Part shown: positions 1 through 32,089 of the stretch, piece after piece
Position numbering within the stretch: the first letter of the stretch is position 1
How the letters are laid out: each line of letters opens with the position of its first letter
Assembly (NCBI GenBank): GCA_937864065.1
Contig: CALMIC010000088.1
Span: 1-32,089, forward strand
Reading direction: 5' to 3'
Length of the DNA stretch: 32,089 bases
Origin: an uncultured Cellvibrionales bacterium
Lineage (GTDB): Bacteria; Pseudomonadota; Gammaproteobacteria; Pseudomonadales; UBA7239
Notes under the pieces: generated by a model
The model's input: the letters and a program-made list of their open reading frames with translations, nothing else
Databases searched by the model: none
Told to the model about the DNA's origin: nothing
Made by a program: the position numbers and the translations under genes

Positions 1-40
1 AAAAATTGTGCGGATTGATTGCGGGAATTGCACGGAATCC

Positions 41-115
41 GTAGGGGCGACCTGCGGTCGCCCTCCCTGAACATTGCCCCATTCAAGAACCAGGGCGACC
101 GCAGGTCGCCCCTAC
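41..115. repeat. Inverted doublet of GTAGGGGCGACC palindromic units (REPIN-like)
   Basis: Two copies of a short palindromic unit face each other. The left unit (41-64) begins GTAGGGGCGACC and the right unit (92-115) is its exact reverse complement, with 27 bases between. Each unit is itself a hairpin, GGGCGACC and GGTCGCCC around a three-base loop. Related units lie at 13872-13897 and 15730-15775. The doublet layout is that of REP doublets (REPINs/BIMEs), which are spread by RAYT transposases in other bacteria. No RAYT gene is present here, so that link is inference. Confidence 0.8.
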
Positions 116-248
116 CGCACATCCCCTGCCCAGCTCGGTCACCTTGCCTGCTGGCTGCGATACACCGCCTACGGCGGCACTCATCCTGCGGCATAGGCTT
201 CACACTTCGACAGGTTCAGCGCATCGCTCAAGTAGCGAATCGACAGCC

Positions 249-277
249 TTGACACCCACCGCATTCGTATTAACAAT
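249..277 (+). promoter_or_regulatory. Candidate promoter of the BrnT-type toxin-antitoxin operon
   Basis: A perfect -35 hexamer TTGACA (249-254) is followed after 17 bases by AACAAT (272-277), which matches four of six -10 positions. The toxin start codon lies 30 bases downstream. Confidence 0.45.
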
Positions 278-287
278 GTAAATACAT
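276..287. promoter_or_regulatory. Inverted repeat ATGTA-AA-TACAT, possible toxin-antitoxin operator
   Basis: Five-base arms with a two-base centre overlap the end of the predicted -10 and the expected transcription start. Ribbon-helix-helix antitoxins commonly repress their own operon through small palindromes placed there. Binding by the downstream antitoxin is inferred. Confidence 0.3.
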
Positions 288-306
288 ATGGATATGGCAG
301 CGGATC

Positions 307-603
307 ATGGATGTGGAATTCCTGTTGCACGGGATCGCCTTTGTGGCGAACCGGACAAAGATGACAGCTAACGAACGAAAGCACGGTATCAGCCCGGAAC
401 AAGCCGCGGAAGCCTTCTTCGACCCGTTCCTGAAAGTGGTGGACGCCAGCCGGGAGAACGAGGCCCGCGATGCCATCATCGGCATGGATACCGGCAGCCG
501 GCTGCTCTTTGTTGTGCATCTGGCTCAGGAAGATGAACGCATACGGCTGATTTCAGCCCGCAAGGCCACCAGACAGGAGCGGGATCACTATGAAAATGAC
601 TGA
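307..603 (+). CDS. brnT: BrnT-like ribonuclease toxin
   Basis: A 98-residue protein resembling the BrnT toxin family, small RelE-fold ribonucleases that inhibit translation. Family features seen: an N-terminal segment ending in NERKHGIS (the usual N-x-x-KHGv block), then EEAA-like PEQAAEAFFDP, a central strand GSRLLFVVH, and the C-terminal IRLISARKATRQERDHYE, which carries the basic residues of the family. The extreme N-terminus (first about 12 residues) departs from the usual FxWDxxK opening, and no strong ribosome site precedes the ATG. The gene overlaps the following antitoxin gene by 14 bases, so the two are co-translated; toxin-first order is normal for BrnTA. Activity is not shown by sequence alone. 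Confidence 0.8.
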   Translation: MDVEFLLHGIAFVANRTKMTANERKHGISPEQAAEAFFDPFLKVVDASRENEARDAIIGMDTGSRLLFVVHLAQEDERIRLISARKATRQERDHYEND

Positions 604-871
604 CCTGAAAACGCGCCTGCAACGCAATCGCCCGATGACGACTGTGACGCTGCGGATGCCGGAGGATGTGCTGGCCGACCTGAAGCGCATGGCACCGCTG
701 CTCGGCTATACGGGCTACCAACCCCTGATGCGCACTTACATCGGCCAGGGCTTGCGGGCTGATCTGGAAAAACTGGAAAACACGGCTATCAACCGGTTTG
801 TGGAGGCTCTTCGCCACCAGGGCGTGCCCGACGAAGCGATCCGCAAGGCTATCGCGGAAATGGCGGCGTAG
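590..871 (+). CDS. CopG/RHH-type antitoxin partner of BrnT
   Basis: A 93-residue protein starting inside the end of the toxin gene. Residues 16-27 (MTTVTLRMPEDV) form the N-terminal beta strand and helix start typical of ribbon-helix-helix DNA-binding proteins. They are followed by a helical stretch with GYTGYQPLMRTYIGQGL, a pattern common in CopG/BrnA-like antitoxins, and a charged C-terminal helix (about 60-93) that would contact the toxin. It should neutralise the toxin and repress the operon. It is not a textbook BrnA, which usually has a longer N-terminal toxin-binding region before the RHH, so the family label is kept general. A second in-frame ATG lies two codons downstream. Confidence 0.75.
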   Translation: MKMTDLKTRLQRNRPMTTVTLRMPEDVLADLKRMAPLLGYTGYQPLMRTYIGQGLRADLEKLENTAINRFVEALRHQGVPDEAIRKAIAEMAA

Positions 872-886
872 CCCTGCCGGTTGGCA

Positions 887-2317
887 TCACGCACATTTGC
901 CGCGCGCATCCAGCCTTGCCGCCGCGCGTTCGGCCGCGGCTTTTACCTGCGCCGGCGCCGTGCCGCCGATATGGTTGCGCGCATTGACCGAGCCTTCCAG
1001 CGTCAGCACGGCGAACACATCGTCATCAATCATGCTGCCGAAGCTGCGCAACTCGTCGAGCGACATCTCGGCCAGGTCCTTGCCGGTGGCCACACCGTGG
1101 CCGACCGCCTTGCCGACGATCTCGTGCGCATCGCGGAACGGCACGCCCTTGCGCACCAGGTAATCGGCGAGATCCGTGGCGGTGGCAAAACCGCGCCGCG
1201 CCGCTTCGTACATCACGTCTTTTTTCGGCTCGATGGCGGGAATCATGTCGGCAAAGGCGCGCAGGCAATCCTTGACGGTGTCGATCGCGTCGAACAGCGG
1301 TTCCTTGTCTTCCTGGTTGTCCTTGTTGTAGGCCAGCGGCTGGCCTTTCATCAGCGTCAGCAGTGCGATGAGGTGGCCGTTGACGCGGCCGCTCTTGCCG
1401 CGCACCAGTTCGGGCACGTCGGGATTTTTCTTCTGCGGCATGATCGACGAGCCGGTGCAGAAGCGGTCCGGCAACTGCACGAAGTTGAACTGCGCCGAGG
1501 TCCACAGTACCAGCTCCTCGCTCATGCGCGACAGGTGCGTGGTGATGAGTGCCGCTGCGGCACAGAACTCGATGGCGAAATCGCGGTCGCTGACCGAATC
1601 GAGCGAGTTCTCGCTCGGCCGGTCGAAACCGAGCAGCGAGGCGGTGAGGTGACGGTCGATCGGGTAGGTGGTTCCGGCGAGCGCTGCTGCACCGAGCGGG
1701 CTCACATTGAGGCGCGCGCGGCAATCCGCCAGGCGGCCGTAGTCGCGCTCGAGCATTTCATTCCACGCCAGCAGGTGATGGCCGAAGGTGATCGGCTGCG
1801 CCGTCTGCAGGTGCGTGAAGCCCGGCATGATCGTCGCGTGCTCGCGGGCCGCCAGGGTGACCAGGCCACGCTGCAGGCGGGTCAGTTCGCAACAGATGTT
1901 GTCGATCTCGTCGCGCAGGTAGAGGCGCACGTCGGTGGCGACCTGGTCATTGCGCGAACGGCCTGTGTGCAATTTCTTGCCGGCAATGCCGATGGCGTCG
2001 GTCAGGCGAGCCTCTATGTTCATGTGCACGTCTTCCAGCGCCACCGACCAGGCGAAGTCACCGCGCTCGATCGCCGCCAGGATGTCTGCCAGGCCCTGCC
2101 TTATCGCCGTCCAGTCGGCTTCGGTCAGGATGCCGGCGCGGTACAGCATCTCGGCATGGGCCAGCGAGCCGCGGATGTCCTGCCGGTAGAGGCGCTGGTC
2201 AAAGACCACTGAGGCGGTAAAACGCTCCACAAAGGCATCGGTGGCTTCACTGAAACGCCCGCCCCACGGCTTAATCGTGCTATCGTCAGATAAAGCAGCT
2301 TTGTTCTGTTCGCTCAT
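887..2317 (-). CDS. argH: Argininosuccinate lyase
   Basis: This 476-residue enzyme of the fumarase/aspartase superfamily cleaves argininosuccinate to arginine and fumarate, the last step of arginine synthesis, as a cytoplasmic homotetramer. Motifs are intact: [12 protein letters not shown] at 118-129, [10 protein letters not shown] at 166-175 with the catalytic-region histidine 169, and the superfamily signature [12 protein letters not shown] at 289-300 with the mobile-loop serines. Length is normal. It is divergent from the algZ-algR pair; the argH/algZ/algR arrangement is conserved in pseudomonads. A strong extended -10 lies 42 bases upstream. No terminator is evident in the 15 bases between its end and the antitoxin gene. 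Confidence 0.98.
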
Positions 2318-2358
2318 GGGGCAGTCCGGCTGGAATCAGGATGAATTGAAGAAAAACG

Positions 2359-2367
2359 ATTATATCA
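2359..2367 (-). promoter_or_regulatory. Extended -10 promoter element of argH
   Basis: On the minus strand this reads TGATATAAT, a perfect TGn extension plus consensus TATAAT. Transcription would start near 2352, giving a leader of about 35 bases. No good -35 hexamer is found at 16-18 bases, as expected for extended -10 promoters. Confidence 0.55.
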
Positions 2368-2369
2368 GC

Positions 2370-3485
2370 ATGTCTTTGCAGGACAGGACAACAACGGGGC
2401 AACCCGGCAGCGCGGCACCGGTGCCTGCCGTAGCGGCGCATTTCCACTTGCCCGACTTGTGCCGCATCACGGCACTGCTGCCGCTGATCCTCGTTGGCGA
2501 GCTGCTGGCCATCGCCCTCACCATCGCCACCCGCCGCCCGCCCGCTTTCGACTGGATCTATTTCTCGCTGGTGAGCGCCGAGATCCTCTGGATCGTGCTG
2601 ATCGGCGCCCTGCTGCTGTGCCGCCTGCGGCCGCTGTTGCCGCGCCTGTCCGCCGCCAGTGGCGTTGCTCTGTGTTTTGCCGTGCTGCTGGTGACCATCG
2701 CCCTGGTCGCGACGGCTGGCCAGTGGCTGCTCGGTTACCTGAAGCCGGACTGGGGCAGCGCAGTGTGGGTTGTGCTGCAACACCTGGCCGTCGGCGGCAT
2801 CATCGCCGGGCTCGCGCTGCGCTATTTCTTCCTGCAACAGCAGTTGCACCTGCAACAACAGGCCCAGCTGCAGGCACTGATGCAGGCGCGTTTCCAGTCA
2901 TTGCAGTCGCGCATCCGCCCGCACTTCCTGTTCAACAGCATGAATATCATCGCGAGCCTGATTGACAGCGACCCGGCCACGGCCGAGCGCGTGGTCGAGG
3001 ACATGAGCACCCTGTTCCGCGCCAGCCTGTCGGATGCCGACAATGTCGTGCCACTGGCGCAGGAAATCTCGCTCTGTGAACGCTATATCGCCATCGAGCA
3101 GCTGCGCCTCGGTGAACGCCTGCAGGTGCAGTGGCACCGCCAGCTGCGCGACGACCAGTGCCCGGTGCCGTCGCTTTGCCTGCAGCCGCTGGTGGAAAAT
3201 GCCATCTACCACGGCATCCAGCCGCTGGTGCAGGGCGGCACGATCGACATTACCCTCGACGACAGCGACAACCGCTTGCGTGTGACAATCAGCAACCCGT
3301 ACGATCCGTCCATCACACCGCGCAAACGCGGCAATGGCATGGCGCTCGACAATCTCGAACAACGGCTGCGCGCGCGCTACGGCAGTGCGGCAGTCTTTTC
3401 TGTCGAGCGGCAGGCAGCACAGTTTGTGGTGAGTTTCAGTATTCCGCTGGCCGTGCCGGACGGCCAGCAAGGGAGGAAGGCATGA
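2370..3485 (+). CDS. algZ: AlgZ/FimS-type sensor histidine kinase
   Basis: A membrane sensor kinase of the LytS/YehU class, about 371 residues from the ATG at 2370. About four hydrophobic segments occupy roughly residues 28-150. A coiled linker rich in Q and L follows. The His_kinase domain has histidine 185 in RIRPHFLFNSMN, and the ATP-binding half has the N-box PLVENAIYHG near 275-285 and a glycine-rich GNGMALDN. An in-frame ATG at 2316 would add 18 residues; 2370 is preferred because AlgZ homologues begin shortly before the LPDLCRI-like segment, but neither start has a clear ribosome site. Its stop overlaps the start of the response-regulator gene (ATGA), so the two are coupled. In Pseudomonas the pair controls exopolysaccharide and type IV pili; the signal here is unknown. 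Confidence 0.88.
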   Translation: MSLQDRTTTGQPGSAAPVPAVAAHFHLPDLCRITALLPLILVGELLAIALTIATRRPPAFDWIYFSLVSAEILWIVLIGALLLCRLRPLLPRLSAASGVALCFAVLLVTIALVATAGQWLLGYLKPDWGSAVWVVLQHLAVGGIIAGLALRYFFLQQQLHLQQQAQLQALMQARFQSLQSRIRPHFLFNSMNIIASLIDSDPATAERVVEDMSTLFRASLSDADNVVPLAQEISLCERYIAIEQLRLGERLQVQWHRQLRDDQCPVPSLCLQPLVENAIYHGIQPLVQGGTIDITLDDSDNRLRVTISNPYDPSITPRKRGNGMALDNLEQRLRARYGSAAVFSVERQAAQFVVSFSIPLAVPDGQQGRKA

Positions 3486-4255
3486 AAATCCTGATCGTCG
3501 ATGACGAGAAACTCGCTCGCGACCGCCTGGCGCGCATGCTGGAGAAAGAGGGCGGGCACACGGTGGTCGGCGAGGCCGCTGATGGCCGCAGTGCGATTGA
3601 CCAGGTCAGCCAGCTGCAACCCGAGGTCGTGCTGCTCGATATCCGCATGCCTGGCATGGATGGCCTTGAGGCCGCCCGCCACCTGATGAAACTGGACAAC
3701 CCGCCGGCGATCATTTTCTGCACCGCCTATGGTGAACATGCGCTCGAGGCGTTCCAGACCCATGCCGTCGGCTACTTGCTGAAGCCGGTCAAAGCGGAAC
3801 AGCTGGCCGTGGCGCTGGCATCGGCAGCACGGCTTAACCGCGCGCAGTTGCAGCAGATTGCCGCGATCCCGGCCGAATCCGAACCCGCTACCGGCAGTGT
3901 GGCGACCATGCAGCGTGCCGCAGCGCGCCAGCATATCAGCGCGCGCACCCGCCACGGCCTGGAACTGGTGCCGATCGCCGACGTGCGCTGCTTCCTCGCC
4001 GACCACAAGTACGTGACGGTCTACCACACCAAAGGCGAACTGCTGATTGATGACACGCTGAAGGACCTCGAGGAAGAATTCGGCGACCGCTTCGTGCGCG
4101 TGCACCGCAATGCGCTGATCTCGCTGCCGCATGTGGAAGGCATGGTGCGCGTGCCGCCCGGCCATTACTGCATCAAGTTGCAGGGCACGGCGGTCAAGCC
4201 TGTCATCAGCCGCCGCCATGTGACGGATTTGCGCAACCAGCTCAAGATGCTGTGA
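3482..4255 (+). CDS. algR: AlgR-type LytTR response regulator
   Basis: A 257-residue response regulator. The receiver domain (about 1-118) has the acidic pair D7/D8, phospho-acceptor D53 in VLLDIRMPGMDG, T81 and K101. A linker follows, then a LytTR DNA-binding domain (about 155-257) with the typical LADHKYVTVY and FVRVHRNALI blocks. A strong ribosome site GGGAGGAAGG lies directly upstream, and the start overlaps the kinase stop. It should activate or repress promoters with AlgR-like sites. A target could be the polysaccharide genes about 13 kb away, but nothing in the sequence proves this. In Pseudomonas hemC follows algR; here a convergent pseudouridine synthase does. Confidence 0.92.
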   Translation: MKILIVDDEKLARDRLARMLEKEGGHTVVGEAADGRSAIDQVSQLQPEVVLLDIRMPGMDGLEAARHLMKLDNPPAIIFCTAYGEHALEAFQTHAVGYLLKPVKAEQLAVALASAARLNRAQLQQIAAIPAESEPATGSVATMQRAAARQHISARTRHGLELVPIADVRCFLADHKYVTVYHTKGELLIDDTLKDLEEEFGDRFVRVHRNALISLPHVEGMVRVPPGHYCIKLQGTAVKPVISRRHVTDLRNQLKML

Positions 4256-4264
4256 CAACAGCCC

Positions 4265-5176
4265 TTACGACCAGCCCTGCAGCGACAGCGTGCTGCTGAA
4301 GCGGCGCAGCTCGCCAGTGAGCGGATCGTCAAAGGCCAGCGACTGCGCCAGCAATTGCAGCGGGCGGTTGAAATCATCATCCACGACCGGCTGCACAGCC
4401 GGATACAACACGTCATTGACGATCGGCGCCCCGAGCGCGGCGAGCTGCACACGCAACTGGTGCTTGCGCCCGCTGACCGGCTGCAGGCGATACAGCGCCA
4501 GCCCATCACGCTGCTTCAGCAACTCAACCACTGTTTCACTGTTCGGCTCGCCCGGCACCTCGCGCGTGCGGAAGAAGTGTTCGTCCTGCACCAGCCGGCT
4601 GCGATAGCGCAGCGGCATCCCGCTGTTGCACAGCATCGGCGCCACCGCAAGATAGGTTTTCTGCACGGCACGCGTGCGGAACAAGGCCTGGTAGGCATCA
4701 CGCGTGGCGGGGTTGACGGAAAACAGCACGAGGCCGGCGGTGTCCTTGTCGATCCGGTGCAAGGGCGACAGCGTCGCGATGCCGGTGGCCTGTTTCAACC
4801 GCACCAGCAGTGTCTGCTGCACGAAACGCCCTGACGGCAGCACCGGCAGGAAATGCGGCTTGTCAGCGACGAGCAGCTGGTCATCGCGATAGAGGATGCG
4901 CTCGGCAAACGGGATGACGGTTTCCTGCGCCAGCTCGCGGTAGTAGTAGATCGTATCGCCCGTGCGACAGGCATCGCCGGCGGCCAGTGCGCGGCCGCAA
5001 CCATCCAGCACCAGGCCGCGCTCGAAACGCGACTGCCACACCGCAACACCCACCGCCGGAAATCGTTTGTCGAGGAAAGCGGCGACAGTGGCCCATTCGC
5101 CCACCGGCACCTGCACGCGGCTGGCGCCGACACCGTCACGTAATGGCGGGACGAATTCCGCTGGTTTGCTGTTCAC
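4265..5176 (-). CDS. RluA-family RNA pseudouridine synthase
   Basis: A 303-residue pseudouridine synthase that isomerises specific uridines in rRNA or tRNA. The catalytic block is HRIDKDTAGLVLF at 140-152, with the essential aspartate at 143 (HRID in place of the more common HRLD). The preceding LLVADKPHFLPVLPSG and the later KTYLAV and GRKHQLRVQL blocks match the RluA fold. No S4 domain is obvious in the first 85 residues. The start is GTG at 5176 with AGG just upstream. It converges with algR, with only nine bases between the stops. Target RNA cannot be named; it is not clearly RluA, RluC, RluD or TruC. Confidence 0.9.
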   Translation of the reverse strand: MNSKPAEFVPPLRDGVGASRVQVPVGEWATVAAFLDKRFPAVGVAVWQSRFERGLVLDGCGRALAAGDACRTGDTIYYYRELAQETVIPFAERILYRDDQLLVADKPHFLPVLPSGRFVQQTLLVRLKQATGIATLSPLHRIDKDTAGLVLFSVNPATRDAYQALFRTRAVQKTYLAVAPMLCNSGMPLRYRSRLVQDEHFFRTREVPGEPNSETVVELLKQRDGLALYRLQPVSGRKHQLRVQLAALGAPIVNDVLYPAVQPVVDDDFNRPLQLLAQSLAFDDPLTGELRRFSSTLSLQGWS

Positions 5177-5289
5177 AGGCCTGTCGCTATCCGGGATGGC
5201 AGGCGGCGAGTATAGCGCCGCGTCGAGCGGGTACCGCTCCGGCCGTTATGGCCTAGAATTGGCACACCCGTTTTTACAGGACTGTTTCC

Positions 5290-5616
5290 ATGGATCCTAT
5301 CCAGCTCGATTTCTGGGTTTCCGGTGCACCGGTGGCCCTCGGCGCACTGACTGCGCTGGTGATCGCCCTGCGCGGCCAGTGGCTGCCCGGCCTGCTGTTG
5401 CTGCTGCCGTTTGCCTTCCTGCTTGGCCATGCCTACTGCGTCACCTACGCCAGCAATGACATCTTCAGCTTCGAGAATGTCATGACGCCGTACAACGAAA
5501 TGGAAATGCAGCTGGTGATCCCCGACTGGTACCGCTACTTCCTGCACGCCAAGGCGGTGTCCTACCTCGGCTGGCCGGTGGGAATCTGGCTGCTCGCACG
5601 CCGCCGGCCTGGCTGA
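5290..5616 (+). CDS. Small membrane protein of unknown function
   Basis: A 108-residue protein that I do not recognise. It has hydrophobic segments at about 11-27 (PVALGALTALVIALRG), 31-53 (LPGLLLLLPFAFLLGHAYCV) and 92-104 (YLGWPVGIWLLA). The loop between the second and third is acidic and aromatic, with NDIFSFENVMTPYNEMEMQ, and would face one side of the membrane. AGGA lies about eight bases upstream of the ATG. trmO starts 11 bases after the stop, so the two are probably co-transcribed. No enzyme motif is visible. Confidence 0.75.
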   Translation: MDPIQLDFWVSGAPVALGALTALVIALRGQWLPGLLLLLPFAFLLGHAYCVTYASNDIFSFENVMTPYNEMEMQLVIPDWYRYFLHAKAVSYLGWPVGIWLLARRRPG

Positions 5617-5627
5617 AATCACCGCGG

Positions 5628-6344
5628 ATGCGCGCGTTCTCGTTCTCGCCCATCGGCACCCTGCATTCCCCCTTTCGCGAGAAGTTCGGCATCCCGCGCC
5701 AACCGGGGCTGGCGCCGCACGCGACCAGCCGGCTCGTCCTGCACCCCCCCTTTGCGTCCCGCGAGGCCGTTGCCGGGCTCGAGGGTTTCTCGCATTTGTG
5801 GCTACTGTTCGCCTTCCACGCCACCGCGGCGCAGGGCTGGCAACCGTCCGTGCGCCCGCCGCGCCTCGGCGGCAACGAGCGGCTCGGTGTGTTCGCCACG
5901 CGCACGATGTTCCGGCCGAATCCTGTGGGCCTGTCGGCCGTCGAGCTGCTCGGGATTGTCGATGGGCCGGCCGGTGTCGAGTTGTTGCTGCGCGGCGCCG
6001 ACCTGCTCGACGGCACCCCGGTGCTCGACATCAAGCCCTACCTGCCCTACGCCGACAGCCTTCCGGATGCCCGCGCCGGCTTTGCGCCGAGCCCGCCAGC
6101 CCTGCTGCCGGTGCGCTGGACCGACGAAGCCCTGGCCGATGCCGAGCGCCTGGCACTTGCCCCCGACCTGCGCTGCCTGGTCGACGAAGTGCTGGCGCAG
6201 GACCCGCGCCCGGCCTACCGCAGTGGGCAGGACGACGGGCGCGAATACGGTGTCTGGCTGGATCGCGTCAACGTGCGTTTTGCCGTGCGCGATGGCGTGG
6301 CAAGGGTACTGGGAATAGAACCGGTCGCCGGATCCAGCACATAA
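5628..6344 (+). CDS. trmO: tRNA (t6A37) N6-methyltransferase TrmO
   Basis: A 238-residue TsaA/TrmO-fold protein. The family uses S-adenosylmethionine to methylate threonylcarbamoyl-adenosine at position 37 of tRNA-Thr. Family blocks are present: the opening SFSPIGTLHSPFREKFGIPRQ, the central GVFATRTMFRPNPVGLS and the DGTPVLDIKPYLPYAD segment. The C-terminal half ends in a small domain with RPAYRSGQDDGREYG, as in full-length TrmO. Length is normal. No frameshift or odd composition is seen. Confidence 0.95.
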   Translation: MRAFSFSPIGTLHSPFREKFGIPRQPGLAPHATSRLVLHPPFASREAVAGLEGFSHLWLLFAFHATAAQGWQPSVRPPRLGGNERLGVFATRTMFRPNPVGLSAVELLGIVDGPAGVELLLRGADLLDGTPVLDIKPYLPYADSLPDARAGFAPSPPALLPVRWTDEALADAERLALAPDLRCLVDEVLAQDPRPAYRSGQDDGREYGVWLDRVNVRFAVRDGVARVLGIEPVAGSST

Positions 6345-6392
6345 CCCTTACAATACTGTGACTTTCTTGCTGCCGCCTCCCGGAACCTGCCC

Positions 6393-6731
6393 ATGAGCAC
6401 TCTGCCGCCCTGCCCGAAATGCCAGTCCAGCTACACCTACGAGGACGGCGACCTGTTCATCTGCCCCGAATGCGCGCACGAATGGCCGCGCCAGGCCGAA
6501 GCCAGTGAGGAAACGGCGCGCGTCGTCAAGGATGCACACGGCACGCCGCTGGCCGACGGCGACACGGTCACCGTGATCAAGGACCTCAAGATCAAGGGCT
6601 CCTCGCTGGTGGTGAAAGTCGGCACCAAGGTGAAGAACATCCGTCTCGTCGACGGCGACCACGACATCGACTGCAAGATCGACGGCATTGGCGCGATGGG
6701 CCTGAAATCGGAATTCGTGAAGAAGGTCTGA
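6393..6731 (+). CDS. yjdM: YjdM (PhnA-like) zinc-ribbon protein
   Basis: A 112-residue protein with an N-terminal zinc ribbon formed by cysteines 7, 10, 24 and 27 (CPKC...CPEC), then a small beta-barrel domain with [17 protein letters not shown] and [20 protein letters not shown]. This is the conserved YjdM family, historically called PhnA; it is not a phosphonoacetate hydrolase and its function is unsettled. Length and motifs are standard. It stands between trmO and another zinc-ribbon gene. Confidence 0.95.
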
Positions 6732-6775
6732 GCGCCCTATACTGGCTGCGGGCAAACTGACAGGGAACGACCGCC

Positions 6776-7093
6776 ATGCAATGTCCGCAGTGCCAGCACA
6801 ACATCGACTACAGCTGGCGGGTTTACGCCTCCAACCCGCTGGGCCGCTTCACCTGCAACGAGTGCGGGGCGCGCTACAAGCTGCTGCGGCCGCAGCTGTA
6901 TTACGTCATTGCTGTGCTGTTTGTGAGCCTCTACACCGGCTCGGCCCTTGCCCTGGTGTACTACGGCGCTGGCCTTTTCAGCAGCAGCACCACCTTCACT
7001 GCCGCCTACCTCGTGCACCTGATGGCCAGCTGCGCGTCCTGGTGTTTTTTCGACCGGCGTTACGAAGCCACCTTGCCCACCGGCCTGCGCTAG
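6776..7093 (+). CDS. Zinc-ribbon membrane protein, function unknown
   Basis: A 105-residue protein with four cysteines in two CxxC pairs (CPQC at 3-6, CNEC at 27-30), suggesting a small cytoplasmic zinc ribbon. Two membrane segments follow, at about 43-65 (YVIAVLFVSLYTGSALALVYYG) and 73-93. I do not recognise the family. The N-terminal ribbon resembles that of YjdM next door, and the GRFTCNECGARYKL pattern is common in CXXC-containing membrane proteins of gammaproteobacteria. The ribosome site is a weak CAGGGA about 11 bases upstream. TATACT at 6737-6742 could be a -10, but there is no good -35. Confidence 0.8.
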   Translation: MQCPQCQHNIDYSWRVYASNPLGRFTCNECGARYKLLRPQLYYVIAVLFVSLYTGSALALVYYGAGLFSSSTTFTAAYLVHLMASCASWCFFDRRYEATLPTGLR

Positions 7094-7117
7094 CCGCAGC
7101 CTGACTGGCGTACCGCT

Positions 7118-8302
7118 GTGAAGAATCCCTGGCGCAAGCTGCCGGCGGGCATCTGGGCACTCGGGATCGGCTCACTCTGCATGGATACCTCCTCGGAGCT
7201 GATCCACAGCCTGCTGCCGCTGTTTATGGTGAGCGTGCTCGGCAGTTCGATGCTGACGGTCGGCATCGTCGAAGGCATCGCAGAGGCGACCGCCGCCATC
7301 ACGAAAGTTTTCTCCGGCGCCTGGAGTGACCGGCTCGGCCGCCGCAAGGGGCTGATGATCGCCGGTTATGCGCTCGCAGCCTTCACCAAGCCACTGTTCC
7401 CGCTCGCCCAGTCGGTGACATGGGTCCTGGCCGCGCGATTTACAGACCGCATTGGCAAAGGTATCCGCGGTGCGCCGCGCGATGCACTGGTGGCCGATAT
7501 CACGCCGGCCAGCGCCCGTGGTGCCGCCTATGGCCTGCGACAGGCGCTGGATTCGGTCGGCGCGCTGCTCGGCCCGGCGCTGGCGATGCTGCTGATGCTC
7601 TGGCTGGCCAACGACATGCGCGCCGCGATGTGGCTGGCGGTTATCCCGGCATTTCTCGCCGTGCTGGTACTCACGCTCGGCGTACAGGAACCCGACCGGC
7701 CGGTGGCAGCAGCTGTGAGTGACAGCGCACGCACACTGGCAGGCGTGCAACGCCTGCCGCTGCACTTCTGGTTCGTGGTGTTGCTGGGCGCCGTGTTCAC
7801 GCTCGCGCGTTTCAGCGAGGCTTTCCTGTTGTTGCGCGCGCAGGCCGTTGGCATGGCCAACGCCCAGGTGCCGCTGGTGATGATCGTGATGAACCTCTGT
7901 TACGCGGCTGTCGCCTACCCGGCCGGTGCCGCTGCCGACCGCCAGCCACCTGCCCGGCTACTGCTCGCCGGCCTGTTGCTGCTCGTGCTGGCGGATGCCG
8001 TGCTGGCGCTGGCGACCGATGCGCTGGCCGTACTGGCCGGGGCGGCATTGTGGGGCTTGCACATGGCGTTCACCCAGGGCTTGTTGGCCAAGCTGGTCGC
8101 CGACCATGTGCCCGCAGGCCTGCGCGGCACCGGCTTCGGCATTTTCAACCTCGCCACCGGGGTGGCCTTGCTGCTGGCGAGCGTGTTGGCCGGCGCGCTG
8201 TGGCAGGCCTATGGCCCGCAAGCGACCTTTGCTGCCGGCGCCTTGTTCGCGATCATCGCGACGCCCGGTTTGCTGGTGTACAGTCGGAAACCTCGCCGCT
8301 AG
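7118..8302 (+). CDS. MFS transporter
   Basis: A 394-residue major facilitator superfamily protein, probably with 12 membrane helices. The loop between helices 2 and 3 carries the family A-motif ([12 protein letters not shown], about 68-79), and helix 4-5 has [15 protein letters not shown]. It would be a proton-driven antiporter in the inner membrane; the substrate cannot be read. The start is GTG. The gene ends only 16 bases before the chimeric ligase/E1-beta gene and likely heads that operon, which suggests export of the operon's product, although it could equally be co-transcribed with the genes before it. Confidence 0.9.
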
Positions 8303-8318
8303 CCGACAGGAACACACC

Positions 8319-9644
8319 ATGGACCATGCCATCATCCGCAAGCCGGCCGATGACAGCACCTGCAACCTGCCGCACGATGGCGATCGTGTTGCCCTGCGCT
8401 TTATCGGCCGCGACTGGCCCAAGAGCAGCAGCGCAGTGCAGGACATCAGCTACGCCCAACTCGCGCAGCAGTCCTGCCGCTTCGCCAATGCATTGCACGC
8501 GCTCGGCGTGCAACAGGGCGACGTGGTGTTTGCGCTGGCGCCGCGCATCCCGCCGCTCTACACCGTCGTGCTCGGCAGCCTGCGCGCCGGCTGCGTGTTC
8601 TCGCCGCTGTTTTCCGCCTTCGGCCCGGAGCCCATCATCGCTCGCATGACGAAAGGCGTCGGCAAGGTGTTGTTCACGCTCGCGTCGTACTACCGGAAGA
8701 AAGTGGCGCCGGTGCGCGACCAGCTGCCGGCGTTGCAACACATTATCCTCATCGACGATGACGGTTCGCTGCAGGCGCTGCTCGGCAATACGCCCGGCGC
8801 GCTCGATTTCCACGCGCTGATGGCCGGCGCGAGCGACGCGCCGTTGTCCGAGCTCGGTTTCACCGGCATCGTTGTCGGCGCGGCACTCGGCGGCTTGCGC
8901 CCGGTTGTCGAGATCATGACCGTCAATTTCGCGTTCCTCGCACTGGACCAGATCATCAATTCTGCGGCGGTGATGCACCACATGAGCGGCGGCCAGTTCA
9001 GCGTGCCGCTGGTGATCCGCATGACCACCGGTGGCGGCCGCCAGCTCGCCGCGCAACACTCGAACGCGTTTGAAGGCTGGTATGCCCATATCCCCGGCAT
9101 AAAAATCCTCGTGCCCGGCACGGTGGAAGACGCGCGCCACATGCTGGCACCAGCGCTGGCCGACCCCGACCCGGTGCTGATTTTCGAGCACGCATTGCTG
9201 CTGAACCGCGAAGAGGAATGCCGCGATCACATCGCGGATTTCAACCCGTGGTGCGCACAAGTGCGCCGCGCCGGCACACAACTCACACTGTTGAGTTACG
9301 GCGGCATGCTGGTGAAGGCGATGGCGGCGGCGGAACAGCTCGCGCAACAGGGCATCGACATCGAGGTCGTGGATCTGCGCTGCCTGCGCCCGCTCGATGA
9401 CGCCACCATCATCGCCTCGGTGGCCAGGACGCATCGTGTGCTGGTGGTCGATGAAGGCTGGAAAACCGGCAGCCTGTCGGCCGAATTGTGCGCGCGCATC
9501 GTCGAGCAGGCCTTCTACGAACTCGATGCACCGGTGCAGCGCCTCTGCCGCGCGGAAGTGCCGATGCCTTACGCCAAGCCACTGGAAGAGGCCGCGCTCC
9601 CGCAAGTGGCCGATATCGTGGCGAAAGTACAGGAGATGCTGTGA
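8319..9644 (+). CDS. Chimera: N-terminus of an acyl-CoA ligase joined in frame to truncated 2-oxoacid dehydrogenase E1-beta
   Basis: One open frame of 441 residues with two unrelated parts. Residues 1 to about 173 match the beginning of an acetyl-CoA-synthetase-like AMP-forming ligase ([44 protein letters not shown]). The P-loop TSGTTG-type motif and all later ligase motifs are absent. From about 174 ([10 protein letters not shown]) to the end it matches the beta subunit of E1 (thiamine-diphosphate-dependent), with [38 protein letters not shown] and the closing [10 protein letters not shown]. About 55 N-terminal residues of E1-beta are missing. The glutamate in the SE pair (E178) corresponds to the catalytic glutamate of E1-beta (E89 of the human precursor). 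No E1-alpha gene is in the window. The ribosome site AGGAA is good, and the stop overlaps the E2 start. Confidence 0.85.
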
Positions 9645-10705
9645 TGAAATATGCCGTGACGATGCCATCACTCGGCGCCGACATGGACGAAGGCAAGCTG
9701 CTCGAATGGCACATCCGCCCGGGTGACGTGATCAGCAAGGGCCAGCTGATTGCTGCGGTGGAAACCCAGAAAGCCGCTGTCGATATCGAGAGTTTCCGCG
9801 CCGGCACCGTGCTGGAACTGGTCGGGAACATTGATGACGTGATCCGCGTCGGCAGCACGATTGCCTGGCTGGACGTAGCGGACGACGACGTTGCCGCACC
9901 CGCTGCAGGACAGGCCGCTCCCGCTGCAGCCGCCGCACCTGCACCAGTGGTTGCCAGCGCCGCGACCCATGCGCCGCTACCCGGCCACCATCGCCAGCGC
10001 GTGTCGCCGGCCAGCGAGAAGAAAGCGGCCTCGCTGATCAACGTGCGCGAGGCCATTGCCCGCGCCATGGCGCGCTCGAAACGCGAGATCCCGCACTACT
10101 ACCTGCAGTCGCAATTCCACATCGACAAGCTGGTCGCCTGGCTCGACGCGAAAAACCGTTCGTTGCCGCCGGAAGAGCGCCTGTTCATGCCGGCCGTGCT
10201 GATGCGCGCGGTCGTGCTGGCGCTGCAATCCAACCCGGCAATGAACGGCTATTACGAGAACGGCGCATTTGTGCGCAAGGATGCCATCCACCTCGGCATC
10301 ACCGTCGGCCTGAAACCGGATGGTGTGATGACACCGGCCATCCTCGACGCCCACACGCTGTCGCTCGCGCAACTGAATGCCGCGTTCAGCGACCTCGTGC
10401 AGCGGGCACGCGCTGGCAAGCTGCGCAACCGCGAGATGACCGATGGCACTGTCACCGTCACCAATGTCGGCGAGCTCGGCGCCGATGCGGTCACCGGTGT
10501 GATTTTCCCGCCGCAAGTTGCGCTGGTCGGTTTCGGTCGCGTGCGCAAGGCACCGATCGTCGATGCCGACGGCGGCGTGCGCGGAGGCTATGTGCTGGAC
10601 ACTACGCTCGCGGCTGACCACCGCGTGAGCGACGGGCTCGCCGGCTCGCGCCTGCTGAGTATGATCGAACGGCTGCTGGCGCAGCCGGACAAACTGGAGA
10701 ACTGA
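9644..10705 (+). CDS. 2-oxoacid dehydrogenase E2 (lipoyl acyltransferase), lacking an evident E3-binding domain
   Basis: A 353-residue E2. The lipoyl domain (1-78) has lipoylation lysine 43 in ETQKA. An Ala/Pro linker follows (about 83-112), then the catalytic acyltransferase domain (about 118-353) with NVGELGAD near 274-281 and the active-site block DHRVSDG (H326, D330). In typical E2 proteins a 35-residue peripheral subunit-binding domain sits between linker and core; here only RQRVSPASEKKAAS occupies that place, so docking of E1/E3 in the usual way is doubtful. It should transfer an acyl group from lipoyl-lysine to CoA or another thiol. AGGAG precedes the start, which overlaps the previous stop. 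Confidence 0.93.
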   Translation: MKYAVTMPSLGADMDEGKLLEWHIRPGDVISKGQLIAAVETQKAAVDIESFRAGTVLELVGNIDDVIRVGSTIAWLDVADDDVAAPAAGQAAPAAAAAPAPVVASAATHAPLPGHHRQRVSPASEKKAASLINVREAIARAMARSKREIPHYYLQSQFHIDKLVAWLDAKNRSLPPEERLFMPAVLMRAVVLALQSNPAMNGYYENGAFVRKDAIHLGITVGLKPDGVMTPAILDAHTLSLAQLNAAFSDLVQRARAGKLRNREMTDGTVTVTNVGELGADAVTGVIFPPQVALVGFGRVRKAPIVDADGGVRGGYVLDTTLAADHRVSDGLAGSRLLSMIERLLAQPDKLEN

Positions 10706-10707
10706 CC

Positions 10708-10953
10708 ATGGAGCGCAATGCCGTCAAGGCCGCCATCAAGAACATCTTCCACCACGTCGCGCCCGACATCGAGTTCGACGCGCTGGACCTGTCACGCCCG
10801 CTGCGCGACCAGGTCGAAATGGATTCGCTGGATTTCTACAATGTGCTGGTCGCGATCCACAAGCAGCTCGGCGTCAACGTGCCGGATTCGGTGCTGCTGG
10901 AACTGAACAACCTCGACGGTCTGGTCGACTACGTCGCTGCGAATGCCCGCTGA
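10708..10953 (+). CDS. Stand-alone acyl carrier protein
   Basis: An 81-residue carrier protein of the ACP/PCP fold. The phosphopantetheine attachment serine is S40 in EMDSLDFYNV, the usual D-S-L motif at the start of helix 2. Helices before and after are well formed (LRDQVEMDSLDF, LDGLVDYVAANA). It begins two bases after E2 and overlaps the glycosyltransferase start, so it belongs to this operon and not to fatty-acid synthesis (no fab genes nearby). It is a likely acceptor for the acyl group made by the E1/E2 part or by the lost ligase. That link is inference. Confidence 0.9.
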   Translation: MERNAVKAAIKNIFHHVAPDIEFDALDLSRPLRDQVEMDSLDFYNVLVAIHKQLGVNVPDSVLLELNNLDGLVDYVAANAR

Positions 10954-12226
10954 GCTGGCTGGCGCCCGCGTCCTCGTCATCGGCTGCGTGTGGCCCGAGC
11001 CGCGCTCGTCGGCGGCCGGTTCGCACATGTTACAGCTGCTCGATGTGCTGTTGCGCGCCGGCTGCAGCATCACTTTCGCCTGCGCCGCCCAGCCGGGCGA
11101 CACGCGCGCCGACCTCACGGCCCTCGGCATCACCGAAACCGCGATCGCGCTGAACTGCAGCAGCTTTGATACTGTCGTACGTGAACTTGATCCGGCCATC
11201 GTCGTGTTTGACCGCTTCATGACCGAGGAGCAGTACGGCTGGCGCGTGGCGCAAGCCTGCCCGCAGGCACTCCGTGTGCTGGAAACGTCTGACCTGCACT
11301 GCCTGCGCGAAGCGCGCCACACCTTGCTGAAGCAGGCACTGGCACGCGGCGAGACTGGCGTGCCACAGCCCAGTGATGACGCGCTGTTTCTCGCGATGGC
11401 GCAACACGAGGTCGCACTGCGGGAAATTGCCGCGATCCTGCGCAGTGATTTGTCGCTGATGATTTCACCGGCGGAGATCGAGCTGCTGCAACAGCGCTTT
11501 GCCGTGCCCCCCACGCAACTCGTTTACTGCCCGTTCCTGCTTGATGCGCCGGATGCTGCCCAATGGCAACCTTTCACTGAACGCGAGCATGTCGTCACCA
11601 TCGGCAATTTCCTGCACGCGCCGAACCGCGACGCGGTGCAATGGCTGCGCGAGGCCATCTGGCCGCTAGTGCGCGCGCAACTGCCGCAAGCCGAGTTGCA
11701 CATCTACGGCGCCTACGCGCCGCAGCAGGTGCGCGAATGGCACCGCGAGCGCAACGGCTTTCTCATCAAGGGCTGGGCGGACGATGCGCTGGCTGTCATG
11801 GCACAGGCCCGCCTTTGCCTTGCCCCGCTGCGCTTCGGCGCCGGCCAGAAAGGCAAGCTGGTTGATGCGATGCTCACCGGCACGCCGAGCGTCACCACGT
11901 CGGTTGGCGCGGAGGGCATGCACGGCACACTGCCCTGGCCCGGCGCTGTTGCCGACCATGCCGCCGCCTTTGCGCAAGCCACCGTGCAACTGTATCGCGA
12001 TGCCGCAAGCTGGCAGCGCGCGCAACAGCAGTGCTTGCCGGTACTGCAAGCAGGCTTCGACCGACTGGTGCATGGCCGCGCGGTCATTGGTAAAATCTCC
12101 CGCGCTCTCGCCAACGTTGGCGCTCACCGTGCGCCGCATTTCACTGGCCGCATGCTGTTGCATCACCAGCACCGCAGCACGGAATTCATGGGACGCTGGA
12201 TCGAGGCGAAAAACAGGAACCTGTAG
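10943..12226 (+). CDS. Glycosyltransferase (GT4-like, GT-B fold)
   Basis: A 427-residue protein with two Rossmann-like halves. The N-terminal half begins ARVLVIGCVWPEPRSSAAGSH, typical of the GT-B acceptor domain. The C-terminal half holds the nucleotide-sugar site, with TIGNFLHAPNRDAV, LHIYGAY and the GWADDALAVMAQARLCLAPLRFGAGQKGKLVDAM block in which A-P-LRFGAGQKGK-x-x-DAM is the family signature. No membrane segment or signal peptide is seen, so it acts in the cytosol. The start overlaps the ACP gene by 11 bases. Substrates cannot be told. The last 60 residues are basic and His-rich (HRAPHF, LLHHQHRS) and match no feature I know. Confidence 0.87.
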   Translation: MPAELAGARVLVIGCVWPEPRSSAAGSHMLQLLDVLLRAGCSITFACAAQPGDTRADLTALGITETAIALNCSSFDTVVRELDPAIVVFDRFMTEEQYGWRVAQACPQALRVLETSDLHCLREARHTLLKQALARGETGVPQPSDDALFLAMAQHEVALREIAAILRSDLSLMISPAEIELLQQRFAVPPTQLVYCPFLLDAPDAAQWQPFTEREHVVTIGNFLHAPNRDAVQWLREAIWPLVRAQLPQAELHIYGAYAPQQVREWHRERNGFLIKGWADDALAVMAQARLCLAPLRFGAGQKGKLVDAMLTGTPSVTTSVGAEGMHGTLPWPGAVADHAAAFAQATVQLYRDAASWQRAQQQCLPVLQAGFDRLVHGRAVIGKISRALANVGAHRAPHFTGRMLLHHQHRSTEFMGRWIEAKNRNL

Positions 12227-12246
12227 CATGGAGCTTCTTTTCCTGC

Positions 12247-13782
12247 ATGAAAATTACCTTACTGAACCCGCCCCACACGGCCATTGGTAGCCGCATACCC
12301 GGTGAACACCTGCCACCATTGGGCCTGCTGTCGATCGGTGGACCGCTGCTTGATGATGGCCACGCAGTCCAGTTGCTTGACGCCGACCTGCACGACCTCC
12401 GTATCCCTGCCATCATCGCGGCGATTGCAGCAGACCTGCCGCAGGTGGTGATGATCGGTCACTCCGGCTCCAGCGCCGCGCACGACACTGTGCTGGCGAT
12501 CTGCCGCGCGCTCAAGGCACTCGATGCCCGCATCACCATCGTTTACGGCGGCGTACATCCCACCTATCACTGGGATTCGATCCTGCGCGATTGCGCCGAC
12601 ATCGACGTGATTGTGCGCGGCGAAGGTGAACGCACCACGCCATTGCTGGTGCGTGCGCTCGAAGCCGGGATCCCGCTCGCCGGTGTGCGCGGCATTGCCT
12701 ATCGCGAGCACGGCATGGTGCTCCACACCGCAGCTGCCGAGGTCATCGAGGATCTCGACCAGTTCCGCGTCGGCTGGGAGCTGATCAACCATGCGGACTA
12801 TTCCTACTGGGGCGGCAAGCGCGCTGTCGTCGTGCAGTTCTCGCGCGGCTGCCCTTACCTGTGCAACTACTGCGGCCAGCGCGGTTTCTGGACGCGCTGG
12901 CGGCACCGCGACCCGGTGCGTTTTGCGCGGGAACTGGCGCGCCTGCACCGCGAGCACGGCGTGGAGTTGATCAATTTTGCCGATGAATTGCCCACCGGTT
13001 CGCGCAAGGCCTGGCGCAGCTTCCTTGAGGCACTGATCCGCGAGAACGTGCCGCTGGTTCTTGTCGGCTCCACGCGCGCCGGCGATATCGTGCGCGACAA
13101 GGACATCCTGCACATCTACAAACAGGCTGGCGTAATCCGCTTCCTGCTCGGCATCGAAACCTACAGCGAAGAGACCATGGCCGAGATCCGCAAGGGTGGC
13201 AGTGTGTCGGAAGACCGCGAGGCGATCCGCCTGCTGCGCGAGCACGGCATCCTGTCGATGGCGACTTATGTCATCGGTTTCCAGGAAGAGCGCGATGCCG
13301 ATTACTGGCGCTCCTACCGTCACCTGCTTTCCTATGACCCGGACCAGGTGCAACTGCTCTACGCCACGCCGCACCAGTGGACGCCGTTCTATGCCACTGT
13401 CGAGCAGCGGCGCGTGACCCAGCTGGACCGCAAGAAGTGGGACTACAAGCACCAGGTGCTGGAAGCCGCCGGTGTGCCGGCCTGGCGCGTGTTCCTCTGG
13501 TTCAAGACCATCGAGGTGCTGATGCAGGCCAGGCCACGTGTGTTATGGCGCACGCTGTTCCACCGCGATGCCGGCTACCGCCATGCGATGCGCTGGTACA
13601 CGCGCATGGGCCGCAAGGTGTGGCTGCACGAGGTGGCCGAATTCCTGTTCCACACCCGGCTGGAAAAGCACGGGCCTCGGTTGGCGGATTTCGCCGGCGG
13701 CGGCATGGCCGAACGCGAGTACTCAATGGTGTCGATCGGCAAGCGCTCAGCGGCGGCAGAACCGGTGCGGCTGGTGGATTGA
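12247..13782 (+). CDS. B12-binding radical SAM enzyme, BchE-like
   Basis: A 511-residue class B-type radical SAM protein. The N-terminal cobalamin-binding-like domain (about 1-150) contains LNPPH, LDADLHDL and VYGGVHPTYHW, and IDVIVRGEGE. The radical SAM core has the cluster motif C202-x3-C206-x2-C209 (CPYLCNYCGQ), followed by RGFWTRWRHRDPV and FADELPTGS, then a C-terminal region with YDPDQVQLLY, KWDYKHQVL and RHAMRWYTRMGRKVW. The blocks resemble BchE-type oxidative cyclases and relatives that methylate or oxidise unactivated carbon. No bacteriochlorophyll gene is present, so a different substrate is likely. GGAG lies about 12 bases upstream of the ATG. It is the last gene of the operon. Confidence 0.88.
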   Translation: MKITLLNPPHTAIGSRIPGEHLPPLGLLSIGGPLLDDGHAVQLLDADLHDLRIPAIIAAIAADLPQVVMIGHSGSSAAHDTVLAICRALKALDARITIVYGGVHPTYHWDSILRDCADIDVIVRGEGERTTPLLVRALEAGIPLAGVRGIAYREHGMVLHTAAAEVIEDLDQFRVGWELINHADYSYWGGKRAVVVQFSRGCPYLCNYCGQRGFWTRWRHRDPVRFARELARLHREHGVELINFADELPTGSRKAWRSFLEALIRENVPLVLVGSTRAGDIVRDKDILHIYKQAGVIRFLLGIETYSEETMAEIRKGGSVSEDREAIRLLREHGILSMATYVIGFQEERDADYWRSYRHLLSYDPDQVQLLYATPHQWTPFYATVEQRRVTQLDRKKWDYKHQVLEAAGVPAWRVFLWFKTIEVLMQARPRVLWRTLFHRDAGYRHAMRWYTRMGRKVWLHEVAEFLFHTRLEKHGPRLADFAGGGMAEREYSMVSIGKRSAAAEPVRLVD

Positions 13783-13871
13783 CGCACGGCATTGCCGCCT
13801 TCACATCATTGCCCAGCGCTATGTCACGGATATACACTCTTCAACATGCCGGTGTTCAACCCGTCCGGGTC

Positions 13872-13897
13872 GTAGGGGCGACCTGCTGGTCGCCCTG
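13872..13897. repeat. GTAGGGGCGACC palindromic repeat, single unit
   Basis: A hairpin of GGGCGACC and GGTCGCCC around a four-base loop, beginning with the same GTAGGGGCGACCTGC as the unit at 41. It ends exactly where the stop codon of the DUF2442 gene (13898-13900, minus strand) begins. No run of T follows on either strand, so a role as a classical terminator is not supported. Confidence 0.75.
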
Positions 13898-14167
13898 TCA
13901 CTTTTGCAGCTGGGCTTTCAGCGGAAACTTCCCTGGCTCACGGATCATCGCCAGGCTGAGATCCACATCAATGTCCGGCCAATAGAAGTGGCCTTCGCTG
14001 GGCTCTTCCACGCGCATCACTGCCTTGAGCGGCTGGTCGAGAAACCACGGGAATTCCGTGTAGGGCAAGAACAACTCTTCATCGTGAGCCAGCAGCCAGA
14101 TGCCGTGGCTGGATACATGCGTTACCTCAACCGGGGAAGTGTTCGAGCCATGCGGCAATGAACTCAT
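13898..14167 (-). CDS. DUF2442 protein
   Basis: An 89-residue protein of the DUF2442 type. The block EELFLPYTEFPWFLDQPLKAVMRVEEPSEGHFYWPDIDVDLSL matches the family pattern, in which a short beta-rich half is followed by W-P-D-x-D-V-D-L. The GAGGAG ribosome site seven bases before the ATG at 14167 supports this start. It overlaps the end of the DUF4160 gene by 41 bases in another frame. Such DUF4160-DUF2442 pairs are very common in bacteria and behave like mobile two-gene modules; a toxin-antitoxin role has been suggested by arrangement, but function is unknown. Confidence 0.85.
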   Translation of the reverse strand: MSSLPHGSNTSPVEVTHVSSHGIWLLAHDEELFLPYTEFPWFLDQPLKAVMRVEEPSEGHFYWPDIDVDLSLAMIREPGKFPLKAQLQK

Positions 14168-14366
14168 CTTTGTGCTCCTCGATGATGGCTACGATCTCTT
14201 GCAACTGACGGGCATTCAGCCGCTGGCATGTTGCAAGAGCAACTTGTGGTTCCAGCCAGAACTTTGCCTCTCCTGTCTGGCACACCACATGGACATGCTG
14301 GCGCGGTTCTTCCCGGGAAAAGAAGAAAAACCTGTAGCCTCCTTCCCGATAGATTGTCGGACTCAT
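14127..14366 (-). CDS. DUF4160 protein
   Basis: A 79-residue protein of the DUF4160 family: MSPTIYREGGYRFFFFSREE and PRQHVHVVCQTGEAKFWLEP are the diagnostic blocks, with the conserved H-V-H-V. The start at 14366 is chosen because GGGAGGG lies just upstream; an ATG seven codons earlier (14387) has no ribosome site. It is transcribed ahead of and overlaps the DUF2442 gene, as usual for this pair. Function is unknown. Confidence 0.85.
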   Translation of the reverse strand: MSPTIYREGGYRFFFFSREEPRQHVHVVCQTGEAKFWLEPQVALATCQRLNARQLQEIVAIIEEHKDEFIAAWLEHFPG

Positions 14367-14405
14367 TGCATCCCTCCCTGGACGCATCTTGCTTAATCCT
14401 TTTCC

Positions 14406-14434
14406 AGTTAAGCACAGGGCATTAAGGGGGTCAA
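14406..14434 (-). promoter_or_regulatory. Candidate promoter of the DUF4160-DUF2442 pair
   Basis: On the minus strand TTGACC (14429-14434) is separated by exactly 17 bases from TTAACT (14406-14411). The -35 is good and the -10 weak. The start codon at 14366 would lie about 33 bases after the transcription start. Confidence 0.35.
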
Positions 14435-14462
14435 ACCGCGTGACACGGTGAATTGAACGGCG

Positions 14463-14936
14463 TTACTGCGCCGCCATCAACCGCTGCTTCTCGCGCTGCC
14501 AGTCTTTCTCTTTCTGCACTTCGCGCTTGTCGTGCTCGGCCTTGCCCTTGGCCAGCGCGATCTCGCATTTGACGAGATGTTTCTTCCAGTACAGCGCGGT
14601 GCAGACGCAGGTGTAACCCTTCTGCTGCACGGCGGCGAAGATGTCGGCGATCTCGCGATCCTTCAGCAGCAGCTTGCGCGTGCGGGTGGGATCGGTGACG
14701 AAGTGGGTCGAGGCGCTCTGCAGTGGCGAGATGTGCGCGCCGAGCAGGAAGGCTTCGCCGTCCTTGATCAGCACATAGGAATCGACCAGCTGGCACTTGC
14801 CCGCGCGCAGGCTCTTCACTTCCCAGCCCTGCAGGGCGAGGCCCGCTTCGTAGCGCTGTTCGATGAAGTAGTCGTGGCGGGCTTTCTTGTTGAGGGCGAT
14901 GGTGCCGCCCGTGTCCTTGCTTTTGGCTTTGCTCAT
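14463..14936 (-). CDS. smpB: SsrA-binding protein SmpB
   Basis: A 157-residue RNA-binding protein that delivers tmRNA to stalled ribosomes for trans-translation. Conserved blocks: [32 protein letters not shown] (15-44), [12 protein letters not shown] (60-71), RTRKLLL, and the basic C-terminal tail with [25 protein letters not shown], which folds in the ribosomal mRNA channel. Length is standard. No ribosome site precedes the ATG, and a consensus -10 lies only six bases upstream, suggesting a leaderless message. It is divergent from ratA, an order shared with Pseudomonas. No tmRNA gene is seen in the flanking gaps. Confidence 0.97.
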
Positions 14937-14942
14937 GGCGCC

Positions 14943-14971
14943 ATTATAGGCGCAGGGTGGCAGTGTTAGAA
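14943..14971 (-). promoter_or_regulatory. smpB promoter, predicted to give a leaderless transcript
   Basis: On the minus strand TTCTAA (14966-14971), a 17-base spacer and a consensus TATAAT (14943-14948). Transcription would begin about 7 bases later, at the A of the smpB ATG (14936). Confidence 0.5.
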
Positions 14972-14972
14972 T
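14944..14972 (+). promoter_or_regulatory. ratA-rnfH promoter overlapping that of smpB
   Basis: TTATAG (14944-14949), 17 bases, then TAGAAT (14967-14972), 27 bases before the ratA ATG. Each hexamer lies on top of the opposite-strand hexamer of the smpB promoter, so the two cannot be occupied together. Confidence 0.4.
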
Positions 14973-14999
14973 GAAAAGATAGACAACACACACAACACC

Positions 15000-15443
15000 A
15001 TGGCCATCACCCGCATCGCCAAGACTGCCCTGCTGCCCTACCCGTCGGCGCAGCTGTTCGACCTCGTCAACGATATCGAAGCCTACCCGCAATACATGGA
15101 CGGCTGCACCGGCGCGCGCATCCTGCTCGCCGAACCGGCGCTGGTGGAAGCGCGGCTGGAACTCTCCCGCGCCGGCATCACGCAGGCTTTCGCCACCCGC
15201 AACCGGCTGCTGCGGCCGCAGGCCATCGAGATGGAGCTGCTCGAGGGCCCGTTCCGCATGCTGGCCGGCCGCTGGCAGTTCGACGCGCTGGCACCGGAAG
15301 CGAGCAAGGTCTCGCTGGACCTGAAATTCGAGCTCGACGGCAAACTGGCCAGCCTGGCCGCCGGCAAGCTGTTCGAGGGCGTGGCGGTGAATCTGGTCGA
15401 TGCGCTGTGCCGTCGCGCCCACCAGCTCTACGGAGGCCAGTGA
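15000..15443 (+). CDS. ratA: RatA/Coq10-family START-domain protein
   Basis: A 147-residue SRPBCC (START-like) protein of the RatA/PasT/Coq10 group. It has the typical opening [23 protein letters not shown], a central FATRNRLL and [12 protein letters not shown], and the closing helix [21 protein letters not shown] that lids the hydrophobic pocket. In E. coli RatA was reported to block 70S ribosome association, while relatives bind ubiquinone; the physiological role is debated. It is followed directly by rnfH (ATG overlaps the TGA), the classic RatA-RnfH pair. There is no strong ribosome site upstream. Confidence 0.95.
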
Positions 15444-15733
15444 TGGCGCGGATGATCCATATCGAGGTGGCCTGCGCCCTGCCCCACAAGCAGGTAGTGA
15501 AAGCGCTGGCGGTGCCGGCCGGCTGCACGGCGCGGCAGGCGGTGGCACTCTGCGGCATCGCGGCCGACTTCCCTGACGTTGACCTGGCAGCCCTGAAACT
15601 CGGCATTTACAGCAAGGTGGTGGATGATGACCATGTGCTGGCCGAAGGGGATCGCGTGGAGCTCTACCGGCCCCTGCTGCTGGACCCGAAGGAAGCGCGC
15701 CGGCAGCGCGCGGAGAAAGCCAGACGCCCGTAG
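15443..15733 (+). CDS. rnfH: RnfH family ubiquitin-like protein
   Basis: A 96-residue protein of the RnfH family with a beta-grasp fold: [38 protein letters not shown] and the [24 protein letters not shown]-like block at the end (here [15 protein letters not shown]). Its function is unsettled; it is usually paired with ratA. GGAGG precedes the start, which overlaps the ratA stop. The stop codon TAG (15731-15733) falls inside the GTAGGG of the palindromic repeat that follows, so the repeat forms the end of the reading frame. Confidence 0.95.
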
Positions 15734-15775
15734 GGACGATCCGTATCGTAGGGGCGCTTCGCGAAGCGCCCCTAC
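15730..15775. repeat. Palindromic repeat pair between convergent rnfH and bamE
   Basis: A perfect 28-base palindrome at 15748-15775 opens with GTAGGGGCGC and closes with GCGCCCCTAC. It is preceded by a degenerate unit (15730-15750) starting GTAGGGACGAT with a small ACGAT/ATCGT hairpin. Outer bases match the other repeats of the window while the stem interior differs (CTTCGCGAAG in place of ACCTGCGGT), i.e. the stem has changed with compensation. It lies between convergent genes but lacks a T run on either side. Confidence 0.75.
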
Positions 15776-15786
15776 AGAAGAATCTG

Positions 15787-16293
15787 TTATTCCGCCGGCT
15801 GTTCCGGCGCCGGGGTTTCCTGCGGGGTGGGCGGCGTGTCGATCGGGTAGACTTGCACGTTGGATTTCTGCTCCGCCGCGCGCATGTCCTGGCTGGCCGA
15901 CGGAACCGATCCGGTCACCCGCGGCTTGCCGCCACCGGCGCCACGCTTGGCCTGCTCGGGGCGGAAATTGCCCTGCAGGTTCACCAGCTGGTCATTGCTG
16001 AACAGCAGCGTCAGGCGCTCCTGGCTGTACTGGTCTTCGCTGTTCTTCAGCGAGTAGAAATAATCCCAGCGGTCTTCGTGGAAGCTGTCGACCAGCAGCG
16101 GCGTGCCCATGATGTAGCGCACCTGGCGCTTGCTCATGCCCGGCTTCAGCTGGTTGACCATGTCCTGCGTGACGATATTGCCCTGCTGCACATCCAGCTT
16201 GTAGACGCCCGGGAACGAACAGGCAGCCAGGCCGGCCGACAGGGCGACGGGCAGCAGCAGGCGTGCAATGGAACGGGACAGGACGACAGGCAT
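15787..16293 (-). CDS. bamE: Outer-membrane assembly lipoprotein BamE (OmlA)
   Basis: A 168-residue lipoprotein. The signal peptide (1-24) ends in the lipobox LAAC with lipidated cysteine 25. The BamE/SmpA domain follows (about 28-115), with [38 protein letters not shown] and the DRWDYFYS block. It is part of the BAM complex that inserts beta-barrel proteins. After about residue 118 comes a Pro/Glu/Thr-rich tail ([16 protein letters not shown]), longer than in E. coli (113 residues) but usual in pseudomonads. It is divergent from fur with overlapping promoters, as in Pseudomonas. Confidence 0.97.
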
Positions 16294-16304
16294 GGAGGGC
16301 AGGA

Positions 16305-16333
16305 TTCCACTGGCTTCAGCGAGCGGCGATAAT
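16305..16333 (+). promoter_or_regulatory. Candidate fur promoter
   Basis: TTCCAC (16305-16310), 17 bases, then GATAAT (16328-16333), with the fur ATG 35 bases downstream. Its -10 overlaps the bamE -10 on the other strand. Confidence 0.4.
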
Positions 16334-16357
16334 ACCCGATAGTCGATATCGCTAGAA
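16329..16357 (-). promoter_or_regulatory. Candidate bamE promoter
   Basis: On the minus strand TTCTAG (16352-16357), 17 bases, then TATTAT (16329-16334), 35 bases before the bamE ATG. The -35 is nearly the same as that of smpB (TTCTAA). Confidence 0.4.
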
Positions 16358-16367
16358 GGGGCGGGAC

Positions 16368-16778
16368 ATGGCCGGGGAAAACCAGGAACTGCGCAAGGCC
16401 GGGCTCAAGGTGACAGTGCCGCGGGTGAAGATCCTGCAGATGCTGGAAACCAACCAGCGGCGTCACCTGAGCGCCGAGGATGTGTACAAGAACCTGCTGG
16501 AATCCGGGGAGGACGTGGGCCTGGCCACCGTCTACCGCGTGCTGACGCAGTTCGAGTCGGCCGGCCTTGTGACGCGCCACAATTTCGACGGCGGCTACGC
16601 GGTGTTCGAGCTGAACCGCGGCGACGAGCACCACGACCACATGGTGTGCACCGAGACCGGCAAGGTGGTCGAGTTCCACAACGCCGAGATCGAGCGGCTG
16701 CAGCAGGAGATCGCCGACGCCCACGGCTTCGAGCTGGTCGGCCACAGCCTGGTGCTGTACGTGCGGCCGAAGCGCTAA
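16368..16778 (+). CDS. fur: Ferric uptake regulator Fur
   Basis: A 136-residue iron-responsive repressor. The winged-helix domain (about 1-83) contains LKVTVPRVKILQMLE and LATVYRVLTQFESAGLV. The dimerisation domain has the regulatory metal site HHDHMVC (87-93 region) and E/H ligands further on. The E. coli structural zinc motif CxxC is reduced to a single cysteine (CTETG), and no C-terminal cysteine pair exists, as in Pseudomonas Fur. Fe2+-Fur represses iron acquisition genes. AAGGGGCGGG lies just before the ATG. The stop overlaps by three bases with the stop of the convergent GtrA gene. Confidence 0.97.
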   Translation: MAGENQELRKAGLKVTVPRVKILQMLETNQRRHLSAEDVYKNLLESGEDVGLATVYRVLTQFESAGLVTRHNFDGGYAVFELNRGDEHHDHMVCTETGKVVEFHNAEIERLQQEIADAHGFELVGHSLVLYVRPKR

Positions 16779-17170
16779 CCCTTGCCAGCCGGCGCATCGT
16801 GCTCGTGGGCGCGACGCATCAGCACAAAACGCGACATCAGGAAGCCCAGCGGCATCGTCAGGGCGATCGTGGCCAGCGGCCCCAACGCCTCCGGGCAGTG
16901 CAGCCAGCTGATCAGCGCATACAGCACACTGACGTCCAGCACATAGCGGATAACGAAGATCACCGGGAACTGCATGAAGGTGCTCCACTTCATCGGCACC
17001 TTGAACACCCAGCGCGTGTTCATGTAATAGGTGAAGAACATGCCGAATATGTAGGCGATGCTGTAGGCCGCCATGTAGGGCATCAGCAGGTTGCACAACA
17101 GGTACACCAGCCAGCAGGCCAAGGTGTTCAACGTGCCGGTGACCAGGAAGCGCAGGAATTCATGTCGCAT
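16775..17170 (-). CDS. GtrA-family membrane protein
   Basis: A 131-residue protein with four hydrophobic segments (about 8-30, 33-50, 68-88 and 94-116), matching the GtrA/DPMS family. The opening FLRFLVTGTLNTLACWLVY and the YIFGMFFTYYMNTRWVF block (R-W-V-F) are diagnostic. Members are thought to flip polyprenyl-phosphate-linked sugars or assist a partner GtrB glycosyltransferase. A GtrB-like enzyme is encoded in this window at 25391-26362, about 9 kb away and not adjacent, which is unusual. It is divergent from the rhamnose operon and overlaps the end of fur. Confidence 0.9.
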   Translation of the reverse strand: MRHEFLRFLVTGTLNTLACWLVYLLCNLLMPYMAAYSIAYIFGMFFTYYMNTRWVFKVPMKWSTFMQFPVIFVIRYVLDVSVLYALISWLHCPEALGPLATIALTMPLGFLMSRFVLMRRAHEHDAPAGKG

Positions 17171-17308
17171 GGCGGGCAGGTGTCACCGGTCGGGCTGGGC
17201 AGTCCGGCAAGCTTAGCGCGGAACCGGCGCCGCTGACAGCCTTGCCTTACAATGCCGGGCCATTCAATGCCATAATCAAAAATTGACTGCCAGAACAAAG
17301 GGTTCAAC

Positions 17309-18370
17309 GTGAAAATACTGGTTACAGGCGGCGCCGGTTTCATCGGCTCGGCCGTGGTGCGCCACATCATCGGGAACACGCAGGAGACGGTCATCAATGT
17401 CGACAAGCTGACCTACGCCGGCAACCTCGAGTCGTTGGCCAGTGTGGCCGACTCGCCGCGCTACCATTTCCGCCAGGTCGACATCTGCGACCGCGCCGCC
17501 ATTGACGCCGTGTTCGCCGAGTTCACGCCGGATGCCGTGATGCACCTGGCCGCCGAATCGCACGTCGACCGCTCGATCGACGGCCCGGCCGCCTTCATCG
17601 AGACCAACATCGTCGGCACCTACACGCTGCTGGAAAGCGCGCGCCAGTTCTGGCTCACGCTGCCGGAAGCACGCAAGGCCGCCTTCCGCTTCCACCACAT
17701 TTCCACCGACGAGGTGTACGGCGAACTGGGCCCGACCGGCCTGTTCACCGAACAGACGCCGTATTCGCCGAACTCGCCCTACTCCGCCAGCAAGGCCTCG
17801 TCGGACCACCTGGTGCGCGCCTGGCACGAGACCTACGGCCTGCCGACGCTCGTCACCAACTGCTCGAACAATTACGGCCCGTACCATTTCCCGGAAAAGC
17901 TGATCCCACTGATGATCCTCAACGCGCTGGCCGGCAAGCCGTTGCCGGTGTACGGCAAGGGCGACCAGGTGCGCGACTGGCTGTACGTCGATGACCACGC
18001 ACGCGCGCTGTACACGGTGCTGACGCAAGGTGCCGTGGCCGAAACCTACAACATCGGCGGCCATAACGAGAAACAGAACATCGAGGTGGTGCACACGATC
18101 TGCAACCTGCTGGAAGAACTGCGCCCGCAGAAACCCGCTGGCGTGCAGCAATACCGCGACCTGATCACGCACGTCACCGACCGCCCTGGCCATGACGTGC
18201 GCTATGCGATCGACGCGGGCAAGATCCAGCGCGAGCTCGGCTGGACGCCGCAGGAAACATTCGACAGCGGCATCCGCAAGACAGTGCAGTGGTACCTCGA
18301 CAACGAGAGCTGGTGGCGCCATGTGCTCGACGGCAGCTACCAGATGCAGCGGCTCGGGCTCAAGGCATAA
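17309..18370 (+). CDS. rfbB: dTDP-glucose 4,6-dehydratase
   Basis: A 353-residue extended short-chain dehydrogenase that converts dTDP-glucose to dTDP-4-keto-6-deoxyglucose, step 2 of dTDP-L-rhamnose synthesis. The NAD site is GGAGFIG at 7-13. Catalytic residues seen: T133-D134-E135 (STDEVYG) and Y158-x3-K162 (YSASK). [12 protein letters not shown] and [15 protein letters not shown] are further family blocks. The start is GTG at 17309 with AAAGGG upstream. It is the first gene of a six-gene unit rfbB-rfbA-rfbC-rfbD-OPX-PCP. No convincing promoter was found in the 138-base gap before it. Confidence 0.97.
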
Positions 18371-18397
18371 GACTGTCATAACAAGAGAGACAAGACG

Positions 18398-19276
18398 ATG
18401 AAAGGCATAATCCTCGCCGGTGGTTCCGGCACGCGCCTGCACCCGGTGACACTGGCGATCTCCAAGCAGCTACTGCCGGTGTATGACAAGCCGATGATCT
18501 ACTACCCGCTCACCACGCTGATGCTCGCCGGCATCCGCGAGATCCTGATCATCTCCACCCCGAAAGACACGCCGCGCTTCGAGGAACTGCTCGGCGACGG
18601 CAGCCAGTGGGGCATCTCGCTGCAATACGCCGTGCAGCCGAGCCCGGATGGCCTCGCGCAGGCTTTCATCATCGGCAAGGAGTTCATCGGCGGCGATTCC
18701 TGTGCGCTGGTGCTCGGCGACAACCTGTTCTTCGGCGAGCATTTCTCGCAGGGCCTCGGCCAGGCGGCCGCACGCAGCGAACAGGGCGGCGCCACGGTGT
18801 TTGCCTACCAGGTGAAAGACCCGCAGCGTTTCGGCGTGGTGGAATTCGACGCCAATGGCAAGGCGATCAGCCTGGAGGAAAAACCCGCCCGGCCGAAATC
18901 GCGCTTTGCCGTCACCGGTTTGTATTTCTATGACAACAAGGTCGTGCAGTACGCCGAGTCGATCAAGCCGTCGGCGCGCGGCGAGCTGGAGATCACCGAC
19001 GTCAACAACCTCTACCTGCAAAGCGGTTCGCTGCGCGTCGAGATCATGGGCCGCGGCACCGCCTGGCTCGACACCGGCACGCACGATTCGCTGATGGAAG
19101 CCTCGCAGTTCGTGCAGACCATCGAGCACCGCCAGGGCATGAAGATGGCGAGCCCCGAGGAAGTGGCGTGGCGCCAGCGCTGGATTGATGACAAGCAGCT
19201 GCGCGCACTGGCCGAGCCGCTGAAGAAAAGCGGTTACGGCGAATACCTCATCGACCTGCTGGAGTTCGGTGCATGA
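18398..19276 (+). CDS. rfbA: Glucose-1-phosphate thymidylyltransferase
   Basis: A 292-residue nucleotidyltransferase that makes dTDP-glucose from dTTP and glucose-1-phosphate, step 1 of the rhamnose pathway and its feedback-controlled step. Seen: [13 protein letters not shown] (6-18) for nucleotide binding, [17 protein letters not shown], the [12 protein letters not shown] metal site near 107-118, and [15 protein letters not shown] near 224-238. Length is standard. GAGAGA lies upstream, and the stop overlaps the rfbC start. Confidence 0.97.
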
Positions 19277-19887
19277 TGAAAGTCACTGAAACCGTGCTGC
19301 CGGGCGTGCTCATCATCGAGCCCAAAGTGTTCGGCGACAGCCGCGGTTTTTTCCAGGAAACCTTCCGTGCCGACGCCTACCGCAACCTCGGCATCCCCGA
19401 TTTCGTGCAGGACAACCACTCGCGCTCGGTGAAAGGTGTGCTGCGCGGCATGCATTCACAGCGTTTGCGGCCGCAGGGCAAGCTGGTGCGCGTGTCGCGC
19501 GGTGCGGTGCTTGATGTCGCCGTCGACATCAACCCGGCCTCACCGACTTTCGGCCGCCATGTCGCTGTTGAACTGAATGACGAGAACCATCGCCAGTTCT
19601 ACATCCCGCCGGGTTATGCCCACGGTTTCTGCGTGCTGTCAGACACAGCGGATTTCCTCTACAAGTGCACCGAGTACTACCAGCCCGGCGACGAGATCGG
19701 CGTACTGTGGAATGACCCGGACATCGCCATTAACTGGCCGATTGCGCAGCCGCAGCTGTCGGACAAGGACCGCGCGCTGCCGAGCCTGCAGGCGCTGGCC
19801 GTGCAACTGCGTGAGCAGCCCGCCACGTTCTACACGCCCGGCGAGCGGCTACAGGTGCAGGCGGAACAGCAGCAGGAATCGCTGTGA
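19273..19887 (+). CDS. rfbC: dTDP-4-dehydrorhamnose 3,5-epimerase
   Basis: A 204-residue cupin-fold epimerase, step 3 of dTDP-L-rhamnose synthesis. Catalytic histidine 61 lies in LRGMHSQ (usually LRGLHYQ; the Tyr is replaced by Ser), with IPPGYAHGF at 111-119, Y130 and Y136 (FLYKCTEYY) and the [11 protein letters not shown] block at 146-156. The loop after the histidine is about one residue short of the usual pattern. The tail is about 20 residues longer than typical (183), with QAEQQQES at its end. The function call is firm. Confidence 0.94.
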
Positions 19888-20759
19888 GCCTGCGCCTGCT
19901 GGTCACCGGCGGCGAGGGCCAGCTCGGCCGCGAATTCGCCGACCTGGCAGTGGACGCCGTGCGCTGCGGCCACGCTGAACTGGACATCACTGACCCGGCC
20001 AGCATCCGCGCCGCACTCGTGCGCTACCAGCCACACGCCATCATCAACGCCGCCGCCTACACGGCCGTGGACCGCGCCGAGAGCGAGCGCGAGGCCGCTT
20101 TTGCCATCAATGCCACCGGCCCCGGCCTGCTGGCGCAGGCGGCTGCGGCGGCAGGCATCCCGCTGCTGCATGTCTCCACCGATTACGTCTTTGCCGGTGA
20201 CAAGCCGGTAGGCGAAGCCTGGTGCGAAACCGATGCCTGCGCACCGCGCTCCGTCTACGGCCAGAGCAAGCTGGCCGGGGAACAGGCCGCGCTGGCCGCC
20301 TGCCCGCGCGCCTTTGTGCTGCGCACCAGCTGGGTGTTCGGCCGCTACGGCAACAATTTCGCCAAGACCATGCTGCGGCTGGCCGCCGAGCGCGACGAGC
20401 TGCGCGTGGTGGGCGACCAGCACGGCTGCCCGACCCATGCCGGCGATATCGCCGCCACCCTCGTGCGGGCAGCCGAGGCACTGGTGGCCGGCACGCTGGC
20501 GCCGGGCATCTACCACTACGCCGGTGCGCCGGCCTGCACCTGGCACGGGTTTGCCACCGCCGTCATCGAGCAGGGCCACGCGCGCGGCCTGCTGGCGCGG
20601 CTGCCGCTGGTGCACCCGATTGCCACCCACGAGTACCCGGTCGCCGCCCCGCGGCCGGCCAACTCGGTGCTGGACTGCAGCAAACTGCAGCTTGCCCTCG
20701 GCATCCCCAGCGCCGACTGGCACAACGGGCTGAACAAACTGCTGGATTACCTGTCGTAA
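19884..20759 (+). CDS. rfbD: dTDP-4-dehydrorhamnose reductase
   Basis: A 291-residue reductase, last step of dTDP-L-rhamnose synthesis, using NAD(P)H. It has the nucleotide-binding VTGGEGQLGREF at 7-18, the STDYVFAG block at 98-105, the catalytic Y125-x3-K129 (YGQSK) and VGDQHGCPT for substrate binding. The start is GTG overlapping the rfbC stop (GTGA). The order rfbB-A-C-D is complete, so the cell can make activated rhamnose from this unit alone. Confidence 0.96.
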   Translation: MSLRLLVTGGEGQLGREFADLAVDAVRCGHAELDITDPASIRAALVRYQPHAIINAAAYTAVDRAESEREAAFAINATGPGLLAQAAAAAGIPLLHVSTDYVFAGDKPVGEAWCETDACAPRSVYGQSKLAGEQAALAACPRAFVLRTSWVFGRYGNNFAKTMLRLAAERDELRVVGDQHGCPTHAGDIAATLVRAAEALVAGTLAPGIYHYAGAPACTWHGFATAVIEQGHARGLLARLPLVHPIATHEYPVAAPRPANSVLDCSKLQLALGIPSADWHNGLNKLLDYLS

Positions 20760-20803
20760 AGGAACGGTGCGGCATCCTTGCCCGCGCCGCCCGAGGATTG
20801 TCG

Positions 20804-21355
20804 ATGTCACACCTGCTTGCCCGCCTGCTGTCCTGCTGCGCCGCCCTGCTGCTGGCGCTGGGCGCCGTGGCCGGCGAGGGCGACGGCGATGCCGTGTCGG
20901 GCTACCAGCTCGGTGCCGGCGACCGGATCCAGGTCTATGTGTTCGACGAGCCGGAACTGAGCCTCGAGTACACGCTGAGCGATGCCGGCACGATTTCCTA
21001 CCCCTTCCTCGGCGAGATCCGCGTGAAAGGGCTGACCATCGGCCAGCTGGAGGAACGCATCACACGCGGGCTGAAAGGCCCCTACCTCGTCGACCCGCGC
21101 GTCAACGTCACCATCCGCGAGTACCGCCAGTTCTTCATCCTCGGCGAGGTCAACACCAGTGGCGGCTACGCCTTCCGCCCCGGCCTCACGCTGCGCAAGG
21201 CGATCAGTGTCGCCGGCGGGCTGTCTGCCGATGCGTCCGAGAAAAAGATCTTCGTGATCCGCGAGACCGATCCGGCACGGGCAAAGCAGCCGATCGGGAT
21301 GGATGATCCCGTCTACGCCGGCGACACCGTGATGGTCGAGAAGGGTTTCTTCTGA
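20804..21355 (+). CDS. Polysaccharide export outer-membrane protein (short OPX, GumB/Wza type)
   Basis: A 183-residue protein with a Sec signal peptide (1-23, SCCAALLLALGAVA). The polysaccharide export domain follows, with YQLGAGDRIQVYVFDEPELSLEYTLSDAGTISYPFLGEIRVKGLT, and an SLBB domain with FFILGEVNTSGGYAFRPGLTLRKAISVAGG. There is no lipobox cysteine at the cleavage site, and no C-terminal barrel helix as in Wza (379 residues), so it is of the short OPX class, nearer to GumB. It would form the periplasmic part of an export channel. GAGGA precedes the ATG; the stop overlaps the next start. Confidence 0.9.
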   Translation: MSHLLARLLSCCAALLLALGAVAGEGDGDAVSGYQLGAGDRIQVYVFDEPELSLEYTLSDAGTISYPFLGEIRVKGLTIGQLEERITRGLKGPYLVDPRVNVTIREYRQFFILGEVNTSGGYAFRPGLTLRKAISVAGGLSADASEKKIFVIRETDPARAKQPIGMDDPVYAGDTVMVEKGFF

Positions 21356-23478
21356 TGGACGCGCGGCCGGACAACGACGACATCGTCATCAACCTGCGCG
21401 CGTGGTGGGCGTTGCTGCGCCGCCGTCGCCGGCGCGTGGCCGCGATCGCCACAACGCTGTTTGCGCTGGCGCTGCCACCGGTGCTGCTGTGGCCCGCCAC
21501 CTACCGCGCCGAATCCACCATCCTCGTCGAGTCACGCAACGCGAAAGTCGTGTCCATAGAGGAAGTCTATGACATCAACGCGCAGCAGTCGGAGTATTTC
21601 CAGACGCAATACGAAGTGCTCAAATCGCGCGAACTGGCGGAAAAAGTCATTGCCGAACTTGGCCTCGAACAACTGCCGGCGTTCAACCCGGCGCTCCGGC
21701 GCAACGACTGGCTGCCGTGGCAGCGCAAGGCACTGACCAAGGCGGAGATCCACCAGGCCGCGTTGCAGGTGTTCGCTGACAGCCTGGAAGTGAAACCGCT
21801 GCGCAACACGCAGCTGGTGACGATCAGCTTCAGCGCGCGCGACCCGCAACTGGCCGCCGACATCCTCAACACGCTCGGCAAGCTGTACATCGAGAGCGAC
21901 CTGCAGGCGCGCCTCGACGTGACGCGCGAGGCAGCGAGCTGGATCAACAGCCGCCTTGCCGGCTTGCGCCAGCAGCTGGAGCAATCGGAGAAGGCGCTGC
22001 AGGATTACCGCGAGCGCGAGAACCTGCTGGAAGTGGAAGGGGTGCGCACACTGGCGACCCAGGAGCTGAACGAGCTGACCACCAAGCTGGTGGAAGCGCG
22101 CCGCAAGCGCACAGAAGCGGAAAATATCGTCGCGCAGATCGGCGAGGACACCACCAGCAACCCGGCCGTGCTGCAGCACCCGCTGGTGCAGCGCCTGCGC
22201 GAACAGGAAGCCGCAGCCGAGCAGAAGCTGTCGGAGCTGGCGAAACGCTACGGCCCACAGCACCCGAAGATCATTGCCGTCAACAGCGAGCTGGATGCCG
22301 CGCGCGCCAGTTACAACCAGCAGGTCGCCAAGGTCATCGAGGGTGTGCGCCGCGAATACGAAATCGCCCGCGCCACCGAAGAGGCACTGAATCGCGCGCT
22401 CGACAGCAAGAAAAGCGAGATGCAGGACATCAACCGCAAGGAATACAAGCTGAGCGAACTCGAACGCACCGTCACCGTCAACCGCGAGTTGTATGACACC
22501 TTCTTCAGTCGCATGAAGGAAACCAGCGAAACGGAAAACCTGCAGACCGCACACGCGCGCATCATCGACCACGCCATCGCGCCGACCGAACCCGACTCGC
22601 CAGCCCGCACCTGGTGGCTGCTGGCCGCTGCATTGCTCGGCCTCAGTGCCGGCGTGGCCACGGTGCTGTGGCAAGCACACATCGACAACACACTCGACGA
22701 CCCGGATGACGTGCAGCAGGGGCTCGGTGAAATACTGCTCGGCATCGTGCCGCTGCTGCCGCAGCGCGACAGCGTGGCGTCACTGTACGGCCGCGACAGC
22801 AGCAGCGCGTTTGCCGAGGCGATACGCACCGTGCGCACGGCCCTGCTGGTCGGCTTGCGCCAGGCACACTGCGCACAGCAGGTATTGCTGGTGACATCGG
22901 CGATGCCGGGCGAAGGCAAGTCGGTGCTGGCCAGCAACCTCGCGGCGGCTTTCGGCCAGATGGGCAAGACACTGCTGATTGATGCCGACCTGCGCCGTCC
23001 GGCGGCTGCGCGCCAGTTTGCTGTGCCCACGACGGTGCCAGGTCTCTCTGCACTTCTCTCCGGACAGGCGCCGCTGCCGGCCTGCATCCACCACGATGCG
23101 GTGCGCGGTTTCGACATCCTGCCCGCCGGCCTGTTGCCGGCCCAGCCACTGGAGCTGCTGTCATCGCCGGTGCTGGCACAACAGCTGCTGCGGCTGCGCG
23201 AGCAGTACGAGCACATCGTCATCGATTCGGCACCGTGTGAGGCGGTCAGCGATGCACTGGTGTTGTCAGTGCTGGTGGATGGCGTGGTGCATGTCGTGCA
23301 TGCCGGTGTCACCGACCGGCGTGCGATTACCTCGGCCATCCAGCGCCTGCGCGCCGCCGGGGCGCGCTTGCTCGGTGTGGTGCTGAACCAGGTGGATATC
23401 GAGCGCGGCCAGCGCGCCGGTTATTACTACGGCGGTTACTACCCCAGCACACGCGACGACGACCGCCGCGCCGCCTGA
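21355..23478 (+). CDS. Polysaccharide co-polymerase with bacterial tyrosine kinase domain (Wzc-like)
   Basis: A 707-residue inner-membrane protein. N-terminal Wzz domain with a first membrane segment (about 27-47), a long periplasmic coiled coil (about 190-400), a second membrane segment at about 418-436 (TWWLLAAALLGLSAGVATVLW), then a cytosolic kinase domain with Walker A AMPGEGKS (K about 522), Walker A' LLIDADLRRP (about 540) and Walker B HIVIDSAP (about 621). The C-terminal tyrosine cluster GYYYGGYYP is the autophosphorylation site. It sets polymer length and gates export together with the OPX protein. It is the last gene of the unit. Confidence 0.95.
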   Translation: MDARPDNDDIVINLRAWWALLRRRRRRVAAIATTLFALALPPVLLWPATYRAESTILVESRNAKVVSIEEVYDINAQQSEYFQTQYEVLKSRELAEKVIAELGLEQLPAFNPALRRNDWLPWQRKALTKAEIHQAALQVFADSLEVKPLRNTQLVTISFSARDPQLAADILNTLGKLYIESDLQARLDVTREAASWINSRLAGLRQQLEQSEKALQDYRERENLLEVEGVRTLATQELNELTTKLVEARRKRTEAENIVAQIGEDTTSNPAVLQHPLVQRLREQEAAAEQKLSELAKRYGPQHPKIIAVNSELDAARASYNQQVAKVIEGVRREYEIARATEEALNRALDSKKSEMQDINRKEYKLSELERTVTVNRELYDTFFSRMKETSETENLQTAHARIIDHAIAPTEPDSPARTWWLLAAALLGLSAGVATVLWQAHIDNTLDDPDDVQQGLGEILLGIVPLLPQRDSVASLYGRDSSSAFAEAIRTVRTALLVGLRQAHCAQQVLLVTSAMPGEGKSVLASNLAAAFGQMGKTLLIDADLRRPAAARQFAVPTTVPGLSALLSGQAPLPACIHHDAVRGFDILPAGLLPAQPLELLSSPVLAQQLLRLREQYEHIVIDSAPCEAVSDALVLSVLVDGVVHVVHAGVTDRRAITSAIQRLRAAGARLLGVVLNQVDIERGQRAGYYYGGYYPSTRDDDRRAA

Positions 23479-23491
23479 ACGGCCGCGCGCA

Positions 23492-25378
23492 TCAGGCGTT
23501 GTCCAGTTCCTGCCAGCGCTCGTAGCAGGCTTCCAGTTCAACCTGTTTTGCCGCCAGCGCCTGCAGCACGGCTTCACTGGCCGTGCGTTCCTGCGCGAAG
23601 AAGCCCGGCTCCTGTGTTTTCGCAGTCAGCGCGGCAATCTCCGCTTCCAGCTGCTCGATGGTTTCCGGTAGCAACTCGAGTTCGCGCTGCAACTTGTAGG
23701 ACAGCTTGCCCGCACTTTTGCGCGCCGGTTCCGGCTTCGCTTCTGCCGCCGGTTTCTTGTCCGCGGACGGTTTGCCGGCGGCGGGTTGCCGGGTGAGCTC
23801 ACGCTGCCAGTCGCTGTAGCCGCCGACATGCTCGCTGATGCGGCCGTCGCCCTCGAATACCAGTGTGCTGGTCACGACATTGTCGAGAAAACTGCGGTCG
23901 TGGCTCACCAGCAGGATCGTCCCATCGAACTCCGCCAGCAGGTCTTCCAGCAATTCCAGGGTTTCCAGGTCGAGGTCGTTGGTCGGCTCGTCCAGCACCA
24001 GCAGATTGGCCGGCTGGCTGAACAGCTTGGCGAGGATCAGCCGGTTCTGTTCGCCACCCGACATCTGCCCGACCGGCGTGCGCAAGCGCGCTGACTCGAA
24101 CAGGAAGTTGTTCAGGTAACTGACCACGTGCAGCGCCTTGCCGTTAATGTCGATGAAGTCGCGCCCGCCGGCGACGTTGTCGACGGCGTTGGCGTTCATG
24201 TCGAGCGTCGCGCGCAACTGGTCGAAATAGGCCACCTGCAACTTGGTGCCACGGCGGATGCTGCCGGCAGTAGGTTCCAGCTCACCCAGCACCAGTTTCA
24301 GCAACGTGCTCTTGCCGCTGCCGTTCGGGCCGATGAGGCCGATGCGGTCACCGCGCAGGATCGTGGTGGAAAAGTTGCGTATGATGTCGCGCTCACCGAT
24401 GCGATAGCTGACCTGCTCGAGCTCCGCTACCAGCTTGCCGGATTGCGCGGCCTGGTCGAGCTGCAGCCTGGCCGTGCCGGTCTGTTCGCGACGTGCGGCA
24501 CGCTGTTCGCGCAGCTTTTCCAGTGCGCGCACCCGGCCCTCGTTGCGCGTGCGGCGCGCCTTGATGCCGGTGCGGATCCAGCGCTCCTCCTCGGCGAGTT
24601 TCTTGTCGAACTCGCTGTTGGTTTTTTCTTCCGACGCCAGCCGCTGTTCGCGGTAATCGAGGAATCCGCGGTAATCGCCGCGCCAGGCATACACCTGGCC
24701 GCGATCCAGTTCCCAGATCTGCGTGGCGATGCGCTGCAGGAAGCTGCGGTCGTGCGTCACCAGCACCACGGCGCCGGGAAACGAGGCGATTTCCTGTTCC
24801 AGCCAGGTGATCGCCTCGATGTCGAGGTGGTTGGTCGGTTCGTCAAGCAACAGTACGTCCGGTTCCTGCACCAGGGCGCGCGCCAGGGCTGCACGCCGCC
24901 GCCAGCCGCCCGACAGGCTGGCCAGCGTCACATCCGGCGCCAGCGCGAGCCGCTGCAATACGGTGTCGACCTGCTGTTGCAGCCGCCAGCCGTCCACCGC
25001 TTCCAGTTCAGCCTGCACTCGCTGCAGTTGTGCCAGCGCACGTTCGTCATCGAGCGGCTGGTTCACCAACTGGTGGTATTGCTGCAACAGTTCACCGGCG
25101 CGCGCGAGGCCACCGGCCACCCAGTCGTACACTGTCACCTCTGAAGCCGGCGGCAATTCCTGGGCGAGTTCAGCGACGCGCAAGCCGGCCGTGCGCCAGA
25201 CCTGGCCGCCATCGGGCTGTTGCTGGCCAGCCACCAGCCGCAATAGTGACGACTTGCCGGCGCCGTTGCGGCCGAGCAGTCCGACGCGGTCACCGGCAGC
25301 GAGGTTGAGCGAGACCTTGTCGAGCAGCACATGGGTGCCGAAGGCCAGCTCGACCTGTTCGAAACGGAGCAATGACAT
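23492..25378 (-). CDS. uup: ABC-F ATPase Uup
   Basis: A 628-residue soluble ABC-F protein that acts on ribosomes or branched DNA rather than on transport. ABC1 (about 1-220) has Walker A GRNGAGKSS, signature LSGGWRRR and Walker B LLLDEPTNHLD. The arginine-rich linker (KARRTRNEGRVRALEKLREQRAARRE) is the P-site tRNA interaction motif region. ABC2 has GPNGSGKST, MSGGEQNR and LVLDEPTNDLD. A C-terminal coiled coil (about 560-628), with ELELLPETIEQLEAEIAAL, distinguishes Uup from EttA. It is the last gene of a compact minus-strand string and starts 12 bases after the glycosyltransferase. Confidence 0.94.
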   Translation of the reverse strand: MSLLRFEQVELAFGTHVLLDKVSLNLAAGDRVGLLGRNGAGKSSLLRLVAGQQQPDGGQVWRTAGLRVAELAQELPPASEVTVYDWVAGGLARAGELLQQYHQLVNQPLDDERALAQLQRVQAELEAVDGWRLQQQVDTVLQRLALAPDVTLASLSGGWRRRAALARALVQEPDVLLLDEPTNHLDIEAITWLEQEIASFPGAVVLVTHDRSFLQRIATQIWELDRGQVYAWRGDYRGFLDYREQRLASEEKTNSEFDKKLAEEERWIRTGIKARRTRNEGRVRALEKLREQRAARREQTGTARLQLDQAAQSGKLVAELEQVSYRIGERDIIRNFSTTILRGDRIGLIGPNGSGKSTLLKLVLGELEPTAGSIRRGTKLQVAYFDQLRATLDMNANAVDNVAGGRDFIDINGKALHVVSYLNNFLFESARLRTPVGQMSGGEQNRLILAKLFSQPANLLVLDEPTNDLDLETLELLEDLLAEFDGTILLVSHDRSFLDNVVTSTLVFEGDGRISEHVGGYSDWQRELTRQPAAGKPSADKKPAAEAKPEPARKSAGKLSYKLQRELELLPETIEQLEAEIAALTAKTQEPGFFAQERTASEAVLQALAAKQVELEACYERWQELDNA

Positions 25379-25390
25379 GGGGAAACCTGT

Positions 25391-26362
25391 TCAGGGATGG
25401 CCGCTGGCGGCTTTGTCGTTGCGCTGCACGTCGCGCACGACGTACTGCGGCTTGCCATTGACAGTGAGGAACAGCCGGCCGAGGTATTCACCGATGATGC
25501 CGAGCATCATCAGCTGCACACCGGTGAGGGTAAGGATGCCGGCCATCATCGAGGCCCAGCCGCGCGGCGTATCGCTCAGCAGCGCCTCGACGAGGATCAC
25601 CAGCAGCCCGACAAGGCCTGCGCCGGCCAGCAACACGCCGGCAATGGTACAGATGCGCAGCGGTAGCACGGAAAAATTCAGCAGCATCGACAGGAACAAC
25701 CGCAGCAGGCGGCGCAGTGTGTAGTTGCTATGCCCTTCCGCACGCGGCAGGTGCTGCACCGGCAACGTGCCGACATTCTGCGTGACCTGGAAGATCAGCC
25801 CGTCAACGTAAGGGAATGGGCCGCGGTGTTCGGTGATCGCGCGCGCGACAAAGGCGCTGACGCAGCGGAAACTCGACAGGTAGAGGCCCTTCGGCTTGTC
25901 GATGACGATATCGGCACACCAATTGGTGAAGCGGCTGCCGAGGTTGCGCCAGCTCTCATGCTGCTTGTGCGCGTAGCAGGTATAGACGGCGTCGTAACCG
26001 TGCTGCTTCGTATGTTGCCACAGCCGCACGACCTCTTCCGGCGGGTTCTGCAGGTCGTCGTCCATGTTGATGATGTACTCGCCGCGTGCATGGGCATAGC
26101 CGGCCATGACCGCGTTGTGCTCGCCGAAATTGCGTGCGAGGTTGACGACCGTCAGTGCCACGGCATTGCGTTCGCACAGCTCGCGGCACACGGCGAGCGA
26201 ATTGTCCGGGCTGCAGTCGTTGACCAGCACGATCTCCAGGCCGCCCGGCACCTCGAGCGTGGCCAGTGCCTCGACCAGTGTCGCAATCGATGCGGCACCG
26301 TTGTAGACCGGCACCACCACCGACAGGGCAAATTCGTGTTCTGTCTGTTGCACGTTATTCAT
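25391..26362 (-). CDS. GtrB-like polyprenyl-phosphate glycosyltransferase (GT2)
   Basis: A 323-residue family 2 glycosyltransferase. The GT-A domain begins ALSVVVPVYNGAASI, followed by VLVNDCSPDNS and the metal-binding D-D-D in NMDDDLQNPPEEV (about 115-127), typical of GtrB, ArnC and DPM1 enzymes. Two C-terminal membrane segments follow (about 235-260, LRICTIAGVLLAGAGLVGLLVIL, and 270-295). It would transfer a sugar to undecaprenyl phosphate on the cytosolic face. The ATG at 26362 is preferred over 26437 because it overlaps the preceding methyltransferase stop (ATGA) and has an AGG-rich ribosome site. Possible partner of the GtrA protein at 16775-17170. Confidence 0.92.
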   Translation of the reverse strand: MNNVQQTEHEFALSVVVPVYNGAASIATLVEALATLEVPGGLEIVLVNDCSPDNSLAVCRELCERNAVALTVVNLARNFGEHNAVMAGYAHARGEYIINMDDDLQNPPEEVVRLWQHTKQHGYDAVYTCYAHKQHESWRNLGSRFTNWCADIVIDKPKGLYLSSFRCVSAFVARAITEHRGPFPYVDGLIFQVTQNVGTLPVQHLPRAEGHSNYTLRRLLRLFLSMLLNFSVLPLRICTIAGVLLAGAGLVGLLVILVEALLSDTPRGWASMMAGILTLTGVQLMMLGIIGEYLGRLFLTVNGKPQYVVRDVQRNDKAASGHP

Positions 26363-27093
26363 GTCCTGCCTGTTTTCTGCCCGTGGATCCACACCGAGCC
26401 ACCAAAGGGCAACTGTAACCGCAAGCGGCGCTCGCAATCCAGAACGGCGAAGAACAGGCGGTTCTGCCAGGCCGGTACGGCCTCCACTTCACTGCTGGCC
26501 TTGTGACGGCCGACGGTGAGACGCTGCAACAGCATCAGCGGGAACAGCAGGCTGTTCCAGTAGCCGCTGCGCAGCACCGTGAAGCCGTGCTGTTGCAACA
26601 GCTCGCGCAGGCGGCTGGCGGTATAGCGCCGTGCGCCGTGCACGTGTTTGTCATGGGCCGAGGCCAGCCACTGGTAAGCCGCCACGTGCAGCAGCAGGTG
26701 GCCACCCGGCTGCAGGCAGCGGAAGCACTCGGCGATCATCGCGTCTTCGTCCACCGCGCGGTGGTACAGCACATCCTGCGACAGGATGGCGGCAAAGCGG
26801 CCGTCGGCAAACGGCATCGCATTGGCGCTGCCGCGCACCACCGGCAAGCCCGTCTTGTGCTGTGCCATTGCCGCCGCCTCATCATGGCGTTCCAGGCCGC
26901 AATAACGGTATTGCGGTGCGTGTTCGCCCAGGTAGCGCAGCTGTCCACCGGTGCCGCAACCCGCATCAAGCACTTCGCTGCCAGCGGGCAATGAAAGGGC
27001 CTGCAGGCGTTGCAACACTACTGCATGCAACGCGCGGTACCACCAGAAATCCTGTTCCAGGTCATTCATCAGCAGGTATTCGATTCTTTCCAT
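26359..27093 (-). CDS. SAM-dependent methyltransferase (class I, Methyltransf_11 type)
   Basis: A 244-residue methyltransferase. The SAM-binding motif I is VLDAGCGTGGQLRYL near 41-55, followed by an acidic end of strand 2 (CGLERHD), AMPFADGRFAAILSQDVLYH (motif for strand 4) and LQPGGHLLLHVAA. The first 30 residues (MNDLEQDFWWYRALHAVVLQRL) are typical of methyltransferases in polysaccharide or glycosyltransferase clusters. The substrate is unknown. It lies three bases after another methyltransferase gene and overlaps the GT2 gene. Confidence 0.9.
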   Translation of the reverse strand: MERIEYLLMNDLEQDFWWYRALHAVVLQRLQALSLPAGSEVLDAGCGTGGQLRYLGEHAPQYRYCGLERHDEAAAMAQHKTGLPVVRGSANAMPFADGRFAAILSQDVLYHRAVDEDAMIAECFRCLQPGGHLLLHVAAYQWLASAHDKHVHGARRYTASRLRELLQQHGFTVLRSGYWNSLLFPLMLLQRLTVGRHKASSEVEAVPAWQNRLFFAVLDCERRLRLQLPFGGSVWIHGQKTGRT

Positions 27094-27096
27094 GGT

Positions 27097-27726
27097 TCAG
27101 GCGATCCCGAAAATGGCGGTGTCGGCACTGGTCAGCTCCAGTGCGGCATTGAAGCGTCGGGCGACCCACGCCAGTGTCACCTCGCTGTAGAAGCGCACGT
27201 GGGTCGGGTCGTTCTTGTAATGCCAGCCGGCAAAGGCGTCGCGCCCTGCCACGCGCTTTGTCATCACGCCCAGCCAGCCGCCCGGCCGCAGCAGGCTGAA
27301 CAGCCGCTGCCAAAGGGCACTGGCATCAAAGGCATGCTCGACCACTTCGGTGCAGGTGACGAAATCGTATGACGTATCCAGCACCGTGGTGTCCGGGTAG
27401 TAGAACGGATCGTACAGTGCCACGCTGCGGCCCTGTTCGCGCATCAGCGCGGCCAGCGCCGGGCCGGGGCCACAACCGTAATCCAGCCCGCGCGCCGCAG
27501 GCGGCAGCCGCTGTTGCAGTGGCGTGGCGACGCGCGCAAGGAAGGCGCGGTAACCCGGGTCATCCACCGCATTGCGGTGCAGGTCGTACTGCGCTTTTTC
27601 CTCAGCGGGCGACAACAGGTACTGTGGCGGCACGAACACCAGTGCGCAGTGCGGGCATTGCCGGTAGTCACGCCGTGCATCGCGATGGAAAAGCGCGCTG
27701 CCCTCGCCGTGGCACAGCGGGCACAT
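27097..27726 (-). CDS. SAM-dependent methyltransferase with N-terminal zinc ribbon
   Basis: A 209-residue protein. It begins with a CPLC ... CPHC zinc-ribbon-like segment (2-5 and 26-29), then a class I methyltransferase fold with LDYGCGPGPALAAL (motif I), ALYDPFYYPD, YDFVTCTEVVEHA and LRPGGWLGVMTKRV. The ATG at 27726 has only a poor ribosome site; a longer in-frame reading exists but lies inside the previous gene. It belongs to the widespread family found beside glycosyltransferases. The substrate is unknown. Confidence 0.86.
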   Translation of the reverse strand: MCPLCHGEGSALFHRDARRDYRQCPHCALVFVPPQYLLSPAEEKAQYDLHRNAVDDPGYRAFLARVATPLQQRLPPAARGLDYGCGPGPALAALMREQGRSVALYDPFYYPDTTVLDTSYDFVTCTEVVEHAFDASALWQRLFSLLRPGGWLGVMTKRVAGRDAFAGWHYKNDPTHVRFYSEVTLAWVARRFNAALELTSADTAIFGIA

Positions 27727-27734
27727 GGCGGTGC

Positions 27735-28211
27735 TCAACCGAGCTTTTTCTTCATCCAGCTGATTTCCTGTTCGAGGCCACCGGCCGTTTGCGAGATGAT
27801 GAACTCCTCGACTTTCTTGCCCACCAGCGGGATGCTCGCCTTGCAGCTGTAGTCGATCGAGTAATCGCAACCGCCATCGGCCGACGGCTTCAGCTTGAAT
27901 TTCGCCGACAGTGACACCGGCTGGCCGATCACCTCGGCCGTGTAGCTGCCCATGTAGGTGCTGCCGATCGCCTCCCACTGTTCTTTCATCTTGATGGTGT
28001 TCTCGGCGCTGAACATCGCCGCCAGCACTTTCGGCAAGTCACGCTTCACGGTGCGGCTCAGGTTGACGATCGTCTTGCGGCCCTGCTCCTCGACGGAACA
28101 CTGGATGTTTTTTTCGCCGAGGTCACTGCAGCGCTGTTGCAGCGCCGAGGCGTCGGTCATCAGGGCAAACACGGCATCGCTGTCCTGGGTGAAATGGTGG
28201 GTGATGGTCAT
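27735..28211 (-). CDS. DUF2505 family protein
   Basis: A 158-residue protein with the DUF2505 pattern: an opening HFTQDSDAVFALMTDASALQQR, a central V-x-LSRTVKRDLPKVL and a C-terminal VGKKVEEFIISQTAGGLEQEISWMKKKL. The fold is expected to be START/SRPBCC-like, a cavity for a hydrophobic ligand, but its function is unknown. It has no signal peptide. GGAG lies about 10 bases upstream of the ATG, and it starts six bases after the hybrid kinase. Confidence 0.88.
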   Translation of the reverse strand: MTITHHFTQDSDAVFALMTDASALQQRCSDLGEKNIQCSVEEQGRKTIVNLSRTVKRDLPKVLAAMFSAENTIKMKEQWEAIGSTYMGSYTAEVIGQPVSLSAKFKLKPSADGGCDYSIDYSCKASIPLVGKKVEEFIISQTAGGLEQEISWMKKKLG

Positions 28212-28217
28212 GGTGCG

Positions 28218-30635
28218 CTACTCCAGTGGTGCGGGTTTTGTTGCAATGAAAGGCAGCCATTTGGCCAGCATGTTCTGCAACAGGCTGATATCCACAGGCT
28301 TGCTCAGGTGATCATCCATGCCAGCGCGGCGGGACTTTTCCTCGTGGTCGCGCATGGCGTGGGCAGTGAGGGCAATGATCGGGATCGCGTTGCGGTATTC
28401 GGCGGCTTCCCACTGGCGGATCTTGCGTGCCGCTTCGAGGCCATCCATCACCGGCATCTCCACATCCATCAGCACCAGGTCCCACTGCTCAGCCGACTGG
28501 CAGATACGCCGCACAGCCTCGGCACCATTGCTGACGCATTCCGCGCGGTAGCCGAGCTGCTGCAGCAAGCCGACGATCACTTCGCTGTTGGTGTCATTGT
28601 CTTCCGCCACCAGGATGCGTGCGCCACTCGGCACATAGCGCCCCTGCAAGGCATGGCGATCCGGCGCGGCAGTGGGATGCTGCGGCGGCCTGACGACAAT
28701 CTGGAAACGGAACAGCGAGCCATAACCGGGCGCGCTCTCGACATGGATATGGCCACTCATCATCTCCACCAGCTGCTTGCAGATGACCAGGCCAAGCCCG
28801 CTGCCACCGAAACCGCGCACGCCGTCGGCCTGCGCGTACTCGCGGAACAGGTGTTGCATCTGCTGCTGTTCGATGCCGATACCGGTGTCTTCCACCTCGC
28901 CATGCAGCAGCCATTGCTCCGCACTGCTCTGCTCGACCTGGATGCGCACAGTCACTGTCCCTTGCTCGGTGAACTTGATGGCGTTACTGACCAGGTTGAT
29001 GAGGATCTGCCGCAGCCGCGTCACATCACCATTCACTACCACCGGGTTGCTGGTGTTGATCGAGAAATGCATGTGCAGCATTTTCTGCCGCGCCGCCTGG
29101 GTGAACATCGCCTCGATGTCCGCCAGCACTTCAGTGAGGTCAAAATCGCGCTCGTCGATGCGCAGCTTGCCGGCGACGATGCGGGAATAGTCCAGCACAT
29201 CGTCGATAACGCCGAGCAACAGGCGGCCGGCGTTGCGCATCACCTGCACGTAATGCTGTTGCTGGTCATTCAGCGGCGTGCGCTCCAGTAACTGCAGCAT
29301 ACCGAGCAAGCCATTCATCGGCGTGCGCAGCTCGTGGCTCATCTTGGCAAGGAAACTGCTCTTGGCGCGGTTTTCTGCTTCGGCCTCGGCGGCGCTGATC
29401 GCCAGCCGCGCCTGGTCGCTCTGGTAGTTGCTGATGGTCTCGGCCAGTGCCAGCGCAAACAGGATGGTCTGCAGGCAGATGCTGCCCTCATAGGCATCGC
29501 GCGACCATCCGCCGAGGTCGATGAAACCGGAGGCTTCGGCAATCAACAACATGCAGGCAAACAGGAACACCAGTGTGCCCGCGATGTAGATCGTCAGCCG
29601 GCGCTCACTGTTGGCCCAGACATAGACACTGGTCACGCACAGCAGCACCAGCAGCCCGAAAGCCATCACGATGACACCATTGACGGCCCAGAGGATCGGC
29701 AACAGCGGGCCCAGCAGCAGCATGCCGCCAGCCAGGTACTGGCCGCCACGCAATAACAGGTCGGTGTAGGGAAAACTGTCGGCAGTATTGAAATGCTGGC
29801 GCGAGAACGAGATGTAGGTCAGCGCCTGCAGCGAGAACAGCAGCGGGTGCAGGTACATTTTCAGCCATGGCCAGTGCGGCAGCAAGTGAAACAGGTAGCC
29901 GCGCATGTAGATCACTATAAAGAACGAGGTGGTGATGAAGGCGATGCAGTGGCGCACCTCACGCAGGCCGTGCACGAACAACGCGATCATCGACAGGTAG
30001 AATAACACCCCGAGCATGATGCCGACCGCGATATGACTGAGGGAGCCCTGGCGCATCTGGTACAGGCCGTAACTCATGCTGTCGGTGACATAGGGATTGA
30101 GCAACGTGCGATACGGTGTGTGCAGGCGCAGGTAGATGGTGCGCATCTGGTCCGGCGGGATCTCCAGTTGCCAGGCGATATCGTAGTAGGGCCAGTCCTG
30201 CTTGATCGGCACATGCAGCAGGCCGGCTTCACGCCGCACGATATCCGCCGGCTGGCCTTCAGCAGCCCGGTTGTACAGCAGCAGCGCATCGGTGAACAAC
30301 ACATAACCTGTGCTCAGCACCTGGCTGGCCAGCGGCGTACTGTTGGCAATGCGCATGCGCAGCCACACGGCACCGGACTGGAAGTTCACATCGGGGGCAT
30401 CGTAGGGCTGGAAGCGCTCGTCATACTCGCCGGCCAGTAATCCGGCCTCGTCGATCGCGCCGTTATCCGGCAGGTAATCGATATGCCCGCGCAGTGACAG
30501 GCGCTCCCCTTCCTTGGCCAGCGCCACCGGCGTGGCGGCCAGCGCCAGCGGCGCGCACAACAGCAGCCACAATGCCAGTAATGGCAGCAGCCAGGGACGC
30601 CGGTTGTTGGCAGTCTGGTGGGTCTTTCTGGTCAT
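28218..30635 (-). CDS. 7TM-DISM hybrid sensor histidine kinase with receiver domain
   Basis: An 805-residue hybrid kinase. A signal sequence (about 12-31, RPWLLPLLALWLLLCAPLALA) is followed by a periplasmic 7TMR-DISMED2 sensor (about 40-185), seven membrane segments (about 198-400), a coiled linker, HisKA with phosphorylated H434 in SHELRTPMNG, HATPase with N-box NLVSNAIKFTE and G-boxes DTGIGI and GGSGLGL, and a receiver domain with D724 in LVLMDVEMPVMDG and K in LSKPVD. There is no Hpt domain. The ATG at 30635 is preferred because it directly precedes the signal sequence; longer in-frame readings add unlikely Pro/Ser-rich sequence. The DISMED2 domain is thought to bind carbohydrate. The partner regulator is not in the window. 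Confidence 0.92.
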   Translation of the reverse strand: MTRKTHQTANNRRPWLLPLLALWLLLCAPLALAATPVALAKEGERLSLRGHIDYLPDNGAIDEAGLLAGEYDERFQPYDAPDVNFQSGAVWLRMRIANSTPLASQVLSTGYVLFTDALLLYNRAAEGQPADIVRREAGLLHVPIKQDWPYYDIAWQLEIPPDQMRTIYLRLHTPYRTLLNPYVTDSMSYGLYQMRQGSLSHIAVGIMLGVLFYLSMIALFVHGLREVRHCIAFITTSFFIVIYMRGYLFHLLPHWPWLKMYLHPLLFSLQALTYISFSRQHFNTADSFPYTDLLLRGGQYLAGGMLLLGPLLPILWAVNGVIVMAFGLLVLLCVTSVYVWANSERRLTIYIAGTLVFLFACMLLIAEASGFIDLGGWSRDAYEGSICLQTILFALALAETISNYQSDQARLAISAAEAEAENRAKSSFLAKMSHELRTPMNGLLGMLQLLERTPLNDQQQHYVQVMRNAGRLLLGVIDDVLDYSRIVAGKLRIDERDFDLTEVLADIEAMFTQAARQKMLHMHFSINTSNPVVVNGDVTRLRQILINLVSNAIKFTEQGTVTVRIQVEQSSAEQWLLHGEVEDTGIGIEQQQMQHLFREYAQADGVRGFGGSGLGLVICKQLVEMMSGHIHVESAPGYGSLFRFQIVVRPPQHPTAAPDRHALQGRYVPSGARILVAEDNDTNSEVIVGLLQQLGYRAECVSNGAEAVRRICQSAEQWDLVLMDVEMPVMDGLEAARKIRQWEAAEYRNAIPIIALTAHAMRDHEEKSRRAGMDDHLSKPVDISLLQNMLAKWLPFIATKPAPLE

Positions 30636-30723
30636 GCCAGCGAGGTTAACACAAGTTTTTCCGCATGCTGCCGCTGGCAAAAGATGATAAAAATGGGGCT
30701 GGAACAACCCCGAGGAGCGTCGC

Positions 30724-32004
30724 GTGGCAACAGGACCCGCAGGCAATGGCCACACCTGGATCACGGCACTGCTGTACCGGGGGCGTGACTGGTTGTCCGG
30801 CCGCCTGCTGGAAACCGGCCAGGCGGCCGACACACCGGACGGTGTGGCGTACAACGTCGTTTTCACCGGCCGCTACACCCTGCCTGAAGCAGAGGCCATC
30901 ACCAATATGGCGGCCTTCTTCAAGCTCGGCCAGGTCAACACCCAGCGCCTGCTGCAAGCCGGCCGCACCCTGAAGAGCTACCCGGACAAGGCGCCGGCCG
31001 ACAAACTGGCGCGCTTGCTGACTCGCGCCGGCGCCGAATGCCGCGTGGAAATGGAAATCCCGGCCGCCGATGACGAACCGGGCGCGGCGCAGAAAGTCGC
31101 CTTCGCACTGGAAAACGTCACCATTCCCGAGATCCACCTGCCGGACGTGCGCCAGTTCGGCCGCCGCCAATGGGGCTTCATAGGCACCCTCGTGCTGTTG
31201 CTGGCCGCCATCGGCACCTGGGAGTGGCTGCGACCGCCTGTGATTGGCGGCGACACACTGGCGGACTACGAGGCCAGCGTGGAGCGCATGGTGGCCAGGG
31301 CGGATCCGGCAGACGGGCCACGCATCCTGCACGCCGTCGAGATGCTGACAGCCTCTGCCCGTGCCGCCCAGGAGCAGAGCGCCACCACGGACCCGGCCAC
31401 AGCTGCCCGTCTCATCTATGCCCCGGTTGAAGGCAAGACAGCCGAGGAATTGCTGGCCCAGGCGGAAGCGCGACTGGAGCGGCAACGCGAAGCTTACCGC
31501 CGCGGCCTGGCGGAAGCCGACCAGAAGATTGCCGCCATCAATGACCAGCTGGCCGCCATCGCGCCGGACAATGCCGTGGTGCTGGCGCGCATCAGCATCG
31601 AGGAAGCTGCCTTCGGCTGGCCCACCGGTGCCAGCGGGCCGACGATCGTCTTCACCGTACGCAACAACAGCCACCTGCCCCTGAGCCGCATCCTGATGCA
31701 GGGCTACCTGTACGACAGCAGCGGCAAGTTGCTGGCTTCCCACCCCCTCACGTACGCCGTGTCGGGTGGCATTGCCCCCGGGCTCGCGCGCTCGGTAGCA
31801 CTGCCGATGCCACACGACAGCCCCTGGGCTGTGCAGAAAGCGCGCAAGCTCAAGGACGTGGTGCTGAAGTTGCGCGTGGCCAACGCCGAGAACCGCGAAG
31901 GCGAGTCGCTCGGCATTGATTACCGCCCGCTGGAGGCCGAGCGCCAGCGCCATCTCGACTGGAAGGCCAAGACACAGGCCGAGCTGGAGGCGATCCGGCT
32001 GTAA
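30724..32004 (+). CDS. Single-pass membrane protein of unknown function
   Basis: A 426-residue protein that I cannot name. Residues 40-110 form a small domain with YNVVFTGRYTLPEAEAITNMAAFFKL and a closing AGAECRVEMEI, resembling a short alpha/beta domain seen at the front of various gammaproteobacterial membrane proteins. One membrane segment follows at about 153-171 (WGFIGTLVLLLAAIGTWEWL). The C-terminal part has a coiled coil (about 240-275, ELLAQAEARLERQREAYRRGLAEADQKI) and a beta-rich domain with VFTVRNNSHLPLSRILMQGYLYDSSGKLLA, probably periplasmic. The start is GTG with GAGGAG six bases upstream. It is divergent from the hybrid kinase. Confidence 0.85.
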   Translation: MATGPAGNGHTWITALLYRGRDWLSGRLLETGQAADTPDGVAYNVVFTGRYTLPEAEAITNMAAFFKLGQVNTQRLLQAGRTLKSYPDKAPADKLARLLTRAGAECRVEMEIPAADDEPGAAQKVAFALENVTIPEIHLPDVRQFGRRQWGFIGTLVLLLAAIGTWEWLRPPVIGGDTLADYEASVERMVARADPADGPRILHAVEMLTASARAAQEQSATTDPATAARLIYAPVEGKTAEELLAQAEARLERQREAYRRGLAEADQKIAAINDQLAAIAPDNAVVLARISIEEAAFGWPTGASGPTIVFTVRNNSHLPLSRILMQGYLYDSSGKLLASHPLTYAVSGGIAPGLARSVALPMPHDSPWAVQKARKLKDVVLKLRVANAENREGESLGIDYRPLEAERQRHLDWKAKTQAELEAIRL

Positions 32005-32073
32005 TCCCGGCAACCGGCCTGCGGTAGCATCGCCCTGCCGCTGCCGATACCATGGGCGCCACTGGAGGGCCCC

Positions 32074-32089
32074 ATGCCGCACACCTACA
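32074..32089 (+). CDS. Possible start of a gene cut by the window edge
   Basis: An ATG at 32074 follows GGAGGG (32064-32069) at a short spacing. Only five codons are visible (MPHTY), so nothing can be said of the product. Confidence 0.25.

Follow-up and report, generated by a model that had tools for sequence, protein, structure and literature searches.

An in-frame acyl-CoA ligase/E1-beta chimera, probably left by one deletion in a ligase-E1-E2-carrier protein operon

An operon of five genes, coding for an AcsA-like ligase, E1-alpha, E1-beta, E2 and an acyl carrier protein (ACP), is found with the same order and spacing in many phyla. Annotated plasmid records give this order as acsA, pdhA, E1-beta, E2 and acyl carrier protein, and in the nearest loci that were read out the genes follow each other as ligase, E1-alpha, E1-beta, E2 and ACP with small overlaps. 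Nine loci from the same order of bacteria as the present organism likewise carry the ligase, E1-alpha and E1-beta as separate genes. No published study of the five-gene operon was found in the literature searched. In two Bdellovibrionales loci (L005, 9216-11615, and L006, 8985-11444) a PEP-synthase-like protein (PPDK_N, PEP-utilizers) is encoded directly after the ACP gene, a neighbour that may indicate a link between the intact operon and pyruvate.

This arrangement of five separate genes is absent in the window, by which we mean the whole stretch of 32,089 nucleotides that was analysed. Here the ligase and E1-beta ends form one frame, and about 2.3 kb including E1-alpha is gone. The following features of the region were used in this work.

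7118-8302, forward strand: MFS transporter, the first gene upstream of the fusion (Pfam MFS_1, 2.8e-42)
8319-8834, forward strand: N-terminal 172 residues of an AcsA-like AMP-forming acyl-CoA ligase, ending before the P-loop and without the NIAYEAVDRH-type N-terminal motif
8832-8843, forward strand: junction, AGC GAC GCG CCG, codons S172-D173-A174-P175, placed by homologue alignments on either side
8835-9644, forward strand: E1-beta from about residue 54-55 to the C-terminus, including the TPP-binding glutamate E178 and Transketolase_C
9644-10705, forward strand: E2 with lipoyl and acyltransferase domains and a remnant of the E3/E1-binding domain (profile matches and alignments)
10708-10953, forward strand: acyl carrier protein (Pfam PP-binding, 2.8e-10)
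10943-12226, forward strand: glycosyltransferase (Glyco_trans_1_4, 6.9e-22), sharing 11 bp with the ACP gene
12247-13782, forward strand: BchE-like B12-binding radical SAM protein (TIGR02026, 500 bits against a cut-off of 481), starting 20 bp after the glycosyltransferase

The frame at 8319-9644 on the forward strand is open and stop-free, and its translation has 441 amino acids. Pfam AMP-binding was matched at fusion residues 22-153, i.e. positions 10-136 of the 384 in the profile or the first third of the domain, and the NCBIfam acetate-CoA ligase model PRK04319 at residues 21-173. The match to the NCBIfam E1-beta model PRK09212 begins at fusion residue 173, which is model residue 55 of 327; Pfam places Transket_pyr at 138-295 and Transketolase_C at 313-433. 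The Transket_pyr domain is incomplete, with homology from residue 54-55 of normal subunits onward. In an alignment with human PDH E1-beta (3exe_B), D173 of the fusion falls opposite chain residue 54, and E178 opposite residue 59. We take residue 59 to be the TPP-binding Glu59 that contacts the aminopyrimidine ring of TPP, and this glutamate is retained in the fusion. In 66 homologues the ligase P-loop (FTSGTTG; pattern [ST]SGTTGxPKG) lies 14-15 residues past the junction column, and it is lost in the fusion. The ligase C-terminal domain PF13193, which L018 has, gave no match in the fusion protein.

The sequence-only reading of this DNA had proposed about 173 ligase residues joined to E1-beta, a ligase half without the P-loop and all that lies beyond it, a kept catalytic glutamate of E1-beta (E178), and an intact frame with a ribosome site upstream and an overlap downstream. 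That description is correct in all main points: the ligase part amounts to about 172 residues, E1-beta follows from about residue 54-55, and the E2 start overlaps the stop codon of the fusion (TGATG). The junction had been put at 8835-8847, which is near, and its best placement is 8832-8843. On the ligase side it reads HALMAGASD(A), to be compared with HALMAQASDEF in L008 and TLMEAASDAF in L037, and on the E1-beta side (R)DAPLSE, where homologues show the pattern (R)D[AT]PLSE. Neither parent sequence survives; the join may have been guided by a short direct repeat, some 6-9 nt long, around GACGCG (the Asp-Ala codons), which both genes would have carried in the same frame. Such a shared in-frame repeat would make the kept frame unsurprising and could explain where the junction lies.

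Among 84,980 species genomes scanned, 80 related loci were found, 68 of which hold both the ligase N-terminal part and the E1-beta part. The ancestral operon of ligase, E1-alpha, E1-beta, E2 and ACP that had been postulated thus exists in relatives, with the same order and spacing, and a search of these relatives for separate genes, also suggested earlier, found the two halves apart in every one of the 68 loci. The distance between the breakpoints is 2182-2572 bp with a median of 2310. One internal deletion, as proposed before, remains the simplest history, while its size is revised from about 2.5 kb to 2.18-2.57 kb (median 2.31 kb). Furthermore, the tree of the ligase part and the tree of the E1-beta part both place the window with L018 (Halobacteriovorax) and the Bdellovibrionales loci L005, L006 and L007 (support 0.995 and 0.999). 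Since both halves cluster with the same operon lineage, the fusion points to an internal deletion in one operon and not to a join of unrelated genes.

We consider it fairly probable that the frame arose when a laterally spread ligase/E1-alpha/E1-beta/E2/ACP operon lost about 2.3 kb by a single internal deletion. Gone with it would be the part of the ligase from just before the P-loop onward, the whole of E1-alpha and some 54 residues at the start of E1-beta. Either enzyme activity in the fusion product is very unlikely, judging by the domains that are left. The ligase is predicted to be inactive because it has no P-loop, no hinge and no C-terminal domain, and the decarboxylase because E1-alpha, the holder of the TPP diphosphate, and part of the E1-beta pocket are gone. 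The kept frame most likely matters only for translation, as it would let ribosomes through to the overlapping genes for E2, ACP and the glycosyltransferase; these are possibly still in use.

The host genome is a draft assembly of 323 contigs and 2.57 Mb, 91% complete and 7.3% contaminated, and a draft of this kind gives some weight to an artefact of assembly or consensus. In that case the operon is complete in the organism, and the 2.3 kb were dropped from the contig (C88) by way of mixed strains or chimeric reads. We regard this as a serious alternative, though a less than even one. It would fit the finding that neither half is less conserved than its counterparts in intact operons, and that the fusion occurs in no other genome among those searched. 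However, the likely shared repeat of 6-9 nt is far below the usual assembler k-mer, and the lost piece was not found elsewhere in the assembly. E1-alpha, already reported as missing from the operon, has no copy on the other contigs either, about 9% of the genome being missing: the sole PF00676 match, on contig C52, was rejected as the lost gene as it is Dxs. A ligase C-terminus on contig C269 was rejected in the same way, with an identity of 39-42%. In the lost region no other host ligase exceeds 42% identity, whereas orthologues there are some 60-75% alike. These ligases are thus too dissimilar and the only PF00676 match is Dxs, so the lost piece is not on another contig of the assembly.

Additionally, a contig of a same-genus genome has the stretch from argininosuccinate lyase to TrmO (0.9-6.3 kb) in the same gene order, at 64-88% identity, and this means that the contig belongs to this organism. 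The genes in this left part are full length against the same-genus genome, which also speaks against a faulty assembly. Just past TrmO, the same-genus contig diverges from the window. No orthologous E1-beta was found in the three closest genomes, and the operon looks acquired; its occurrence elsewhere on a conjugative plasmid fits acquisition.

The fusion frame carries no frameshift or stop. All 20 near-invariant sites of the ligase core (residues 21-168) are kept, and in relative-rate and branch tests of this core the window is not raised above its nearest relatives. The E1-beta part has 4 of 105 sites changed, which is below L005 and L006 and in the range of intact relatives. A core without decay means that the deletion is very recent, or that it is an artefact, or that the fusion has been kept by selection. 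The ligase N-terminus (8319-8387) is different, being about 10 residues short and without the segment N-[ILMV]-[ACG]-x-x-[AV]-[LVI] that is present in 68 of 68 homologues; the segment was sought in the other reading frames and found in none. This is another lesion of the gene, missed by the sequence-only reading, and a second, independent change argues against an assembly artefact.

The third possibility, raised in outline, like the assembly artefact, by the sequence-only reading, is a real new protein: the N-domain of the ligase would stand in for what E1 has lost and cooperate with E2 and ACP, e.g. as a binding or scaffold subunit. The intact frame, start region and E2 overlap, the well conserved ligase core, and an E2 that retains its lipoyl lysine and the catalytic HRVSDG motif are in line with it, yet the ligase fragment stops inside a domain and is without its ATP-binding motifs, both active sites are incomplete, and E1-alpha is absent from the assembly. 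Homologues with the same fusion point, whose existence had been proposed as a check, did not turn up. A match spanning the junction was found neither in the 68 loci holding both halves nor, among the matches listed outside the window, in samples of 392 same-order and 399 same-phylum genomes. In the plasmid collection 0 of 896 matching records cover 80% of the fusion query, and the junction 39-mer had no match in viral contigs. We therefore hold a new protein to be very improbable. That the chimera is kept as a non-catalytic subunit, in which a ligase N-domain is attached to half an E1-beta that docks to the E2-ACP pair, seems slightly more doubtful still. Roughly speaking, real DNA is judged somewhat likelier than an assembly fault, and a selected new function accounts for very little of the weight given to real DNA.

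In E2, the E3/E1-binding (peripheral subunit-binding) domain, found in 36 of 41 related E2s, is cut to the remnant RVSPASEKKA. This loss was considered as a sign of decay and rejected: L004-L007 have no such domain in that stretch and their E1 is intact. Being common to relatives with an intact E1, the loss is a lineage feature of a Bdellovibrionales-like clade. No MFS homologue of the upstream kind was found in the 80 related loci, and in the relatives read such a gene does not belong to the E1 operon. The glycosyltransferase is probably on the same transcript as the ACP gene. The BchE-like protein is probably not involved in bacteriochlorophyll synthesis, because the host genome has no Photo_RC match. 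Further downstream, 17309-23478 holds dTDP-rhamnose, polysaccharide export and chain-length genes, i.e. an exopolysaccharide cluster.

Taken together, the observation is confirmed, the deletion history is supported and the meaning is ordinary. A clean-looking multidomain gene can arise from one deletion, or from an assembly fault, where the genes of an operon lie close together, and annotators should not read this fusion as a new enzyme. The more useful lead is the intact operon of AcsA-like ligase, E1, E2 and carrier protein, which is spread over many phyla and plasmids and is apparently little studied in the literature searched.

Compared with the known systems, the genes and their order in the window are those of Burkholderia savannae pMSMB0266 (WS78_RS34095-34115), of the Bdellovibrionales loci L005 and L006 and of Halobacteriovorax L018. 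The E1-beta part of the fusion is about 59-71% identical to that acsA-pdhA-E1-beta-E2-ACP operon and the ligase part mostly 42-61%, whereas about 2.3 kb, covering the C-terminal two thirds of the ligase, E1-alpha and the N-terminus of E1-beta, are missing and the remainder is one frame. Against AMP-forming acetate-CoA ligase (PRK04319, PF00501), residues 22-153 correspond to the first third of the domain, but the P-loop, the hinge, the C-terminal domain and the N-terminal NI..AVDRH motif are absent. Against pyruvate dehydrogenase E1-beta (3exe_B, PRK09212), the alignment covers residues 173-439 of the fusion and 54-325 of the reference, Glu59 and the C-terminal domain among them; the first 54 or so residues, part of the TPP pocket included, and the E1-alpha partner are missing.

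Follow-up and report, generated by a model that had tools for sequence, protein, structure and literature searches.

A gene carried by a 32,089-nucleotide stretch of DNA from an uncultured Cellvibrionales bacterium (hereafter the window) probably encodes a class B radical SAM enzyme whose gene stands alone and moves horizontally, and which belongs to a clade related to the bacteriochlorophyll cyclase BchE but is not BchE itself. The clade is very likely a separate, non-cyclase one, and it represents a BchE-related subfamily without assigned function. There is a high probability that the protein encoded in the window is an enzyme other than the bacteriochlorophyll cyclase, since it scores lower than BchE against the family model, falls apart from BchE in the trees and differs in its motifs, since reaction-centre genes are counted in few of the genomes holding its relatives, and since its own genome presents none.

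Results

Domains and predicted fold of the protein

The open reading frame (Table 1) starts with an ATG at position 12247 and runs for 511 codons, giving the 511-residue protein P0001, in which the matches to the B12-binding (PF02310) and radical SAM (PF04055) families both exceed the Pfam gathering scores. Based on these domains and on the cluster motif, the protein is most likely a class B (cobalamin-dependent) radical SAM enzyme. The CxxxCxxC cluster announced in a preliminary description of this DNA is indeed read in the protein, as C202-x3-C206-x2-C209, and the motif is present in 34 of the 35 clade proteins. The same description attributed to the protein the long C-terminal blocks of BchE, which stands only in part: the full span of the BchE family model TIGR02026 is matched, but the C-terminal part is the weakest and the BLASTP alignments to 11 BchE proteins mostly stop early, one of them reaching residue 504, another residue 445, and the other nine ending between residues 382 and 410.

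An AlphaFold2 model built from 22 clade sequences (mean pLDDT of 84.9) predicts helices at residues 412-427, 430-438 and 442-468 in the C-terminal part. The closest solved folds to this model, all from class B or related radical SAM enzymes, are those of AprD4, CysS, MgmA, TsrM, OxsB and TokK (Z of 22-27), in agreement with a protein that would bind cobalamin and a [4Fe-4S] cluster and cleave SAM. OxsB, TsrM, CysS, TokK and MgmA resemble the protein in fold (Z of 22-25 over 378-439 residues, rmsd of 3.2-5.0), but they display 15-19% identity to it and act on other substrates. When the PDB was searched by sequence, the only matches were OxsB, TokK, CysS and MgmA (9ccb), at 41-55 bits.

Table 1. 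Positions in the window of the enzyme gene, the regions of its product and the adjacent genes
Feature	Position	Strand	Basis and remarks
Acyl carrier protein (ACP)	10708..10953	+	PF00550, 40.7 bits; 11 bp overlap with the glycosyltransferase start; judged functionally unlinked
Group 1 glycosyltransferase (GT)	10943..12226	+	PF13692; 20 bp upstream of the enzyme; judged functionally unlinked
BchE-like cobalamin-dependent radical SAM protein P0001	12247..13782	+	511 aa; open frame and profile matches
Clade motif GSRIP (residues 14-18)	12286..12300	+	Aligned; at the position of the GGAEI block of BchE
B12-binding domain (residues 21-133)	12307..12645	+	PF02310, 70.4 bits
GHSGS loop (residues 71-75), end of third B12-domain strand	12457..12471	+	Strand 67-71 in the AlphaFold2 model
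Radical SAM core (residues 197-355)	12835..13311	+	PF04055, 70.9 bits
CX3CX2C (C202, C206, C209), CPYLCNYC residues 202-209	12850..12873	+	From the translation; expected [4Fe-4S] ligand
Clade motif WDYKHQ (residues 398-403)	13438..13455	+	Motif count; at the position of NFVTP of BchE
C-terminal helical part (residues 412-468), rich in Trp, Arg, His	13480..13650	+	AlphaFold2 model
DUF2442, between enzyme and SmpB	13898-14167	-	PF10387, 49.2 bits
DUF4160, between enzyme and SmpB	14127-14387	-	PF13711, 62.7 bits

Relationship to BchE

Among the NCBIfam models, the best match of the protein is TIGR02026 (BchE), with 500.4 bits (5.9e-150) over profile positions 1-497, which places it above the curated equivalog cut-off of 481.35 bits. 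Likewise, all 12 clade proteins scored singly with this model pass the cut-off (491-669 bits), seven phototroph BchE proteins score 756-842 bits, and the two proteins of a further lineage, L115 and L116, stay under it (403 and 427 bits); the BchE scoring, like the surveys of the order and the phylum presented below, was limited to a maximum of three or four first-look candidates in each genome. The highest clade score, 669 bits, belongs to the Allocoleopsis protein L027, which suggests, without proof, that the seed of TIGR02026 may include a cyanobacterial clade member, and in that case the closeness of the clade to "BchE" would be inflated. Clade members are labelled bchE in public records, on plasmids of Allocoleopsis and Sphingobium (H1, H2), and no bch neighbors are found in the stretches shown of these records. 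The second NCBIfam match, to the hopanoid C-3 methylase HpnR (TIGR04367, 120.4 bits), and the fifth, to HpnJ (TIGR03471, 86.3 bits), are under their cut-offs of 650 and 577.6 bits, respectively; both families share with the protein a B12 domain followed by a radical SAM core.

In pairwise BLASTP comparisons the protein scored 449-453 bits against L115 and L116 (46-47% identity), 179-212 bits against 17 BchE proteins and 51-122 bits against eight other class B-type proteins. The resemblance to BchE put forward in the preliminary description is borne out, as the family model is passed, the domain order is the same and BchE is the closest among the class B families compared. To the full-length profile match and the common domain order are added 61 aligned columns, CX3CX2C included, that are conserved and identical in 24 clade and 11 BchE proteins (conservation thresholds of 95% for the clade and 90% for BchE). 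In this same set of proteins, 44 columns are conserved within each group yet differ between the two, and many of these fixed differences are located in an N-terminal loop and in a C-terminal motif, which we take, from the alignment, to be putative substrate-facing regions.

The protein is 29-32% identical to the 11 BchE proteins (BLASTP) and 53-76% identical to 23 clade relatives (set A1), the nearest of them at 76%; the identity to a further relative, L106, is 77%. Twenty-one clade relatives come from named genomes; five plasmid records hold others, and the analysis includes two of these records. The motifs GSRxP, GHSGS and WDYKHQ are each found in 35/35 clade proteins, whereas GGAEI and NFVTP are found in 17/17 BchE proteins and in 0/35 of the clade. 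Neither WDYKHQ nor GHSGS occurs in BchE (0/17 in both cases), and among the sequences in the BchE column GSRxP is matched in a single one, the long run-on frame L075. The lineage of L115 and L116 (genomes G945 and G882) has GHSGS (2/2 proteins) and TPHxW in common with the focal clade, but is without GSRxP and WDYKHQ.

The two groups are also split in phylogenetic trees, which are the product of short searches with long-branch warnings. In a tree of 43 rows, the 24 clade rows and the 11 BchE rows each occupy one side of a branch, with supports of 99 and 100, while the long rows of the distant outgroup are divided between the two sides (support of 87). Upon removal of four long outgroup rows from the window's own genome, the free tree again splits clade and BchE, with supports of 91 and 98, respectively. 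A third tree, of 54 rows and no outgroup, recovers BchE (17 proteins) with a support of 100, the clade (35 proteins) with 92 and L115/L116 with 100. When clade and BchE were constrained together, the tree was not rejected by the AU test (p-AU of 0.73) and had a slightly higher likelihood, whereas the free trees do not show a sisterhood of the two. Both the trees and the motif counts exclude L114, which is in pieces with an in-frame TAG, and the incomplete L117. The preliminary description had named a placement inside the true BchE clade, in a phototrophic genome, as the outcome that would speak against it; in all three trees the protein is found outside the clade of phototroph BchE proteins.

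Photosynthesis genes in the host genomes

The genome of origin is a metagenome-assembled genome (MAG), 91% complete and with 7.3% contamination, which presents no match to PufL/M-type reaction-centre proteins (PF00124), no match to BchL above the cut-off, no match to AcsF and, besides the focal gene, no match to TIGR02026 over the cut-off. The genome check thus agrees with the setting outside photosynthesis that had been proposed for this gene. A match to PF00124 was obtained in three of the 35 genomes with a clade gene (G770, G812 and G928), a number that includes two genomes with broken copies (L114 in G928 and L117 in G890) and to which the plasmid records W01 and W02 do not contribute, whereas all 13 genomes with a BchE-type gene are positive. 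The BchE protein was read in 11 of these 13 genomes, and L034 (G584) and L103 (G1086) are of BchE type by score only, reaching 270 and 260 bits, respectively, against the profile of set A1. Clade genes are therefore mostly found in genomes without reaction centers and BchE-type genes in genomes that have them, a difference for which a Fisher test gave 2.9e-9, or 1.2e-8 with the Chloroflexaceae MAG G754 counted as a phototroph, both values being inflated by kinship among the genomes. G754, which is also among the genomes with a clade gene, has no PF00124 match, and it holds BchX (444 bits), AcsF and a split true BchE. In a passage of a review, BchE is said to appear limited to photosynthetic bacteria (PMC4500134).

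Regarding the three positive genomes, the clade gene of G770 is the only TIGR02026 match above 1e-60, and AcsF is present, so that G770 has an aerobic cyclase besides the clade enzyme; the TIGR02026 scoring took in three of the 12 first-look candidates in G812 and three of the 21 in G928, and no true BchE was found among those scored. A cyclase role of the clade enzyme in a few phototrophs is possible. As an explanation for the clade at large, a true or relic BchE cyclase, left over from a lost phototrophy or kept in aerobic phototrophs, is very improbable: these three genomes, the TIGR02026 cut-off being passed and the public bchE labels argue for it, but the motifs of BchE are absent from all 35 clade proteins, which form a separate clade, 32 of the 35 genomes are without a PufLM match, G770 has AcsF, and dN/dS is low in pairs taken from genomes without reaction centers. 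Moreover, the same review reports, in the part that deals with Synechocystis, that single knockouts of three candidate bchE homologues displayed no cyclase-type phenotype (PMC4500134), although these candidates may lie outside the clade.

Genomic neighborhood

The ACP and the glycosyltransferase mentioned as neighbors in the preliminary description are confirmed by the PF00550 and PF13692 matches directly upstream of the enzyme gene. The order of genes in the window is a ligase/E1 remnant, an E2-type acyltransferase, ACP, GT and the radical SAM enzyme, and the upstream ligase/E1 frame looks damaged. Given the short overlap and gap that separate them, ACP and GT are likely co-transcribed with the enzyme in the window. 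This adjacency on one strand, together with the E2-type acyltransferase upstream, is what recommends the earlier proposal of an enzyme that tailors an acyl-ACP or a glycolipid made by its neighbors; the apparent damage to the ligase/E1 frame does not favor it, and neither does the comparison with other genomes. In fact, ACP, GT, E1 or E2 genes lie beside the enzyme in 0/23 relatives (BLASTP above 45 bits, in flanks whose length varies between a few hundred bases and some 15 kb). No neighbor family is conserved around the 24 loci, the commonest one, which reads as LysR-type regulators, being present in 6/24 when the enzyme and its shadow frames are set aside.

A genome of the same genus, G456 (83% complete), has a GT that is 61-63% identical to that of the window. 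This GT is flanked on one side by an ABC-F gene and on the other by SmpB, to which it is oriented tail to tail, the two ends being separated by 24 bases; ACP and the radical SAM gene are absent from this locus, and no clade gene was found elsewhere in G456 in the order survey. In the window, the GT and SmpB are 2.2 kb apart, a distance taken up by the enzyme and by the DUF2442/DUF4160 pair (13898..14387, minus strand), which falls in the stretch absent from G456. Several further parts of the window also align with this G456 contig, at 70-78% nucleotide identity, so that the contig of the window can be assigned to the genus despite the contamination of the MAG. Since in G456 the GT is located by SmpB without ACP or enzyme, the GT, the ACP and the enzyme can occur apart, and their adjacency is recent. 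An ACP/GT operon function was rejected in view of the neighbor comparison and of this same-genus junction, and with it falls the argument that led from the neighbors to an acyl-chain or glycolipid substrate; a tailoring role on products of these neighbors is accordingly hardly credible. It is very likely that the enzyme is not an operon partner of ACP and GT and that its neighbors are incidental. Independently of the neighbors, a lipid substrate for the clade enzyme is possible.

TonB-dependent receptors, which are located near three Pseudomonas copies of the gene, were also considered as a conserved partner and rejected, as the receptors differ: the one near L008 passes a copper-receptor model (975.5 bits), the one near L009 passes no listed cut-off, and the one near L010 was scanned with Pfam only. 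In one genus of the phylum, g493, the gene lies between an AsnC-type regulator plus a biopterin-dependent hydroxylase and a gene that reads as argB. We take this fixed locus to reflect descent within the genus, where the gene can settle.

Distribution and selection

The clade gene is a solitary, patchy, horizontally moving single gene. With the limited number of candidates scored per genome, it was detected in at least one of 390 genomes from the order, namely its own, and in at least 11 of 398 genomes from the phylum, a sample that also gave 2 matches of the L115/L116 lineage and 7 of BchE type. Members of the clade occur in Pseudomonadota, Chloroflexota, Planctomycetota, Bacteroidota and Campylobacterota, as well as on one cyanobacterial plasmid, and they are found in named isolates of Pseudomonas, Acidovorax, Diaphorobacter and Povalibacter. 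In the 54-row tree, a group with a support of 100 unites the window copy with two MAGs of Chloroflexota and a single genome of its own class. Within the genus of Pseudomonas otitidis (G757), 4 of 18 species carry the gene; when the locus of P. otitidis is compared with those of the remaining three species, only the gene itself is in common, the flanks being different except for one 140-base match, far from the gene, in one pair. An origin in phages or mobile elements was rejected, as the sole phage match was partial (26% identity, 63% of the query covered) and no match in viral contigs was confirmed. Errors of MAG binning could account for single odd placements.

The clade gene is under purifying selection. 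In eight of nine pairs, window versus L106 among them, dN/dS (NG86) ranged from 0.10 to 0.25; the ninth pair, window versus L006, gave 0.08 with a saturated dS and was set aside. In the pairs that involve L084 and L085, a run-on 5' end is part of the compared sequence. These values, and a cluster motif that is intact in 34/35 proteins, are difficult to reconcile with an inert gene that is a passenger heading to decay, an explanation for which three damaged copies may be invoked: that of G928, with an in-frame TAG, that of G890, which retains only profile positions 273-501, and L112, in which an Arg replaces the first cysteine of the cluster. We regard such an inert gene as scarcely plausible.

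Discussion

Based on the enzyme family and on the recent work on BchE, which in its treatment of cofactors and chemistry provides the background for the proposal (PMC13142503), we infer the following chemistry for the clade. The N-terminal domain would hold cobalamin in the base-off form and CX3CX2C would hold the [4Fe-4S] cluster, through which electrons from a low-potential donor would bring about the cleavage of SAM and the formation of a 5'-deoxyadenosyl radical. This radical would take a hydrogen atom from the substrate, and cobalamin would then either participate in oxidizing the substrate or closing a ring, as BchE and OxsB do, or donate a methyl group, which is the presumed role in the majority of class B enzymes. 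The substrate would be a metabolite that very different bacteria already make, since the gene is found alone in several phyla with no partner genes in common.

As to the nature of this metabolite, the single most likely candidate would be a tetrapyrrole of the haem pathway, because the closest characterized relative acts on Mg-protoporphyrin monomethyl ester; it is a guess that we nonetheless consider unlikely to be right, and our estimate is reduced by the trees, which do not show clade and BchE to be sisters. Taken together, all non-tetrapyrrole substrates would be likelier than a tetrapyrrole, with a chance somewhat short of even, although no single one of them would be. In this alternative, the enzyme would be a methyltransferase, or else an oxidase, of the class B radical SAM type, and its widely shared substrate could be, for instance, a membrane lipid, a quinone, a tRNA base or a cofactor. 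Most class B enzymes are presumed to be methylases, according to a statement in the BchE paper (PMC13142503), and the methylases TsrM, CysS and TokK are among the best structural matches of the model, whose Trp- and Arg-rich C-terminal helices would suit a contact with the membrane. The 44 fixed differences from BchE, some of which affect the N-terminal loop and others the C-terminal motif, are consistent with a substrate that could be a non-porphyrin, as are the free trees, which do not show a BchE sisterhood. However, pairwise scores place the protein nearer to BchE than to any of the other class B proteins examined, no NCBIfam methylase family is near (HpnR at 120 bits), and across the loci no neighbor indicates a lipid, quinone or tRNA pathway.

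A bolder hypothesis, which we judge improbable, the more so as the trees do not show BchE to be the sister group of the clade, is that the clade performs a cobalamin-dependent modification of haem or of a haem precursor in heterotrophs, encoded by a mobile gene akin to that of BchE, and that the cyclase chemistry of BchE emerged from, or beside, a light-independent tetrapyrrole enzyme. As part of this hypothesis, the invariant His72 of the GHSGS loop may be positioned under the cobalt. At the corresponding position, class 2 enzymes are described in a section of one paper as having uncharged or hydrophobic residues (PMC13331322), and for TsrM an Arg is reported under the cobalt in a passage of another (PMC11659888). 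BchE itself has lately been reconstituted in vitro, as announced in the paper cited above (PMC13142503).

Among the matches listed in full-text searches, which cover few subscription papers, no title or abstract describing the clade was found. The most immediate consequence of a solitary clade related to BchE concerns naming. Since the members scored singly pass the BchE equivalog cut-off and some members bear bchE labels in public records, phototrophy or anaerobic chlorophyll synthesis deduced from the presence of "bchE" in genome surveys can be misleading; WDYKHQ versus NFVTP tells the clade from BchE throughout the 35 and 17 sequences read, respectively. In addition, the clade supplies enzymes of non-phototrophs with which BchE can be compared when its origin is studied. 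As a solitary enzyme that is kept under selection, in named isolates as well, it may reveal a new radical reaction.

Genomic context of the enzyme

In the same-genus genome G456 the ABC-F gene is directly followed by the glycosyltransferase gene, whereas in the window the two counterparts are separated by 11 kb, a difference in gene order which indicates that this region is reshuffled since the two genomes diverged. The stretch holding the mutually overlapping DUF2442 and DUF4160 genes is also missing in G456, and this pair possibly came in together with the BchE-like enzyme. Further upstream, an open frame joins the N-terminus of an AMP-binding ligase (approximately 130 residues) to a transketolase-type E1-beta portion devoid of its own start, and neither the remainder of the ligase nor an E1-alpha of any kind was seen. 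Furthermore, none of the 896 plasmid records matching this frame displayed a single-place match over 80% of its length. The fused frame may be the product of a deletion or of misassembly.

Coordinates of the features discussed
Feature	Location	Strand	Remarks
Fused ligase/E1-beta open frame	window 8319-9644	+	
Glycosyltransferase gene	window 10943-12226		
DUF2442 and DUF4160 genes	window 13898-14387	-	between enzyme and SmpB
ABC-F counterpart	window 23492-25378		
Allocoleopsis plasmid clade copy	L027:6514-8079		TIGR02026, 669 bits
L115 lineage gene	L115:8229-9785		
L116 lineage gene	L116:7459-9069	-	

Relatives of the enzyme

The score of the Allocoleopsis copy against TIGR02026, the NCBIfam BchE model, far exceeds that of every other clade member scored, a level that would fit the presence of a cyanobacterial member of the clade among the seed sequences. 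A Chloroflexaceae MAG (G754) harbors, on different contigs, both a clade member (L006) and a true BchE (L068) that reads as two frames, in addition to BchX and AcsF. Three clade copies are broken or doubtful, owing to an Arg in place of the first cluster Cys (L112), an in-frame TAG (L114) or an incomplete copy (L117). In g493, a genus of the same phylum (L109-L113 and L117), the clade gene adjoins two genes, one for a regulator of the AsnC type and one for a biopterin-dependent aromatic amino acid hydroxylase. Outside the clade, the proteins of the related L115/L116 lineage (46-47% identity) possess GHSGS and TPHxW, and both GSRxP and WDYKHQ are missing from them. The L116 gene overlaps one of the NAD-binding/DoxX_3 type, after which come DUF2269 and another SDR-type gene, and these three genes are a possible partner set of the L116 gene.
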